From: Chloroflexota bacterium
GTDB taxonomy: Bacteria; Chloroflexota; UBA6077; JACCZL01
NCBI GenBank assembly: GCA_030447245.1
Contig: JAUJPG010000005.1
Coordinates: forward strand, 90,049 to 154,048
DNA: 64,000 nucleotides
Direction: 5' to 3'
The notes under the pieces are model-generated. The model saw only the letters and a program-made list of their open reading frames with translations, was not told where the DNA came from and made no database searches. The translations under genes and the position numbers were made by a program. Below, piece after piece: positions 1-64,000 of this stretch; the stretch's first letter is position 1, and every line of letters begins with the position of its first letter.

Positions 1-52
1 AAAGTATACCCGCTACCGTTGGCCTGGCGGAGCGGCGCGACCACCCTCACCA

Positions 53-1870
53 TTACTGGCGGGACTCAGGGTCGTCGTCCACCAGACCATCGGGCGCTCC
101 GTTCTCTTCGGGGCGAGTTGGTGACTGAAGCTCCGCGGGGGTATCGAGGAATCTAAGCGGCCCGCCGAACAATCGCACGGCGGCACGCACAACGGGGTCC
201 TCCATGGCCGTCTCATCGCCGCTTCGCCCGGCTGCCGGCGCCGCTGCATCGGCCTCATCGAACATCCGAACGCTGACGGGCCGTTTCAGAATCCTGCCCA
301 GCTCGCGCTCCAGCGTCATTCGGCGCTCTCGCCCCTCCACGAAGGCGCGGAGGCTCGGGTCCAGTCTGAGCAGCAAGGTCTGCCCGTCAACGCCGAGCAG
401 AGCACACTGGTAGAACCAGGATCGGTCCAGGCGGGCGGCCGCGATCTCCGCCTGGATCCGGGGCCATCGGTCGCGCAGGTCTGCCGCGTCGAGCGGCGAG
501 TCGGCCGGCGTACTCTGGCACGCCGTGGGGGGCTCGGCCAGGGCATTCTTCTCCACGTCGCTGCGATTCGGCCTGGTTCTCGTACCCTCCGCCCCGCGTG
601 GCGGCGGGAAGGTGGCCCTCCCGCTCGCGGGCGTTTCTGCCATCGACGCGGGCGCGTCTTGCTGTTGAGCGCCGTCCACCTCCTGACCAGTCCCGCTTGT
701 AGGCCTCGGCTCGGCGGTTCTGGGCTCGGCTGCCGCCGGGATGGCAACGAAGCGCGGTGACGGCACAGGCCCTGCGTCTGGCGGGTCCTGGCCGGCCAAA
801 AGGATGAGCTCGACCTGGATCATCAGCTGTCCTGGGTCGCGGAAGCGGGCCATTGCGTCACCAAAGCCGCCGACGAGCGCGCGCAGCCGTCCCGCCTCCC
901 AGGCGGTCACGCGCTCTTCAAGCCAGGCGATCTCCTCGGTCGGAAAATCGACCAGGAGCGCGCTCCTGGCGCCATAGCGCAGCAGGAGTAGCGCCCGCAG
1001 ATACGCGAGCGCATCTGAGACGTAGACTCGCAGGTCGGTTCCCCGTTCCACGGCGGCGCTCAGCTCTTCGACGGCTTCGCCAGGGCGGTCATCTTCGAGC
1101 GCGAGCAGGAATGGACGGATCGTCTCGAGCCCGGCCAGGCCAAGCACCTCGCGCGCCTCGGCGGCGTCGATCCGATCGCTGGAGAAGGCGCGAAGCTGGT
1201 CAAGCAGCCCGATCGCGTCGCGCATCCCACCTCGGGCCGCGCGCGCCAGCCAGGCCAGGACGGTCGGCTCAACATCGATCCGTTCCTGACGAGCGATCGC
1301 CGCCAGACGGTCACGGATGTCGACCGCTGAGATGCGGTGGAAGTCGAACCTCTGGCAGCGCGACAGGACGGTTGCGGGAACTTTGTGCGCCTCGGTTGTG
1401 GCGAGGACCAGGATGGCGTGGGGCGGCGGCTCTTCGAGCGTCTTGAGCAACGCGTCCCACGCCGGCTGAGTGAGCTGGTGAGCCTCGTCCAGGATGTACA
1501 CACGGTAGCGCGCCTCTCCGGGCGCGTAGTTGATCTTGTCGCGAAGATCCCGGACGTCGTCTATGCCACGGTTGGACGCGGCGTCCATCTCGATCAGGTC
1601 GAGGGCGCTGCCCTCATTCGCCGACACGCAGATCGCGCACCGCTCATCGGGCGCACCGTCTCGCGGGTCGAGGCAGTTGACCGCCTTGAACAGCAGTCGC
1701 GCCATCGTCGTCTTCCCGGTGCCGCGCGGGCCAGCGAACAGGTACGCGTGGGCCAGCGTGCCCTGCAAAACCGCGTTGCGAATCGTCTGGACGACGTGCT
1801 GTTGGCCGACGACGTCCGCAAACGTCCGCGGCCTCCAGGCGAGGTAAAGCGCGCGGTCGGCTTGGGCCAC
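53..1870 (-). CDS. dnaX: DNA polymerase III subunit gamma/tau
   Basis: Protein YLAWRPRTFADVVGQQHVVQTIRNA, Walker A GPRGTGKTT, C-x-C zinc module, DEAHQLTQPAWDALLKTLEEPPPH, SRCQRFDF; GTG start. Confidence 0.96.
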   Translation of the reverse strand: MAQADRALYLAWRPRTFADVVGQQHVVQTIRNAVLQGTLAHAYLFAGPRGTGKTTMARLLFKAVNCLDPRDGAPDERCAICVSANEGSALDLIEMDAASNRGIDDVRDLRDKINYAPGEARYRVYILDEAHQLTQPAWDALLKTLEEPPPHAILVLATTEAHKVPATVLSRCQRFDFHRISAVDIRDRLAAIARQERIDVEPTVLAWLARAARGGMRDAIGLLDQLRAFSSDRIDAAEAREVLGLAGLETIRPFLLALEDDRPGEAVEELSAAVERGTDLRVYVSDALAYLRALLLLRYGARSALLVDFPTEEIAWLEERVTAWEAGRLRALVGGFGDAMARFRDPGQLMIQVELILLAGQDPPDAGPVPSPRFVAIPAAAEPRTAEPRPTSGTGQEVDGAQQQDAPASMAETPASGRATFPPPRGAEGTRTRPNRSDVEKNALAEPPTACQSTPADSPLDAADLRDRWPRIQAEIAAARLDRSWFYQCALLGVDGQTLLLRLDPSLRAFVEGRERRMTLERELGRILKRPVSVRMFDEADAAAPAAGRSGDETAMEDPVVRAAVRLFGGPLRFLDTPAELQSPTRPEENGAPDGLVDDDPESRQ

Positions 1871-1897
1871 GACGCTAGTATACGGCGAGAAGCCGCC

Positions 1898-2722
1898 TCA
1901 TTCCCTGGCTCCCTCTTCCACCGGCAGGGCCGGAGTCTGAGGTGCGGACGGGTGGGATTCACCGGCCTCACTTCGGAGCCGGGCGATCAGATCCGGCGAG
2001 CGCAGCCGACGCTCGGTGTGCCGCTCGGCCAGGTCTCGCAGGACGCGGTCCACTTCGCGGGCGACCGGTTCGGCAAGGCGTAAGCGGACGGTTCCTGGCG
2101 GACCGCTCCGCTGCAGGTGGCGCAGCACCTTGAGGACGTCCGAGGCGATTGGGCGGGCACTTGCCTCGCCGGGACCGCAGCGCGGACAGAGCGCCCCACC
2201 GAGCATTGCGCTAAACGCGTTCAAGCCAGGCCGGAGCTCTTCGCGGCAAAGCAGGCAGACCGCAAGTGACGGGCGAAATCCGACGATCCCGAGTAACGCC
2301 AGGGAGTAATGGTCGACTACCAACCGCGGATCCAGCGCAACTTCCAAGGCGCTGAACGTCTGCAGGAGCAGGTCGAACATCTCCGGCTGCTCGGCCTGAT
2401 CCTCGGTCAGCACGTCCGCCAACTCGGCCACCAGGTACGCGTGCGACGTGCGGGTCAGATCCTCCCGGAGGGCTCGAAACGGGTTCCGAGCCTCGGCCTG
2501 GGTGATCACGTCCAGGTCGCGTCCGTTGGCCACCTGGAGCTCGGCGTGGGTAAATAGCTCCAGGTGACCTGCAAGACGGCTCGTCGTCCGGCGGCTTCCC
2601 TTAGCGATCGCCCTGAGCTTGCCCCGCTCGCGCGAGAACAGAACCAGAATTCGGTCGGCCTCGCCGAAGTCATGGCGCCGCAGGACGACAGCCTCGCAGC
2701 GGTAGGAGCGGGGTCTAGGCAT
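1898..2722 (-). CDS. recO: DNA repair protein RecO
   Basis: N-terminal OB-like YRCEAVVLRRHDFGEADRILVLFSRERGKLRAIAKGSRR and zinc-finger CLLCREEL...CPRCG. Confidence 0.92.
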   Translation of the reverse strand: MPRPRSYRCEAVVLRRHDFGEADRILVLFSRERGKLRAIAKGSRRTTSRLAGHLELFTHAELQVANGRDLDVITQAEARNPFRALREDLTRTSHAYLVAELADVLTEDQAEQPEMFDLLLQTFSALEVALDPRLVVDHYSLALLGIVGFRPSLAVCLLCREELRPGLNAFSAMLGGALCPRCGPGEASARPIASDVLKVLRHLQRSGPPGTVRLRLAEPVAREVDRVLRDLAERHTERRLRSPDLIARLRSEAGESHPSAPQTPALPVEEGARE

Positions 2723-2728
2723 CGCGGA

Positions 2729-3475
2729 TCACTCGCGCGGACGTCTGGCGTCCGAGCGGTTCGATTGGCCCAACTTCGGCCTGTGGCGAGGCCGTCTCGT
2801 GCCACTGGCGGTCTTCGCACCGGGTGTGCGGGCACCGTGGCCCGAGCCCGGTGACTCGTCGTCCGTCACCTCCGGGTCTTCCATGCCCGGCAACAACTCG
2901 ATCGTCATGACCCCGCGCTCCGGCGCAATCGCCTTGACCACCGACTTGATCGCCGGTATCAGCAGCTCGCCGCGGCCTGTCTGGACGACGTAGACGTCGT
3001 TCGCACCGGTCTCCAGGATGTCCTTCACGGTGCCGAGCTCCCGTCCGTCAACCGTCTGAGCACGAAGTCCGATGATCTGGTGCCAATAGTAGCGACCGCG
3101 CGGCAGCCTCCATGCCTCGGGCTCGGGCACCTGAATCAGCGCGCCGCGTAGCGCGGTGGCTGCGTCGCGATTGGCAATGCCTTCGACCTGCAGGAGGAGC
3201 TGAGCTCCCTGAGCGCGCGGCACGATCCGCGCCGAGATCACCGTTCGTGGGACCGGGGGCTCTCCGGCGGTCGTCTTGCCACTCGGGCTGAAGTAGAGCG
3301 TCCGAGTCTTGCGAAACCGCTGGGGGAATTCGCTCACGATCTCGCAGACGAGCTCGCCGCGGGTCCCATGCGCCCGGACGACCCGCGCGACTGCGAGAAA
3401 GAGCGGGCGGGCGACCTGAGGCCGCGGCGCGTGCGCTTCTCCCGAGTAGGAAGCGAGATCCGGCTCCTCAGTCAC
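2729..3475 (-). CDS. rimM: Ribosome maturation factor RimM with basic C-terminal extension
   Basis: ARVVRAHGTRGELVCEIVSEFPQRF, YYWHQIIGLRAQTVDGRELGTVKDILETGANDVYVVQ, ELLIPAIKSVVKAI. Confidence 0.92.
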   Translation of the reverse strand: MTEEPDLASYSGEAHAPRPQVARPLFLAVARVVRAHGTRGELVCEIVSEFPQRFRKTRTLYFSPSGKTTAGEPPVPRTVISARIVPRAQGAQLLLQVEGIANRDAATALRGALIQVPEPEAWRLPRGRYYWHQIIGLRAQTVDGRELGTVKDILETGANDVYVVQTGRGELLIPAIKSVVKAIAPERGVMTIELLPGMEDPEVTDDESPGSGHGARTPGAKTASGTRRPRHRPKLGQSNRSDARRPRE

Positions 3476-3513
3476 CCTTCGCCCCCGCGAAGTACATCCG
3501 GGCGCGCCGCTCC

Positions 3514-3741
3514 CTAGAGGACGTCGACGTCGACCCGTTCGCCGTGGCGCGTGGCCGCGGCCTTCACGACGGTTCTGATCGCGCGGATGACTTTGCCCTG
3601 GCGACCGATGATCTTGCCGACGTCCTCTTCCGCGACGGTCAATTCGTAGACCGTCGTCCGACCGCCATCGGCCTCCTCCACCAGGACCGCATCTGGCTGG
3701 TTGACCAGCGCCTTGGTGAGATACTCAACCAACTCGCGCAT
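3514..3741 (-). CDS. khpA: KH-domain RNA-binding protein (KhpA/YlqC family)
   Basis: 75 aa, KH motif VGKIIGRQGKVIRAIRTVVKAAA; located between rpsP and rimM. Confidence 0.92.
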   Translation of the reverse strand: MRELVEYLTKALVNQPDAVLVEEADGGRTTVYELTVAEEDVGKIIGRQGKVIRAIRTVVKAAATRHGERVDVDVL

Positions 3742-3765
3742 ATCGTGAGTTTCCGCCCTGAACGC

Positions 3766-4197
3766 CTAGGCGGATGCCGGCTCGGCCTCGGTGGTTGCAC
3801 CGGCCTCGCCAGCCCCAAGGGCGCCGCCTTCGGTCGCGTCGGTCTCTTGCGTGACCGGCGCAGCCTCTTCTGCGTCAGGCAATGGCGCGGCCCCTGCCGC
3901 CGGAGCCGTGCTCGGTGCGGGTTCGGCCGATCGGGCGGGCGGTGGTACTGGTCTGGCCTCGATGATCCCCTCGCGGGCGAGCAGTCGCGCGACGCGCTCG
4001 GTTGGCTGGGCACCGTGGCCGATCCACCGCTGGGCCTTGTCGCCGTCGATGCGGACCGTGGCCGGTTCAGTCAGTGGGTCGTAGAACCCAATAATCTCGA
4101 TGTACTTCCCGTCGCGCGGGGCAGTGTGCTCCGTCACGACGACACGATAGTTGGGCCGCTTGCGGGCGCCGGTGCGGCGCAGCCGAATCTTCAGCAC
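3766..4197 (-). CDS. rpsP: 30S ribosomal protein S16 with long Ala/Glu/Pro-rich C-terminal tail
   Basis: VLKIRLRRTGARKRPNYRVVVTEHTAPRDGKYIEIIGFYDPLTEPATVRIDGDKAQRWIGHGAQPTERVARLL; GTG start at 4197 (ORF track begins 9 codons upstream). Confidence 0.95.
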   Translation of the reverse strand: MLKIRLRRTGARKRPNYRVVVTEHTAPRDGKYIEIIGFYDPLTEPATVRIDGDKAQRWIGHGAQPTERVARLLAREGIIEARPVPPPARSAEPAPSTAPAAGAAPLPDAEEAAPVTQETDATEGGALGAGEAGATTEAEPASA

Positions 4198-4261
4198 AGA
4201 ATCCTCGCTTGTTCCTCGCCGCATGAATATGAGCGCACAGACCGTCTGGTGTTCGCCCCGA

Positions 4262-4291
4262 ACGATACTCGCTCCAGGAGAGAAACGTCAA
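4262..4291 (-). promoter_or_regulatory. Putative sigma70-type promoter of the rpsP operon
   Basis: Minus strand TTGACG-N18-TATCGT upstream of rpsP. Confidence 0.4.
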
Positions 4292-4712
4292 CTTGGCGGG
4301 GACGAAGCACGCGGCCGGCAGGCGCGCTATGTCGGCCGATACCGCTCCCGTTCGGGGAGCACGGGAACCTCACGGGCGCGCCGGGCATGCTCGGCTAATG
4401 GGTGCCAGTCGTCTTTTTCCACTTCGCATACACTACGATCATCCCCGGGTCGTCCTGACCGGCTTGTTCTGCAGGGGCTATCGCCGCTCCCCTCTTGGTG
4501 CGCTCGCCCCACTGGCTGTGTGCCAATGTCTCGCCGCTGACCCAGGCCTCCACCGGCCCCGCGTGCTGGCGCGGCTGCGCCCCGGAACTCGATGGCGCGA
4601 CCGCCCGCGAGGATTTCCTGCGCCGTCATGCACGCGGCGGCGATACTCTGGCTGCGCCTCCGAGATTCGGCCGGCCGGCTCGACACGGTAAGCCCAACCG
4701 GAACATGGAACA

Positions 4713-5723
4713 TTGTCTCGACCCACGACGAACCTGCTGCTGCTGACGCTGGTGCTGGCTCTGGCGCTGAGCGGCCTGGCCGGTTGGATACTGCCCGAAC
4801 CGGCCGCGCTCGGCTGGTACGAGTTGCACCGCGCCAGCGGGACGGCGCTTCTCGTGGTGTTGGTCTGGAAGTACGGGATCGCGCGGCAGTCGCTGCTACG
4901 GCGGCTCGGCGCCCGGCCCCCAGACCGCTCAGTCATTGCCGGCCTGCTCGCCGCCGTGGCCCTCGCCGGGAGCATCGGATTCGGCCTTGCCTGGACACTC
5001 CAGCTAGCATCGTTCGAGGCGCTCTGGGGGTATTCACCCCTCAACATCCACGTCCAGCTCGGTCTTGTGCTAGTTCTCCTGTTGGGCTGGCACGTGTTGC
5101 GGCGCCGGGAGCACAACCCAGACAGACGGGACCTGTGGGGTCGGCGTAACGCCCTCCGGCTGATCGGGCTCGGGGCAGCGACGGCGCTGTCCTGGCGCGG
5201 ACTCGAGTCGGCGGCAGGCGCGCTCGCCCCGGCGGGCTCGCGGCGCCCGAGCGGGTCCAAACACGCCGGATCGTTCACCGCGAACGACTATCCCGTGACC
5301 ATTTGGACGCTCGACCGCGTGCCAGAACTCGATGCCGCGACCTGGCAGCTCAGCGTCAGTGGCAAGGTGGCCACGCCTGCCCTGTTGTCCTACGCCCAAC
5401 TCGCGCACCTGCCACGTCAGGAGGCGTCGGTCGTGCTGGATTGCACCGGCGGGTGGTGGAGCGAGCAGATTTGGAGCGGCGTCTCGGTCGGCGATCTGCT
5501 CGCCGCTGGCGGGGCTGACCCCTCGGCGCGCACGGTCGACGTCGTCTCGGTGACTGGCCACCGCTGGACCTTCCCACTGAACGAGCTGCGCGGCGCGATC
5601 CTGGCGACCCACGTCGGCGGCGAGCCACTCTCTCCGGGGCACGGCTACCCCGTTCGGCTGGTCGCCCCTAATCGCCGTGGCTTCCAGTGGATCAAGTGGG
5701 TCGCCAGGATCGAGGTCGCCTGA
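4713..5723 (+). CDS. Membrane-tethered molybdopterin-dependent oxidoreductase (sulfite oxidase/MsrP-like domain fused to N-terminal cytochrome b-type TM domain)
   Basis: N-terminal TM helices with His residues (ELHRASG, NIHVQLG, GWHVLRRREH) followed by VVLDCTGGWWSEQIWSGVSVGDLL, a Mo-ligand-Cys-type motif; TTG start uncertain. Confidence 0.82.
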   Translation: MSRPTTNLLLLTLVLALALSGLAGWILPEPAALGWYELHRASGTALLVVLVWKYGIARQSLLRRLGARPPDRSVIAGLLAAVALAGSIGFGLAWTLQLASFEALWGYSPLNIHVQLGLVLVLLLGWHVLRRREHNPDRRDLWGRRNALRLIGLGAATALSWRGLESAAGALAPAGSRRPSGSKHAGSFTANDYPVTIWTLDRVPELDAATWQLSVSGKVATPALLSYAQLAHLPRQEASVVLDCTGGWWSEQIWSGVSVGDLLAAGGADPSARTVDVVSVTGHRWTFPLNELRGAILATHVGGEPLSPGHGYPVRLVAPNRRGFQWIKWVARIEVA

Positions 5724-5729
5724 ACACCA

Positions 5730-7445
5730 TCAGTCGCCATTCAGGCGGAGGTCGCGCACGGCGAGTGGCACGGCGTCGCGCGACGCGAGCGACGGCCCGA
5801 GCAGGAACGTGCTGCCGTTATCGAAGCGAAGCATGTCCACACGACTGAGATCGAGGACGAAAATCGAACGGTAGCCAGTCGCGATCGTCTCGACAAGCGC
5901 CTCCTGCTGCACGAGCGAGCGGGCAAGCTGGGGGTCCAGGATGATCGCCCAGCGGGCACCGAACGGTCGCGGGAGCGTCCGGCGTGCACGAGTCAGTCCC
6001 TCGACCGAGTAGTCAGTCGTTCCGTCGTACGCGGTGAACAGCCATCCGAAGCGGTCGCGGCGGTCGCGCCCGAGGCCGTAGACCCGGTACTTCGGCAGGT
6101 AATAGCCAGCGTGGCGGAAGCTTCCCCAGGGGCTCGCCTCAGCCAGCACGATCGCGTCGACCGGACCGAAACCCGCGACAAACGGCGGGATCTCGCTCCA
6201 GAAGCGGTCGTTGTCGCGGACGTCGACCATCGCCGCCGCGATCGGGTCGGCCAGCAAGGCGTGCGCCGTGGCGGGCGCGTGGAGGACGGTGGCGACGTTC
6301 GCACCGGTCAGAACGGCGACCAGACAGGCTGTGACAACGCCATGGGTCAACCAGCGTGGGCCGGTCAGGCGCTGGCTCAGACCCTGCCCGAGCGCCTCGA
6401 CGTAGACCGCCAACACTAGACAGAGGGCCGGCAGGACCAGCAGTAAGTAGCCGACCTGGCCAATGTGGCCGAAGACGAAAACTGCCATGGCTGGGCCGGC
6501 CCACAGCCCGAGCATCGCCCACTGGCCGCGACCCAGCCGCCGTCCGGCCGGGCTGCGCCGCGCCAGGCTGAACGCGAATACGAGCACGCTCAGGTTCAGT
6601 CCAACCAACAGGCCGATGCCGACCTGAGCCAGGTTGCCGAGCACGGCCCCGAGTCCGCCGTAGACGACGGAGGTCCGCTCGCCGACGAACAGAAACAGCT
6701 CCAGGGCCGTCCGCGCATACTGGATTGGCCCCCCGGAGAGGTACACTAGCGGCGCCACCCAGAGCAGGCAGGTCCCGCCGAGCGCGAGCAGCCCATGGAC
6801 GAGCGGCCGGCGCCCAACCCGAAGCGCGGCGAACAGCCACAGGGGCAGCAGCAGCAGCAGCGTCGACTGGCGCACGCCGCCGGCCAGCCCGAGGACGAAC
6901 GCCGACCAGAGGACCGCGCCGGCGCTCCCGGTCTTGATCGCCCGCCAGCACAACCAGGCGACGAGTAGCAGGAAGAACGCCTCGACGGCGTACGTCAGGG
7001 CGACCACGCTGTAGTACCAGAGCAGCGGCGAACCGGCGAACAGCGCCGCGGCGACGAGCGCGGTGGCCGTACCTACCATCTCGCGACCGAGCAAGTACAA
7101 CAAGGCGACCGCCAGGCTGCCGGCCACCAGGCTGGTGACGACGAAGGCGGAGTTCGCGTCGCCAGTCAGCCAGGCGAGAAGTCGTCCCCAGCCGACGTAC
7201 AGGATGTAGCCCGGAGGATGCGGTTGATGACGCTCCAGGTCGAACGATCGAGTCGCCAGGGCAAACTGCACGGCATCCCAGTTGACCAGCGCGCTGGAGG
7301 CGAATGGGATCCGGAGCAGCAGTGAGAGGCCAAACAGCCCGATCGCCGGTAGGGCCGCACCGGCCGCAGGATGAGCCGCGACCCAGGTCCGGAATCGTCG
7401 CGAGTGCCCGCGAACGGGTTCCAGACGTCCGCCAAGCCCTATCAT
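5730..7445 (-). CDS. Glycosyltransferase family 39-like (ArnT/PMT-type) multi-pass membrane protein
   Basis: Multi-TM; NWDAVQFALATRSFDLERHQPHPPGYILYVGWGRLL; likely start M at 7445. Confidence 0.75.
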   Translation of the reverse strand: MIGLGGRLEPVRGHSRRFRTWVAAHPAAGAALPAIGLFGLSLLLRIPFASSALVNWDAVQFALATRSFDLERHQPHPPGYILYVGWGRLLAWLTGDANSAFVVTSLVAGSLAVALLYLLGREMVGTATALVAAALFAGSPLLWYYSVVALTYAVEAFFLLLVAWLCWRAIKTGSAGAVLWSAFVLGLAGGVRQSTLLLLLPLWLFAALRVGRRPLVHGLLALGGTCLLWVAPLVYLSGGPIQYARTALELFLFVGERTSVVYGGLGAVLGNLAQVGIGLLVGLNLSVLVFAFSLARRSPAGRRLGRGQWAMLGLWAGPAMAVFVFGHIGQVGYLLLVLPALCLVLAVYVEALGQGLSQRLTGPRWLTHGVVTACLVAVLTGANVATVLHAPATAHALLADPIAAAMVDVRDNDRFWSEIPPFVAGFGPVDAIVLAEASPWGSFRHAGYYLPKYRVYGLGRDRRDRFGWLFTAYDGTTDYSVEGLTRARRTLPRPFGARWAIILDPQLARSLVQQEALVETIATGYRSIFVLDLSRVDMLRFDNGSTFLLGPSLASRDAVPLAVRDLRLNGD

Positions 7446-7480
7446 CGACGCAGGCACCGGCGTGGAGGAGTGGATTGCCC

Positions 7481-8422
7481 GTGAGCAGCGGTTCGGCCTC
7501 GCATGAACGTTCGGCGCCCCATCTCGCCTCACGGACCCAGCCGGAGGCGGCGTTGCTGGTGGCCGTCGTTCAGTCGCTCCGCCCGAAGCAGTGGAGCAAA
7601 AACCTCCTGGTCTTTGTCGGCCTGACGTTCACCTACAACCTGCGCAACGAGTCCATGCTCGCCGCGGCGGTTGGTGCCTTCATCGTCTTCTGCGCGCTGT
7701 CCAGCGCCGGCTATCTGTGGAACGATCTCCGAGATCGGCCCGCCGACCGCCTCCACCCGGCCAAGAAGCAGCGGCCGATCGCTTCGGGGCGATTGCCGGC
7801 CAGGATCGCCGCTGCTGTCGCCTTTGCCCTCGCCGCGGGGGCGCTTGCCGTCGCCTTCGCGCTGCGCCCGTCGTTCGGCATGGTGGCAGCCCTGTACCTG
7901 GGCCTGACGGTCTGCTACAGCCTGTGGCTCAAACATCTTGTCCTCATTGACATTTTTTCGATTTCGGCCGGCTTCGTGCTGCGCGCCGTCGGCGGAGCGG
8001 TCGTGATCGGGGTGCCGGTTTCGCCGTGGCTGTATGTCTGCACCGTGCTCGGGTCGCTCCTGCTGGCGCTAGGCAAACGGCGCCACGAGCTTGAGCTGCT
8101 CGCCGCGGAGGCGGCCGGCCACCGCCGTAACCTGGGCCAGTATACCCTGGAGCTGGTCGACCAGTTGATCCTGATCGTCGCTTCGGCGACGCTGATGGCC
8201 TACTCGCTGTACACCTTCTCGGCGGAGAACCTGCCCCGAGATCACTCGATGATGCTGACGATCCCACTGGTCCTCTACGGCATCTTCCGCTACCTGTACC
8301 TGCTCCGCGTCAAGCGCCAGGGCGGGGCGCCCGAGGACATGCTGCTCTCCGACGCCGGCCTGCTTGGCACCTCGGTCGCCTGGGTCCTCCTCTCGATCGC
8401 GATCCTGTACCTCCGGCATTAG
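7481..8422 (+). CDS. UbiA-family prenyltransferase, decaprenyl-phosphate phosphoribosyltransferase-like
   Basis: LRPKQWSKNLLVFVGLTF, NDLRDRPADRLHPAKKQRPIASGRLP aspartate-rich motif; GTG at 7481. Confidence 0.85.
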   Translation: MSSGSASHERSAPHLASRTQPEAALLVAVVQSLRPKQWSKNLLVFVGLTFTYNLRNESMLAAAVGAFIVFCALSSAGYLWNDLRDRPADRLHPAKKQRPIASGRLPARIAAAVAFALAAGALAVAFALRPSFGMVAALYLGLTVCYSLWLKHLVLIDIFSISAGFVLRAVGGAVVIGVPVSPWLYVCTVLGSLLLALGKRRHELELLAAEAAGHRRNLGQYTLELVDQLILIVASATLMAYSLYTFSAENLPRDHSMMLTIPLVLYGIFRYLYLLRVKRQGGAPEDMLLSDAGLLGTSVAWVLLSIAILYLRH

Positions 8423-8541
8423 AGCGGAACTTGCGTCCAGCTCCATGAACCCTTCCCCCGCCCCCGCCCCGTGATGGAGGGGGCCCGAGGGGAGGTTTGT
8501 ACCGATCGCGCTACAGGCCCATGCTATGATCCAGAGCTCTG

Positions 8542-9237
8542 ATGCACCGTTACAGCCCGCGCGACATCCTGGTCCTAGCCGGCATCGCGCTGCTGTTCCT
8601 CTGGCAGCTTGCGCCAGGCTTACTGGGCGACCCGCGCCGGCTGCTCGTCTTCGCCGGCGCGATCATCCTGGCGATCACGGTCCACGAGTTCAGCCACGCG
8701 TTGGCCGCCCACCTGTTGGGTGATCACACGCCTGCGTCGATGGGTCGGCTGACGCTCAACCCACTCGCCCACCTCGACCCGATGGGCACGGTCCTGTTGT
8801 TCATCGCCCAGTTCGGGTGGGGCAAGCCCGTCCAATTCAACCCGTACAACCTGCGGATCAATCCGGCGGTCGGCTCGGCGGCCGTGTCGTTCGCCGGCCC
8901 GTTGTCGAACATCCTGCTGGCGATGCTGCTGACGCTGGTGGCCCGCTACACGATCACGCCCGGGCCGCTCGAGCGCGAGATTCTCAGCGCCGCGATCAGG
9001 ATTAATATCGGCCTGGCCGCGTTCAATTTGCTGCCGATCCCACCGCTCGACGGCTTCGGCGTGCTCGAAGGCGTCCTCCCGCGGCAGTTTGGCCGCGTGC
9101 TGGAGCCACTGCGGGCGTATGGGCCGTTCATCCTGCTGGCCCTGGTCTTCCTCCCCAGTCTTGGCGGCCCCAACGTGATCGGCGCCTTGATGGGTCCAAT
9201 CCTGGGGGCGATCACGACCTTGGTACGTGGAGTCTAG
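8542..9237 (+). CDS. Site-2 protease family (M50) metallopeptidase
   Basis: VHEFSHALAAHLLGDHTPASMGRLTLNPLAHLDPMG, NLLPIPPLDGF. Confidence 0.92.
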   Translation: MHRYSPRDILVLAGIALLFLWQLAPGLLGDPRRLLVFAGAIILAITVHEFSHALAAHLLGDHTPASMGRLTLNPLAHLDPMGTVLLFIAQFGWGKPVQFNPYNLRINPAVGSAAVSFAGPLSNILLAMLLTLVARYTITPGPLEREILSAAIRINIGLAAFNLLPIPPLDGFGVLEGVLPRQFGRVLEPLRAYGPFILLALVFLPSLGGPNVIGALMGPILGAITTLVRGV

Positions 9238-9324
9238 GCGCCATGGACCACCGACGACCGACGACCGACGACCGGTGGTTCCTGCGCCTGCCGTCCGCTC
9301 TCGTGCGTCAGGAGGTGTAGGGCA

Positions 9325-10308
9325 GTGGCCAGGAGTCCGTTCGCCAGCGTTGGGATCCTTGGGACGGGGCTGATCGGCGCTTCCCTGGGACTGGCGCTGA
9401 AGCGGCTCGGGTCGCCGCCGCGCGTGATCGGCTTCGACATCAGCTCGGATAGCCGCCGCGCCGCCAACGCGCGCAAGGCCCTCGATCGAGCCACGGGTAA
9501 CCTGGCTGAGGCGGTGCGGGATGCCGACCTGGTAGTCGTCGCGACGCCGGTTCGCGCCATGGAGCTAGTCTTTCGCGAGATCGCCCCGCTGCTGCGACCC
9601 GGCACCGTCGTGACCGACACTGGTTCGACCAAGCGCCAGGTTCTGGCCTGGGCCGCGGCGCTACTCCCACCCGAGGTCAGCTTCGTCGGTGGTCATCCAA
9701 TGACGGGACGAGCGACGGCCGGCGCCGACGAGGCGACCGCCGACCTGTTCGACAACGCAGTGTACTGCCTCAGTCCGCCGGCGAGCGCGGACGCGAAGGC
9801 CGTCGAGCAGGTTGTCAAACTGGTCGAGATGATCGGCGGAGTCGCCTACTTCGTGGAACCCGATGAGCATGACGGACTCGTCGCGGGAGTTAGCCACCTG
9901 CCGTACGTTCTCTCAGCGGCGCTCATGCAGAGCGTGTCGGCCGACCGCGGGTGGCGCGAGGCGCGGTCGATCGCGGCCGGCGGCTTCGCGACAGCGACGC
10001 ACCTGACCGAGGGCGATCCGCGCATGTTCGCCGACATTTGCCTGACGAATCAGGACCAGATCGTCCGTCAGATCGACCGGCTGGTTAGCCATCTGACCGA
10101 GCTTCGCGGAATGGTCGAGCGCCGAGATGAGACGGTGTTCGACCGCTTCGTTGAGGCCCAGACGCTCCACCGTCAGTGGTTGGCCGGTCGAGGCGCCGAC
10201 GATGAGACGCGACCGGCGCTCGCCACCGAGGACATCAAGCCGCAGAGCCTCTTTTTCCCCAGCCGCCTTAGCAACGTTCTGCGTCGCGGGGACAAGGACA
10301 AGGACTGA
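9325..10308 (+). CDS. tyrA: Prephenate dehydrogenase
   Basis: VGILGTGLIGASLGLALKRLG, VTDTGSTKRQVL, GGHPMTGRATAGADEA, SHLPYVLSAAL; GTG start with AGGAGG upstream. Confidence 0.92.
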   Translation: MARSPFASVGILGTGLIGASLGLALKRLGSPPRVIGFDISSDSRRAANARKALDRATGNLAEAVRDADLVVVATPVRAMELVFREIAPLLRPGTVVTDTGSTKRQVLAWAAALLPPEVSFVGGHPMTGRATAGADEATADLFDNAVYCLSPPASADAKAVEQVVKLVEMIGGVAYFVEPDEHDGLVAGVSHLPYVLSAALMQSVSADRGWREARSIAAGGFATATHLTEGDPRMFADICLTNQDQIVRQIDRLVSHLTELRGMVERRDETVFDRFVEAQTLHRQWLAGRGADDETRPALATEDIKPQSLFFPSRLSNVLRRGDKDKD

Positions 10309-10326
10309 GCTGCAAGACGAAGTCAG

Positions 10327-11838
10327 CTACGCAGCGCGCCCGATGGTGCACTCGCGGGCGTACAGCTCGCGAACCCGCCGATCGAGCTCGGCCGGATCCC
10401 GCCGCGACACGGCCAGCCAGAAGTTCAGCTCTTCGTCCAGTTCGGTCTCGGGTGGCATCTTGCCGCCGGGGCCGTAGAAGCCTCCCCACACCGCGGACTG
10501 CGCGGCGAAGGCCCGCGTCTCGAACTGGAAGCAGCTCTCCGCTGTGCGGGCATCGGCGCCTGCCAGGTCGTCTTCCAGGTGCTTGGCCTCGTGGGCAATC
10601 ACCGTCGCTAGGGCCTTTGGGTCAAGCCCGCGCAGTCTGCTGCTCACGACAATCTCACGCGTGGGGCCCCCGGCGCCGGGGCGTTCGATCCGGGTGTAGC
10701 GAGCACGGGCGCGCGCCGGGAGCTCGCCAAAGCTGAGCTCCGTGGCCGACTCAAGAATCGCGTTGAGCGGCGCGAGCTGTTCGGCCGATTCGAGCGCGTC
10801 GAGTGATTCCGAGAGGTGCGCGTCCATGCGCATCCGGGTGCGCGTCGGCGCGGTCTCTGGCGGAGCCACCGCGCTCCCGGGGAGCGGCGCGAGGGCCGTC
10901 GGCGCCACCTGACGGGCAAACGCCTGGCGCAGGTCCGTGGCAGGGAGCTGACTCGGAACGCGAACGCCGTTCGGATCGTCCATGCTCAACTGGCGAAAAA
11001 ACGCACTGCCGCGCGCTTGCTGCTCGAGATCCGGTGGAAGATTCACGCCGGTCACCAGCGCCTTGAAGTACTCGGCAAGCAGCAAACCCTGGGTGCAGCG
11101 ACAGCTCGCGTCGTAGTGCATGATCCCGCGCTGGAAACGCTGGTAGATGAAGTCGCCGTTGTTCGGGTCGCGGGCCGGCGCCGAAATCGGAACGCCCCAG
11201 ATTTCGAGGTTGATCAGCGGAAGGAGGCTCCCATCACCGCCGCTCGGGAACGCGTCACGCTCGCTAACCGTGCCGACGAAGGTGCTGAAGAACTTGACCG
11301 GTTGCCCCTCAAAGCTGTCGGGCGCGGTCTGCCGGACAAACTGGACGATCGCCGCCGCGTAGTTCGGTTGCTCCGGCGAAGGGGCTGCCTCGGCCAGCCG
11401 GTCGTCAGGACCGGGGAACGTCGAGCCGTTAATTCCCGTGTACGGAAGCAGACCGGGCTCGAGCAAGTTCAGCGGCCGAACCTCGCCATCAGGCCCGAGC
11501 TGGAGGACGATCCGCTGGAAGAACTGGGTTGGCAAACCGAGGAGCTGGAACGTTCGCGATGTCGGGTAGCCGAAGGTCTTGACCTGGCCGCGCCGCCCGA
11601 AGAAATCGGCGAACTCGGGCTGGTCAATCCCGAAGCCCGTCTCGTCAAAGAAGAAGTAGATCGCCGAGTCGGATCCCTGTGCACGGGCCGGCAACGGCCA
11701 CGACAAGAGCACGAGGGCGAACACCACCAGCGCGCGGAAGGCCCACATGCGGCGGCGCTGGCCCGACATCATGTCACAAGCGTACGACTTCGTGACAGTG
11801 AAGGTCCTGATTTCTCGCTCAGTCTTGCTGCTCTTCAT
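10327..11838 (-). CDS. Exported protein with C-terminal HExxH putative metallopeptidase domain
   Basis: Signal peptide RALVVFALVLLSWPLPARAQ; VIAHEAKHLEDDLAG plus downstream Glu (ESCFQFETRAF); start may be MM near 11772. Confidence 0.6.
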   Translation of the reverse strand: MKSSKTEREIRTFTVTKSYACDMMSGQRRRMWAFRALVVFALVLLSWPLPARAQGSDSAIYFFFDETGFGIDQPEFADFFGRRGQVKTFGYPTSRTFQLLGLPTQFFQRIVLQLGPDGEVRPLNLLEPGLLPYTGINGSTFPGPDDRLAEAAPSPEQPNYAAAIVQFVRQTAPDSFEGQPVKFFSTFVGTVSERDAFPSGGDGSLLPLINLEIWGVPISAPARDPNNGDFIYQRFQRGIMHYDASCRCTQGLLLAEYFKALVTGVNLPPDLEQQARGSAFFRQLSMDDPNGVRVPSQLPATDLRQAFARQVAPTALAPLPGSAVAPPETAPTRTRMRMDAHLSESLDALESAEQLAPLNAILESATELSFGELPARARARYTRIERPGAGGPTREIVVSSRLRGLDPKALATVIAHEAKHLEDDLAGADARTAESCFQFETRAFAAQSAVWGGFYGPGGKMPPETELDEELNFWLAVSRRDPAELDRRVRELYARECTIGRAA

Positions 11839-11900
11839 GAACCCGAGTTCGACTTCTGCCGTGCCGACGGCGCCGGACTCGCCGCGGTCGCTGCTCGGTG

Positions 11901-12560
11901 TTACGCGTCGGCGGCGACCTCGAACTCGCTGTTCGTCACGACTTGCCGACCGGCACTATCACGGACGGTCACCACGACTCGGGCCGTGCCAATAACGCCG
12001 GGCGTGTCGGGCACCTCGAACACGGAATCGCATTTGCCTTCGCTGGTAAGGTCCACGTCGCGCGGCGTGGAGGTCCCGCCACCAGCGTATTCAACCCTAA
12101 CGCTGCATCTGCCGGTAATCCTCGGCTCGGTCTTGGTGGTGATCTTCTGCTCGCCACCGGGCGCCACCCTGGACCGGGGATCAACCGACACCCTGAACGT
12201 GGCCGCGGTCGGCGGAACGGGGGCGGGTGGCACTGGCGCCGCGGCGGCCGGCCCGATCGGCACCGGCGAGGCGACCCCTGCCGGGGGCGGAGCCGCGGCG
12301 GGCGCACCCGCGGTTCCCATCGGCAGCAGCCCGACGTAAATCGGTTCGCCCTCTGGGATGGCGTTCAGCTCAGCATCGGTAATCACAACCGTTGCCACCC
12401 AGCGGCGGACCCCACTGGTGATGAGGTACACCGCGCCATCGGAGCGGACGGCCACCTGGCCGTCCGCTGGCGCCATCTGCTGGGCAGCGACTGGGCCGAG
12501 CATGCTGCCAAGTAAGAAGCCGCCCGCCAGGAATGCGCCAGCTCGGATCGGAACTTTCAT
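11901..12560 (-). CDS. Exported hypothetical protein (short N-terminal VYLI..GVRRW module, Pro/Ala linker, Ig-like C-terminus)
   Basis: MKVPIRAGAFLAGGFLLGSMLGPVAAQ signal peptide; VAVRSDGAVYLITSGVRRWVATVVITDAELNAIPEGE; two Cys in a beta-rich C-terminal region. Confidence 0.65.
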   Translation of the reverse strand: MKVPIRAGAFLAGGFLLGSMLGPVAAQQMAPADGQVAVRSDGAVYLITSGVRRWVATVVITDAELNAIPEGEPIYVGLLPMGTAGAPAAAPPPAGVASPVPIGPAAAAPVPPAPVPPTAATFRVSVDPRSRVAPGGEQKITTKTEPRITGRCSVRVEYAGGGTSTPRDVDLTSEGKCDSVFEVPDTPGVIGTARVVVTVRDSAGRQVVTNSEFEVAADA

Positions 12561-12798
12561 GTGGGTCCACCTTTCCAGTTGACTCTGGGCCCAGGCCCCC
12601 AGGGTCTGGCCGGGTGCTGACAGGCAAGCCGTGCTGCCCACCCGAAGATCGGCGCGACACCCATCCGGGCGACCGGCCGCGAAGCGGCGGCATTGTACGG
12701 CTTGCAGGAGCATCTGGCCAACGTCTGGCCCCCAACCAGGTGCAGGCCGCTGGAGCGGGTCGCTCCGGGAGCGACCCCTGCTGCCGAACCAATCGCCC

Positions 12799-13578
12799 TC
12801 ACCCCGCGCAGGCTCGGACAGCAGGCCGGCTGCCAAGGCCGCCACTTGCGCAGGCCGCGACGAACGCCTCGAGCAGGCGGCGGCTCGGCATGTGAAAGCC
12901 GTGCAGGTCTTCCGGGTGGAACTGGACCGCGAGCAGCCAGGGATGCTCCTCGCTCTCGACGGCCTCGACGACACCATCTGCTGCCCACGCAACAGCACGC
13001 AATCCGCGCCCCAGGCGGCGGATCGCCTGGTGGTGACGGCTGTTCACCTCGAAGGTCGTGGCGCCGAACACCTCCGCGAGCCGTGAACCAGGCGCTACTT
13101 CGATTGGGTGGGCCAGGCCCCCCCTCGGGCTGTCTCGCGGGACCCACGGATGAGGCAGGCCCTCCGACGGCAGGTCCTGGACCAACGTGCCGCCAAGCGC
13201 AACGTTGAGGACTTGTTCGCCTCGACAGATGCCAAGGGTCGGCACGGCCCGCTCTATCGCCCAGCCCGCCACGTGCAGCTCCAGGTCGTCCAGCGCGCCG
13301 TCAGTACGAGTGGTGGGGTGAGCGGCCTCGCCGAAGCGGGCCGGCTCGACGTCCAGCCCGCCTGGGAGCAAGACTCCATGCACGAGCGTGAGAAGCTGAT
13401 CCAACCGGTCGGACGGCATCGGGGGGAGCAGCACCGGTATCCCGCCCGCCGCCAACACGGCATCCGGATAGGTCCGCCGGAGCTCGAGGTACTCAGGCGC
13501 CGTAGGCACATCGAACCCAACTGTGATCCCGATCACTGGATGGCCGGTTGCCAACCCGCGCCCCGTGCGTCGATCCAC
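12799..13578 (-). CDS. Gamma-glutamyl-gamma-aminobutyrate hydrolase family (class I glutamine amidotransferase-like)
   Basis: VHGVLLPGGLDVEPARFGE, catalytic TLGICRGEQVLNVALGGTLVQD, NSRHHQAIRRL, AVQFHPE. Confidence 0.88.
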   Translation of the reverse strand: MDRRTGRGLATGHPVIGITVGFDVPTAPEYLELRRTYPDAVLAAGGIPVLLPPMPSDRLDQLLTLVHGVLLPGGLDVEPARFGEAAHPTTRTDGALDDLELHVAGWAIERAVPTLGICRGEQVLNVALGGTLVQDLPSEGLPHPWVPRDSPRGGLAHPIEVAPGSRLAEVFGATTFEVNSRHHQAIRRLGRGLRAVAWAADGVVEAVESEEHPWLLAVQFHPEDLHGFHMPSRRLLEAFVAACASGGLGSRPAVRACAG

Positions 13579-13877
13579 GCTCCCACGCCTCTCTCGACAC
13601 CTGCGATCAGCAGGCCCGCCTCACTGAGTGTACCCACCCGCGACGCCTCGCTGTCGAGTCAGCGCCGCCTGACCAGGTCGCGGCCACAACAGAGATCACG
13701 ATCGCCCAGGCGCCAGTTTGTGCGGTCTGTACATGGCCGTGTTCGGTGAGGGCGGCTACAATCGCGCCACGTGGGCACCCACGCGCCTGCCCACTTCGCG
13801 CCGGCAGTCACTGGTCCACCCACGCGCTCGCCCGACCCGCGTGCGCACCCCAGATCACCCACAGGAGGACCTTGTCC

Positions 13878-15101
13878 ATGGCCCGTGCGCTTCCCTACTT
13901 GGCGTCCGTGCTGGTGCTCGCGCTCGCGGTTACGGGCTGCGCCCCGACCCCACCGGTGAGCCCCACCGCGGCCCCGAAGGCTGATCCGCAGCCTGCCGCC
14001 GCTTCGCCCAGCCCGGCGACGGTCGCTTCGCCTGGCGCGGCGGCCAAGCCGGCCGCTTCGCCCTCGCCGAGCCCCAGCCCGTCGCCATCTCCCTCCCCAG
14101 CCGTCAGCGTGGCGACGGCCACAGCGGTGGTCCCGGCGGTGGCCGTCAAGCCGAGAGGTCCGCTCACCAAGGTCGCCTACGGAGCGGACTTCCTGATCAG
14201 TGGGACAACGGCGCCAATCTTCATCGCCGCGGAGAAGGGCTATTTCGCCGAGGGCGGGATCGAAGTCTCGGTGTCGCGCGGCTACGGCTCGGCCGACGCC
14301 GTCAAGCGCGCAGCGACCGGCCAGGCCGACGTCGTGCAGGGCGACATCGGCACTGCGATGCTCCTTCGTGCGAACGAAGAGGCGCTCGTCAAGACCGTTT
14401 CGCCGCTCTACGGCAAGGTTCCGGGCGCGGTCCTCTTCTACGAGGACCAGAACATCAAGACCCCGAGAGACTTAGAAGGTAAGACGCTCGCCGACGGCGC
14501 CGGCTCAGCACCCCGGGTGCTCTTCCCGGCCTTTGCCGGCGTGGCCGGCATCGACGCGTCCAAGGTCCAATTTCGGACTGTCGACCCATCGGCGCGCAAC
14601 ACGATCTTCGCGGCGGGTCAGCTAGAGGTGATCACGGCCTTCATCCTCAACCTTGCGGACGTCGAGAAGCTGGCGTACAGCACCAGGCCCGAGCGCAAGA
14701 TTGGCGCGCTGCGATACGCCGACTACGGTCTTGACATGTACGGCAATGGCTACATCACGAGCGACAAGATGATCGCCGAGCAGCCCCAGGCAATCGCGGC
14801 ATTCGTCGAGGGCGCGGCCAAAGGGTTGCGTGACACCTACCAGGATGTCCCGGCGGCGGTCGACGTCGTCCGCAAGTACGCACCCGAGGTCGACCGCGAG
14901 GTGGCCATCCGCCAGCTCAAGTTGATCAAGGACCTGGTACTGACCGAGGACATGCTGGCGAATGGCCTCGGCACCCTCCAGGAAGAGCGACTCCAGAAGA
15001 CGATGGACGTCATGCGCCAATACCAGGGGATGAGCCACGCCCTCCCGCTCGCCGACGTCCACACCGCCGAGCTCCTGCCGGCGACGCCGGTCAGGCCATA
15101 A
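13878..15101 (+). CDS. ABC transporter substrate-binding lipoprotein (NMT1/THI5-like)
   Basis: Lipobox LAVTGC, Pro/Ser-rich linker, FIAAEKGYFAEGGIEVSVSRGYGSADAVKRAATGQADVVQGD. Confidence 0.88.
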   Translation: MARALPYLASVLVLALAVTGCAPTPPVSPTAAPKADPQPAAASPSPATVASPGAAAKPAASPSPSPSPSPSPSPAVSVATATAVVPAVAVKPRGPLTKVAYGADFLISGTTAPIFIAAEKGYFAEGGIEVSVSRGYGSADAVKRAATGQADVVQGDIGTAMLLRANEEALVKTVSPLYGKVPGAVLFYEDQNIKTPRDLEGKTLADGAGSAPRVLFPAFAGVAGIDASKVQFRTVDPSARNTIFAAGQLEVITAFILNLADVEKLAYSTRPERKIGALRYADYGLDMYGNGYITSDKMIAEQPQAIAAFVEGAAKGLRDTYQDVPAAVDVVRKYAPEVDREVAIRQLKLIKDLVLTEDMLANGLGTLQEERLQKTMDVMRQYQGMSHALPLADVHTAELLPATPVRP

Positions 15102-15105
15102 CGAC

Positions 15106-15163
15106 GTAGGGGCTCGATTCGTCGCGATCGCCCCGGCAATGGCGCGATGAAGCGAGCCCCTAC
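15106..15163. repeat. Imperfect inverted repeat, 11-bp perfect outer arms GTAGGGGCTCG...CGAGCCCCTAC
   Basis: Arms 15106-15116 and 15153-15163 read directly from sequence. Confidence 0.8.
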
Positions 15164-15166
15164 AAT

Positions 15167-16030
15167 GTGCCCATGATCGAGCTGCGCGCGGTCTCCAAAG
15201 TTTACCCGACCCGCAAGAAAGGGGCGGTCACGGCGCTCACCGATCTCGATCTTCGGGTAGCGGACGGCGAGTTCGTGACGCTCGTCGGCCCGTCGGGGTG
15301 CGGCAAGAGCACGGTGCTCAAGCTCGTTGCCGGACTGCTGGCGCCGACCACTGGCCAGGTCCTGATCGACGGTCGCCCGGTGACCGGCCCCCGCCGGGAG
15401 ATGGGCTTCGTCTTCCAGACGCCGGTCCTGTTGCCCTGGCGGACGGTCCGCGAGAACGTGCTACTGCCGATCGAGATGCTCGGCCAGCCAGTCGGCCCGG
15501 TTGAACGGCGCGCCGACGACCTGCTGCACCAGGTCGGCCTGGCGGACTTCCGCAAGGCCCACCCCTGGGAGCTCTCGGGCGGAATGCAGCAGCGGGTCGG
15601 CATCTGCCGCGCGCTCATCCACGATCCGGCCGTGCTGTTGATGGACGAGCCGTTCGCCGCGCTCGACGCCATGACGCGCGAGGCGCTCGGCATCGAGCTG
15701 CTCCGGATCTGGGAGGAGCAACGTAAGATCGTCCTGTTCGTGACCCACAGCATCCCCGAAGCGGTGCTGCTGGCCGACCGCGTTGTGGTGATGACCTCGC
15801 GGCCCGGGAGGATCGCGGGAATCGCCGAGATCGACCTGCCGCGCCCACGCGAGATCGACCAGGAGTACGACGACAGATTCAAGAACGCGGCGCGCCGGAT
15901 CCGCCGGCTAGTCGAGGGCGGCGGAGTGGACGAGGGACAACGGTTGGACGCGGTCGCCAGTTCGCCGTCTCATGTCATTCGTCCTCCATCCCTGGTTGGC
16001 GATGGAGGCGCCGCTGGTGGACGTTCCTAG
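15167..16030 (+). CDS. ABC transporter ATP-binding protein (nitrate/sulfonate/taurine type)
   Basis: Walker A GPSGCGKST, Q-loop VFQTPVLLPWRTV, LSGGMQQRVGICRAL, VLLMDEPFAALD. Confidence 0.94.
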   Translation: MPMIELRAVSKVYPTRKKGAVTALTDLDLRVADGEFVTLVGPSGCGKSTVLKLVAGLLAPTTGQVLIDGRPVTGPRREMGFVFQTPVLLPWRTVRENVLLPIEMLGQPVGPVERRADDLLHQVGLADFRKAHPWELSGGMQQRVGICRALIHDPAVLLMDEPFAALDAMTREALGIELLRIWEEQRKIVLFVTHSIPEAVLLADRVVVMTSRPGRIAGIAEIDLPRPREIDQEYDDRFKNAARRIRRLVEGGGVDEGQRLDAVASSPSHVIRPPSLVGDGGAAGGRS

Positions 16031-16880
16031 GGCCACGGAGGATGCTGTTCGCGGGCCGGTCACAGGCACGTCGACCGGCGATGCGGCCGAGACGCCGGAC
16101 CAGGCGCGGGAGCGCGGGTTCAGCCTTCCCGCCGACCTGGGACGCTGGACGGCACCGCTCGTCAGCGCGATCCTGATCGTCGTCTTGTGGCAGCTCTTGA
16201 TCGTGGTCGCCCGCCTGCAGCCGTTCGTCCTGCCACCGCCGATGACGGTCTGGACCGCATTCCAGGGCAACATCACTGCCCTGGTGGCGAATGCCTGGGT
16301 GACGCTGCTGGAGACGCTCGCGGGCTTCTTCTTGAGCATAGCCATCGCGGTGCCGCTTGCGATCCTGATCTCGACGTCGGCGCCGCTCCGCAACGGGATC
16401 TACCCCTTCCTGCTGCTCGGCCAGTCGGTCCCGAAGCAGGCGATCGCGCCGCTATTGCTCTTGTGGCTGGGCTACGGCGACGGGCCGAAAGTGGTCCTGG
16501 CCTTTCTGACGGCATTTTTCCCGATCGTCGTCAATACGGCGATCGGTTTGCAGATGACCCCACCGGAGATGCTGGACCTGGGCCGGCTGCTCTCCGCCTC
16601 GCGCTGGCGCCTCTTCGCCAAGGTCACGTTCCCGGCGGCGATGCCCTACTTCTTCGCCGGGCTGAAGGTGGCGATCAGCCTGGCGATCGTCGGCGCGGTG
16701 ATCGGCGAGTTCATCGGCGCCGATCGCGGCCTCGGCCAGATGATCGTCGTCGCAACGGCCAACGCCCAGACGCCCCTCGCTTTCGCGGCAATCCTGATGC
16801 TCTCATTCCTCGGCATCGCCCTTTTCGGCCTGATCTGCCTCGCGGAGCGCATCATCTGCCCCTGGTACAACAAGGGGTAG
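16002..16880 (+). CDS. ABC transporter permease (nitrate/sulfonate/taurine type)
   Basis: LLEDTLAGF-type region LLETLAGFFLSIAIAVPLAIL, EMLDLGRLLSASRWRLFAKVTFPAAMPYFFAGLKVAISLAIVGAVIGEF. Confidence 0.92.
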   Translation: MEAPLVDVPRATEDAVRGPVTGTSTGDAAETPDQARERGFSLPADLGRWTAPLVSAILIVVLWQLLIVVARLQPFVLPPPMTVWTAFQGNITALVANAWVTLLETLAGFFLSIAIAVPLAILISTSAPLRNGIYPFLLLGQSVPKQAIAPLLLLWLGYGDGPKVVLAFLTAFFPIVVNTAIGLQMTPPEMLDLGRLLSASRWRLFAKVTFPAAMPYFFAGLKVAISLAIVGAVIGEFIGADRGLGQMIVVATANAQTPLAFAAILMLSFLGIALFGLICLAERIICPWYNKG

Positions 16881-18112
16881 CGGAGCCGAAACACGGCATA
16901 GTCCGGGTCCGGCGACGGCTCCTCGCGCGCATCATCACCCACCTCGAAGTCTTCCCGCGACGCCGCTGGGAACACGACCCTGTTCGGATCGCCGTCGCTG
17001 ACGTAGCGTTCGCCCGGGTTGCGCTCGAAATGGCGGAACCAGTACTGGAGATGATCCGGCACCGCCTGGATGCGGGGGAGACGGAGGAAGTTGGTCTCGC
17101 GATGGCTCGGCGAGGTGACCGGACCGCCGCTCACCTCGAGGATCGCCTGGTGGCGGTAGCTGACGCCCTCAAAGGTGCCGGCGACGAGAAGACCCAGCTC
17201 CTCCGGATAGACACCGCCGGGCGGATTGAAGACGCGCGCCCGGTACTGGGGGACGGCCTCCTGAATCGCCTTCTGGGTCAGGGCGAGCTGGCGGACGATC
17301 TCCTGGCCGTCGATCTCACTCAAGATGGCGTGCCAGAGCGTGTGATTGCAGAGCTCGTAGCCCCCGCGAGCCAGATACTGGAGCTTCCGTTGTCGCAGCT
17401 CGGGCTGTCCAAACAGATCGTTCGGTGGGTCGGCCGCCGGGAGCACGCAGAACACGGCGGCTCGGCCGAAGTCCGGATGCCGCTCGACGAACGACTCGAG
17501 GATCCCGAGCGCGGAGCTCGGATCCACCTTGAGCTGCCCGTCCGGGCCGGCGGTAGCCTGGAACTGGCTCCGGTTCGAGTCGTCAAAGGTGAGCACGACC
17601 GGAGTCTTGCCGGCCGGAACAGAGACACGGTTGTCCAGCAAGTCGTGCAGTCCGACGAGGTAGTAGCCGTTGCGGTGCAGGTGCTCCAGATCCTTGCGGA
17701 AGTTCGCGCGCGTGCGGGTCCAGCGAAGCTCTTCGTCGCCGACCTGGTGGTACTGCAAAATCATGATCTTGCCGAGCTCGTTCGGGCGAATGTCGGCGAA
17801 GCGGGACCCGGGGGCGGGCGACGGCGCGGGCACGGCGGTCGGGACGGCCGCTGCAGCCGGGGCCCGCGACGGCGGCGGCGCGAGGCTCGGGACGGCCGCT
17901 GCAGCCGGGGCCGCGACGGGCCTGGCGCCAGCGGCCCCGGCCGGCTGGTCGGCACCACCGCCGAAGCTCCAGGTACCGAGCAACACGGTCAGGACGAACA
18001 CGTGCGATACGAAGCGTCGTTTGGCCTGCGGCGGGGGGACCGGCATCGGCAGCTCCGTTGCGAGCGCACGTGCCGCGCACTCACCGGGCCTCTTCTCGAG
18101 CGGTGACTCCAC
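16646..18112 (-). CDS. Exported polysaccharide deacetylase (NodB homology)
   Basis: VVLTFDDSNRSQF, ELCNHTLWH, FNPPGGVYPEELGLLVAGTFEGVSYRH; signal-like N-terminus; start may be the M at 18046. Confidence 0.82.
   Translation of the reverse strand: MESPLEKRPGECAARALATELPMPVPPPQAKRRFVSHVFVLTVLLGTWSFGGGADQPAGAAGARPVAAPAAAAVPSLAPPPSRAPAAAAVPTAVPAPSPAPGSRFADIRPNELGKIMILQYHQVGDEELRWTRTRANFRKDLEHLHRNGYYLVGLHDLLDNRVSVPAGKTPVVLTFDDSNRSQFQATAGPDGQLKVDPSSALGILESFVERHPDFGRAAVFCVLPAADPPNDLFGQPELRQRKLQYLARGGYELCNHTLWHAILSEIDGQEIVRQLALTQKAIQEAVPQYRARVFNPPGGVYPEELGLLVAGTFEGVSYRHQAILEVSGGPVTSPSHRETNFLRLPRIQAVPDHLQYWFRHFERNPGERYVSDGDPNRVVFPAASREDFEVGDDAREEPSPDPDYAVFRLRYPLLYQGQMMRSARQIRPKRAMPRNESIRIAAKARGVWALAVATTIIWPRPRSAPMNSPITAPTIARLIATFSPAKK
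17839..17912. repeat. 26-bp direct repeat (2 copies, 48-bp period) in the deacetylase linker
   Basis: TCGGGACGGCCGCTGCAGCCGGGGCC at 17839-17864 and 17887-17912. Confidence 0.85.
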
Positions 18113-18315
18113 ATGGCCCGGCGAGCCGAAGTCCGCCGGGCACAGGGCGAGAGGCAGCCGATCCTATCGGCCGCGACGCAAGCCTGTCCAGGCCACGGGT
18201 AACGTTGTCGCGACAAGCGCCCAATGCAGGCGAGTTTGGGCGGACTCAGCTCGCGCGAGCCGCAGCGATCGCCGCCCACCAGCCTGATGTGCGCGGCGGA
18301 GCGGCACGCGCCCGA

Positions 18316-19143
18316 TCAGTGGGTCGGCAACGGGGAGGATGGTCTGGTCGCGGCCTTGAGCTCCCGCACAAAGTCGGCGACTGTGGGCAGTAGCTCACGC
18401 GCGTCGGTACGCTCTATCAGGTCGGCAAGCGCGCTGGCGACGATCGCGCCATCCGCGTGTCCGACCAGCGCGGCGACGTGGCCCGGCGTTGAGATTCCGA
18501 AGCCGACGACGAGCGGCGTCTGGATCGCGCGCCGCGCGGCGGCGAGGAACCGGGGCAGCTCGGGGGCGAGAGCAGGCCGCGCCCCAGTCGTGCCGACGAG
18601 CGCGACGCAGTACACGAAGCCGCTCGCGCGGGCGCCGATTGCAGTCAGCCGCTCTGCGCCCGTTGTCGGCGCCACCATCCGGATCAAGTGAACCCCGGCC
18701 GCCGTGCACGCTCGCTCGAAAGGCATTGACTCCTCGAACGGGAGGTCCGGAACGATGATCCCGTCCACGCCGGCGGCCGCGGCATCCTGGGCCAGTCGTT
18801 GGAGTCCGTGGGCGAAGAGCGGATTCAGGTAGCTCATCAGCACGATCGGCAGCGCGTGACGTTCGCGGACGCTCGCCGCCAGCTCAAACGCATCCGCTAG
18901 CACAACACCCTGCCCGAGGGCGTGCGCGTTGGCGCGCTGGAGGGTAGCCCCATCCGCCAGCGGGTCCGAGAACGGTAGGCCCAGCTCCAGGCCATCGGCG
19001 CCGGACAGGGCCATGGTGTCCAGCAAATCTCGGCAGGTAGCGCGATCCGGGAAGCCGGCCGTCAGGTACGGGAACAGGCCAACCTCGTCAGCGCTCCGCA
19101 AGCGAGTGAACGTCGCTGCCAGCCGATCCGGCCGGTCACTCAT
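18316..19143 (-). CDS. trpA: Tryptophan synthase alpha chain
   Basis: [47 protein letters not shown]. Confidence 0.96.
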
Positions 19144-20387
19144 TGCTCGTCGCCGGTCGCCTCGCGATATGTTGCGAGATCCTTGTCGCCCCTCCCCGAG
19201 AGGTTGACCACGACCAGCGCCCCGGGTCCGAGGCGCGTCGCCAGCTTCGGCAGATAGGCCAGGGCATGGGCCGGCTCGAGTGCCGGGATGATGCCCTCGA
19301 GCCGCGAAAGCTGCCGGAACGCCGCGAGCGCAGCCTCGTCGTCCACCGCCACGTACTCCGCGCGGCCGCTGCCCTTCAGGTGGCTGTGCTCCGGACCGAC
19401 ACCGGGGTAGTCCAAGCCGGCCGAGACGCTGTGAGTTCCGACGATCTGGCCGTGCTTATCCTGGAGCACGAACGAGCGCGCGCCGTGCAGCACTCCAACC
19501 TGCCCGGCAACGAGGGTCGCCGCGTGCTCGCCCGTCCCGCGCCCGCGCCCGCCGGCCTCGATGCCCACGAGGCGCACCGACGCGTCGTCCACAAATGGAG
19601 CGAAGATGCCGATGGCGTTGCTGCCACCGCCGACGCACGCGACCACCGCCTCAGGCAGACGGCCCGTCTCGTCGAGCAGCTGGCTGCGCGCCTCGCGACC
19701 AATTACCGCCTGAAAGTCGCGCACTAGCGTCGGATACGGGTGCGGGCCAACGGCCGAGCCCAGGACGTAGAACGTCGTCCGTGGGCTCGTCACCCAGTCT
19801 CGCATCGCCTCGTTGATCGCGTCCTTGAGCGTCCGTGTCCCGGAGTCCACGATCCTGACCTCGGCACCGAGCAGCCGCATCCGCTCAACGTTGAGCGCTT
19901 GGCGAAGCACGTCGTCCGCGCCCATGTAGACGACGCACTCCAGGCCAAGCATCGCGCAGGCCGTCGCGGTCGCCACGCCGTGCTGGCCAGCGCCGGTCTC
20001 GGCGATGACTCGCCGCTTGCCCATCCGCGCGGCCAACATCGCCTGTCCGAGGGCATTGTTAATCTTGTGCGCGCCAGTATGAGCCAGGTCCTCCCGCTTC
20101 AGAAAGACGCGCAGCCCGAGCGCATCGGACAGTCGGAGCGCCTCGTAAAGCGGCGTCGGTCGGCCACTGAACGACCGCGCCAGGCGGGCATACTCTGCCT
20201 GGAACTTGGCGTCCATCTGAGCGGCAGAGTAGCCGACTTCAAGCTCCTGGAGGGCCGGCATCAGCACCTCGGGCACGAATTGGCCCCCGAACTCGCCAAA
20301 GTAACCAGGCCGTGCCGTCGCCTCGCCGACCGGCACGTCAGGCCCGGTGTCGGTCAGTGCGCCAGCCGCCTTGAACGCGCCCGTCAC
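19140..20387 (-). CDS. trpB: Tryptophan synthase beta chain
   Basis: [69 protein letters not shown]. Confidence 0.97.
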
Positions 20388-21196
20388 GCGCTCGCCCCCG
20401 CACCAACCGGTGACGCCAGGCGCCCGGCCTCGACCAGCTCGGCCAGGCGCACGGCCGGATCAGCGGCCGTGACCAGCGCCTCGCCCACGAGGACCGCATC
20501 GACGCCGAGTCTCCGCAGGCGGTACACGTCCTCCGCGGTCCTGACACCGCTCTCGCCGACGACCGTCACCCCCGCCGGGACGAGCGGTCGGAGCCGTGCG
20601 GTGGTCTCCAGGTCAACCGTCATCCGGGTCAGATCGCGGTTGTTGATTCCGACTGTCCGGGATCCCATCTCGAGCGCAACCGCCAGCTCACCTTGGGTGT
20701 GGACCTCGACCAGCGCGGTCATTCCGAGCGACTCGGTCAGCGCGGCAAACTCTCGGAGTTCTGTTGGCCTCAACGCGCGCACGATGAGCAGCACCGCGTC
20801 TGCCCCGAGCGCGCGCGCCTCGTAAATCTGGTAAGGATCGACGACGAACTCCTTGCAGAGCACCGGCACTTCAACGCTTCGCTTGACGCTTGCCAGGTCG
20901 CGCCCAGAGCCACCGAAGTAGCGCGCATCGGTCAGCACCGAAATCGCTGCCGCTCCAGCGGCCGCATATCCTTCGGCGACGTCAGCGGCGTCGAGGCTCG
21001 CCCGTAGAGTGCCCCGGGACGGCGACGCACGCTTGATCTCCGCGATCACTGCCAGGTTCCGACCAGCCAGCGCCGCTCGGAAGTCCAGCGCGGGTGGCGC
21101 CGACGCCGCCCGCCGAGCCACGGCGCCCAGTGGCTCGCGTTCCGCGCGGGCGGCCAACTCCACCGCCTTGTGGGCCAGAATCTCGTCGAGGATCAT
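20384..21196 (-). CDS. trpC: Indole-3-glycerol phosphate synthase
   Basis: [65 protein letters not shown] at 21196 overlaps the trpD stop. Confidence 0.95.
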
Positions 21197-22227
21197 CACG
21201 CCACGAGCGTCCGCCGCAGCTCGCCGCACTGGGCCCGTACCTGGTCGAGCTTGTGCCGCGCCGCTCCCGAGTCGACGACCTCCGCGGCGATCCGCACGCC
21301 ATCGGATAGGCTGCCGACCATACCCGCGACGAGCAACCCCGCCGCCGCGTTGAGCAGGACCACGTCCCTAGGCGGCCCACCCTCGCCGGCGAGCACCGAG
21401 CGTGCGATCCGGACGTTCGCCTCGACGGTACCACCCCGAACGGCCTCGCCCGGGGCACGCGGCAAGCCGACGTCCTCGGGAACGAGCTCGTACTCGGGAA
21501 TCTGCCCGTCGACGAGCTCGTTGACTCGGGTCGGTGCGGAGATCGACAACTCGTCCAGCCCGTCGCGCCCGTGGACCACCAGCGCCCGACGCGTGCCGAG
21601 CAGCCGCAACACTTCGGCAATCGTGGGCACCAACGCATCGTCGGCCACGCCGGTGACCTGGGCCGTGGCCCCGGCGGGATTGGTCAGAGGACCCAGGACG
21701 TTGAACACCGTCCGCACGCCGATCTCGCGCCGCGGACCGGCCGCGTGCTTCATGGCGGGATGGTAGAGCGGGGCGAACATGAAGCCGAAGCCAGTCTCCC
21801 GCACCGACCTGGCGACGCCTTCGGGCGGCAGGTCGATCGCCACGCCGAGCGCCTCGAGGATGTCAGCACTGCCACACGTGCTGGTTACCCCGCGATTGCC
21901 ATGCTTGGCGACCCGCCCGCCAGCGGCCGCTACGACCAATGACGAGACGGTCGAGATGTTGAAGGTACGAGCCCCATCGCCCCCGGTCCCGACTACGTCG
22001 ATGACGTCGTCGCCGGCGTCGACCCGGGTCGCGTAGCGGCGCATGATCCGAGCGAGGCCGGCGATCTCGTCCGCACTCTCGCCCTTCATCCGCAACCCGA
22101 CTACGAAGGCGGCGATCTGGGGCGCGGTGGCCACCCCCTCGACGATGTCGACCATCGCGGCGGACGCCTCCGCCTCCTCCAGTGATCTGCCTTCGACCAC
22201 CTTGCCGGTCATTTCCTTGATTGCCAT
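21196..22227 (-). CDS. trpD: Anthranilate phosphoribosyltransferase
   Basis: DVVGTGGDGARTFNISTVSSLVVAAAGGRVAKHGNRGVTSTCGSADILEALGV; ATG at 22227 preceded by AAGGAGAG. Confidence 0.96.
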   Translation of the reverse strand: MAIKEMTGKVVEGRSLEEAEASAAMVDIVEGVATAPQIAAFVVGLRMKGESADEIAGLARIMRRYATRVDAGDDVIDVVGTGGDGARTFNISTVSSLVVAAAGGRVAKHGNRGVTSTCGSADILEALGVAIDLPPEGVARSVRETGFGFMFAPLYHPAMKHAAGPRREIGVRTVFNVLGPLTNPAGATAQVTGVADDALVPTIAEVLRLLGTRRALVVHGRDGLDELSISAPTRVNELVDGQIPEYELVPEDVGLPRAPGEAVRGGTVEANVRIARSVLAGEGGPPRDVVLLNAAAGLLVAGMVGSLSDGVRIAAEVVDSGAARHKLDQVRAQCGELRRTLVA

Positions 22228-22263
22228 CGTGCACTCTCCTTGCCCGCGAAGAATCGGGACACC

Positions 22264-22297
22264 AAAACGCCTCTCGTCCACGCAGGGGCGAGAGGCG
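22264..22297 (-). terminator. Intrinsic terminator of the T-box leader
   Basis: CGCCTCTCG-12 nt loop-CGAGAGGCG followed by TTTT on the minus strand (perfect 9-bp stem). Confidence 0.88.
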
Positions 22298-22571
22298 CGC
22301 TCGCGGTGCCACCCTGATTCGGCCGCCCAACCTCACGGCGGGCCGCCATCTTCGCGGGCACGGCCACCTCGTACAATGGCGATGCCCTACACCTTGATAA
22401 CGGTGGTAGCTCCGGCGAAGCCTACTGGGCGGTCCAGAAACCGCCGTTCGGTTCGCGACTCCCGGGTCCATTCACGGGGCTTCCCAGCGCCGGCTCACAC
22501 CTTGCCCGGCTCTCTGAGCTGTTCCACCCTGCTACTCGTCCCGTTCACAGTCTTTGGGTATTCGGTTGATG
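22264..22571 (-). promoter_or_regulatory. T-box riboswitch (tRNA-Trp sensing) in trpDCBA leader
   Basis: Minus strand: Stem I elements (CUCAGAGAGCCGG...GGUGUGAGCCGG), specifier GUGAA-UGG-ACCCGGGAGUC (UGG 22468-22470), stem II-like ACCACCGUUAUC, T-box AGGGUGGCACCGCG (22302-22315), then terminator. Confidence 0.93.
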
Positions 22572-22577
22572 GTCGGG

Positions 22578-22606
22578 AGTATAGTCAGGCCTGGGAACGC
22601 TGTCAA
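22578..22606 (-). promoter_or_regulatory. Sigma70-type promoter for the trp T-box operon
   Basis: Minus strand TTGACA (22601-22606)-N17-TATACT (22578-22583). Confidence 0.88.
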
Positions 22607-22850
22607 GATGAACGATGGCCGACGAGCACGAGGGGACCGCGGGCGAGAAGCCAATGCGGACATTCTACGTGGCGTACTACAGATGAACGCGAGGTGGCCC
22701 GTCGGCACTCCACCTTCATCCGAGGTCGTCGATCGCAAACTCGCCCTCGTCACCCATCGCCGGCGGCTGGCGAGCTGGCAGGGATCGGGCGGGTATGCTG
22801 GACCTGCCCGGGCCTACGCTGTGGCATCGCAGAAGGGACGCATAAGCGGC

Positions 22851-23630
22851 ATGGACGCATTCAGACTGGACGATAGAGTCGCCTTCGTGACGGGCGCGGG
22901 ATCGGAACGTGGCATCGGCCGGGCCATCGCGGAAGCGTATGCCCGGGCGGGGGCGCTGGTAGGGCTGGCCGACCTCGACGAGGCCGGGGTGCAGGCCGGG
23001 GCGGACGCGGTTCGCGCGGCTGGCGGGAGCGCCACCGGGGTGCGCGCGGATGTGACAGACCCGGAGTCAGTGGCAAGCGCAGTCGCCGATGTCGAGCGCG
23101 AGCTCGGGCCGATCGACATCCTGGTCAACAACGCGGGGATCGTTCACGGGGCACCGATCCAGGAGTCGTCTCTGGCGGACTTCGACCGAGTCATGGCCGT
23201 CAACGTCCGTGGAGGGCTGATCTGTTTGCAGGCGATCCTGCCGGGCATGATGGCCCGCGGTCGGGGGAGGATCATCTGGCTCAGCAGCGTCGCCGGCAAG
23301 CAGGGAGGTGGGTTCTTTGGCAGCTCCCACTACGCCGCAAGCAAGGCGGCGGTCATCGGGCTCTGCCAGGGCATCGCGCGCGAGCTCGGGCCGTATGGCA
23401 TCACCAGTAACGCGATCGCTCCTGGTCTGATCCTGACCGGCCTTGTCGCACGTAGTGGCGGCCCGGACATCGAAAACCAACTACGTGAGCGGACCGAGGC
23501 ATCCGTCCCGGTGCGACGGGCCGGCACGCCCGAAGACATTGCCCATGCCGCACTGTTCCTGGCAAGCGACGCCGCTAGCTACGTGACGGGCGAGATCCTG
23601 GACGTCAACGGCGGCGCGTACTTCGACTGA
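22851..23630 (+). CDS. SDR-family NAD(P)-dependent oxidoreductase
   Basis: AFVTGAGSERGIGRAIAEAYARAGA, LVNNAG, HYAASKAAVIGLCQG, C-terminal YVTGEILDVNGG. Confidence 0.93.
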   Translation: MDAFRLDDRVAFVTGAGSERGIGRAIAEAYARAGALVGLADLDEAGVQAGADAVRAAGGSATGVRADVTDPESVASAVADVERELGPIDILVNNAGIVHGAPIQESSLADFDRVMAVNVRGGLICLQAILPGMMARGRGRIIWLSSVAGKQGGGFFGSSHYAASKAAVIGLCQGIARELGPYGITSNAIAPGLILTGLVARSGGPDIENQLRERTEASVPVRRAGTPEDIAHAALFLASDAASYVTGEILDVNGGAYFD

Positions 23631-23654
23631 CCCTGCCGTCAGCTATCTACTCGG

Positions 23655-25379
23655 TCAGTAATGGATCCGGACCAGAGTGCCCTCTGGGGCCCAGTCGTAG
23701 ACTAGCTTGGCATTCGCATCCGTCAGGCTGACGCAGCCGTTGCTGCCGGGTGCGCCGAAGTTCGAGCGCCAGTACGCCCCGTGGATCGTGTAGTCACCCT
23801 GAAAGGCAAGCACCCAGTTGACGTCGCCGATGTCGTAACGCGAGCCGTTGACGTTCGTTCCGCGGAAGCGAGCTTGCTGCATCTTGTACTGGACGTTGAA
23901 CTGGCCGATCGGTGTGTCGGCGCCGGGCACCCCGGTGGCAACTGGCAACGTGTGGACTGCCCGGCCTTCCTGGATCAGCGTCATCACCTGGCGGGTCACG
24001 TCAACGTCGATGATCTTGTCCAGTTCGGTCGTGAACGACAGCACCGCCGGTCGCTCGAAATAGCCCCCCCTGACCGAACGCGAGCCGTCCGGGCCGGGCT
24101 TGACGCGGAACGTGATCGTTCTGTCGTACGGCAGGTTCTTGGCAGGAAGCCAGCGGACCTGCCTATCGTCAATCCATTCGAAGCGGCCGGGCAAGGCCGG
24201 CTCGATCGTGATGGCCGCCTGGGCCACATTGCGGTCACGAATCGGCTCGGCGAACATGAGCACCGGCTGCGTCTTGACCGAGGCCCGCCCAGTGGTTCCA
24301 GTCTCGAGATCCTCCACCATCAGCTTTGGAGGCGTCACCAGTTCGAGGGTTCGCGGCTCGACGAGCGGGGCGCCGCCACGGGCATACGCTTCGCCGATCG
24401 TGAGCTCGTAGGTCGTGCCCTGCTCGAGACCCTCGAACCGCAGCTCGATGATCGACGGGTCGCGGCGCTCCGCCTGCCAGGTGACCGTCGCCGGTGGGTT
24501 GATCTCCCAAGCCATCCGCTCGATCGGCACGTTCCAGCGAAGCTGGAGCGGCGTCCCGACTTCCAGCGGCAGCGGATCATCCCCCTCGAGCAGCAGCCGC
24601 GGCCGCGCCGGCGCGATGACGGTGTAGCTCTCGCGGTGCTGGAGGTCCGTGCCGTTCTCCGCACGCGCCCCGGTGAGCGTCACCTGGTACGTTGCCTCGT
24701 CATCCGGATTCTCGATCAACACCCAGGACTCGCGACGATCTTGCGGATTCACCCACGAGCGAGTTGTCGCGTCCGGACTGACACCGTACTGGAACTCGGC
24801 GATCGGCACACTCCAGCGGATCGGCAGCGGCTCCTCCCACTTCAATCGGGCCGGCAGTGGTGCCGGCTGCGCGCGCGGCGAGGCCGGCGTGCTGAAGTGG
24901 ATCTCCCGCTCCCACGGTGCCTGTTGAGGCCACGGGAAGGTAGGCTCCAAGGCCGTTCCACGCAGCACCAGCCGATATGCCCCATCCGGACGAAGCGACC
25001 CGGTCGCGGGACGGAGCGCCACCTCGGTCAGATTCGGCTTCCAGTCCGCGCGGAGAACCTCCGCCTGGAGCGGCACTTCTCGCGGTGCGCCACGGCGTCC
25101 ATCCCGGTCGAGGACAGTTTCCTCGAGGCGTGCCGCCTCGAAGCGCGGGTCCCAGCCCTGAGGCCGAACCAGGACCGTGCTCTCAAGCGGAAGGTCCATT
25201 GCGCCATCCGCGACGTTCATCGCCACGCCGGGCGGCGAGACCGCCAGCGTGGCAAACACCGCGGCCACGCCGCCGATCAGGGCGCCGACGACGGCCAAGA
25301 GCGACGTGACGAGCAGCATCGAGGTGCGGTGCCCGACAAGGCCTGACGACAAGCCCTCAGACGCGGATGCCCGTATCAT
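23655..25379 (-). CDS. Exported/membrane L,D-transpeptidase (YkuD) with N-terminal Ig-like repeats
   Basis: C-terminal IHGAYWRSNFGAPGSNGCVSLTDANAKLVYDWAPEGTLVRI (HX...SxGC motif). Confidence 0.9.
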   Translation of the reverse strand: MIRASASEGLSSGLVGHRTSMLLVTSLLAVVGALIGGVAAVFATLAVSPPGVAMNVADGAMDLPLESTVLVRPQGWDPRFEAARLEETVLDRDGRRGAPREVPLQAEVLRADWKPNLTEVALRPATGSLRPDGAYRLVLRGTALEPTFPWPQQAPWEREIHFSTPASPRAQPAPLPARLKWEEPLPIRWSVPIAEFQYGVSPDATTRSWVNPQDRRESWVLIENPDDEATYQVTLTGARAENGTDLQHRESYTVIAPARPRLLLEGDDPLPLEVGTPLQLRWNVPIERMAWEINPPATVTWQAERRDPSIIELRFEGLEQGTTYELTIGEAYARGGAPLVEPRTLELVTPPKLMVEDLETGTTGRASVKTQPVLMFAEPIRDRNVAQAAITIEPALPGRFEWIDDRQVRWLPAKNLPYDRTITFRVKPGPDGSRSVRGGYFERPAVLSFTTELDKIIDVDVTRQVMTLIQEGRAVHTLPVATGVPGADTPIGQFNVQYKMQQARFRGTNVNGSRYDIGDVNWVLAFQGDYTIHGAYWRSNFGAPGSNGCVSLTDANAKLVYDWAPEGTLVRIHY

Positions 25380-25599
25380 GTTTCCTCACCCGATCCCGTA
25401 CCCGGCGGCTCGTCGCCCCCCGAGAGCCTCCGGCCTTCTAGTCGCCGCGATTCACTGGTCGCCCACGCTGCTCAGCGTGCTCGTGACGGGCCGAGTTGAC
25501 TCGTAACACTATTGTACGACTGTACGGGTCGGCGCGCCGAGAATCAAGCTTCTTCACGTCGAATCGGCGCGTTCTCGGGCCGCTATAATCGCCGTTCGG

Positions 25600-26280
25600 A
25601 TGGGCGGTGAGACCCGGTTGCTACGGCGCGCGGCAAGGGCCAAGATTGAGCTGAGCAAGCGCTTCTCGCGGCACGGGATTGATGCCTTCCTGCACCAGGA
25701 GCTGCGCGGCATCCGCGGGACGATCCTGGATCTCGGGGCCGGGTTGCGCCCCTTCGCGGGGTTGCTGCCGGGCGGGACGATCGCCCTGGACCACCGCCCG
25801 CGGCCGGACATCGACCTGATCGGCGACGCCCACCGCCTGCCGTTCGGCGACGAGACGGTTGACGCAATCGTCTGTACCGAGGTGTTCGAGCACCTGCGTG
25901 ACCCGCCAGCTGCCGCGGCCGAGATTATTCGTGTGCTCAAGCCCGGCGCGCGGCTGGCGCTGACGACCCGTTTTTGCTTCCCGCTGCACGACCGTCCCGG
26001 CGACTTCTGGCGCTTCACGCCCTACACCCTGCGGCATCTGTTTGCGCCCCTTGCGCCCACGGTCATCTCCCAGCACAGCGCCTACCAGACCTTGATCGTC
26101 CTGCTGATCCGCCTGGTGATGGAGCCCACCCGCCTGAACCGTGTCGTGTCGCCACCAGTCCTGGTGCTCTGCACGGCCCTCTGGGGACTCGAGCCGCTAA
26201 TCGGCCGACTCTTGCCAAGTGACGCCCTGACTAGTGGCTACCTGGTGGCCGGCCGGAAGCCGGCGCGACCATCGCGTTGA
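25600..26280 (+). CDS. Class I SAM-dependent methyltransferase
   Basis: ILDLGAGLRPFAGLLPG, LPFGDETVDAIVCTEVFEHLRDPPAAAAEIIRVLKPGARL. Confidence 0.88.
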   Translation: MGGETRLLRRAARAKIELSKRFSRHGIDAFLHQELRGIRGTILDLGAGLRPFAGLLPGGTIALDHRPRPDIDLIGDAHRLPFGDETVDAIVCTEVFEHLRDPPAAAAEIIRVLKPGARLALTTRFCFPLHDRPGDFWRFTPYTLRHLFAPLAPTVISQHSAYQTLIVLLIRLVMEPTRLNRVVSPPVLVLCTALWGLEPLIGRLLPSDALTSGYLVAGRKPARPSR

Positions 26281-26321
26281 CGGGCCCGGAATCGGGCCGC
26301 TAGAGTCGAGGCGGAGGGCCC

Positions 26322-27110
26322 GTGGCAACAACCGATCGGGACAGCTCGCGCGGACGGCCCGGTGCGACCCCGCTCTTGTCGAACTGGGTGCGTGCCTTTC
26401 CGCCGTCAATTCTGCTGATCGCTGCATGGCTGCTGCTTGGCCCCTGGACAGCCGCCGCGCAGCCGGACCCTGGCGCGCCACGGCCGGCGCCGCCGGAGGC
26501 GCCATACGTTGGGCCGGCCGAGTCGAACGATCAGCCGCCGCCCACGAGCGAGGTTCGGCCCTCCGCGCCGGCCATCCAGCCCTCGCCGTCGGCGGTCGCC
26601 AAGCCCTCGCCATCAGCAGTCGCCAAGCCCTCGCCGTCGGCGGTCGCGAAGCCGGGCGGCGCGGCCGCCCCGTCCGAACCGGGCTGGGCCTGGATCAATC
26701 GGTACGTGAGCCTGACGGCGCTCCTTGCTGCACTGGGGGCCGGGCTTCTCCTCCTCGCTGGGATTGCGTGGTACCGGTCGAACCGGGCGGAGGCGGCGCC
26801 CGGGCCGGAGCACCGGGCCCAGATGCGGCGCTTCGTCGAGGAGGACTTCGCCCGGTTTGTCGCCGCTGGCCTGCCGCTCGAGGTAGACGAGGCCCCGCTT
26901 CTCTCTCGAGACGATGGGTGGCGGACGCTCTTCACACACCACGTCAAGCTGCATAACGAGCTGTACCGTTTCAGCACGCGGACCGCGCTGGCCATCTACA
27001 CTGCCCACGTCGACGATGCGGTTCGTCGTGCCCTAACCGAGCGGCGCGCGCTGTTAGCGAACGATCCCGATGGAAAACAGGCCCGGGTTGCAACTGGGCC
27101 ACCTGTGTAG
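26322..27110 (+). CDS. Hypothetical membrane protein with SPSAVAKP repeats
   Basis: N-terminal hydrophobic segment, 3x SPSAVAKP repeat, second TM (LTALLAALGAGLLLLAGIAWY), conserved-looking C-terminal alpha region. Confidence 0.6.
   Translation: MATTDRDSSRGRPGATPLLSNWVRAFPPSILLIAAWLLLGPWTAAAQPDPGAPRPAPPEAPYVGPAESNDQPPPTSEVRPSAPAIQPSPSAVAKPSPSAVAKPSPSAVAKPGGAAAPSEPGWAWINRYVSLTALLAALGAGLLLLAGIAWYRSNRAEAAPGPEHRAQMRRFVEEDFARFVAAGLPLEVDEAPLLSRDDGWRTLFTHHVKLHNELYRFSTRTALAIYTAHVDDAVRRALTERRALLANDPDGKQARVATGPPV
26580..26651 (+). repeat. 24-bp in-frame tandem repeat, 3 copies
   Basis: CCCTCGCC(G/A)TC(G/A)GC(G/A)GTCGC(C/G)AAG x3. Confidence 0.9.
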
Positions 27111-27180
27111 GGAGCCCACCCGCGCCGCTCGCCGAATGGCGAGCTGAGGGACGACGCCCGGGGCCTGGGCGGCGCCGGGG

Positions 27181-27921
27181 CTAGCTCGCTCCGGACGAGT
27201 CGGCGAACCTCGGGGCAAAGGCGGCTACCCGCTTTTCCGGGTAGCGGAACGAGGGATCCCGACGAGCCACAGCCAATGCCGAGATTCCGAGCTCGCGGAA
27301 CAGTGGCTCGCCCCAGCCAAGCAACGGATGGCCACGGGCGCCGACGAAGACCAGATCGTCGACGACAAAGCCCGCCCGCTCCAAAGTGAATCGCAGCGTT
27401 CGTGGTGTGAACGCGTTGATGTGCTCGCTCGCCTGGTACCCGTTGTGGCCGATCGCCCGCTTGATGACTCGCTCGACGATCGGCAGCGGCGGGATGGTCG
27501 GGACGTGGATGAAGAGGTGCCCATGCGCCTCCAACTGGGCGTGCAGGCGCAGCAGAAATAAGTGTGGCGCGACCAGGTGCTCGAGCAGGTTGGAGCAGAA
27601 GACGGCGTCAAACCGCCGTTCGAGGTCAGGCAATCCATCCTCGACGTTGGCGAGGTGCGCATCGAGACCAAGCGCCCGGCAGAACGTCACGTTGCCCTCT
27701 ACCGCGTCTAGTCCCGCGCTACGCGCTCCAAAATGGACCAGGTGCTGGCCATGGCCAGCACCGATGTCGAGGACGGCGAGGCGATCGGCGCGATGCGTCT
27801 CGCAGACGAAGCGAACCGCGCGAGATGGGACGAAGAAGCCTCGCAGGATGCGCTCGGTATCCTCAGGCGGAAGCGGTGACCGAGCACGGACCAGCGCGGC
27901 GACATCCTCGGGCGAGCGCAG
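27181..27921 (-). CDS. Class I SAM-dependent methyltransferase (extended upstream of the listed 27690 start)
   Basis: Continuous in-frame translation upstream gives RGFFVPSRAVRFVCETHRADRLAVLDIGAGHGQHLVHFGARSAGLDAVEGNV, including the SAM motif I; candidate CTG start at 27921 with CGGAGG 6 nt upstream. Confidence 0.72.
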   Translation of the reverse strand: MRSPEDVAALVRARSPLPPEDTERILRGFFVPSRAVRFVCETHRADRLAVLDIGAGHGQHLVHFGARSAGLDAVEGNVTFCRALGLDAHLANVEDGLPDLERRFDAVFCSNLLEHLVAPHLFLLRLHAQLEAHGHLFIHVPTIPPLPIVERVIKRAIGHNGYQASEHINAFTPRTLRFTLERAGFVVDDLVFVGARGHPLLGWGEPLFRELGISALAVARRDPSFRYPEKRVAAFAPRFADSSGAS

Positions 27922-28079
27922 GGCGGGCCTCCGCGAAGGGTACTCTCGACCGGAGTTTGAGTGTCAGCAGACACCGCCAGACCGGGCATGCCCCGTTCGG
28001 AGCGGTCCGCCGGACATTTATGATACCCCGGAGTCCGCCGTTGCCGGACTGTTCCGCCCGACCTCCTAATCCTACGGTC

Positions 28080-29487
28080 TCAGGTATCCGAGACGAGCGG
28101 CGGACGACAGCAATGCCAGTCCACGGCGCACTGGAACGCATGGCCGGCGGCGAGCACGGCCGCCTCGCCCAGCCGCGGCCCGACGATCTGGATGCCAACG
28201 GGAAGCGCACGGTCGTCAAAGCCGCACGGGATCGACATCGCCGGGACTCCGGGCAGGTTGAAGACCCCGCGGAAGTTGTCCCGCGCGAGCGGCTCCAGGA
28301 GCGCGCCATTCGACCCCATCCTCGGTGCCGTTCCGGATAGGGTCGGGGTGATCAGGATGTCCACGTCGCTGAACACCTCTGCCAGGGACGCGCCGAACCC
28401 CTTGCAAGTTTCGCGGGCCGTGATGTACTCGACCGCCGGGATGTCCAGGGTCTCTACGAGGTTCTTCCGAACTTCTGGAGTGAGCTCCTCCGGCCGCTCA
28501 GCCAGCAGCCCGCCGTACTCGGCGCCGGTCAGCGCCTTGTGGACCGTGAGCGCAGCGGCGGCAATGGGTGGCATAGGTGGGAGCGTCACGTCGCGTACCT
28601 CCCACCCGAGGCCGCGCCACACGTCAAGGGCCGCCTCGGCCACGCGCCCGAGATCGGGCGGCAGATCCTCCCAGAAGTAGGCCCGGGGGACCCCAACGCT
28701 GAGCGGGCGGCCGCTCTTGGTGATGGGACTGGACCAGCCATCGTCAGTCGGCGCATCGAGCGACTCGGGATCGCGCGGATCGTGCCCGGCGAGCGCGTCG
28801 AGCAGGATTGCGCAATCGAGGACGGAGCGTGCCATCGGGCCGACGTGGTCCAGACCGGGTGAGAGCGGAGGACCCCGTGCAAGCTGATGCGACCGTACGT
28901 CGGCTTCAGGCCAGTGATGCCGCAAGCCGCGGCCGGATTCCGAATCGAGCCACCGCTGTCAGTGCCGACAGCACCGTAGGCTAGCCCCGCCGCCAGAACG
29001 ATGCGCCGAGCCGGGCTGGAGATCCGGGGTGGTGATTCGTGTTCCAGGGATTACGCGGGATCGCGTACGGGTGATCTCGGAAGCTCTCGGCCCAGCACAG
29101 CTCCGGCAGGTTCGTCTTCCCCAGCAGGACCGCACCCGCCTGACGCAGTCGCGCGACCGCCGTCGCATCCTCCTCGGGCACGAAGGTGGCGAATGCCCGG
29201 CTGCCGAAGGTCGCCGGCACGCCCTTGCTCCAGAGCTGGTCCTTGATCGCGACGGGCACGCCGTGGAGCGGCCCGCGGTACTCGCCAGCCAGGATCTCTT
29301 GCTCGGCGCGATCGGCCTCCTCGAGGGCCGAGTCGGGTGTGCACGTGATGTAAGCGCCGAGCGTCGGCTCCAGGCGCTCGGTCCGCTCGATCATCGTCCG
29401 GGTAACCTCCACTGGCGAGAGGTCCCGAGCGCGCAGATGCTTTCCGAGCTCGTCCAGCGAGAGGTACGCTAGCTGCGGTTCACCCAC
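28080..29487 (-). pseudogene. Amidase-signature family protein broken by two frameshifts
   Basis: N-terminal part (28981-29487) GPLHGVPVAIKDQLWSKGVPATFGS; middle frame [41 protein letters not shown]-terminal part (28080-28925) [28 protein letters not shown]. Confidence 0.85.
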
Positions 29488-29729
29488 GGCGCCTCCGGTC
29501 TAGACCGCCCCGTGTCTGAGAATGCCGCACCCTTTCATCTCAACTCCGCGCATACAGCCAGCAGTGTCCCGATGACTCGCGTCCTCGCGAGTCAAACACG
29601 CTACCAAGACGTATGAGGTGCCCAGTTGCCCGAAGCGAGCTTCCTTCGTCCCTTCCAGCGGATCACGACCTACATCGTCCGCCTGCAAGTCGCCTGGTGC
29701 AACCCGAACGTCCGCTAGGCGGGGGCTGG

Positions 29730-30632
29730 CTACGCTTCGGGGCGGGTCACCGTGACGCCGGCGATCCGCTCGGCCGGCTGGACCATCGCCGACATGTCCT
29801 GGTCGCCAAATCCAAGTTGGCGCGCTTCCTTGAACAGCTCGAGCGAGGCAGCAGTCAGCAACATCCGCACGCCGAGCTCCTGGCCAAAGGCACTGATTAG
29901 CCCGAGATCCTTGAGCACAAGGTTGACCGGCGTGGCCGGGTCGAATTTGCGCTCGAGCATCAGCGGGACGTGGCGGTTCAGCATCGCGCTCGACCCGAAG
30001 CTAGTGCCGAGCAGGTCCAGCATGACCTGCGGATCAGCCCCGGCCTTGACGCCCATCACAAACCCTTCGACCGCCGCTACCGTGTGGATGCCAACCAGCA
30101 GCTGATTGACGAGCTTGACGATCGTTCCCGTGCCCGGGCCGCCGCAATGCTTGATGTTCTTGCCCATCGCTTCGAAGACCGGTCCGGCCTTCGCGAACGC
30201 ATCGGCGTCCCCGCCCACCATGATCGTCAAGGTACCAGCCTGTGCTCCCCCGGGCCCGCCGCTGACCGGAGCGTCAAGGAACGCCGCGCCCCTGGCGTTG
30301 GCTGCCTCGGCGCAGGCGGCGTTGGTGGCCGGGCTGACGGTGCTGTGGTCGATCCAGAGCTGGCCACTGCGGCCGCCGGCACCAACCCCATTCTCTTCCA
30401 GGTACACTTCCTCGACCGCCGCCGGCGTCGGCAGGCAGGTCAGCACGAAGTCCGATGCCCCGGCAACCTCGCGCGGTGATCCAGCCGGCTTGGCCCCTTC
30501 GCTGACCAGCTCGTCCACCGCGCCACGGCTTCGATTGTGGACCGTCACCTCAAAACCCGCCTTGAGTAGTTGCTGGGTCATCGGCCGCCCCATCTTGCCC
30601 AATCCGATGAAGCCAACCTTGCCACTCGCCAT
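29730..30632 (-). CDS. NAD(P)-dependent oxidoreductase, 3-hydroxyisobutyrate dehydrogenase family
   Basis: KVGFIGLGKMGRPMTQQLLKAGFEVTVHNRS, FLDAPVSGGPGGAQAGTLTIMVGG, GTGTIVKLVNQLLVG. Confidence 0.93.
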   Translation of the reverse strand: MASGKVGFIGLGKMGRPMTQQLLKAGFEVTVHNRSRGAVDELVSEGAKPAGSPREVAGASDFVLTCLPTPAAVEEVYLEENGVGAGGRSGQLWIDHSTVSPATNAACAEAANARGAAFLDAPVSGGPGGAQAGTLTIMVGGDADAFAKAGPVFEAMGKNIKHCGGPGTGTIVKLVNQLLVGIHTVAAVEGFVMGVKAGADPQVMLDLLGTSFGSSAMLNRHVPLMLERKFDPATPVNLVLKDLGLISAFGQELGVRMLLTAASLELFKEARQLGFGDQDMSAMVQPAERIAGVTVTRPEA

Positions 30633-30943
30633 CTCAGCCGCTCCTTCTCGCGATTCGGTGCACTCGTCAGTCAGTGCAAAGGATTCGTAGAATCCAGGCT
30701 CGGCGTCCCCGATCGCACCCGTGCTGACGTTTCACTCCTGGACGGCCGGCGTGGAACCGAGTGTAACATGCCCCCCGCGGGCGGGCATCGCCGGAACCGC
30801 GTCGAAGTCTGGCTGTTTCCCCGTCACGGACGCATCACAGCAATCCCCACATTTCGCGGCGGCGCACGACCCTTGGTATAGTCCTCGCGCGCTGACTTCG
30901 TGTCTAGAGCGGCGACGACCCTACTCAGCATCACGGAGTCCAG

Positions 30944-32908
30944 ATGTCCCTGAGCCCACGGATTGCAGCGCTCCTTGTCGGCCTGGTTCTGCTCTTGTCG
31001 TTGCCGCCGGTCCCCGCTGGCGCCAACCAACAGAGATCGGTGGTTGCCCCCCTGCCCGCGGTGGCCGAACCGGACGGTCGATTCGGGATGGTACAGGCGA
31101 TGCATGCGCCGGACCTGGCGCTCCAGATGGGCGCGCGCTGGGACCGGATCATCTTCCCCTGGTCGCTGATCCAAAAGGACGGGCCGGACTCCTGGGATCA
31201 GCTTTACTTTACCGATGAGCAGATCCGGGCCCAGGCCGCACGCGGCATGACGCTCGCCGGCGTGATGATCTACACCCCTCAGTGGGCATCCGAAAAGCCG
31301 GAGGTCGGCCGACCGGTGGACCGTCCGGCTGGACTGTACCTGCCGTACGACGATCCGAAGAACCACTGGGGCCAGTTCGTCCGCAAGCTGGTTGCTCGCC
31401 ACCGCGGCGTGGTCGACCACTGGATTGTCTGGAATGAGCAAGATTTGTACGACATGGCGATCCGTTACACGTGGGATGCTCCGTACGAGGATTACGTGCA
31501 GCTTCTAAAGGTGGCGTACCTCAACGTCAAGGAAGTGAATCCGAATGCCAAGGTGATCCTTGGTGGTCTGGCGTACTGGTACGACAAGGAGTACAACCGG
31601 CCTCCATATCTTGGGCCGATGCTGGAGATCATGGCGCGAGACCCAGAGGCCAAACGTCACAACCACTACTTCGACATTGTCAGCGTGCATGCGTACAGCG
31701 CGCCGCTCAACTCGTATGCCGAGCCATTGATCATGCGTGAGATCCTGGAACTGCGTGGCATGAAGAAGCCGATCTGGATCTCCGAGAGCAACGTGGTGCC
31801 GCTCGACGATGGGGACCACCACCTCCCTGCTGGCGGCTGGCGCGCAACGCTTGACCAACAGGCCTCGTACGTCATCCAGAGCATGGCAATGGCGCTGGCC
31901 GCTGACGTCGAGCGGTACGCGATGTACAAGATGGTGGACGAAGAGCCGGAGAACAACACCGACTTGTGGGGGCTGGTCCGCAACAACGGTAGCCTGAAGC
32001 CAGCGTACGTCGGCTATCAAGTCGGGGCGACGTACTTCTCCAAAGTGAAGTCCGCGGTGTATAGCTGGCCGGGCAGTCGCGAGGTGCCGACAGCCGCCGA
32101 GGTCAAGTCAATCTTGACGTCGAATTCGAACCGAGCCCAGTTCATCTGGCCGGCCCAGATTAGTCAGGTCACCATGGAGCGCGGGCGCCAGTTGACGACC
32201 GTCCTCTGGAACAACTCGCCGGCCGAGGTCACCCACAAGATTCCGGCGAACGCCCGGCGGGCTACACTGGTGAACAAGTACGGCACGACCGAAACGATCG
32301 GCGCACGCGACGGCTTCTACAGCATCCGCCTGCCGGGCTCGCAGCACAACTCGGACCTTCGTGACTCGAGCATCTACATGATCGGCGGCGATCCGTTCAT
32401 CATCGACGAGCAGGTCGCCCCGCTACCTACGGATCGCGTCGTAAGCCGCATCGAGATGGTGTGGCCGCAGGGCGGAGCCTCGCAGCGCGAGGCCAGCAAG
32501 GCGAACATCACTGCGCAGCTCCTGATGCCGGGTGCGAACGAGTCGGTCCCCTGCCGCTACAAGCCGGAATCGGTCCAGCTCTGGCGCAAGATCAACAACG
32601 GCCCACGCGAGTTGGTCACGACGGGAGTGCGCCGGGTGGCGAATGCCGAAGGGGTCACCTATCCGGTCTGGGACTTCAACGACATCAGCGTTGCCGGGGT
32701 GCGCGGTGGACCGCCCCCGCCGACGCCGACGCCCGCGGCTGAGGGGACGGTGGACACGCCAGCGGCGCCCCCGCCCCCCAGAGACTTCATCGAGTTCTCG
32801 GTGGTCGTCGACGGCATTCAAACCGATGTCGGCACGTGGACCTATGGCGGCCCAAACGCGACCGACTGGACCCGGCCGCCGATCCGCCCACGCGTTGGCT
32901 GCGAGTAA
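30944..32908 (+). CDS. Secreted glycoside-hydrolase-like (beta/alpha-barrel) protein
   Basis: Signal peptide; WDRIIFPWSLIQKDGPDSWDQLYFTDEQI, WIVWNEQD, DIVSVHAYS, IWISESNVV pattern typical of clan GH-A-like barrels. Confidence 0.7.
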   Translation: MSLSPRIAALLVGLVLLLSLPPVPAGANQQRSVVAPLPAVAEPDGRFGMVQAMHAPDLALQMGARWDRIIFPWSLIQKDGPDSWDQLYFTDEQIRAQAARGMTLAGVMIYTPQWASEKPEVGRPVDRPAGLYLPYDDPKNHWGQFVRKLVARHRGVVDHWIVWNEQDLYDMAIRYTWDAPYEDYVQLLKVAYLNVKEVNPNAKVILGGLAYWYDKEYNRPPYLGPMLEIMARDPEAKRHNHYFDIVSVHAYSAPLNSYAEPLIMREILELRGMKKPIWISESNVVPLDDGDHHLPAGGWRATLDQQASYVIQSMAMALAADVERYAMYKMVDEEPENNTDLWGLVRNNGSLKPAYVGYQVGATYFSKVKSAVYSWPGSREVPTAAEVKSILTSNSNRAQFIWPAQISQVTMERGRQLTTVLWNNSPAEVTHKIPANARRATLVNKYGTTETIGARDGFYSIRLPGSQHNSDLRDSSIYMIGGDPFIIDEQVAPLPTDRVVSRIEMVWPQGGASQREASKANITAQLLMPGANESVPCRYKPESVQLWRKINNGPRELVTTGVRRVANAEGVTYPVWDFNDISVAGVRGGPPPPTPTPAAEGTVDTPAAPPPPRDFIEFSVVVDGIQTDVGTWTYGGPNATDWTRPPIRPRVGCE

Positions 32909-32942
32909 CTGCCTGGCGCGCGACCAGGATGAACGCTGCGCC

Positions 32943-33194
32943 GTGAGGGTCACAGACAAGCAGTTCTTTCGAGAGCGTCACCGCCTTGGCTTTGCGGCGA
33001 TGGACGATCTAGAGCTGGCACACACCACGGCAACGCGGCTGGCCGAGAGTGTCGGCCGCCGCCGCCCGGAGCCTGCCGTTCTGCGCCTGGCCGCCGCGCT
33101 CGAGCAGGTCCGTCCCCGGTCGCTGCAACGTCCTGCTGGCGACGGGGTCCTGATCAGCCTTCAGCCGCCGATGGCGAGCCGGGCGACGGCGTAG
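32943..33194 (+). CDS. Possible small hypothetical protein (83 aa)
   Basis: GTG at 32943 in an open frame, fills the intergenic gap and overlaps the nuoN 3' end; no recognised domain. Confidence 0.25.
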   Translation: MRVTDKQFFRERHRLGFAAMDDLELAHTTATRLAESVGRRRPEPAVLRLAAALEQVRPRSLQRPAGDGVLISLQPPMASRATA

Positions 33195-34498
33195 GCGAAG
33201 CCTGGGGCAAGGCCAAGGACGACGACCGCTGCGCCGGCGAACCACACGGCAGGGGCCGGCGCAGACGACACATGAGCCCGAGTAAGCGCCAACAGGTCCG
33301 GCAGTGGGCGGAGATAGTAGAGCACGCCGGCTACGCCACCGATCACGGCCACAAGGGTGGGCCAGAAGCCGAGCGCGGACCATGATGCATCGAGGATCGC
33401 CAGCTTGGCCCAGAAGCCGGGAGTCGGCGGGATACCGGCGAGCGAGAGCAGCGCCAGTGTCAGGCCGAGGGCACGCGTCGCGCTCAGGCCTTCACCGCGG
33501 ACCTCGCCGAACGGGAGCGGGCCGGTGCCACGGCCGGCCATCGCAGCGAAGGCCAACAGGATCGTCAGCACGTAGATCACGACGAAGAAGATGGCGGCCG
33601 CGCGTCCCTCTGGGCCGCAGCCAAGGGCTAGCGCCATCAAACCGGCATTCGCGACGGTTGAGTAGGCGAGCATCCGGCGCACCTCCCGCTGGGCGAGCGC
33701 GCCGAACGTGCCCCAGATGATCGAGACCAGGCCGATACCGATCAAGATGGGGGCCATCGGCACAGCTGCGCCGGCAGCGAGTCGGGCGAGCGCCACGACG
33801 GCGGCGATCTTGCTCGCCGCCATCACGAAGCCGGCCAGACCGGGAGCGCCCGCGGTGTAGGCGTCAAGCGGCCCCCACAGAAGCGGGAACACGGCCAGCT
33901 TGTAGGCAAAGCCGAGGCCAATCAACAGCACGCCGATTGTCCAGATGTAGCTGTACGTGGGATCAACGACGCCTGGCCGCGGCCACGCAAACGAGCCCGT
34001 TGCGAGCAGGAGCAAGCCGAGCCCGTACACCAGCGCTGCAAACGAGATCGCGGCGAGAACAAAGTACCGAAACGCGGCCTCGAGTGGCCGGGCACCCCGG
34101 CCGAGCGCGACCAGGACAGCCGCGCTGAGCGACAGCGTTTCCAACCCGAGCGCGGCGCTCAGTAGCTCGCCTGCTGTGGCCAGCACGATCGCGCCGGTCG
34201 AGCCGAGCAGGATCAGCGCGGCGACCTCGGGCCGCTGGGTGGAATTGTGCAGCTCGGCGCTCGGCACCAGCAGCATGCCGACCAGGCCGGCGGCCACCAC
34301 ACCGAGCACCGACACGCGGGTCAGCGCGTCGCCGCCCATCGCCGGCAGCGCCGCCCCGAGCAGCGAAAGCACGCCGATCGTCGCCAGAATCGTCGGGCTG
34401 TTCGAGAGGCGGCCTGTCAACAGCAGGATGACGAGCGTGCCAAGGACCAGAATCAGCACGGACCCGAGGGGCGGCGGGATGCTCGCGAGCACGTTCAC
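33161..34498 (-). CDS. nuoN: NADH-quinone oxidoreductase subunit N
   Basis: LGLETLSLSAAVLVALGRG, EAAFRYFVLAAISFAALVYGLGLLLLATGS, GFAYKLAVFPLLWGPLDAYTAGAPGLAGFVMAASKIA. Confidence 0.88.
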   Translation of the reverse strand: MNVLASIPPPLGSVLILVLGTLVILLLTGRLSNSPTILATIGVLSLLGAALPAMGGDALTRVSVLGVVAAGLVGMLLVPSAELHNSTQRPEVAALILLGSTGAIVLATAGELLSAALGLETLSLSAAVLVALGRGARPLEAAFRYFVLAAISFAALVYGLGLLLLATGSFAWPRPGVVDPTYSYIWTIGVLLIGLGFAYKLAVFPLLWGPLDAYTAGAPGLAGFVMAASKIAAVVALARLAAGAAVPMAPILIGIGLVSIIWGTFGALAQREVRRMLAYSTVANAGLMALALGCGPEGRAAAIFFVVIYVLTILLAFAAMAGRGTGPLPFGEVRGEGLSATRALGLTLALLSLAGIPPTPGFWAKLAILDASWSALGFWPTLVAVIGGVAGVLYYLRPLPDLLALTRAHVSSAPAPAVWFAGAAVVVLGLAPGFAYAVARLAIGG

Positions 34499-36249
34499 GA
34501 ACGCACCCCAGGCGAGGCCGGGAGCGGCGCAGAAATGCCGAACAGGGATGACAACAAGCCGAGCAGCAGAATGAGCGCAATGCCGAGCACCGAGACAAGG
34601 GCATATCGGCCGAGCCGCCCGCTGTGCGCGGAGATCAGCCGCGCCGACACGCCGGTAGTCAGGCTGGCGACCGCGCCAACCCAGCCGCCTTCCTCAACCG
34701 CCGCGGCAGGCTGTGCCACGGCTGCGCGATCGCGCCGAAACGCGATCGCAAATCCGGCCATCCCGAGCGCCCCGGCGAAGAAGCCGAGGAGGCTGGGGAA
34801 GTGAACGACTTCGGCGTGGGCCACCGTGTCCCCGAGGACACCCGACAGGATGCCACGAGGCCACTCCAGGTAGCCGAGCAGCAGCGCACCCGCCGCCAGC
34901 GGGACAAGCGACCACTGCATCAGTGGCGACGGCGCGTGGATCGGCTCACTGTCCGGGCGCGGACCGTGGAATACACTGAAGAACAGACGGCCGATGTACC
35001 AGCCCGTCAGGAACACGCCGGCGAACAGGCCGAAGAACGCAAGCGGCCCAAAGACGCCGCGCTCTTCGGCGGCTTCGAGGATCAGGTCCTTGCTGAAACC
35101 CCCGGACAGACCCGGCACGCCGATCAGAGCGAGTGCGCCGATCAAGAACGCGGCATACGCCCCTGGCAGGACCCGGCGCAGCCCTCCGAGCGACGCCAGG
35201 TCCTCGCGGCCGTGCCGCGCATGGATCACCACGCCGGCGGAGAGGAAGAGCAGCGCCTTGAAGGCCGCGTGGGTGATCAGGTGAAAGAGCGCCGCGAACG
35301 GTGCGCCAAAGCCGACCGCGGCGAACATGTAGCCAAGCTGGCTGACCGTCGAGTAGGCCAGGCCGCGCTTCAGATTGGCCTGGCGTGTGCTGGCTAGGCC
35401 CCCGCCGACCGCGGTCAGCACGCCGATGATCGCCGTCGCCGCCGCCACGCGCGGCGCGGTCGCCATCACTGCGTTGGTGCGCACCAGCAAGTACACGCCG
35501 GCCGCGACCATCGTTGCGGCGTGGATAAGCGCGCTGACCGGAGTTGGGCCCGCCATCGCACTTGGGATCCAGAAGTAGAGCGGCCCCTGAGCCGACTTCG
35601 CCATCGCGCCGATGAGCAGCAGCGAAGCCAGCAGCGTGGCTCCTCCCGGCAAGGCCAGGCAGCCGGGCGTCTGCAATGTCAGCAGATCGCCGCAGTTGGC
35701 CGGTACGAGGACGAGCGCCAGCAGCAGCGCGGCGTCTCCGACAGCGTTGGCCGCCAGCGCCTGCACACCTGCCGCGAGGGTGCCGGGCCGGTCATGCCAG
35801 AACGAGATCAGCAGGAAGCTGGCCAGGCCGACCCCGGACCAGCCGACGAGCAGGACCGCCAGGTTGCCGGCCAGGACCAGGATGGCCATGCTCCCGACGA
35901 AGACGTCGAGGAACATGAAATAGCGTCGTCGGCTGGCCGGCGTCTCCTCGGCCATATACGCGAGCGAGTAGACGTAGATGCAGGTGGACACGATACCGAC
36001 GACGGCCAGCATGACCGCCGCGAGCGCATCCGCTCGCAGGTGGAATGAGCCGTCCGGCAGAAACGGCAACCAGCCCGCTCGGACGACCTCAACGGGCGCC
36101 CGTGGGCCCACCAGCCAGGCAACCGCGACCACGGCGATCATGACCGGCCCGATAAGGCTGGCGGCACCCGGCCGCCCGACTCCGAGGCCAGTCAGCAGCA
36201 GCCCGGGCAGGGTAAATAGCCATGCCCAGGACAGGAGGGCACTCACCAT
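34495..36249 (-). CDS. nuoL: NADH-quinone oxidoreductase subunit L
   Basis: GAMAKSAQGPLYFWIPSAMAGPTPVSALIHAATMVAAGVYLLVRT, LKRGLAYSTVSQLGYMF, FHLITHAAFKALLFLSAG, GFSKDLIL. Confidence 0.95.
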   Translation of the reverse strand: MVSALLSWAWLFTLPGLLLTGLGVGRPGAASLIGPVMIAVVAVAWLVGPRAPVEVVRAGWLPFLPDGSFHLRADALAAVMLAVVGIVSTCIYVYSLAYMAEETPASRRRYFMFLDVFVGSMAILVLAGNLAVLLVGWSGVGLASFLLISFWHDRPGTLAAGVQALAANAVGDAALLLALVLVPANCGDLLTLQTPGCLALPGGATLLASLLLIGAMAKSAQGPLYFWIPSAMAGPTPVSALIHAATMVAAGVYLLVRTNAVMATAPRVAAATAIIGVLTAVGGGLASTRQANLKRGLAYSTVSQLGYMFAAVGFGAPFAALFHLITHAAFKALLFLSAGVVIHARHGREDLASLGGLRRVLPGAYAAFLIGALALIGVPGLSGGFSKDLILEAAEERGVFGPLAFFGLFAGVFLTGWYIGRLFFSVFHGPRPDSEPIHAPSPLMQWSLVPLAAGALLLGYLEWPRGILSGVLGDTVAHAEVVHFPSLLGFFAGALGMAGFAIAFRRDRAAVAQPAAAVEEGGWVGAVASLTTGVSARLISAHSGRLGRYALVSVLGIALILLLGLLSSLFGISAPLPASPGVRS

Positions 36250-36310
36250 TGCACGCTGTCAGTGGCGGTTGCACCCACTGCTAGCTCTTGACTGCTGATC
36301 GCTCGCCCGG

Positions 36311-36613
36311 TCATCCGCGCACCTCCGCCGCGGCGTCGACGTCGACCGTTTCGCGGTCGCGGAACAATGCGAGCGCCAGGCCCAGGCCGATCACCGCCTC
36401 GGCCGCGGCCAGGACAAGGACGATCAGCGCCGCTGACTGCCCGTCGACGAGGCCACGGATTCGCGCGGCCAGCACGAGCACCAGGTTGCCCGCGTTCAGC
36501 ATCAGCTCGATCGACATGAGCATCGAAATCGGGTTGCGGCGCATCAATACGCCCGCGCTTCCAAGCGCCATCAGCGACGCGCTGGTGGCCAGGATCAGCG
36601 ACTCGGCGTTCAT
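36311..36613 (-). CDS. nuoK: NADH-quinone oxidoreductase subunit K
   Basis: NPISMLMSIELMLNAGNLVLV, VLAAAEAVIGLGLALALFR. Confidence 0.95.
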   Translation of the reverse strand: MNAESLILATSASLMALGSAGVLMRRNPISMLMSIELMLNAGNLVLVLAARIRGLVDGQSAALIVLVLAAAEAVIGLGLALALFRDRETVDVDAAAEVRG

Positions 36614-37215
36614 CGCGCTGGCCCCCCCTCGTCCAGGAGCCGCTGGCGGCCGGTGGCGCCGGGAGCATCGGCGGTGTGTGCCAGGCTGCCCTCGCTGGCG
36701 GCCCGCGACGAAGCCTTGGCGCCGGGTTCCGGCTCTTGGCGGCGCCAGATCGCCACGGCGCCGATGATCGCCACGAGCAGGAGCGCCGCGGTCAACTCAA
36801 ACGGCACGATCAACGGCCCGAACAGTGACCGGCCAATCGCCTCAACCCCGCCGGCCGGATTCTCGGGCGCGGTCGGCGCGCCAACCGCCAGACCGGCCGC
36901 CAGGGCCGCCAGCAGCGCAGCGCCCGCGACCACCGCCGAGACGACCCTGCCGGTCGGAACCACGCTTTCGATACCCCCATGCGGCAGCAAGGCGACGACG
37001 AACAAGAACAGCACGACGATCGCCCCAGAGTAGATCAACACTTGCCCCAGCGCAACCAGGTCGGCGGCCATGATCAGGAACAAGGCTGCCACGCACAAGC
37101 TGTGTGCCAGCAGGGCAACGACCGCGTGGACCGGTCGCCGAGCCAGGATCACACCAACCGCGCTCACCAGCGCGACCGCGCAGGCGAGAGCAATGGGGAG
37201 GAAGGCGTTGTTCAT
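36610..37215 (-). CDS. nuoJ: NADH-quinone oxidoreductase subunit J
   Basis: RRPVHAVVALLAHSLCVAALFLIMAADLVALGQVLIYSGAIVVLFLFVVAL; ATG at 37215. Confidence 0.94.
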   Translation of the reverse strand: MNNAFLPIALACAVALVSAVGVILARRPVHAVVALLAHSLCVAALFLIMAADLVALGQVLIYSGAIVVLFLFVVALLPHGGIESVVPTGRVVSAVVAGAALLAALAAGLAVGAPTAPENPAGGVEAIGRSLFGPLIVPFELTAALLLVAIIGAVAIWRRQEPEPGAKASSRAASEGSLAHTADAPGATGRQRLLDEGGPAR

Positions 37216-37249
37216 ACCTGGCCCCCCCGCCCCCGCTTCCCCATCTAGC

Positions 37250-37304
37250 CCGCCTTCCCTGAAGAGAAGGAGAGAGTTCGCCCCCTTCTCTTCAGGGAAG
37301 GCGG
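37250..37304. repeat. Perfect 21-bp inverted repeat with 13-nt loop between nuoI and nuoJ
   Basis: CCGCCTTCCCTGAAGAGAAGG (37250-37270) / CCTTCTCTTCAGGGAAGGCGG (37284-37304). Confidence 0.95.
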
Positions 37305-37324
37305 CCGGAGGGTTTGGTCGGTCC

Positions 37325-37978
37325 TCACGCGTGGTCCTCGCCGGCGGCTGGCGTGGCAACCGGCTCGGGGGTGCCGTGTCCGTGGACGTCCGCGCTATCG
37401 GCGTCGGCATGAGAGACGGCGCGGCGAACGTCGGCACCGATCGGATGGTGAGTTCGGTAGACCTCGCCAAGCTTCGTGTGAGCGTCACGGTCATCCGCTG
37501 CGCGATCCCGCTCGACGTCCGGGTGGAACTGGATCTTCGGTGCGTACTTTTCCGGCTCGAGCAGCATCGGCTTCGTATACACGAAGTCGGCCCGCGCGAA
37601 GTCGGACAACTCGTACTCCGGCCCGAGCTTGATCGCGTCCACCGGGCACGCTTCCTCGCAGAAACCGCAGAAGATGCAGCGGATCATGTTGATCTCGTAC
37701 ACCTCGGCGTAGCGCTCGCCGGGCGACACCGGCGCGGCCGGATCGTTCTCGGACGACTTGACGTAGATGGCCTGCGAGGGGCATGCCGCCGCGCACAGAC
37801 TACAGCCAATACATCGCTCCAGACCGTCCGGCTCGCGATACAATCGATGCCGACCACGAAACCGAGCGGACGGCGTCCGCTTGACGTCCGGGTAACGGAC
37901 GGTGGTGGGCGGCCGGACGACGTGCTTGAGCGTGGTCCAGAAGCCCCGCGCCAGAGCCTTGGTGTCCTTGATCAGCAT
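37325..37978 (-). CDS. nuoI: NADH-quinone oxidoreductase subunit I
   Basis: Two 4Fe-4S motifs [12 protein letters not shown] and [15 protein letters not shown] at 37978. Confidence 0.96.
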
Positions 37979-38043
37979 GCGTGAGTTTCTCCGATTACTT
38001 GAGAGGCCACGATTGACGAAGGACGTCTCCTTCGTGCACGCAT

Positions 38044-39030
38044 CTAGCCGAGCAGGACGACCACGAGCGCCGTCACGGCGATGTTGACCAAGCCGAGGGG
38101 CAGCAGCACTCCCCACGAGAGGCGCATCAACTGATCGTAGCGCAGACGCGGGAGGGTCGCTCGCAACCAGACGTACAGGAACAAGAACAGCAGCATCTTA
38201 ATGAACAGCCAGTGTGGGCCAGGGAAAAACGGTGCCCACCAGCCGCCCAGGAAGATCGTCGACGCGACCGCCGAGACGGTGATCATGTTGACGTACTCGG
38301 CAATGAAGAACATCGCGAATCGCATCCCGCCATATTCGGTGTGGTAGCCAGCCACCAGCTCGGTTTCAGCCTCCGGCAAGTCGAATGGGGCGCGATTGGT
38401 CTCGGCAATCGCGGCGATCATGAAGAGCACGAAGCCGACCGGCTGGAGCAAGATAAACGGGACTGAACGAGCCTGCGCCTCGACGATCTGCCCCAGCGAT
38501 AGGCTGCCACTGACGATCACCACGCCGACGAGCGACAGTCCCAAAATCAGCTCGTACGAGACCAGCTGGGCAGCCGCGCGCAGTCCTCCGAGCAGCGAGT
38601 ACTTCGAGCCCGAGGACCAGCCCCCGATCACCAATCCGTACACGCCCAGGCTGCTCGCCGCCAGCAGGTAGAGCAATCCCACTGGGAGGTCCGCGACCTG
38701 GAGCGGGATCTCCAGCCCCCCGGCGGAGATCGTTGGCCCCAGCGGAACCACCGCGAACGCTGCCAACGCCGCAAACAGGGCGATCGCGGGGGCGATCGGG
38801 TAGAGCAAACGGTCCGCCGTGGACGGCACGACGTCTTCCTTGAAGAACAGCTTGATTGCGTCCGCGAGCGGCTGGAGCAGCCCAAACCAGCCGACCTTGT
38901 TCGGCCCGATCCGGACTTGAAGACGACTGATCACCCGCCGCTCGAACCAGGTCATGTACGCCATGCCGGTCATCAACGCCAGGATGATCACCAGCGAGCG
39001 GACGACATCGATCGTGAGTTCGGCCATCAC
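38044..39030 (-). CDS. nuoH: NADH-quinone oxidoreductase subunit H
   Basis: [70 protein letters not shown]. Confidence 0.97.
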
Positions 39031-41096
39031 GCCACCGGCAAGCTGAGCTTGCCGCGTCGACGGGAAGGGCCTTCCGGCAGGCGGTAGCTCGGGTGCGTCT
39101 CAGACAGAGCGGCGCGCAGCGCCGGCAGCCCCCGTGGCGGATTGCCGCCCAGGAGGGCTGCCAGGTCGGCCAGCAGGGTCCAATCCGGGGGCACGCCATC
39201 GGGCGGCAGCCCAGCCGTATGGAGATGCTGGACTCGACCCTCAAGATTGGTGATCGAGCCCGCCTGCTCGTAGGGGTGCGCTATCGGCAGGACGACCTCG
39301 GCGTATTCCAGATCCTCGCTGTCGAGCGGGCCCGTCGTCATCAGCACTCTACGAGCGCCTCCGGTGCTCGGCCAGCGCTCGCGGCCGACGAACAGGATTG
39401 AGCGGAGCTCGCCCCTGAGCGCCTGACCGATCGGGCCGATATCCACGTCGGCCAGCGCAAGGTCGGGCGCCAGGTCCAGCGCGCCACGCCCATTCGCTGC
39501 GAGGGCCGGACTTCCGACCAGCCCGTTGTCGCCGCTTGCGTTAGCCGCCTCGGCCAGCCGATCCAGTACCTCCTGGGCCGCTCGGTCGGCAGCCACCCGC
39601 GGACCGGCAAGCACCGCGGCCGGGCCCGGACCGATCCTCCGCGCTGCCGCGCCCACGGCACCGTCGTCCACGGGGCCACCAGCGAGGGCGGCTCGTCCGT
39701 CCAGCGGACGCCCAGCGGCGTCGCCGCCGGCGCCGTCGCGGACGACGGCGTCGAGTAGCTCCTCGACCATCGCCGCCTCGCGGCCAGCGTCGACCCGCAG
39801 CCAATGGGCCGTGTCGCGGTACAAGCCGTTCTCAGGGCCGATCGCGATCAGCGTCCCTCCGTTCTGGACCGCCTTGCGGATCCAGAGCGCCAGGATCGGC
39901 AGCTCGCACCAGGCGTCCAGACCGACCAGGATCACCGTCTTGCATCCTACGAGATGCTTGATCTGTCCCCGCAGCGGCCAAGGAGCGGCAGCACGCGGCC
40001 AGAAGCCCGCCCGTGCTTCAGGCAGCGCGGCGCGGAGTGCGTCGGCGAACAACCAGGTGACTTCGTTGCTTAGGCTCGGCGAGGCGACCAGGCCGGTCGG
40101 CCCCGAGCGCAGAAGCTCAACCGCACGCCCCAGGGCGACTTCCCAGCTGGTCGGCTCCAGGCGGCCGTCGCGCCGCGCCAGCGGCGTCACCACGCGCCGT
40201 TCAAGAAGCGGGGGCAGGGTATCGAAGCGGCCAGTGTCGCACAGCCAGACGTCGTTGACCTCGTCGTTCTGGCGGGCCAACATCCGCAGGATCTGCCCAT
40301 CGCGAGCGTGGAGTTCGGCGCTGCAGCCGACCGCGCATCCAACGCAGGTGCTCGGGGTTCGCTGCAGGTCCCACGGCCTTGCCCGGAAGCGGTACTGGCG
40401 GCTCGTCAGCGCGCCCACCGGACAGATCTCGATGGTGTTGCCACTGAAGATCGAGTCGAACGTCTCCCCCTCGAGGACCCCGATTTCGCTGTAGCCGCCG
40501 CGGTCAACCGCGGCCAGCGCCTCGTCCCCGGCGATCTCGGACTGGAAGCGGGTGCATCGGAAGCACATGATGCAGCGCTCACGGTCGAGGACGATCCGCT
40601 CGGAGAGGACAAACGCCTTCTCGTTGTGACGCTTCTCCTCGGTGAACCGGCTGGCGCCCGGGCCATAGGCGAACGTGTAGTCCTGGAGCGGGCACTCGCC
40701 GCCCTTGTCGCAGATCGGGCAGTCCAACGGGTGGTTCGTCAGCAGTAGCTCCAGGACGCCGTTCTGGGCCTCGACGACGTTCCTGCTGGTCGTGGTGACG
40801 ACCATACCGTCGGCGACCGGAGTCGTGCAGGCCGTCTGGAGACGCGGCATCTTCTCGATCTCGACCAGGCACATCCGGCACGCGCCAACCGGCTTGAGCC
40901 GCGGGTGGTAGCAGAACACCGGGATCTGGACGCCGATCGTCTTGGCGGCCTCGACGAGTAGCGTCCCCTTGGGTACGTTGACCTCGCGGCCGTCGACGGT
41001 CAGTGTGACCTTGTCAGGCGAATTGGCGAGGACCGGTGGAGTGGTAGGTGACGACGTCGCCGTCGCCGCGTTCGGAGTTGCGGGCGGTATGCTCAT
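39027..41096 (-). CDS. nuoG: NADH-quinone oxidoreductase subunit G
   Basis: 2Fe-2S FCYHPRLKPVGACRMCLVEIE, TNHPLDCPICDKGGECPLQD, CIMCFRCTRF, N7-type CVGCAVGC...WLC. Confidence 0.95.
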   Translation of the reverse strand: MSIPPATPNAATATSSPTTPPVLANSPDKVTLTVDGREVNVPKGTLLVEAAKTIGVQIPVFCYHPRLKPVGACRMCLVEIEKMPRLQTACTTPVADGMVVTTTSRNVVEAQNGVLELLLTNHPLDCPICDKGGECPLQDYTFAYGPGASRFTEEKRHNEKAFVLSERIVLDRERCIMCFRCTRFQSEIAGDEALAAVDRGGYSEIGVLEGETFDSIFSGNTIEICPVGALTSRQYRFRARPWDLQRTPSTCVGCAVGCSAELHARDGQILRMLARQNDEVNDVWLCDTGRFDTLPPLLERRVVTPLARRDGRLEPTSWEVALGRAVELLRSGPTGLVASPSLSNEVTWLFADALRAALPEARAGFWPRAAAPWPLRGQIKHLVGCKTVILVGLDAWCELPILALWIRKAVQNGGTLIAIGPENGLYRDTAHWLRVDAGREAAMVEELLDAVVRDGAGGDAAGRPLDGRAALAGGPVDDGAVGAAARRIGPGPAAVLAGPRVAADRAAQEVLDRLAEAANASGDNGLVGSPALAANGRGALDLAPDLALADVDIGPIGQALRGELRSILFVGRERWPSTGGARRVLMTTGPLDSEDLEYAEVVLPIAHPYEQAGSITNLEGRVQHLHTAGLPPDGVPPDWTLLADLAALLGGNPPRGLPALRAALSETHPSYRLPEGPSRRRGKLSLPVA

Positions 41097-42421
41097 GCAG
41101 CCCAGCTATCGTAGGGGCATCGGCCCAGTCTGAAGTGCTCGAGGTATTCGTCGCGGTACTGGCGGACCGTCGCGGTGACGGGGCTGGTCGCAAAATCGCC
41201 GAGGGCGCAGAGCACCTTGCCGCTGATCTGGCCTGAGAGCGACATCAGCAGGTCCAGGTCGGCCGACGAACCGCGTCCCTGCTCCAGGCGGAGCAGGACC
41301 TCGTGCAGCCAGGCGGTGCCCTCGCGACAGGGGGTGCACTTGCCACATGACTCGTGGCGGAAGAACTCCTCCATCCGAGCCGCCGCGCGGACGATGCAGA
41401 CCGTCTCGTCGAGGACGATCAGGCTGGCCGAGCCAAGCATCGAGCCGGCGGCTTGGACGGAATCGTAGTCCAGCCGGGTGTCGAGCTTGTCGGCGGTCAG
41501 GATCGGCGCCGAGGCGCCGGCCGGCAGGACACCCTTGACCGCGCCACCGTTCGGGATTCCCCCACCGTACTGCTCGATCAGCTCGCGGAACGTCACCGAG
41601 CCGAGCGGCAGCTCGTAGTTGCCTGGGCGGTTGACCCGCCCGGAGAGACAGAAGATCTTCGGCCCCGTGTTCTTCGGTGGCACGCCAATCGTCTGGTACC
41701 ACTCCTGGCCGTTGCGCAGGATGTGAGGGACGTTTGCCAGAGTCTCGACGTTGTTGACGACCGTCGGACGGCGGTACAGACCCTCGACCGCCGGGAACGG
41801 GGGGCGGGAGCGCGGCATCGGGCGGCGGCCCTCGAGCGATTCGAGCAGCGCCGTCTCCTCGCCGCAGATGTAGGCCCCGGCCCCGCGGAACACCCGGATG
41901 GTCAGGTTGTAGCCGCTCCCGAGGACGTTCCCACCGACCAGGCCAGCCTGCTCGGCTTCAGCGATCGCCGCGTCCAATCGATCGGCGGCCGTGACGTACT
42001 CGCCGCGGATGTAGATGAACGCATCCTGCGCGCCGATCGCGTACGAGCCGATCGCCACACCCTCGACGAGCATGTGCGGCTCGATCTCCATGATCTCGCG
42101 GTCCTTGAAGGCCCCCGGCTCGGACTCGTCGGCGTTGCAGACCATGTACTTCGGCCCATCGACCTTGGGAACGAAGCCCCACTTGGCACCGGCCGGGAAG
42201 CCTGCCCCGCCACGACCGCGGAGGCCGGACGACTTAACCTCCTCGATCACCGCGTCGGGCGCCATCGTAATCGCCTTCTCCCAGCCCTGGTAGCCGCCGG
42301 CCTGGCGATACTCCTCGAGCATCACCGGCGTCGTCCGACCAGGGTGGGGAAGCAGCATCGGCCTGTAGTCGACCGCTGCCGACGGCTGCTGCTCGGGCGG
42401 CCGTTCTTCGATCGTCGTCAT
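41093..42421 (-). CDS. nuoF: NADH-quinone oxidoreductase subunit F
   Basis: GLRGRGGAGFPAGAKWGFVP, YMVCNADESEPGAFKDREIM, GAGAYICGEETALLESLEGRRPMPR, ESCGKCTPCREG. Confidence 0.97.
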   Translation of the reverse strand: MTTIEERPPEQQPSAAVDYRPMLLPHPGRTTPVMLEEYRQAGGYQGWEKAITMAPDAVIEEVKSSGLRGRGGAGFPAGAKWGFVPKVDGPKYMVCNADESEPGAFKDREIMEIEPHMLVEGVAIGSYAIGAQDAFIYIRGEYVTAADRLDAAIAEAEQAGLVGGNVLGSGYNLTIRVFRGAGAYICGEETALLESLEGRRPMPRSRPPFPAVEGLYRRPTVVNNVETLANVPHILRNGQEWYQTIGVPPKNTGPKIFCLSGRVNRPGNYELPLGSVTFRELIEQYGGGIPNGGAVKGVLPAGASAPILTADKLDTRLDYDSVQAAGSMLGSASLIVLDETVCIVRAAARMEEFFRHESCGKCTPCREGTAWLHEVLLRLEQGRGSSADLDLLMSLSGQISGKVLCALGDFATSPVTATVRQYRDEYLEHFRLGRCPYDSWAA

Positions 42422-42461
42422 CTGATCACATCCGCTACCGTGAGCATCTGTTCGAAGTATG

Positions 42462-43082
42462 TCACGCGCTCGACGCCGCTGGCGGGCTCGCGTTCCCATT
42501 GGCGCCCGGCTGCTCGAACGTGCCGGCCCTAAGCGCCTCGATCAGGCCGCGCGTCGCCTCGGGAGTCAGGTGCTCATGATATTCATCGTTGACTCGACAC
42601 ATCGGCGCGCGGTGGCAGGCGCCGAAGCACTCGGCCGTTCGGATCAGCTCAATGCTGCCGTCCGGCGTGACCTCGCCAGGCGCGATGTCCAACGCGTCGG
42701 AGAGTACCGCCAGCAGCTTCTCCCCGCCGGCCAGGGCGCACGGGAGCTGGACGCAGACTTCCACCTTGCTCCTCCCACCCGGACGAAGGCGCAACATTGA
42801 ATAAAAGGAGGCCAGCTCGTTCGCCGCGGCGTGCGAGACGCCGACGAGCCCGGCGACTTCGGCGATGGACCCAGGGGGCAGCCAGCCGATCTGGGCCTGC
42901 GCCATTTTCAATGCCGGCAACAAGGCTGTCCGCCGCTGCGGGAAGCGACGTATCTCGGCAGCGATCCGTTCGCGCGTCTCCGGCGCAAGCAGCGGTTGGC
43001 GGTCGCTCGCGGACGGGCCATCGGCCGTCGGGCCGTGCACAGACTCGTCCCGCGCGGTCCGTTCGTTCAGTCGGTCAGTCAC
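42462..43082 (-). CDS. nuoE: NADH-quinone oxidoreductase subunit E
   Basis: VEVCVQLPCALAGG and AECFGACHRAPMCRVND thioredoxin-like 2Fe-2S ligands. Confidence 0.94.
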   Translation of the reverse strand: MTDRLNERTARDESVHGPTADGPSASDRQPLLAPETRERIAAEIRRFPQRRTALLPALKMAQAQIGWLPPGSIAEVAGLVGVSHAAANELASFYSMLRLRPGGRSKVEVCVQLPCALAGGEKLLAVLSDALDIAPGEVTPDGSIELIRTAECFGACHRAPMCRVNDEYHEHLTPEATRGLIEALRAGTFEQPGANGNASPPAASSA

Positions 43083-44293
43083 CGGTCGACGTCGCCCATG
43101 ACGGGATCGAGGCTGGAGATGATCGCGATCAGGTCGGCGACGAGCGCACCTTCGGCGATCAGCGAAATCACCTGGAGATTGGCGAAGCTCGGACCACGAT
43201 CATGGACCCGAACCGGCTTCCCGGAGCCGTCGCTGACGACGTAGAAGCCAAGCTCGCCGCGCGGCGACTCGACCGGCACGTACGCCTCGCCCGCGGGAGG
43301 GCGGATGCCCTCGGTAAACAACTTGAAGTGGTGGATCAGCGCCTCCATCGAGTGGCTCAGCTCCGCGCGCGGGGGCGGCGCGATCTTGCGGTTACTCGTC
43401 TTGACCGGACCGGGCCCGATCTCGTCGAGCATCCGGAAGGCTTGCTTGCAGATCTTGACGGCCTCGCGCATCTCCGCAATCCGCACCTTGTATCGGTCGT
43501 AGCAGTCGCCGTTGTCGGCGACGATCGCGTCAAACTGAAAGCGCTCATAACTGCAATACGGGTTGGCCTTCCGGATGTCGTGCGGGACCCCCGACGCGCG
43601 CAGGATCGGCCCGCTCACCCCCATCGCGATCGCGTCCTCGGCACTCAGCACGCCGATCCCGATCATCCGCTCCCGGAAGAGCGGGTTGTCAGTCAGCAGC
43701 GCCTCGTAATCGTCGAGCCGTGCCGGCAGGACGTCGACGAATTGCTCGGCGGCGGCGAGCCACTCCGGCGTGAGGTCGTCGGCCAGGCCGCCCGGGCGGA
43801 TGAAGCTGGTCATCATCCGCGCACCGCTCATCTCCTCGAACAGGTCGAGCAGCACCTCGCGCTCGCGGAAGGCGTACAAGAAGACCGAGCTGGCTCCCAG
43901 CTCCAATCCGGTGGTCCCGACCCAGACCAGGTGCGAGTTGATCCTGGTCAGCTCGGCCAATAGAACTCGGGCGATCACCGCCCGCTCCGGGATGACGCAC
44001 TCATCGCCGAACAGCTTCTCGACCGACAATGCGTAGGCCAGGTTGTTGCCGAGCGGGTTCAGGTAGTCCATCCGGTCGGTCAGCGTGACCCCATGCAGGT
44101 AGGTCTTCTGCTCGAATGTCTTCTCGATCCCGGTGTGGAGGTAGCCGATCACGGGCGTGCAGGAGACGACGAGCTCGCCGTCTAGCTCCAACTCCAGGCG
44201 CAGCACACCGTGGGTAGACGGGTGCTGCGGTCCCAGGTTCAAGCGGAGGGTATCCGAGCGGCGCTCGGTCTGGATCTCGCCCTGGATCGCCAT
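43079..44293 (-). CDS. nuoD: NADH-quinone oxidoreductase subunit D
   Basis: LGPQHPSTHGVLRLELELDGE, GYLHTGIEKTFEQKTY, DRMDYLNPLGNNLAYALSVEKL; ATG at 44293. Confidence 0.97.
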   Translation of the reverse strand: MAIQGEIQTERRSDTLRLNLGPQHPSTHGVLRLELELDGELVVSCTPVIGYLHTGIEKTFEQKTYLHGVTLTDRMDYLNPLGNNLAYALSVEKLFGDECVIPERAVIARVLLAELTRINSHLVWVGTTGLELGASSVFLYAFREREVLLDLFEEMSGARMMTSFIRPGGLADDLTPEWLAAAEQFVDVLPARLDDYEALLTDNPLFRERMIGIGVLSAEDAIAMGVSGPILRASGVPHDIRKANPYCSYERFQFDAIVADNGDCYDRYKVRIAEMREAVKICKQAFRMLDEIGPGPVKTSNRKIAPPPRAELSHSMEALIHHFKLFTEGIRPPAGEAYVPVESPRGELGFYVVSDGSGKPVRVHDRGPSFANLQVISLIAEGALVADLIAIISSLDPVMGDVDR

Positions 44294-44295
44294 CC

Positions 44296-44784
44296 TCAGC
44301 CCCTCCGGTCGCCAGTCCCGTAGATCTCGCGGGTCACGGTGAAGTCGACCGGCTCCCCACCGACCGGGTGGTCCTTGCGGAGTGGGTGGCCCTCCCAGTC
44401 GTCGGGCATCATGATCCTGGTCAGGTTCGGATGTCCGTTGAAGCGGACGCCGAACAGGTCGTACACCTCGCGTTCGTACCAGTCCGCCCCGGAGAAGACC
44501 GAGGTGATGCTCGGGACCTGCTCGTCGGTCCGGACTTTGATTCGCAGCCAGACGTGCTCGTCCATCGAGTAGAGCAGGTACTGGAGCTCGAAGCGGTCCT
44601 CGTACTCCCGGGTCGTCGACAGCGGTCAGGTCGATGAAGCGGACATATCCAAGCGCATCCGCAGGCGGCGAATCGCGTCTGGTAGCTCCCGCGGCGCCAG
44701 CAGCAGCACGCGGATCCCATCGGCTGACACGCTCGTCTCGGCCGACGGGAAGGCGGCGGCGAGCCGGTCCGGCGCGATGGTCAT
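44296..44784 (-). CDS. nuoC: NADH-quinone oxidoreductase subunit C, interrupted by two compensating frameshifts as sequenced
   Basis: ATG 44784 [34 protein letters not shown]...; internal frame [14 protein letters not shown]; return to frame 1 [26 protein letters not shown]...[31 protein letters not shown]; in-frame TGA at 44626-44628. Confidence 0.88.
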
Positions 44785-45287
44785 GCCCGCCCTTGCCCCT
44801 TGCCAATCTGCTCCTTGAGCTTCAGAATGCCGTCGATCAGCGCCTCCGGTCGCGGCGGGCAGCCCGGCACGAAGACGTCAACGGGCACGATCTGGTCGAC
44901 GCCCTGGACGATCGCGTAGTTGTTGAACACCCCGCCGCACGCCGCGCAGTCACCCATGGCGATGACCCATTTCGGGTCAGGCATCTGGTCGTAGATCTCG
45001 CGGAGGACCGGCGCCATCTTTTGTGAGACACGCCCGGAGACGATCATCAAGTCGGCCTGGCGCGGACTCGCTCGGAACAACTCCGAGCCGTAGCGCGCCA
45101 GATCGTACTTGCTCGCCGAGGCGGCCATCATCTCGATGGCGCAGCAGGCCAGGCCGAACGAGACCGGCCAGAGCGATTTGTCACGGCTCCAATCCTGGAG
45201 CTTCCCCAGGAGGAAGTTCGGCGCACCATCTTTGCCATGGGTTGTCGCGGTCGTGTTGGCCGGCTCGACCGGCAGGTGGATGGACAT
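44781..45287 (-). CDS. nuoB: NADH-quinone oxidoreductase subunit B
   Basis: [67 protein letters not shown]. Confidence 0.97.
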
Positions 45288-45321
45288 CCTCGTACCGCCT
45301 GTCCGCGTGTCGTGTGCGAGC

Positions 45322-45675
45322 TTATCGCCAGGTTAGCGCGCCGCGCGCGCGAGCATACAGGTAGCCGACCCCGAGCACTGCGAAGAATCCGCCCATGGCC
45401 AGCAGTCCGTTCCAGCTGAGCTCGCGCGCGAGCACCGCCCAGGGAAAAAAGAACAGCGCCTCCACGTCGAAGACGAGGAACAGCATCGCGACCAGGGCAA
45501 ATCGGACCGGCCAGCGCGTCTCGGTGGTTTGTGGCTCGGACACGCCGCACTCATACGGGCGGAGCTTGGCGATCGACGGGTTGCTCGGCGAGAGCCTGCC
45601 GGAGATGATCACCAGCAGCGCGGCGATGGCCGCCGCGAGTGCAAGGTACACCATCAGCGCGGAGTAGTCGGCCAC
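45322..45675 (-). CDS. nuoA: NADH-quinone oxidoreductase subunit A
   Basis: [45 protein letters not shown]. Confidence 0.97.
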
Positions 45676-45781
45676 CAGCGATCCTCTTCGTCATCGGCGT
45701 GCGTCGCGCCGGACGCGGCTCGCATGCGACAGTCGCGGCACTGCGCGGTCGCGCCGCCCGGGACGATCCACTTCCTGTCGC

Positions 45782-45818
45782 TCACCAGAAGTATAGTCCC
45801 TGGTGAACGCCTCGGCAA
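45782..45818 (-). promoter_or_regulatory. Putative nuo operon promoter with palindrome over -10
   Basis: Minus strand TTGCCG (45813-45818)-N17-TATACT (45790-45795); TCACCAG-N11-CTGGTGA at 45782-45806. Confidence 0.65.
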
Positions 45819-45912
45819 ACGGCACCGAGGAGCTACCCTGTGCCTTCGCGCGGCCGATCTGCCACGTACACGCCAGCGCGCCGCTGGTGGGTGCACCCAG
45901 GTGAATGGCGAC

Positions 45913-46851
45913 TTAACCTCGGCGCTGACCAGCGAGCTCCGCCATCAAGGCGGGAACCTCGTCGAGCAGCTCGCGAGCAAGAAAGCCGAGCCGTCCAATC
46001 CGCTTGGCCAACCGTTCGCCGGCCGCCCCATGAAGGTACACACCCCAGAGCGCGGCCTGGAGCGGACTCGTCCCGCGCGCCGCAAGGCCGGTGATGATCC
46101 CGGCGAGAGTGTCGCCCGAGCCCGAGGTGGCCAATCCAACGTTGCCAGTTCGATTTGCATATGCCTCGCCGTCCGGAGCAGCGATCTGCGTCTCAGCGCC
46201 TTTGAGGGCAACGATCGCGCCGAGCTCTCGAGCGGCGCGGCGGGCGGCGCCCAGGGGATCCGCCGAGACCTCCGCTTTGTCGATGCCAAGCAGGCTGGCC
46301 ATTTCGCCCGCGTGCGGCGTCAAGATAGCGCTACCCGAGAAGCCGTGCAGGGAGTGCGCCGTGTCGAAGCCGCAGGTCAGGGCCTTCGCGTCGAGTATCA
46401 GCGTTGCGGCGTCCAGCCGCGGCAAAACGCGCTCGAGCAGCGCATGGGTGGCGCTCTCGTCCACCATGCCGGGGCCGATCAGCGTCGCCTCTGCACCGGC
46501 CGCCAGTCCCAGGATAGTGTCCGCGGCCCTGGGGTCGATCCCTCCCGAGCGCGCTTGCGGCAAGGCCACGACAAGCGCCTCGGGAACAGCCACACCGATC
46601 GCCAGCGCGATGCTCTCGGGAGTGGCGATCTGAAGCTTGCCCGCCCCGGCCCGCAGCACCGCTGTCGCGGCTAGGATGATGGCTCCTGGCAACTCGGGAG
46701 CGCCGCCCACCACGAGGGCCCGCCCGCGCCCCTCTTTGTCGCCTCCCTCGTCAGGCTCAGGCAACGGCCAGCGGCGCAGCACCCCTGGAGTGATTTCTCG
46801 CGCTTTGGCGTCAGCCTGGACCTCGACGTTACGGCGCAACGGCTTTGGCAT
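45913..46851 (-). CDS. nnrD: ADP-dependent NAD(P)H-hydrate dehydratase
   Basis: GRALVVGGAPELPGAIILAATAVLRAGAGKLQIATPES, AILTPHAGEMASLLG, LKGAETQIAAPDGEAYANRTGNVGLATSGSGDTLAGIITGLAARG. Confidence 0.93.
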   Translation of the reverse strand: MPKPLRRNVEVQADAKAREITPGVLRRWPLPEPDEGGDKEGRGRALVVGGAPELPGAIILAATAVLRAGAGKLQIATPESIALAIGVAVPEALVVALPQARSGGIDPRAADTILGLAAGAEATLIGPGMVDESATHALLERVLPRLDAATLILDAKALTCGFDTAHSLHGFSGSAILTPHAGEMASLLGIDKAEVSADPLGAARRAARELGAIVALKGAETQIAAPDGEAYANRTGNVGLATSGSGDTLAGIITGLAARGTSPLQAALWGVYLHGAAGERLAKRIGRLGFLARELLDEVPALMAELAGQRRG

Positions 46852-47608
46852 CGCGCTCCACCGTGACCTGTGTTCCGAGCTGCTTCAGGTGGTCGACTGC
46901 GTTGTACTCCTGCCGTAGCAGCTTGCCGTTCTTACCGGCGCGTGGATCGTAGGCGTACGTCGTGATCGAGCAGTTGGCGAGCTCGTGGTCTCGATCCAAC
47001 TGGAGAATCTGGTCCTCGGTCATCCGCTCCAACAGGTACATGAAGCAGGAGACGACCACCGAGTGGCAGACGACTAACACCCGCTCACCTCGATACTCGC
47101 GGGACAGCATGTCGATGATGCTGCGCAATCGGAGGATGACGTCGCACCAGCTTTCGCCGCCCGGCGGCCGATGGTAGAACTTTCCAAGGAGCCGCCGCAG
47201 CTCGGCCTGCTCCGGATGGTTCTGCTGGATGCCGATGCGGGTCATCCGATCGAGGACTCCGAATTCCTTCTCGCGGAGCCGCTCGTCGACCACGATCTTG
47301 CCGTCGACGAACCGGTCGGCGGAGAGGCCGGCGGTGTCGCAGATCAGCCTCGCCGTCTCGCATGCCCGCTGATACGGCGAGGCCAACACAACCGTAGGCT
47401 GTTGATCCGACGGTAGCAGCCCGAGCCAACGGCCGGTTGCTTCCGCTTGCCGCTCGCCGACCTCGGACAGCGGCACGTCTACGTCGCGGACCGCGATGTC
47501 GATGAGCGGCAGGCCAGCCTTGTAGGCGACGTCGCGCGCAACATTGCCCGCGCTCTCGCCGTGCCGAACGATCCAGAGCACGTCCGGCCACTTCTGCTCA
47601 GCCTTCAC
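46829..47608 (-). CDS. Histidine phosphatase family protein
   Basis: LWIVRHGESAGNVARD, VVLASPYQRACETARLI, GGESWCDVILRLRSIIDML, VLVVCHSVVV. Confidence 0.92.
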   Translation of the reverse strand: MKAEQKWPDVLWIVRHGESAGNVARDVAYKAGLPLIDIAVRDVDVPLSEVGERQAEATGRWLGLLPSDQQPTVVLASPYQRACETARLICDTAGLSADRFVDGKIVVDERLREKEFGVLDRMTRIGIQQNHPEQAELRRLLGKFYHRPPGGESWCDVILRLRSIIDMLSREYRGERVLVVCHSVVVSCFMYLLERMTEDQILQLDRDHELANCSITTYAYDPRAGKNGKLLRQEYNAVDHLKQLGTQVTVERDAKAVAP

Positions 47609-47660
47609 CAGGTTGCTACCCCCGAGCCCGCGGATGCACGGGCTGTGCCAGGGGGTTAGC

Positions 47661-48821
47661 CTATTCGCGCACGAGCACCGTCGCAGTCGCCATCCCGAAA
47701 CCGATACACATCGTCTGCAGACCGATTGATTGGTCGCGACGCTCTAGCTCATACAGCAGCTTGGTCATCAAGATCGCGCCGGTCGCGCCGAGCGGGTGGC
47801 CCATCGCGATCGCCCCGCCGTTCGGGTTGACCCGCGCCATGTCGGGCTCGTACTCGCGCGCCCAGGCCAGGACGACCGAGGCGAAGGCCTCGTTGATCTC
47901 GATCAGGTCGACCTCCCCGAGCGCCATGCCGGCCCGGTCAAGCACCTTCCTGGTGGCCGGAATCGGTCCGGTGAGCATCAGCTCCGGGTCGGAGCCGACG
48001 ACGGCCGTCGCGCGCAGATGCGCCCGCGGGCCAAGGCCTAACTCGTTCGCTCTCGCGCGCGACATCAACAGCAGGGCCGCGGCACCGTCCGAGATCTGGC
48101 TGGCGTTGCCGGCGGTGACGACGCCGTTCTGCCCGAAGGCCGGCTTCAAGCTCGCCATCTTCTCGAGCGACGGCTCGGCTCGGATGCCCTCGTCCTTCTG
48201 AAACAGCATCGGCTCGCCGTCGACACTCTTGATCTCCACCGGCGCGATCTGTGAGGCGAAGTGGCATGCCTCGCGCGCCCGTCCCGCCCGCACATGGCTC
48301 TCGTAGGAATACTGGTCCAGGTCCTGGCGGCCCAAGCCCCAGCGCTCGGCGATGAGGTCGGCCGAGACGCCCTGGTTGGTGCTGACGTCGCCGCGCGCCG
48401 CCAGTTCCGGGCTCCAGTCTTTCGGGTAGTCTGACGAGATCGGAACGCGGGTCATCGACTCGACGCCGCCGGCAATGACCACCTCGGCCTGGCCGCTCGC
48501 AATTGCCTGAGCGGCAAAATGGACCGCCTGCTGGCCCGAGCCGCACATCCGGTCCAGGCTTACGCCTGGCACTTCGATCGGGAAGCCAGCCTGGAGGGCG
48601 GCCAGTCGGGCGATATTGGCCCCCTGCTCGTCCACCTGCGCCACGCAGCCGAGGATCACGTCCTCGACGATGGCCGGGTCAATGCCTGCACGGCGCACGA
48701 CGTCGCGCAGCACGTGCGACGCCAGCTCATCCGGGCGGATGTCCTTGAGCGAGCCGTCCCGCCGCCCGATCGGCGTCCGCACCGCCTCCACGATCACCAC
48801 GTCGTTCAGCCCATTGGTCAT
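47661..48821 (-). CDS. Acetyl-CoA acetyltransferase/thiolase family protein
   Basis: [72 protein letters not shown]. Confidence 0.95.
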
Positions 48822-50037
48822 GGTCCTGTCCCTTCTCTTCTGCTGTCATCAGTCCGTTGCGTGGCGTGTAGCCGTCTCCCCGCAAGGCAGCCAGGCCGCC
48901 GCGGAGCAGCTCGCGAGCGATGATTAGCCTCTGGATCTCGCTCGTGCCTTCGTAGATCTGAACCACCTTGGCATCGCGCATGAGCTTCTCGACCGGAGCC
49001 TCGCGCGAGTAACCATACCCGCCGAAGATCTGGACTGCCTCGGTCGTCGCCCGCATGCACATGTCGGCGCCAAACGCCTTGGCATACGAGGCCTCCCTCG
49101 CATTGCGACACCCCCGGTCGCCGAGCCAGGCAGCGTGCCAGGTCAGGTGGCGAGTGGCTGCGATCTCCATCGCCATGTCGGCCAGCTTGAACTGGATGGC
49201 CTGGTGCTCGGCGATCGGTTTGCCGAACGTGCGGCGCTGCTGGGCGTAGCCGAAGGCGTGCTCCATCGCGGCGCGGGCGATACCAACCGCGAGCGCGCCA
49301 ACCGGCGGTCGGGTCCGATCGAACACCTCCATCGCCAGCTTGAACCCTCGCCCTTCGCCACCAATCAACTGGTCCTTCGGGACGACCGCCTCCTGGAACA
49401 CAATCTCAGCGGTGTTGCCCGCCCGCTGGCCCATCATGTCTTCCTTGCGGGGCACGGACACGCCAGGCAGATCGCGCGGGACGACGAAGCAGCTCATCCC
49501 GTCGCGCGGGCGCGCGGGGTCGGTGTAGGCGAATACGGCGAACCAGCGGGCGGCCGTGCCGGCGGTGATCCAGCGCTTCGAGCCGTTGATGACGTACTCG
49601 TCCCCAACTCGCCGCGCGGTTGTCCTGATGCCGGCGACGTCCGAGCCCGCGTCCGGCTCGCTCATGCCATACGAGGCAACCGCTGGCTCACTGGTGAGCG
49701 GCTCGAGCCAGCGCCTCTTCTGGTCTTCGGTGCCACCGACGAGCAAGGGAGCGGCACTGAGCGCGGTGATCGTCAGCGCGGACGTAATGCCGGCGCAACC
49801 TGCCGCGAGCTCCTCCCAGACCAGGCATTGGTCCAGTAGACCGAGCCCTCCGCCGCCATACTCGTGTGGAACCGAGAGATTCATCAGGCCGACGTCAAAC
49901 GCCTTGCGGGCGACCGGCCACGGGAAATCGGCGCTGCGATCGTACTCGGCCGCGACTGGCGCGATCTCTTTCTGGGAGAACTCTCGCGCCAGGTCGCGAA
50001 TGGCGCGCTGCTCGTCATTGAGCTGGAAGTCCACCAT
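48727..50037 (-). CDS. Acyl-CoA dehydrogenase
   Basis: [65 protein letters not shown] at 50037. Confidence 0.95.
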
Positions 50038-50287
50038 CGGTCGATTTCCCCCGCAAAAGGATGATAGCCGGCGGCCACCCGCCGCCGCGCCCGCCATCAT
50101 TCAACCCTGGCGAAGTGGCGGGGCGCACCCCGCCGTCGGTTGGCCTCCGCGCGATGGGATCGACCCTCGGCCGGACTCAGCGAATAGCGGTCTAGGTCCG
50201 ACGGATGGGCACACGCGTAGCCGAGCGGCGGGCAGGGCGGCGGCGCGAAGCTGGTGCCGATTGCAGTCGGCCACCCTCAGACCGCTG

Positions 50288-51865
50288 TCACGCCCGCAGC
50301 ACCTTACCCGCCCGCGCCCTCGTGTAGCGGCCGTCGCGCACCGCGAAGGTGCCGTTGACCAGGACGTGCGGCATCCCGATCGGCGGCTGCTCCGGGTCCT
50401 CAGGCGTGGCGCGGTCGAGCACCGTCGCCGCGTCAAAGACCACGAGGTCGGCTGCCATCCCTGGCCGAACCAGCCCTCGATCCAGCAGCCCGAACTTCTG
50501 GGCGGGGTAGCTCGTCATCTTGCGCACCGCCTCAGGGAGCGGGATCAGCCCGGCGTCGCGCGCGTAGCGGCCGAGCACGCGTGGATAGGTGCCCCAGGTC
50601 CGCGGGTGCGGCTTGCCGCGCGTCACGATCGCGTCCGAGCCGATCATCACCAGCGGGTGCCGCATGATCGTCCGTACGTCCGCCTCGTCCATCATCCGCA
50701 CCACGATCGTCGGCTGGCCGCGCTCCTCGAGCAGCACGTCGCACAGGGCGTCGACTGGATCCACGCCCTTCTCGTCGGCGATCTGCTGGATCGTCTTGCC
50801 GAGGTAGCCCGGGCTCTGGTCCACGCTGGAGATGCGTACGTTCTCCCAGCCGCCGGCGGCGGCCAGGTTCTCCCAGCCGGGAATGCCCTCGGCGAAGTCG
50901 CGCTTGATCCGCTCACGGTCGGCCGCCACGGTGAGTCGCTCCAGCAGCAGCTCGCGGCCACCTTCCTGCGACCACGGGGGCAGCAGCGCGGCCATGCGCG
51001 TGCTGCCGGCGTCGTAGGGGTACTGGTCGCCGGTCACCTCGACGCCGCGCTCGCGTCCCCCCTCGATCAGGCGGAGCAGCTCGTCGGCGCGGCCGTGATT
51101 CTGCTTGCCGGCCGCCTTCAGGTGCGAGAGCTGGACCGGCACTGCGGCCCGCTCCCCGATCTCGATCGCCTCAGCGTGGGCGTTGAGCAGGGTGGCGGTC
51201 TCGCCGCGCACGTGCGAGCAGTACGGGCGGCCGGTCCCGCGCAGCACCTCAGCCAGGGCGATCAGCTCGGGCGTCTTCGAGTAGAAGCCCGGCGCGTAGA
51301 TCAGTCCCGAGGAGAGCCCGACAGCGCCATCCTCGAGCGACTCGGACAGCAGCCTCTGCATCATCGCTAGCTCGTCGCTCGTCGGGGCGCGGTTCTCGAA
51401 GCCCATCGCCGCCACCCGCAGCGCCCCGTGGCCAACCAGAGGGGCGATATTGCTGACCGGCCCGGCCCGCTCCAGGCTCGCAAAGTACTCGCCGGCCCGC
51501 GACCAGTCCCACGGCAGGTCGCCGAAGATGCCGGCGTGCTGCTCCCTGAGCAGGTGCCCTGTCTCCGCGACCACCGGGTAGGCCGTCGATCCACAGTTGC
51601 CATTCACCTCGGTGGTGACGCCCTGGAGGATCTTGGCCGGCAGCGGGTCGTCCGCGAACGGCAGGGCGTCCGAGTGGCAGTGCGGGTCAATGAACCCGGG
51701 GCAGACAGTCAGGCCAGGAATGTCCACCGTCTCGCGCGCCTCCGTATCGCCAAGCTGTCCGACCGCCGTGATCGTTCCACCCTTGATGGCCACGTCCGCC
51801 GCGAAGTCCGAGTTGCCGGCTCCGTCGATCACGCGGCCGCCTCGCAACACCAGGTCGAACATCAT
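50288..51865 (-). CDS. N-acyl-D-amino-acid deacylase / D-aminoacylase-like amidohydrolase
   Basis: GGRVIDGAGNSDFAADVAIKGGTITAVG, GLTVCPGFIDPHCHSD, GVTTEVNGNCGSTAYPV, SHLKAAGKQNHGRADELL, IGSDAIVTRGKPHPRTWGTYPRVLGRYAR. Confidence 0.92.
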   Translation of the reverse strand: MMFDLVLRGGRVIDGAGNSDFAADVAIKGGTITAVGQLGDTEARETVDIPGLTVCPGFIDPHCHSDALPFADDPLPAKILQGVTTEVNGNCGSTAYPVVAETGHLLREQHAGIFGDLPWDWSRAGEYFASLERAGPVSNIAPLVGHGALRVAAMGFENRAPTSDELAMMQRLLSESLEDGAVGLSSGLIYAPGFYSKTPELIALAEVLRGTGRPYCSHVRGETATLLNAHAEAIEIGERAAVPVQLSHLKAAGKQNHGRADELLRLIEGGRERGVEVTGDQYPYDAGSTRMAALLPPWSQEGGRELLLERLTVAADRERIKRDFAEGIPGWENLAAAGGWENVRISSVDQSPGYLGKTIQQIADEKGVDPVDALCDVLLEERGQPTIVVRMMDEADVRTIMRHPLVMIGSDAIVTRGKPHPRTWGTYPRVLGRYARDAGLIPLPEAVRKMTSYPAQKFGLLDRGLVRPGMAADLVVFDAATVLDRATPEDPEQPPIGMPHVLVNGTFAVRDGRYTRARAGKVLRA

Positions 51866-51978
51866 TCTTCCTCCTTCAGCATCGACAGCAGCGGTCGCTC
51901 GGACCTCGGCGCCCGTGGTGTTACGGCGGGCACGGAGATCCTGTCACCACGTCTTGGTGGGCCGCTCCGTCCTCTCCT

Positions 51979-52950
51979 TCAGTCGCCCGTCGGACCGCGA
52001 TTGCGGATGCGCCTTGGATCGATCGCGTCTTGCAGCGCGTCCGCGAAGTAGTTCATGCCGATGACGACCAGCGTAATCGCCAGGCCCGGAAAGAGCGCGT
52101 ACGTCGCCGAGCGGGCGAGATAGCCCTGGGCCGCGCTCAGCATGTTGCCCCAGGACGCCTCCGGCGGCTGGCTGCCGAGGCCGAGGAAGCTGAGCGTCGC
52201 CTCAACTAGGATCGCTTCCGGCGCCGCGATCGCCATCTGGACCACCAGTGGGGCGAGGCAGTTCGGGAAGACGTGGCTGAGCATGATCCGCGCGTCAGTG
52301 CACCCGACCGCCCGCGAGGCGGTGACGAACTCCCAGCCCCGGATGGCCAGTGTACTGGCGCGGGCCAGCCGTGCGAAGATCGGCAGGTTGATGATCGCGA
52401 TCGCCAAGACGGCGTTGAGCCAGCCTGGGCCCAGGACCGTGACGATGCCGATCGCCAGGAAGATCGCCGGGAACGCCAGCAGCGTATCGCACACGCGCAT
52501 GACGATCAGGTCGAACCATCCCCCACGGTAGCCGGCGAGCAGTCCGACCGCCGCCCCGACGGTCGCGGCCAACAGAATAGTCAATAGCCCCGCGCCAAGG
52601 GCTGGGCGCGCGCTGTACATGACCCGGCTGAGGATGTCGCGCCCGGCTTCGTCGGTGCCGAACCAGTACCGCGCCGACGGCGGCGAAAGCTGATCCCGAA
52701 GGTGGAGCTCGTTCGGATCATAGGGCGCAACCTGTGGGCTGAGCACGGCTACCACCATGACCACGAGCAGGACACTGACTCCAAAGGCGCCCTTTCGATT
52801 GTGGATGAGGCGCCGGAGCAGGGCAGTCCGCGCATGCGCCCGGCCCCCTCCCTCCAGGGCCCGGCGATCCACCGCTGGCGCGTTCTGGGTCACGTCCCCG
52901 GCCGCGATCGGCGGCGCTGACCTGCCATCCTGGCGCGCCCCGGACTCCAC
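51979..52950 (-). CDS. ABC transporter permease (dipeptide/oligopeptide, DppC-like)
   Basis: HLRDQLSPPSARYWFGTDEAGRDILSRVMYSAR, EAILVEATLSFLGLGSQPPEASWGNML. Confidence 0.94.
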   Translation of the reverse strand: MESGARQDGRSAPPIAAGDVTQNAPAVDRRALEGGGRAHARTALLRRLIHNRKGAFGVSVLLVVMVVAVLSPQVAPYDPNELHLRDQLSPPSARYWFGTDEAGRDILSRVMYSARPALGAGLLTILLAATVGAAVGLLAGYRGGWFDLIVMRVCDTLLAFPAIFLAIGIVTVLGPGWLNAVLAIAIINLPIFARLARASTLAIRGWEFVTASRAVGCTDARIMLSHVFPNCLAPLVVQMAIAAPEAILVEATLSFLGLGSQPPEASWGNMLSAAQGYLARSATYALFPGLAITLVVIGMNYFADALQDAIDPRRIRNRGPTGD

Positions 52951-52952
52951 GC

Positions 52953-53906
52953 CTAGTCGGCCCGATGCGGAGCCACCCGCGGGTCCAGGTACGCGTACGA
53001 CAGGTCCACCAGGATCGTGGTGACCAGGAAGATGAGCACCACCAGCATCAGGGCGCCCTGGACGACCGGATAGTCTCGGTTCAGGATCGACATGACGACG
53101 AGCCGACCGATTCCCGGGTAGGCGAAGACTGTCTCTGTGACCAGCGCGCCGCCGAGCAGGCGCCCTATCTGGATTCCGAGCACGGTCACGACCGGGATCA
53201 GCGCGTTTCGGAGCGCGTGGCGCGCGACGACAACCCGCTCGCGCATCCCTTTGGCGCGCGCAGTCCGAATGTAGTCAGCGCTGAGCACGTCGATCATCGC
53301 CGAGCGCACGAAGCGTGACAGCGTTGACAGGTTCAGAACGGCGATCGTGACGACCGGCAGCACGAGGTAGCTCAGGTTGAGCAACGGAGAACGGCTGGCG
53401 TCGCCGATGCCGGAAGGAGGCAGCCACTGCAGCGTCACGCTGAACAGGATGATGAGCAACATCCCTAGCCAGAATTGCGGGACGGCCAACCCGAGCGAGT
53501 TGAGGCCGGTGATCAGGAGATCGATGCGCGTGCCCTGGTGGAGAGCCGCGAAGCACCCGAGTGGCACGCCGATCAGCAGCGCCAGCAGCAGCGCCGTGAC
53601 CGACAGCCGCACCGTGTTCGGGAAGTACTCGGCCAGGAGCTGAGTAACCGGACGATTGTTGACCTGCGAGCGGCCCAGGTCGAACCGTCCGAGGTCGGCC
53701 AACCAGACCAGGTACTGGAGCGGCAGCGGCCGGTCCAATCCCAGACGCTCGCGCTCACCGGACACCTCTTCCGGCGTCGCCTCAGTTCCGAGCTTCATCC
53801 GCACGGGATCGCCAGGCGAGAGCCGGATGATCCCGAAGATCAGGAGTGACGCCAGGAACAGCGTCGGAAGCAGGGCCGACCAGCGACGCACTAGGTACGC
53901 CAGCAT
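52953..53906 (-). CDS. ABC transporter permease (dipeptide/oligopeptide, DppB-like)
   Basis: MLAYLVRRWSALLPTLFLASLLIFGIIRLSPGDPV, ADYIRTARAKGMRERVVVARHALRNALIPVVTVLG. Confidence 0.94.
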   Translation of the reverse strand: MLAYLVRRWSALLPTLFLASLLIFGIIRLSPGDPVRMKLGTEATPEEVSGERERLGLDRPLPLQYLVWLADLGRFDLGRSQVNNRPVTQLLAEYFPNTVRLSVTALLLALLIGVPLGCFAALHQGTRIDLLITGLNSLGLAVPQFWLGMLLIILFSVTLQWLPPSGIGDASRSPLLNLSYLVLPVVTIAVLNLSTLSRFVRSAMIDVLSADYIRTARAKGMRERVVVARHALRNALIPVVTVLGIQIGRLLGGALVTETVFAYPGIGRLVVMSILNRDYPVVQGALMLVVLIFLVTTILVDLSYAYLDPRVAPHRAD

Positions 53907-53943
53907 CGCTAGATCCTCTCACTCGCTGCCGACAGCGCGCGGC

Positions 53944-55638
53944 TTACCTCGTGACCACCGTCCGTTCCATGACCAGGTTACCGTTGAGATCGACGCCAAC
54001 GTCCCGGACGGCCTTCCCGTACGCCCAGACGCGCGGGTTGGTCGCGATCTGGATGACGTGGGACGCATCGATCGTCATCTCGTTTAGCTTCTGGTAGGTC
54101 TGCTTCCGCTTCTCGGCGTCGGTTTCGGTCGCGGCAGCGGTGATGAGCTGCTCCATCTCCTCGTTGATGTAGGCGTGGGTGCCTGATGTCGGGCCAGCAC
54201 GGTAGTTCCGTTGGGTGCTCCAGAAAATCGCTGGGTCTCGCGTCGTACGGGCGTTCAGCCAGGCCTGCATGTCTTCGCCCTGGAGGGACTTGTCGCCGTT
54301 GAGCTCGTAGAACTTGGCGTTCTCGACCTCGTTGATCTTGAGCCGGATGCCGATCTTCGCCAGGTCGGCCTGCCAGAGCAACGCGAACAGCTTCATCTGC
54401 GGCCAGGCCGGCGTGACGATGATGCTGAGCTCCATGTTCCGCGCGCCGGCGCCTTCGAGCAGGCTTCGCGCCTTGTCCAGGTCGAACTGGTGGGCCATCA
54501 GAAGGTCTTCGCGGTAGGCGAGCGACGTCGGGCTGTAGAAGGGCGACGTGATCGGCTTGGACACGCCGAAGAAGGCGGTCTGAGCCATCTCGACCCGGTT
54601 GAGCGAATACGACAGCGCCTGGCGGACTTCCTTCTTGTCAAGTGGCGGCTTGGTGACGTTCAGCTGGATGTTGAAGATGCTGCCGGCGTTGTCGTTGACC
54701 TCGAGCGTGTAGTTCGGGTCGGACTGGAGCGGGCCCACGTCGCCGAGGCTCGTCATGAGGATGCCGTCAACTGCGCCGGACTTCAAGTTTGGCACCAGCG
54801 TCTCGGCCTGACCGAGACGCTTGAACACGACCTCGTCCAGCAAGGGCGCCTCACGGTTGTAGTAGTCCGGGTTCTTGACGAAGCGGGCGAACTGGCTCGT
54901 CTGCCACTCGGTGATCTTGAACGGGCCGGTCCCAACCGGCAGCTTCTTCAGCATCGACGGATCGCTCGGGTCGTCGATCCGGATGGCGTAGACGTAGTCG
55001 AGGATGTCGTAGACGTACGGGACCGGGGCGTCGAACCTGAGCTCCAGTGTCGACCGGTCCGGCGCCTCGGCCTGCTTGATCGGCGACGTGATGCCGCGAA
55101 TCTTGGTGACGCCGACGTGCTTGGAGAGCGACTCGTCCTGGAGGTAGCCCCACATCGTGACGAAGTCCTGGGCGGTCAGGTCGGCGCCGTCGTGCCACTT
55201 GACGCCGTCGCGCAGCTTGAGCCGGAGCGACAGGTTGTCGGGCGCCAACTGCCATGACTCGGCCAGGTCTGGGACCGACCGGCCGGTCCCGTCTTTCCAC
55301 ATGAGCCGGGAGAAAACCTGGTTGTACAGCTCGAAGTTGACGGCGGTGTAGGTCCAGGGGTTGAAGTCGTTGAAGTCGCCGGCCTCAGCGTAGTTGAAGG
55401 TTCCTCCGCGCCCCGTGCTCGCGGCCGACTTGGCTACTTCGGCGGGTTTGGTTTCGGCCGGCTTCACCTCCGCTGGCTTGGACACGGCTGCCGTTGGCTG
55501 CGCCGCGGCGGGCTTGGCCGCCTCGGTCGGCTTGGCCGGCGCGGGCGCCGCCGGTGGCGCGCAGGCAGCCACCAAAGCTCCGGCGCTGGTCGCGAGCGTG
55601 CTGACAAGGAACGCTCGGCGGGTAGTTCGACCGACCAT
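53944..55638 (-). CDS. ABC transporter substrate-binding lipoprotein (peptide type)
   Basis: TTRRAFLVST Tat-like + lipobox LVAAC, Ala/Pro/Lys linker, SBP_bac_5-like LAESWQLAPDNLSLRLKLRDGVKWHDGADLTAQDFV; ATG at 55638. Confidence 0.93.
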   Translation of the reverse strand: MVGRTTRRAFLVSTLATSAGALVAACAPPAAPAPAKPTEAAKPAAAQPTAAVSKPAEVKPAETKPAEVAKSAASTGRGGTFNYAEAGDFNDFNPWTYTAVNFELYNQVFSRLMWKDGTGRSVPDLAESWQLAPDNLSLRLKLRDGVKWHDGADLTAQDFVTMWGYLQDESLSKHVGVTKIRGITSPIKQAEAPDRSTLELRFDAPVPYVYDILDYVYAIRIDDPSDPSMLKKLPVGTGPFKITEWQTSQFARFVKNPDYYNREAPLLDEVVFKRLGQAETLVPNLKSGAVDGILMTSLGDVGPLQSDPNYTLEVNDNAGSIFNIQLNVTKPPLDKKEVRQALSYSLNRVEMAQTAFFGVSKPITSPFYSPTSLAYREDLLMAHQFDLDKARSLLEGAGARNMELSIIVTPAWPQMKLFALLWQADLAKIGIRLKINEVENAKFYELNGDKSLQGEDMQAWLNARTTRDPAIFWSTQRNYRAGPTSGTHAYINEEMEQLITAAATETDAEKRKQTYQKLNEMTIDASHVIQIATNPRVWAYGKAVRDVGVDLNGNLVMERTVVTR

Positions 55639-55756
55639 GTCATCCTCCCGAGGCCACTCGGCTCGTGGCCAGGTAGCCGCTTGACCCATCCTGGACAGCG
55701 ATGATAGCGTGCCGCCACGGGCACGTCGAAAACGGCGGTGTCGCTGGAGCAACACG

Positions 55757-56713
55757 GTGAAGCTGGTGACCTTCGCCCTCGCCCACGGCGCGGAACGGGT
55801 GGGCGTCGTCGATGGCGACCGGGTCGTCGACCTGGCGGCCGTGGCAGGCGCCACTGGGCGCCGCGAGGCCCCGATCGGCACGATGCTGGCGCTACTGCGT
55901 GCCGGCCCGACCGGCCTTGCCCTGGCGGCAGAACTGGTCCAGGCGGCGCGCCGCGGCACGGCCGATTGGCACCACCCGTTGGCTGACCTGCGCTTGCGCG
56001 CGCCAGTCCCGACGCCCGGGAAGATCCTGTGCGTGGCCGGCAACTATGCCGAGCACTGGCGCGAGAGCGGCCTGGATGCTCCGTCCAAGCAAGGCTTCGA
56101 GCCCCAGACGTTCATCAAGCCGGTCACCACGCTCATCGGCCCAGACGACCAGATCCGGCTGCCCGGTGAGATCTGCACTGCCGTCGACTATGAGGGGGAG
56201 CTCGTCGCCATCATCGGCGCGTCCGGTCGAGACATCCCCGCCGAACGGGCGCTCGACCATGTCGCGGGATACGCGAACTTCAATGACGTCTCCGGCCGCA
56301 AGCTCACGATCACCACACCCCGTCCAGACAGCCCGCGAACGTGCTTCTTCGACTGGCTGAACGGCAAATGGTTCGACACGTTCGGCCCGCTCGGCCCGTG
56401 GCTGGTGACCGCCGACGAGGTCGGGGACCCCCAGTCGCTGGAACTCCAAACACGGGTCAATGGCGTCGTGCGCCAGCACGGAACGACCGCCGACATGATC
56501 TACACGGTTGCCGAGACCATCGCCTGGATCAGCCGCTTCACCACCCTCCAGCCCGGCGACCTCATCGCCACTGGGACTCCGTCCGGAGTCGGCGCCGCGA
56601 CCGGGACATTTCTGGCCCCTGGCGACGTGGTGGAGGTCGAGATCGAACAGTTGGGGGTCCTACGCAACCCGGTTGGGGCGGCCACGTACACGAGGGGGGA
56701 CTTCGATGCCTGA
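55757..56713 (+). CDS. Fumarylacetoacetate hydrolase family protein
   Basis: ILCVAGNYAEHWRESG, QTFIKPVTTLIGPDDQIRLP, VDYEGELVAIIG, NDVSGRKL; GTG at 55757. Confidence 0.92.
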   Translation: MKLVTFALAHGAERVGVVDGDRVVDLAAVAGATGRREAPIGTMLALLRAGPTGLALAAELVQAARRGTADWHHPLADLRLRAPVPTPGKILCVAGNYAEHWRESGLDAPSKQGFEPQTFIKPVTTLIGPDDQIRLPGEICTAVDYEGELVAIIGASGRDIPAERALDHVAGYANFNDVSGRKLTITTPRPDSPRTCFFDWLNGKWFDTFGPLGPWLVTADEVGDPQSLELQTRVNGVVRQHGTTADMIYTVAETIAWISRFTTLQPGDLIATGTPSGVGAATGTFLAPGDVVEVEIEQLGVLRNPVGAATYTRGDFDA

Positions 56714-57887
56714 CAGCGAGCTCCAACGTTTGTTCGACGAGCTTCGATGGCTGACCGACCTGCCGGGGACGGCCAGCTTCGAGCAGCCGGTCGTCCGAGC
56801 CCTGCGGGAACGCGTGGCCGACCTTGCCGACAAGGTCGAGGTCGATCTGATGGGCAACCTGTACGCCATCGTGCGTGGTGAGGAGGGTGGCTGCAAGATT
56901 ATCTGCCCGGCCCACAGCGACGCGGTCGGCTTCATCATCCGTCATATCGAACCGAACGGCCTCTTGCGCGTGATGAACCTCGGCCGAGTGCCGCCGTACC
57001 TGGTCTACGGCCAGCGGCTTCGGATCTATCGCGATGATTCAGGTCGCGACCCGCTCTTTGGCGTCGTCGGAACCAAGCCTGGCCACATCCTGTTCAGCTC
57101 GGCGGGCGCCGAGCAGCGCGCGTATCCACCCGATCGTCTCCAGGTTCCCAACTACGACGACCTGTTCGTCGACGTCGGAGCCCTCTCCGCGGATGAGGTT
57201 CGGGACATGGGGGTCCGGCCAGGCCTGGAGCTGACCTACGACCGCGATCTCCGCTGGCTCGGCGACGGTCGCCACGGCCTGGTGACCAGCCGAGCCCTGG
57301 ATGATCGCGTCGGCTGCCTTGCCCTGCTCGAAACGATGCGGAGCCTCCGCGCGGCCGGCCGCAAGCCGCGCGCCGACGTGTACTTCACGTTCTGCAGCCA
57401 GGAAGAGCTTGGCTTGCGCGGCGCCCAGGTCTCCGGAGGTTACGTCCAGCCCGACATCTGCATCGGCGTTGACGGGACGATCTCCGCGTCCGGCTTCGGC
57501 GTCGGAGCCGGTCCAAGTCCAGGCACCTCCGCGACCGAGGCGCCCAGCTTCCTCGGCGCCGGCGTGGGCATCTCCTACGGCGACCAGAGCGCGCCCGGGC
57601 GCGGGCTGCTCGGCAACGCCAAGTTGAACGCGCGGCTGGTCGAGCTAGCCCGGGAGCACGACGTACCACACCAGCTCGAAGGCCACGCGACCTACATTAC
57701 CTCGGACGCCGCGGCGATCCAGTACGCCAAACGCGGTGGCTGTCCGTCCGTCACGCTCAAAGTCCCCATGCGCTACACGCACGGTCCGGTCGAGTCGTGC
57801 AGCCTCCGCGACATCGCCGCCACGGCGCGACTGCTCGAAGCTGCTGTCGTTGCGCTCGGCAAGGACACCGATCTGTCATTCATCTGA
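56706..57887 (+). CDS. M42-family aminopeptidase/endoglucanase-like metallopeptidase
   Basis: IICPAHSDAVGFIIRHIEPNGLLRVMNLG, SRALDDRVGCLALLETM, FTFCSQEELGLRGAQV; overlaps FAH stop by 8 bp. Confidence 0.9.
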   Translation: MPDSELQRLFDELRWLTDLPGTASFEQPVVRALRERVADLADKVEVDLMGNLYAIVRGEEGGCKIICPAHSDAVGFIIRHIEPNGLLRVMNLGRVPPYLVYGQRLRIYRDDSGRDPLFGVVGTKPGHILFSSAGAEQRAYPPDRLQVPNYDDLFVDVGALSADEVRDMGVRPGLELTYDRDLRWLGDGRHGLVTSRALDDRVGCLALLETMRSLRAAGRKPRADVYFTFCSQEELGLRGAQVSGGYVQPDICIGVDGTISASGFGVGAGPSPGTSATEAPSFLGAGVGISYGDQSAPGRGLLGNAKLNARLVELAREHDVPHQLEGHATYITSDAAAIQYAKRGGCPSVTLKVPMRYTHGPVESCSLRDIAATARLLEAAVVALGKDTDLSFI

Positions 57888-57901
57888 CCAACGCCACGCA
57901 C

Positions 57902-58138
57902 ATGATCCCCGGCGACGCGAGGCCGCTAGCCTCCGAGCTGGGTGGGCACGCTACGAAGCTGGGCGGGATCGTCGACGCCACGCACGGCCATCTGGTGAAG
58001 GACCACGCCGGCAGCATCCTGTCCCTCCAGGCGCTGACGGCGGTCTTCGACCGAGCCGGCGTGGTCGAGTGTGCCGAGCAGATCAGGCGAAACCGCCGCG
58101 GCCCCTGCCTCCGCGCCGCCTGGCCGCGGGGGCGGTGA
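57902..58138 (+). CDS. Possible small hypothetical protein
   Basis: ATG at 57902 just after the M42 gene; no recognised domain. Confidence 0.25.
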   Translation: MIPGDARPLASELGGHATKLGGIVDATHGHLVKDHAGSILSLQALTAVFDRAGVVECAEQIRRNRRGPCLRAAWPRGR

Positions 58139-58139
58139 G

Positions 58140-58778
58140 TTAGCTCGCCGTGCGCGCGCGCCGGTCGCGGACCCAGGTGTGGATCGTGGACCGATTCTCA
58201 CGGTACAGGTGGATTGCCGTCGGCATGGCCGACGCGATGATGATCAGCAGAATGACCGGAATCAGGTAGCGGTCGACGTCAGGGATGACACTCCCAAACA
58301 CGTAGCCACCCGTGAGCAGGCTGACCACCCAGAACAGCCCGCCGAAAACGTTGAACGACAGGAACTTGCGGTAGCTCATGCGCGCCATGCCGGCCACGAT
58401 CGGCACGAAGGTTCGCACCGCGGGCAGGAATCGGGCAAGGACGATCGCCTTGCCGCCGTGCTTCTCGTAGAACACGTGCGCTGTGTCGAGGTGCCGCTTG
58501 TTGAACCAGAAGGAGTCGTTGCGAGTGAATAGCCGCCGTCCAAACTTCTCGCCGGTCCAGTAGCCGACGCTGTCCCCGGCAATCGCGGCAATCGAGAGCA
58601 GAACCATCAACAGTACGACGTCGAAGTAGCCCTGCGAAGCGAGGAAGCCGGCCGTGAACAGCAAGCTATCGCCCGGCAAGAAGAAGCCGAAGAACAGCCC
58701 AGACTCGGCAAAGACGATCGCAAACAACCCGATCAAACCAACGGCGACGATGATTTCCTTGAGATCGAAATGCGGCAT
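58140..58778 (-). CDS. DedA family (VTT-domain) membrane protein
   Basis: FAESGLFFGFFLPGDSLLFTAGFLASQG, GDSVGYWTGEKFGRRLFTR, ARFLPAVRTFVPIVAGMARMSYRKFLSFNVFGGLFW. Confidence 0.94.
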   Translation of the reverse strand: MPHFDLKEIIVAVGLIGLFAIVFAESGLFFGFFLPGDSLLFTAGFLASQGYFDVVLLMVLLSIAAIAGDSVGYWTGEKFGRRLFTRNDSFWFNKRHLDTAHVFYEKHGGKAIVLARFLPAVRTFVPIVAGMARMSYRKFLSFNVFGGLFWVVSLLTGGYVFGSVIPDVDRYLIPVILLIIIASAMPTAIHLYRENRSTIHTWVRDRRARTAS

Positions 58779-59049
58779 GACTCCCCCGGGGTATAAGTGC
58801 GCGGCCGATTGTACACGATCACCGCGCGGAACGCAGGCCGAGTTCAAACTCCACCTGGAACGGAGCGAGAATCACGTGTCACGGCAGACATGCGCGCCAC
58901 TTCCTGGGCGCGCCACGACCACCTGACAGCCGCTGATGAGCACGCACGCTCGCTTCCAGCTCGAATAGCACGCTCAGAGCTGAGATCGGCACGGTCATCG
59001 TATCCGGCGCGACGAGCGGTATCGGCCAGCACGTCGTCGACGAGCAGCA

Positions 59050-60522
59050 CTAGTGGCTGGACAGCGGCGCGCCCACCTCGCGGATGCCACTGGTCCCTGC
59101 CTGCTGCGGGGATGGCTGTGCGCGGCCGTCGACGCCCGCGAGGGCGGCGTCGCGGACGCGCTCGTACTCGGCCGGCAGCACGACAGGGCGATTCGCGTAG
59201 TCGTCGCGGATGCCCTCGAGCGCGCCTTCGTGATAGCGAACCTTGAACTCTGGAAACTTCAGCCCGTTAGCGGTTGAGACGACGACCGTCCGGTCGTTCG
59301 GTCCAATCACCTTGCGGGCGACAAGCTTCTCCAGAACGGCCAACGCGACGCCGGTGTGTGGGTCGGTGAAGAGACCGGTCCGGTCACCGAGCGCCGCGGC
59401 CTGGGCCAACTCGTCCTCCGTCGCCTGTTCGACCAGTCCTTCGAAGCGTCGGAGCGTCCGGACAGCCTTTTCATAGCTCACCGGATTGCCGATCTGAATC
59501 GCCGAGGCGAGGGTCGGCTGGGCCTGAATCGGCTCGAGGTGATCGAAGCCGTGCTGGTAGGCAATGTAGAGCGGATTCGCGCGCTCGGCCTGGGCCACGA
59601 CGATCCGCGGCACACGGTCAATCACCCCCAGTTCCTGGAGCATCAGGAACCCGGCCCCAAGAGCCGCCGTGTTACCCAGATTGCCGCCCGGAATGATGAC
59701 CCAGTCCGGGACGTCCCAGTCGAACTGCTGGACTATCTCGATGCTGACGGTTTTCTGGCCCTCGACCCGGAGTGAGTTCATTGAGTTGGCCAGGTAGATC
59801 CCGGGCTCGTGGGCCAACCGTTTGACCATGGCCATGCAGCCGTCGAAGTCGGTGTCCAGCGAGAGCACCAGCGCGCCGTTCGCCAGCGGTTGGACCAACT
59901 GAGCCGTGCTGACCTTGTCGCGCGGCAGGATCACCACGCCCGGGATATCGGCCACAGCGCAGTAGGCGGCCAGCGCCGCCGAGGTGTCGCCGGTTGAGGC
60001 GCAGGCCACGGCCTTGATCGGCGTGCCCTCGGAGATCATCTGCTTGACCGTCGAGACCAGGACGGTCATTCCGAGATCCTTGAAGGACCCGGTGTGGCTG
60101 TTGCCGCACATCTTGACCCAGAGGTCGCGCAACCCGAGCTCTGCGCCGTACCGCTCGGCCCAGAACAAGTTCGTGCCGCCTTCGTCCAACGACACCACAT
60201 TGTCATCCCCGACGTGCGGTGCGACCCACTCCTTCTTGCCCCAGACGCCGCTGCCGTACGGCCAGGTCGTCCGCTTGTAACGCTCGTCGAACAGCCTGAT
60301 CCATTCCTCAGCGCTATGCTCGCGCAGACGCTCCAGGTCGTGGGCCACTTCGAGCAACCCTGCGCAGCGCGGGCACTCGTAGGCGACCGCGGTCAGCGCA
60401 ATCCGGCCCGGGCAACCGGCGATGCAGCGGAACCAGGCCTGCTGCTCGGCCGCCTTCCGCGGGTCCCCGCGCTGGGTGTGGACAGAGCCGCCGAGCGACT
60501 CGCCGCTACATCGCTGTTCCAT
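59050..60522 (-). CDS. thrC: Threonine synthase
   Basis: [87 protein letters not shown]. Confidence 0.92.
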
Positions 60523-60549
60523 CTGGAAAGTGTACTCTCCCCCCACACG

Positions 60550-61644
60550 CTAAGGGCGCGGAATCGTCGCCAGCTCCGGCAACGCGGCCAGGCGGTCGTA
60601 GAGGCCTTTGTTGATGACGACTTTCCGCTCCGGCAAGCCACCGCGGGCGACCTGTAAGGCGATCTGGGCGACGCGGAGGCGGTGGAGATAGTCGCCCTCG
60701 TCGGAGTAGCTGGCCAGATGCGGCGCCAGCACCACGTTGTCCATCGACAGCAGCGGGCTCCCAGGCGGCAGGGGCTCGACCTCAAACACGTCGAGCGCAG
60801 CGCCGGCGAGCCGACCGGCCCGCAGCGCCTCGACCAGCGCCAACTCGTCGACGACAGGCCCGCGTGACGTGTTGACGAGGTACGCCTCGGGTTTCATCAG
60901 CGCTAGTTTTCCGGCGTCGATCAGCTTGCGGGTCTCGGGTCCCAGGAAGACGTGGAGCGAGACGATGTCCGAGGTCCGCAGCAGTTCGTCCAGGTCGACC
61001 AGCTTAACCTCGGTCGCGTCGACCGAGTCTGGAGCAATGTATGGGTCGTGGGCGAGGATCCGGAAGCCGAACGGCAGGGCCCGCCGTGCGACGAGCCGCC
61101 CAATGTTGCCGAAGCCGACGAGCCCGAGCGTGAGCGTCGAGAGCCGGCGGATCGGTCGGGCCACCTCACGGGCCTTGCCTCCGCCCTCCCAGGCACCAGC
61201 GCGGACCCATCGGTCCATCAGGAGCAGCTTGCGGTTAGCGGCAAGCAGCAAGGCAAGCGTGTGATTGGCAACCTCCTCTACGAACGTGTCCGGCACATTC
61301 GCCACCAGGATGCCGCGCTCGGTCGCCGCGTCGACGTCGATGTCGTCGTAGCCGACGTACGGTCGGAGCAAGAACCGGGCGCGGCGAATCTGATTGAAGA
61401 ACTCCGCGTCCAGACTGGCTCCGCCGGAGATCACGACGTCGGCGTCGGACACCGAGGCGGGGACCACGCCGCGGTCGTCGTAGGGTGCTGCTTCGACCAA
61501 CTCGATGCCACCTTCGATCAGCGCGTCGCGGGTGATGTTGGCCGGGTCCATCGGCGCGGCGTGTGCGAGTGCCACTCGCCCCGGTTGACTCCATCCATCC
61601 GGCTGCCAGCGGCCCGCCCCCATCCCCTGCGCGCTCGTCGTCAT
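60550..61644 (-). CDS. D-2-hydroxyacid dehydrogenase (PGDH/CtBP-like)
   Basis: LRPYVGYDDIDVDAATERGILVANVPD, LGLVGFGNIGRLVARRALPFGFRILAHDPY, YLVNTSRGPVVDELALVEALRAGRLAGAALDVFEVEPLP. Confidence 0.92.
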   Translation of the reverse strand: MTTSAQGMGAGRWQPDGWSQPGRVALAHAAPMDPANITRDALIEGGIELVEAAPYDDRGVVPASVSDADVVISGGASLDAEFFNQIRRARFLLRPYVGYDDIDVDAATERGILVANVPDTFVEEVANHTLALLLAANRKLLLMDRWVRAGAWEGGGKAREVARPIRRLSTLTLGLVGFGNIGRLVARRALPFGFRILAHDPYIAPDSVDATEVKLVDLDELLRTSDIVSLHVFLGPETRKLIDAGKLALMKPEAYLVNTSRGPVVDELALVEALRAGRLAGAALDVFEVEPLPPGSPLLSMDNVVLAPHLASYSDEGDYLHRLRVAQIALQVARGGLPERKVVINKGLYDRLAALPELATIPRP

Positions 61645-61774
61645 TGTCCGATTCCTTCCCGAGTAGGCGTCGGCCGGCGCCCGACAGCGGTCGGCACGCG
61701 CGCTGGATTGTAGAGGCTATACTGCTCCCGCGGCCGTCCCGCCGACGCTGTCCCAAGTAGAGGAGCGGCACGCC

Positions 61775-62578
61775 GTGTCTTCGGGCTCCGAACTCCCGTC
61801 TACCTCGCCGGTCGAGATCGTGAGCATCGGCACCGAGCTCCTGCTCGGCCGAATCCAGGACACGAACAGCTTCTGGCTCGCCCAGCAGATCGCCGATTTG
61901 GGCGGCTCGGTCGCACGGATCTCGATCGTCGACGACGACCTGCCGACGATCGTCGGTGTGCTCCGCGACGCGGTCGGTCGCGGGGCGCGGACGATCGTCA
62001 CCACCGGCGGGCTTGGCCCGACGCCGGACGACCTCACCGTCGCCGCGGTCGCCGATCTGCTCGGGGTCGGGACGGTCGTCGACGGTCCGACCGTCCAGGA
62101 CTATCTGCGCCGAAGGGCGATCCGCGAGGAGGAGCTGACCCCGGCTCTGCGGGCGATGGCGACGGTCCCGGCCGGTGCCAGCATCTTTCCCAGCCCGGCC
62201 GGTTGGGCGCCCCTGATCCGCGCCGACCTGGACGGGTGCGCCATCTTCCTCCTACCAGGTCCACCGCAAGAGGTCCAGGCGATCTTCGCCCGCTACATGG
62301 CCGACCACTTCGGTGGCGCCGGTGCTGGTCGGGCGGCAGTCCACCGCGTCTACGTCGACATGTGGGAGTCGGAGGTCGCGCCGTTACTCCAGCAGGTCAT
62401 GGACGCCGTGCCCGGCACCTACTGCAAGGGCTACATCGCCCTGGGCAATCAGCGCTTCCTGCCGATCGACGTCGTCGCCCGTGGCGACGACGAACCTGGC
62501 GCTCGCCGCGCCCTCGACCGCGCCCTCGACCTCCTTGCTCGTCGCGTGGCCGAAGCGGGCCGCGACTTCCAGCGCTGA
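61775..62578 (+). CDS. cinA: CinA-like competence/damage-inducible protein (MoCF_biosynth domain)
   Basis: VEIVSIGTELLLGRIQDTNSFWLAQQIADLGGSVARISIVDDDLPTIVG, TTGGLGPTPDDLTVAAVADLLG. Confidence 0.9.
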   Translation: MSSGSELPSTSPVEIVSIGTELLLGRIQDTNSFWLAQQIADLGGSVARISIVDDDLPTIVGVLRDAVGRGARTIVTTGGLGPTPDDLTVAAVADLLGVGTVVDGPTVQDYLRRRAIREEELTPALRAMATVPAGASIFPSPAGWAPLIRADLDGCAIFLLPGPPQEVQAIFARYMADHFGGAGAGRAAVHRVYVDMWESEVAPLLQQVMDAVPGTYCKGYIALGNQRFLPIDVVARGDDEPGARRALDRALDLLARRVAEAGRDFQR

Positions 62579-62638
62579 CGTGACGGGCTAGCCGGCCTAC
62601 GTCTGGACAGTCCACGCTCCGACGGAGGACAATCGGGC

Positions 62639-63553
62639 GTGCTGACGATCCATTCGGTTCCGGAGCTTCGTGCGCCGACGTTGGTGTGCGCGTTTTCGGG
62701 GTGGCCGGATGCCGGGGCAGCGGCAAGCGGTGCGATCGAATACCTGATCGCCAAGTGGGGGCCGCGGCGGTTTGCTGAGGTCGACCCGCACGCCATCTAC
62801 GTCGCAAGCGAACAGCGCCCGCGAGCAAGACTCGCCCCCTCCGGCGAGCGGCGCCTGCGATGGCCGGGGATGGACTTCTATGCCTTACCGGTTCCGCACG
62901 GGCCGCGCGACCTCGTCTTGCTGCGGGGTCCCGAGCCTGACCTGCGCTGGCGGACCTGCGCCCACGCAATCCTCGACCTGGCCGAGCAGCTCGGGACCGA
63001 GACCGTGATGACCCTCGGCGCCTTCATCGGACCGGTGTCGCACGCCGGCCCGGTCATTCTGTCGGGCCGCTCCTCACGGCCTGACTTGCGCGGGGTCCTG
63101 ATGGGGCTCGGGCTCAGCGACGGCAGCTACCAGGGTCCAACCGGATTTCCGACGGCGCTCCTCGAGGCCGCCTCGCGCCGCGGGATGGGAACGGCGTCTG
63201 CCTGGGCCGCCAGCCCGATCTACTTGCGGAGCTTGCGCAACCCGAAGCTCGCGGCGGCCTTGCTCGGCGTCGTGGAGCGCCTGTTCCGAGTAGACATCGG
63301 ACTGACCGAGCTGGAGGTCGCCGGCCGCGACCTTGAGCGGCGAGTCGACGAAGCGCTCCGCGGCCGTCCCGATCTGGCCCACATCGTCCAGCGGCTGGCC
63401 AGTCTCCATACCGAGGGCAGCGCTGTTGACGAAGCCGAAAGGACGGGCGGTGGGCAGGGCGAGGGCGACCTGCCGGACGCCCGAGCCTTGCTCGATTATC
63501 TCGATCACTACCTGCGCGACCTCCGAGGGGGCGATCGGCCCGAAGCAGGCTGA
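62639..63553 (+). CDS. PAC2 (proteasome assembly chaperone-like) family protein
   Basis: APTLVCAFSGWPDAGAAASGAIEYLIAKW, PVPHGPRDLVLLRGPEPDLRWRTCAHAILDLAEQLGTETVMTLGAFIGPVSHAGPVILSG. Confidence 0.88.
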   Translation: MLTIHSVPELRAPTLVCAFSGWPDAGAAASGAIEYLIAKWGPRRFAEVDPHAIYVASEQRPRARLAPSGERRLRWPGMDFYALPVPHGPRDLVLLRGPEPDLRWRTCAHAILDLAEQLGTETVMTLGAFIGPVSHAGPVILSGRSSRPDLRGVLMGLGLSDGSYQGPTGFPTALLEAASRRGMGTASAWAASPIYLRSLRNPKLAAALLGVVERLFRVDIGLTELEVAGRDLERRVDEALRGRPDLAHIVQRLASLHTEGSAVDEAERTGGGQGEGDLPDARALLDYLDHYLRDLRGGDRPEAG

Positions 63554-63644
63554 CAGCCGAGATCTGTCGGCCGAGCCGCCACGTCCTCCGATCACCGCGC
63601 CCCACGCCGAGCCTGCACCGACGACTCATGCGCGCGCCAACTGT

Positions 63645-63670
63645 TGAGGCGCTCCGCTGAGGCGCTCCGC
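63645..63670. repeat. 13-bp perfect tandem duplication upstream of the E1-alpha gene
   Basis: TGAGGCGCTCCGC x2. Confidence 0.95.
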
Positions 63671-63722
63671 GCGCTTTCGTGGCCCGCGCGCCTGGTACAC
63701 TCACCAGTGCACGAGGTGACGG

Positions 63723-64000
63723 GTGAGCACGACGGCCAAGACGCCCACTGCCCGGTTGGCCGACCAGGTACAGGACGCACTCGGTGCCGATCTGGCGCGG
63801 ATCTATCGCACGATGCTCCTGACCCGCCGGCTCGACGAGCGGATCTGGCTTCTCTCCCAGCAGGGCCGGGTCGCGATCGCGGGCCCGGTCCGCGGCCACG
63901 AGGCGGCCCAGGTCGCCAGCGCGTGGGCGCTCACGCCAGGCCGCGACGTAGTCTACCCCTACTACCGCGACATCGGGGTCGTGCTCACGCTCGGGGTGAG
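63723..64000 (+). CDS. Thiamine-diphosphate dehydrogenase E1 component alpha subunit (pyruvate/2-oxoacid), truncated by window end
   Basis: GTG start; IYRTMLLTRRLDERIWLLSQQGRVAIAGPVRGHEAAQVASAWALTPGRDVVYPYYRDIGVVLTLGV. Confidence 0.85.
   Translation, partial: MSTTAKTPTARLADQVQDALGADLARIYRTMLLTRRLDERIWLLSQQGRVAIAGPVRGHEAAQVASAWALTPGRDVVYPYYRDIGVVLTLGV

Follow-up and report, generated by a model that had tools for sequence, protein, structure and literature searches.

A predicted tRNA-Trp-specific transcriptional T-box riboswitch upstream of a reduced trpDCBA operon in a Chloroflexota bacterium

Trp T-boxes have been reported in the Chloroflexi before: Wels et al. (2008) described them upstream of trpE and of a trpB-like gene in Dehalococcoides (PMC2494555), and a 2013 survey lists T-boxes in the Chloroflexi (PMC3766115). 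Translational T-boxes of high-GC bacteria have been described for actinobacterial ileS (PMC1262725), and in the rhizobial trpL-trpE(G) system a fused trpE(G) is under the control of a leader-peptide attenuator (PMC7298713). A first-pass annotation of the window, that is, of the whole 64,000-nucleotide stretch analysed here, had singled out the use of a T-box at the trp locus of this lineage as the point to verify. We confirm this use, but it is not new, since the Dehalococcoides Trp T-boxes are already published; what is new is the operon context, with trpE(G) unlinked and preceded by another kind of predicted sensor.

The leader preceding trpDCBA is, with a probability that we put at roughly 0.95, a transcriptional T-box riboswitch specific for tRNA-Trp and controlling these four genes (Table 1), which upholds the central proposal of the first-pass annotation. 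This reading is supported because: (i), the leader matches the T-box family RF00230 over its full length; (ii), the downstream genes are identified as trpD, C, B and A; (iii), a UGG specifier and a terminator are found in 20 of 20 trp leaders compared; (iv), the leader structure covaries; and (v), the tRNA-Trp of the genome fits the leader. Three observations speak against it: the RF00230 score lies under the curated cut-off, the tract of four U is short and the terminator helix covaries weakly.

Table 1. Positions of the genes and RNA elements discussed in the text (window coordinates unless a locus is named).
Feature	Position	Strand	Basis or remark
trpD, anthranilate phosphoribosyltransferase	21196..22227	-	TIGR01245 408.5 bits; PF00591, PF02885
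trpC, indole-3-glycerol phosphate synthase	20384..21229	-	PF00218; NF001377 above its cut-off
trpB, tryptophan synthase beta	19140..20387	-	TIGR00263 606 bits
trpA, tryptophan synthase alpha	18316..19143	-	TIGR00262 239 bits
Promoter-like site TTGACA-17-TATACT	22578..22606	-	11/12 consensus positions (sigma-70-like)
Stem I: K-turn/GA region, AGUA, distal T-loop elements AGAGA...GGUG..AGCC	22458..22551	-	RF00230 alignment
Specifier loop GAA-UGG-A	22473-22467	-	Read from sequence
Specifier codon UGG (Trp)	22470-22468	-	UGG in 20/20 trp leaders of the class; complements tRNA-Trp CCA anticodon
Stem II with S-turn motif GAA...AGUA	22416..22455	-	RF00230 alignment
Stem IIA/B pseudoknot region (CCGG...CCACCGUUA)	22396..22414	-	RF00230 alignment
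Stem III GGGCAUCGCCA...UGGCCGUGCCC	22356..22387	-	Assignment made here, departing from the Rfam alignment
T-box AGGGUGGCACCGCG, bulge UGGC facing tRNA 3' GCCA	22302..22315	-	Sequence and RF00230 alignment
Antiterminator: AGGG+GCGAG (22315-22312, 22304-22300) with CUCGC+CCCU (22292-22284)	22284..22315	-	Helices 10-11
Intrinsic terminator, arms CGCCUCUCG (22297-22289) and CGAGAGGCG (22276-22268)	22264..22297	-	9 bp; sequence and fold
Terminator U tract UUUU	22267-22264	-	Followed by GG
Trp-rich leader ORF and terminator before trpE(G)	G000:C86, L094 about 808-655	-	Sequence and fold
UGG T-boxes ahead of a fused trpE(G), another Chloroflexota family	L214 3395-3637 (-); L215 1107-1275; L216 1194-1435		

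A covariance-model scan of a 521-base stretch under an E-value threshold, as had been suggested for this leader, returned a significant match to RF00230 (22557-22281, minus strand, model positions 1-219 of 219, 80.7 bits, E 5.8e-18), which kept an E of 1.4e-17 in a scan of the whole genome (5.2 Mb). The score nevertheless falls short of the curated gathering cut-off of 93 bits, and a standard Rfam scan of the window at that cut-off did not list the T-box. Since the full-length match appears under an E-value threshold, this silence is no evidence against a T-box; the low score likely comes from the GC-rich stems together with a long insertion that separates stem II from the T-box. Weak matches to microRNAs and lncRNAs in the Rfam scans were treated as chance and these identities were rejected. 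Folding energy alone was uninformative (minimum free energy z of -0.48). RF00230 finds three T-boxes in this genome, the trp leader among them, and matches in 77 of 81 sampled genomes of relatives, in 45 of them above the cut-off. The other two T-boxes precede two separate acetolactate-synthase genes (L001 and L002), each with its own specifier that reads as CUC (Leu). At L001 (about 1880-1935), 3' of the full Leu T-box, there is another T-box core, GGGUGGUACCGCGAG, which has a terminator-like hairpin and a T run of its own; it escaped RF00230 and is possibly a truncated tandem T-box.

The leader was compared with 19 T-box leaders taken from trp loci within its class (56-71% identical to it), giving 20 leaders in all; the best named relative, the Chloroflexi metagenome-assembled genome MGR_bin229, carries a TrpD 75% identical to that of the window. 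The UGG specifier and the T-box core are kept in 20/20 of these orthologous leaders, the window included; in G002 a C stands after the specifier where the others have a purine, and GGGUGGCACC is invariant throughout. On the alignment, 92.6% of cells are paired in the T-box structure; shuffles give 79.8%, and sliding the partners leaves 36-44%. Two-sided changes affect 29/46 pairs, against 18.4 in shuffles (0/500 shuffles as high), and 139 cells, against 49.3; the tested structure was partly drawn from one of the aligned leaders, which favours the pairing figure but hardly the count of compensatory changes. The covariation that was to be looked for in related genomes is thus present, and it is seen in Stem I (helices 1-5, in 20 sequences), Stem II (helix 6, 92.5% of cells paired, two-sided changes in 4/6 pairs), Stem III (helix 8, 90% and 6/7 pairs) and the antiterminator (helices 10-11, 97-100%, with compensatory changes). 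The Rfam alignment of Stem III is poor in the window and was replaced by the covarying GGGCAUCGCCA/UGGCCGUGCCC pairing. The CCGUUA of the Stem IIA/B region is nearly invariant.

At its 3' end, the leader carries the features of a transcriptional switch. The 5' arm of the terminator and the 3' arm of the antiterminator have positions 22292-22289 in common, and because these four bases are shared only one of the two hairpins can form. A hairpin followed by a U run and overlapping the antiterminator occurs in 19/19 relatives, the U run being short in a few and that of the window shorter than most. For the terminator helix the alignment gives 83% pairing with weak covariation, in part owing to unequal hairpin lengths; individual folds are the better evidence. 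A generic terminator scan missed the window hairpin because it demands 5 T in 8 bases, but the fold does show it. The specifier, the T-box and the 9-bp terminator with its UUUU had all been correctly located on the minus strand by the first-pass annotation, which was also right to place the terminator just upstream of trpD; the spacing from the last U to the trpD ATG (22227-22225) is 36 nt, not 37. Its view that the terminator is notable for a high-GC T-box is not supported here, every trp T-box examined in the class having one. As judged from these predicted terminators, the transcriptional mode is the rule among trp T-boxes of this lineage, and the expectation raised by the translational T-boxes of Actinobacteria does not carry over to the class of the window.

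A pattern search and ARAGORN found a single tRNA-Trp in the genome (anticodon CCA, end ...CGCGCGU-G-CCA), which is fully complementary to the leader, through its CCA to the UGG specifier and through its GCCA-3', discriminator G included, to the UGGC bulge. A promoter-like site precedes the leader (1 such site found versus 0.2 expected in shuffles), and similar -35/-10 pairs lie upstream of most of the 19 related leaders. RNA polymerase would start near 22571 and transcribe the leader, where an uncharged tRNA-Trp would pair by its anticodon with the UGG of Stem I and by its free 3' end with the bulge of the T-box. The antiterminator held in this way would block the 9-bp terminator and let transcription proceed into trpDCBA, whereas the 3' end of a charged tRNA-Trp would be unable to pair, so that the terminator would form and transcription would end before trpD. 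Binding of the tRNA, the response to its charging and antitermination are inferred from how T-boxes are known to work. Altogether, the leader may be regarded as a well-supported yet ordinary RNA switch, whose proposed mechanism comparison supports well.

It could be argued that the T-box is translational instead, tRNA binding freeing a sequestered Shine-Dalgarno sequence with no antitermination involved, as known for ileS in high-GC Actinobacteria (PMC1262725) and as the short tract of four U might suggest. However, AAGGAGAG (about 22242-22235), which resembles a Shine-Dalgarno sequence, belongs to neither the terminator nor the antiterminator, the fold of the window leader leaves it unpaired and contains no hairpin that would sequester it, and a terminator with a U run recurs in 19/19 relatives; we therefore consider this mode very improbable. 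That the leader is a degenerate, non-functional remnant, left behind when the operon lost trpS, trpE, trpG and trpF, is less probable still: the loss of four genes, the RF00230 score under the cut-off and an A-C mismatch in Stem I would fit, but all core elements are intact, compensatory changes keep the pairs and, even where the T-box of the window has a G for the A of its relatives, the GCGAG/CUCGC pairing of the antiterminator is preserved.

The predicted Trp T-box stands at an operon that has apparently been remodelled. The trp genes mapped at 20 related loci usually follow the order T-box-(trpS)-trpE-trpG-trpD-trpC-trpF-trpB-trpA, and only T-box-trpD-trpC-trpB-trpA is found in the window, trpS, trpE, trpG and trpF being absent from the operon. 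The T-box appears to have been inherited from the longer operon, since reduced to trpDCBA. The trpS of this genome lies apart, on contig C71, and a search for a T-box before the unlinked trpS or trpE(G) found none. No trpF (PF00697) was found in the genome, although trpA-D are present; as the assembly is 90% complete, the gene is either in the absent part or replaced otherwise. A replacement of the PriA type was considered and rejected, the HisA reaching only 151.7 bits on TIGR01919 (cut-off 306) and fitting a plain HisA. In another genome of the class (G017; L191 2932-1874, minus strand), a T-box directly precedes trpD and no trpE was detected.

Less expected, and moderately interesting, is the position of the first pathway gene, which lies apart from trpDCBA at a locus where another kind of Trp sensor is predicted. 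The only trpE-type match in this genome (G000) is a fused TrpE(G) on contig C86 (TIGR01815, 1128 bits); matches to this family occur in every genome and reflect general TrpE/PabB homology, 12 of 301 passing its cut-off. Contamination is unlikely, because the GC content of the stretch (0.66-0.70) agrees with that of the window (0.68) and because a fragment in G002, a genome of the same family, is 79% identical to it. A short ORF precedes the gene (GTG GAA CGT CCC TGG ACT CGG CGT CGG TGG TGG TGG CCG CGG TAG, MERPWTRRRWWWPR-stop), with GGGAG five bases upstream of its GTG and, downstream, a 16-pair hairpin followed by UUCUUUCU, which makes a strong terminator. The upstream region folds with a z of -3.9 and gave no match in an Rfam search; a WWW ORF arose in 0/300 resampled sequences, a resampling that held dinucleotide frequencies on average only. 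Of the 12 fused trpE(G) above the family cut-off, six have a WW or WWW ORF upstream (G000, G007, G020, G026, G040 and G008), ending in WWWPR-stop in G000 and in WWWPPR-stop in G020 and G040; in the alignment of these ORFs the G008 row is out of register, a TGGTGG upstream of its leader ORF having been chosen. The leader of G000 is predicted to be a ribosome-dependent Trp attenuator, in which the ORF would be translated and transcription attenuated. In G109, G179 and G284, the fused gene is preceded by a UGG T-box (E 2.5e-7 to 3.5e-5), and in G172 a T-box core is seen by eye at a locus interrupted by a contig end.

A T-box trp operon was counted in 21 genomes. Of these, four have a fused trpE(G) (G000, G002, G007 and G008) and four an operon without trpE (G000, G002, G007 and G017); three are common to both sets (hypergeometric P (>=3) about 0.012, calculated by hand with the relatedness of the genomes ignored). 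Since the fused gene is preceded either by a predicted attenuator or by a UGG T-box, the sensors seem to have been exchanged in evolution. We find it likely that the trp pathway is split here between two RNA sensors, a T-box reading uncharged tRNA-Trp for trpDCBA and a leader-peptide attenuator reading ribosome stalling at Trp codons for trpE(G), that such sensors were exchanged during the evolution of the Chloroflexota (the attenuator in 6 genomes, the UGG T-box in at least 3 and probably 4), and that the gain of trpE(G) goes with the loss of trpE-trpG from the T-box operon. We found no description of such an arrangement in Chloroflexi in the open-licence papers that our search covered.

The T-box of the window is one more example from an under-studied phylum, and its detection illustrates that the curated Rfam cut-off overlooks GC-rich T-boxes, as the counts in relatives given above indicate. 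If the split is true, direct tRNA sensing would share one pathway with ribosome-mediated attenuation, which makes the genome a natural case. The replacement of sensors before homologous genes would allow comparison and reporters to test how regulatory RNAs are exchanged while operons are remodelled.

Compared with the described systems, the leader shares phylum, amino acid and pathway with the Dehalococcoides Trp T-boxes (PMC2494555), but trpD is its first gene and trpS, trpE, trpG and trpF are gone from the operon. Stem I, the UGG specifier, stem II, IIA/B, stem III, the T-box and the terminator all have their counterparts in the T-box leader family RF00230, of which the trp operon of Lactococcus lactis is an example (cited in PMC2494555) and from which the window leader differs by its GC-rich stems, its long stem III region and its score below the curated cut-off. 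Finally, the predicted trpE(G) attenuator resembles the rhizobial trpL-trpE(G) (PMC7298713) in that a short ORF carrying tandem Trp codons, together with a terminator, comes before a fused TrpE(G); here, however, the system is predicted from sequence, belongs to the Chloroflexota and is accompanied by a T-box in charge of the rest of the pathway.
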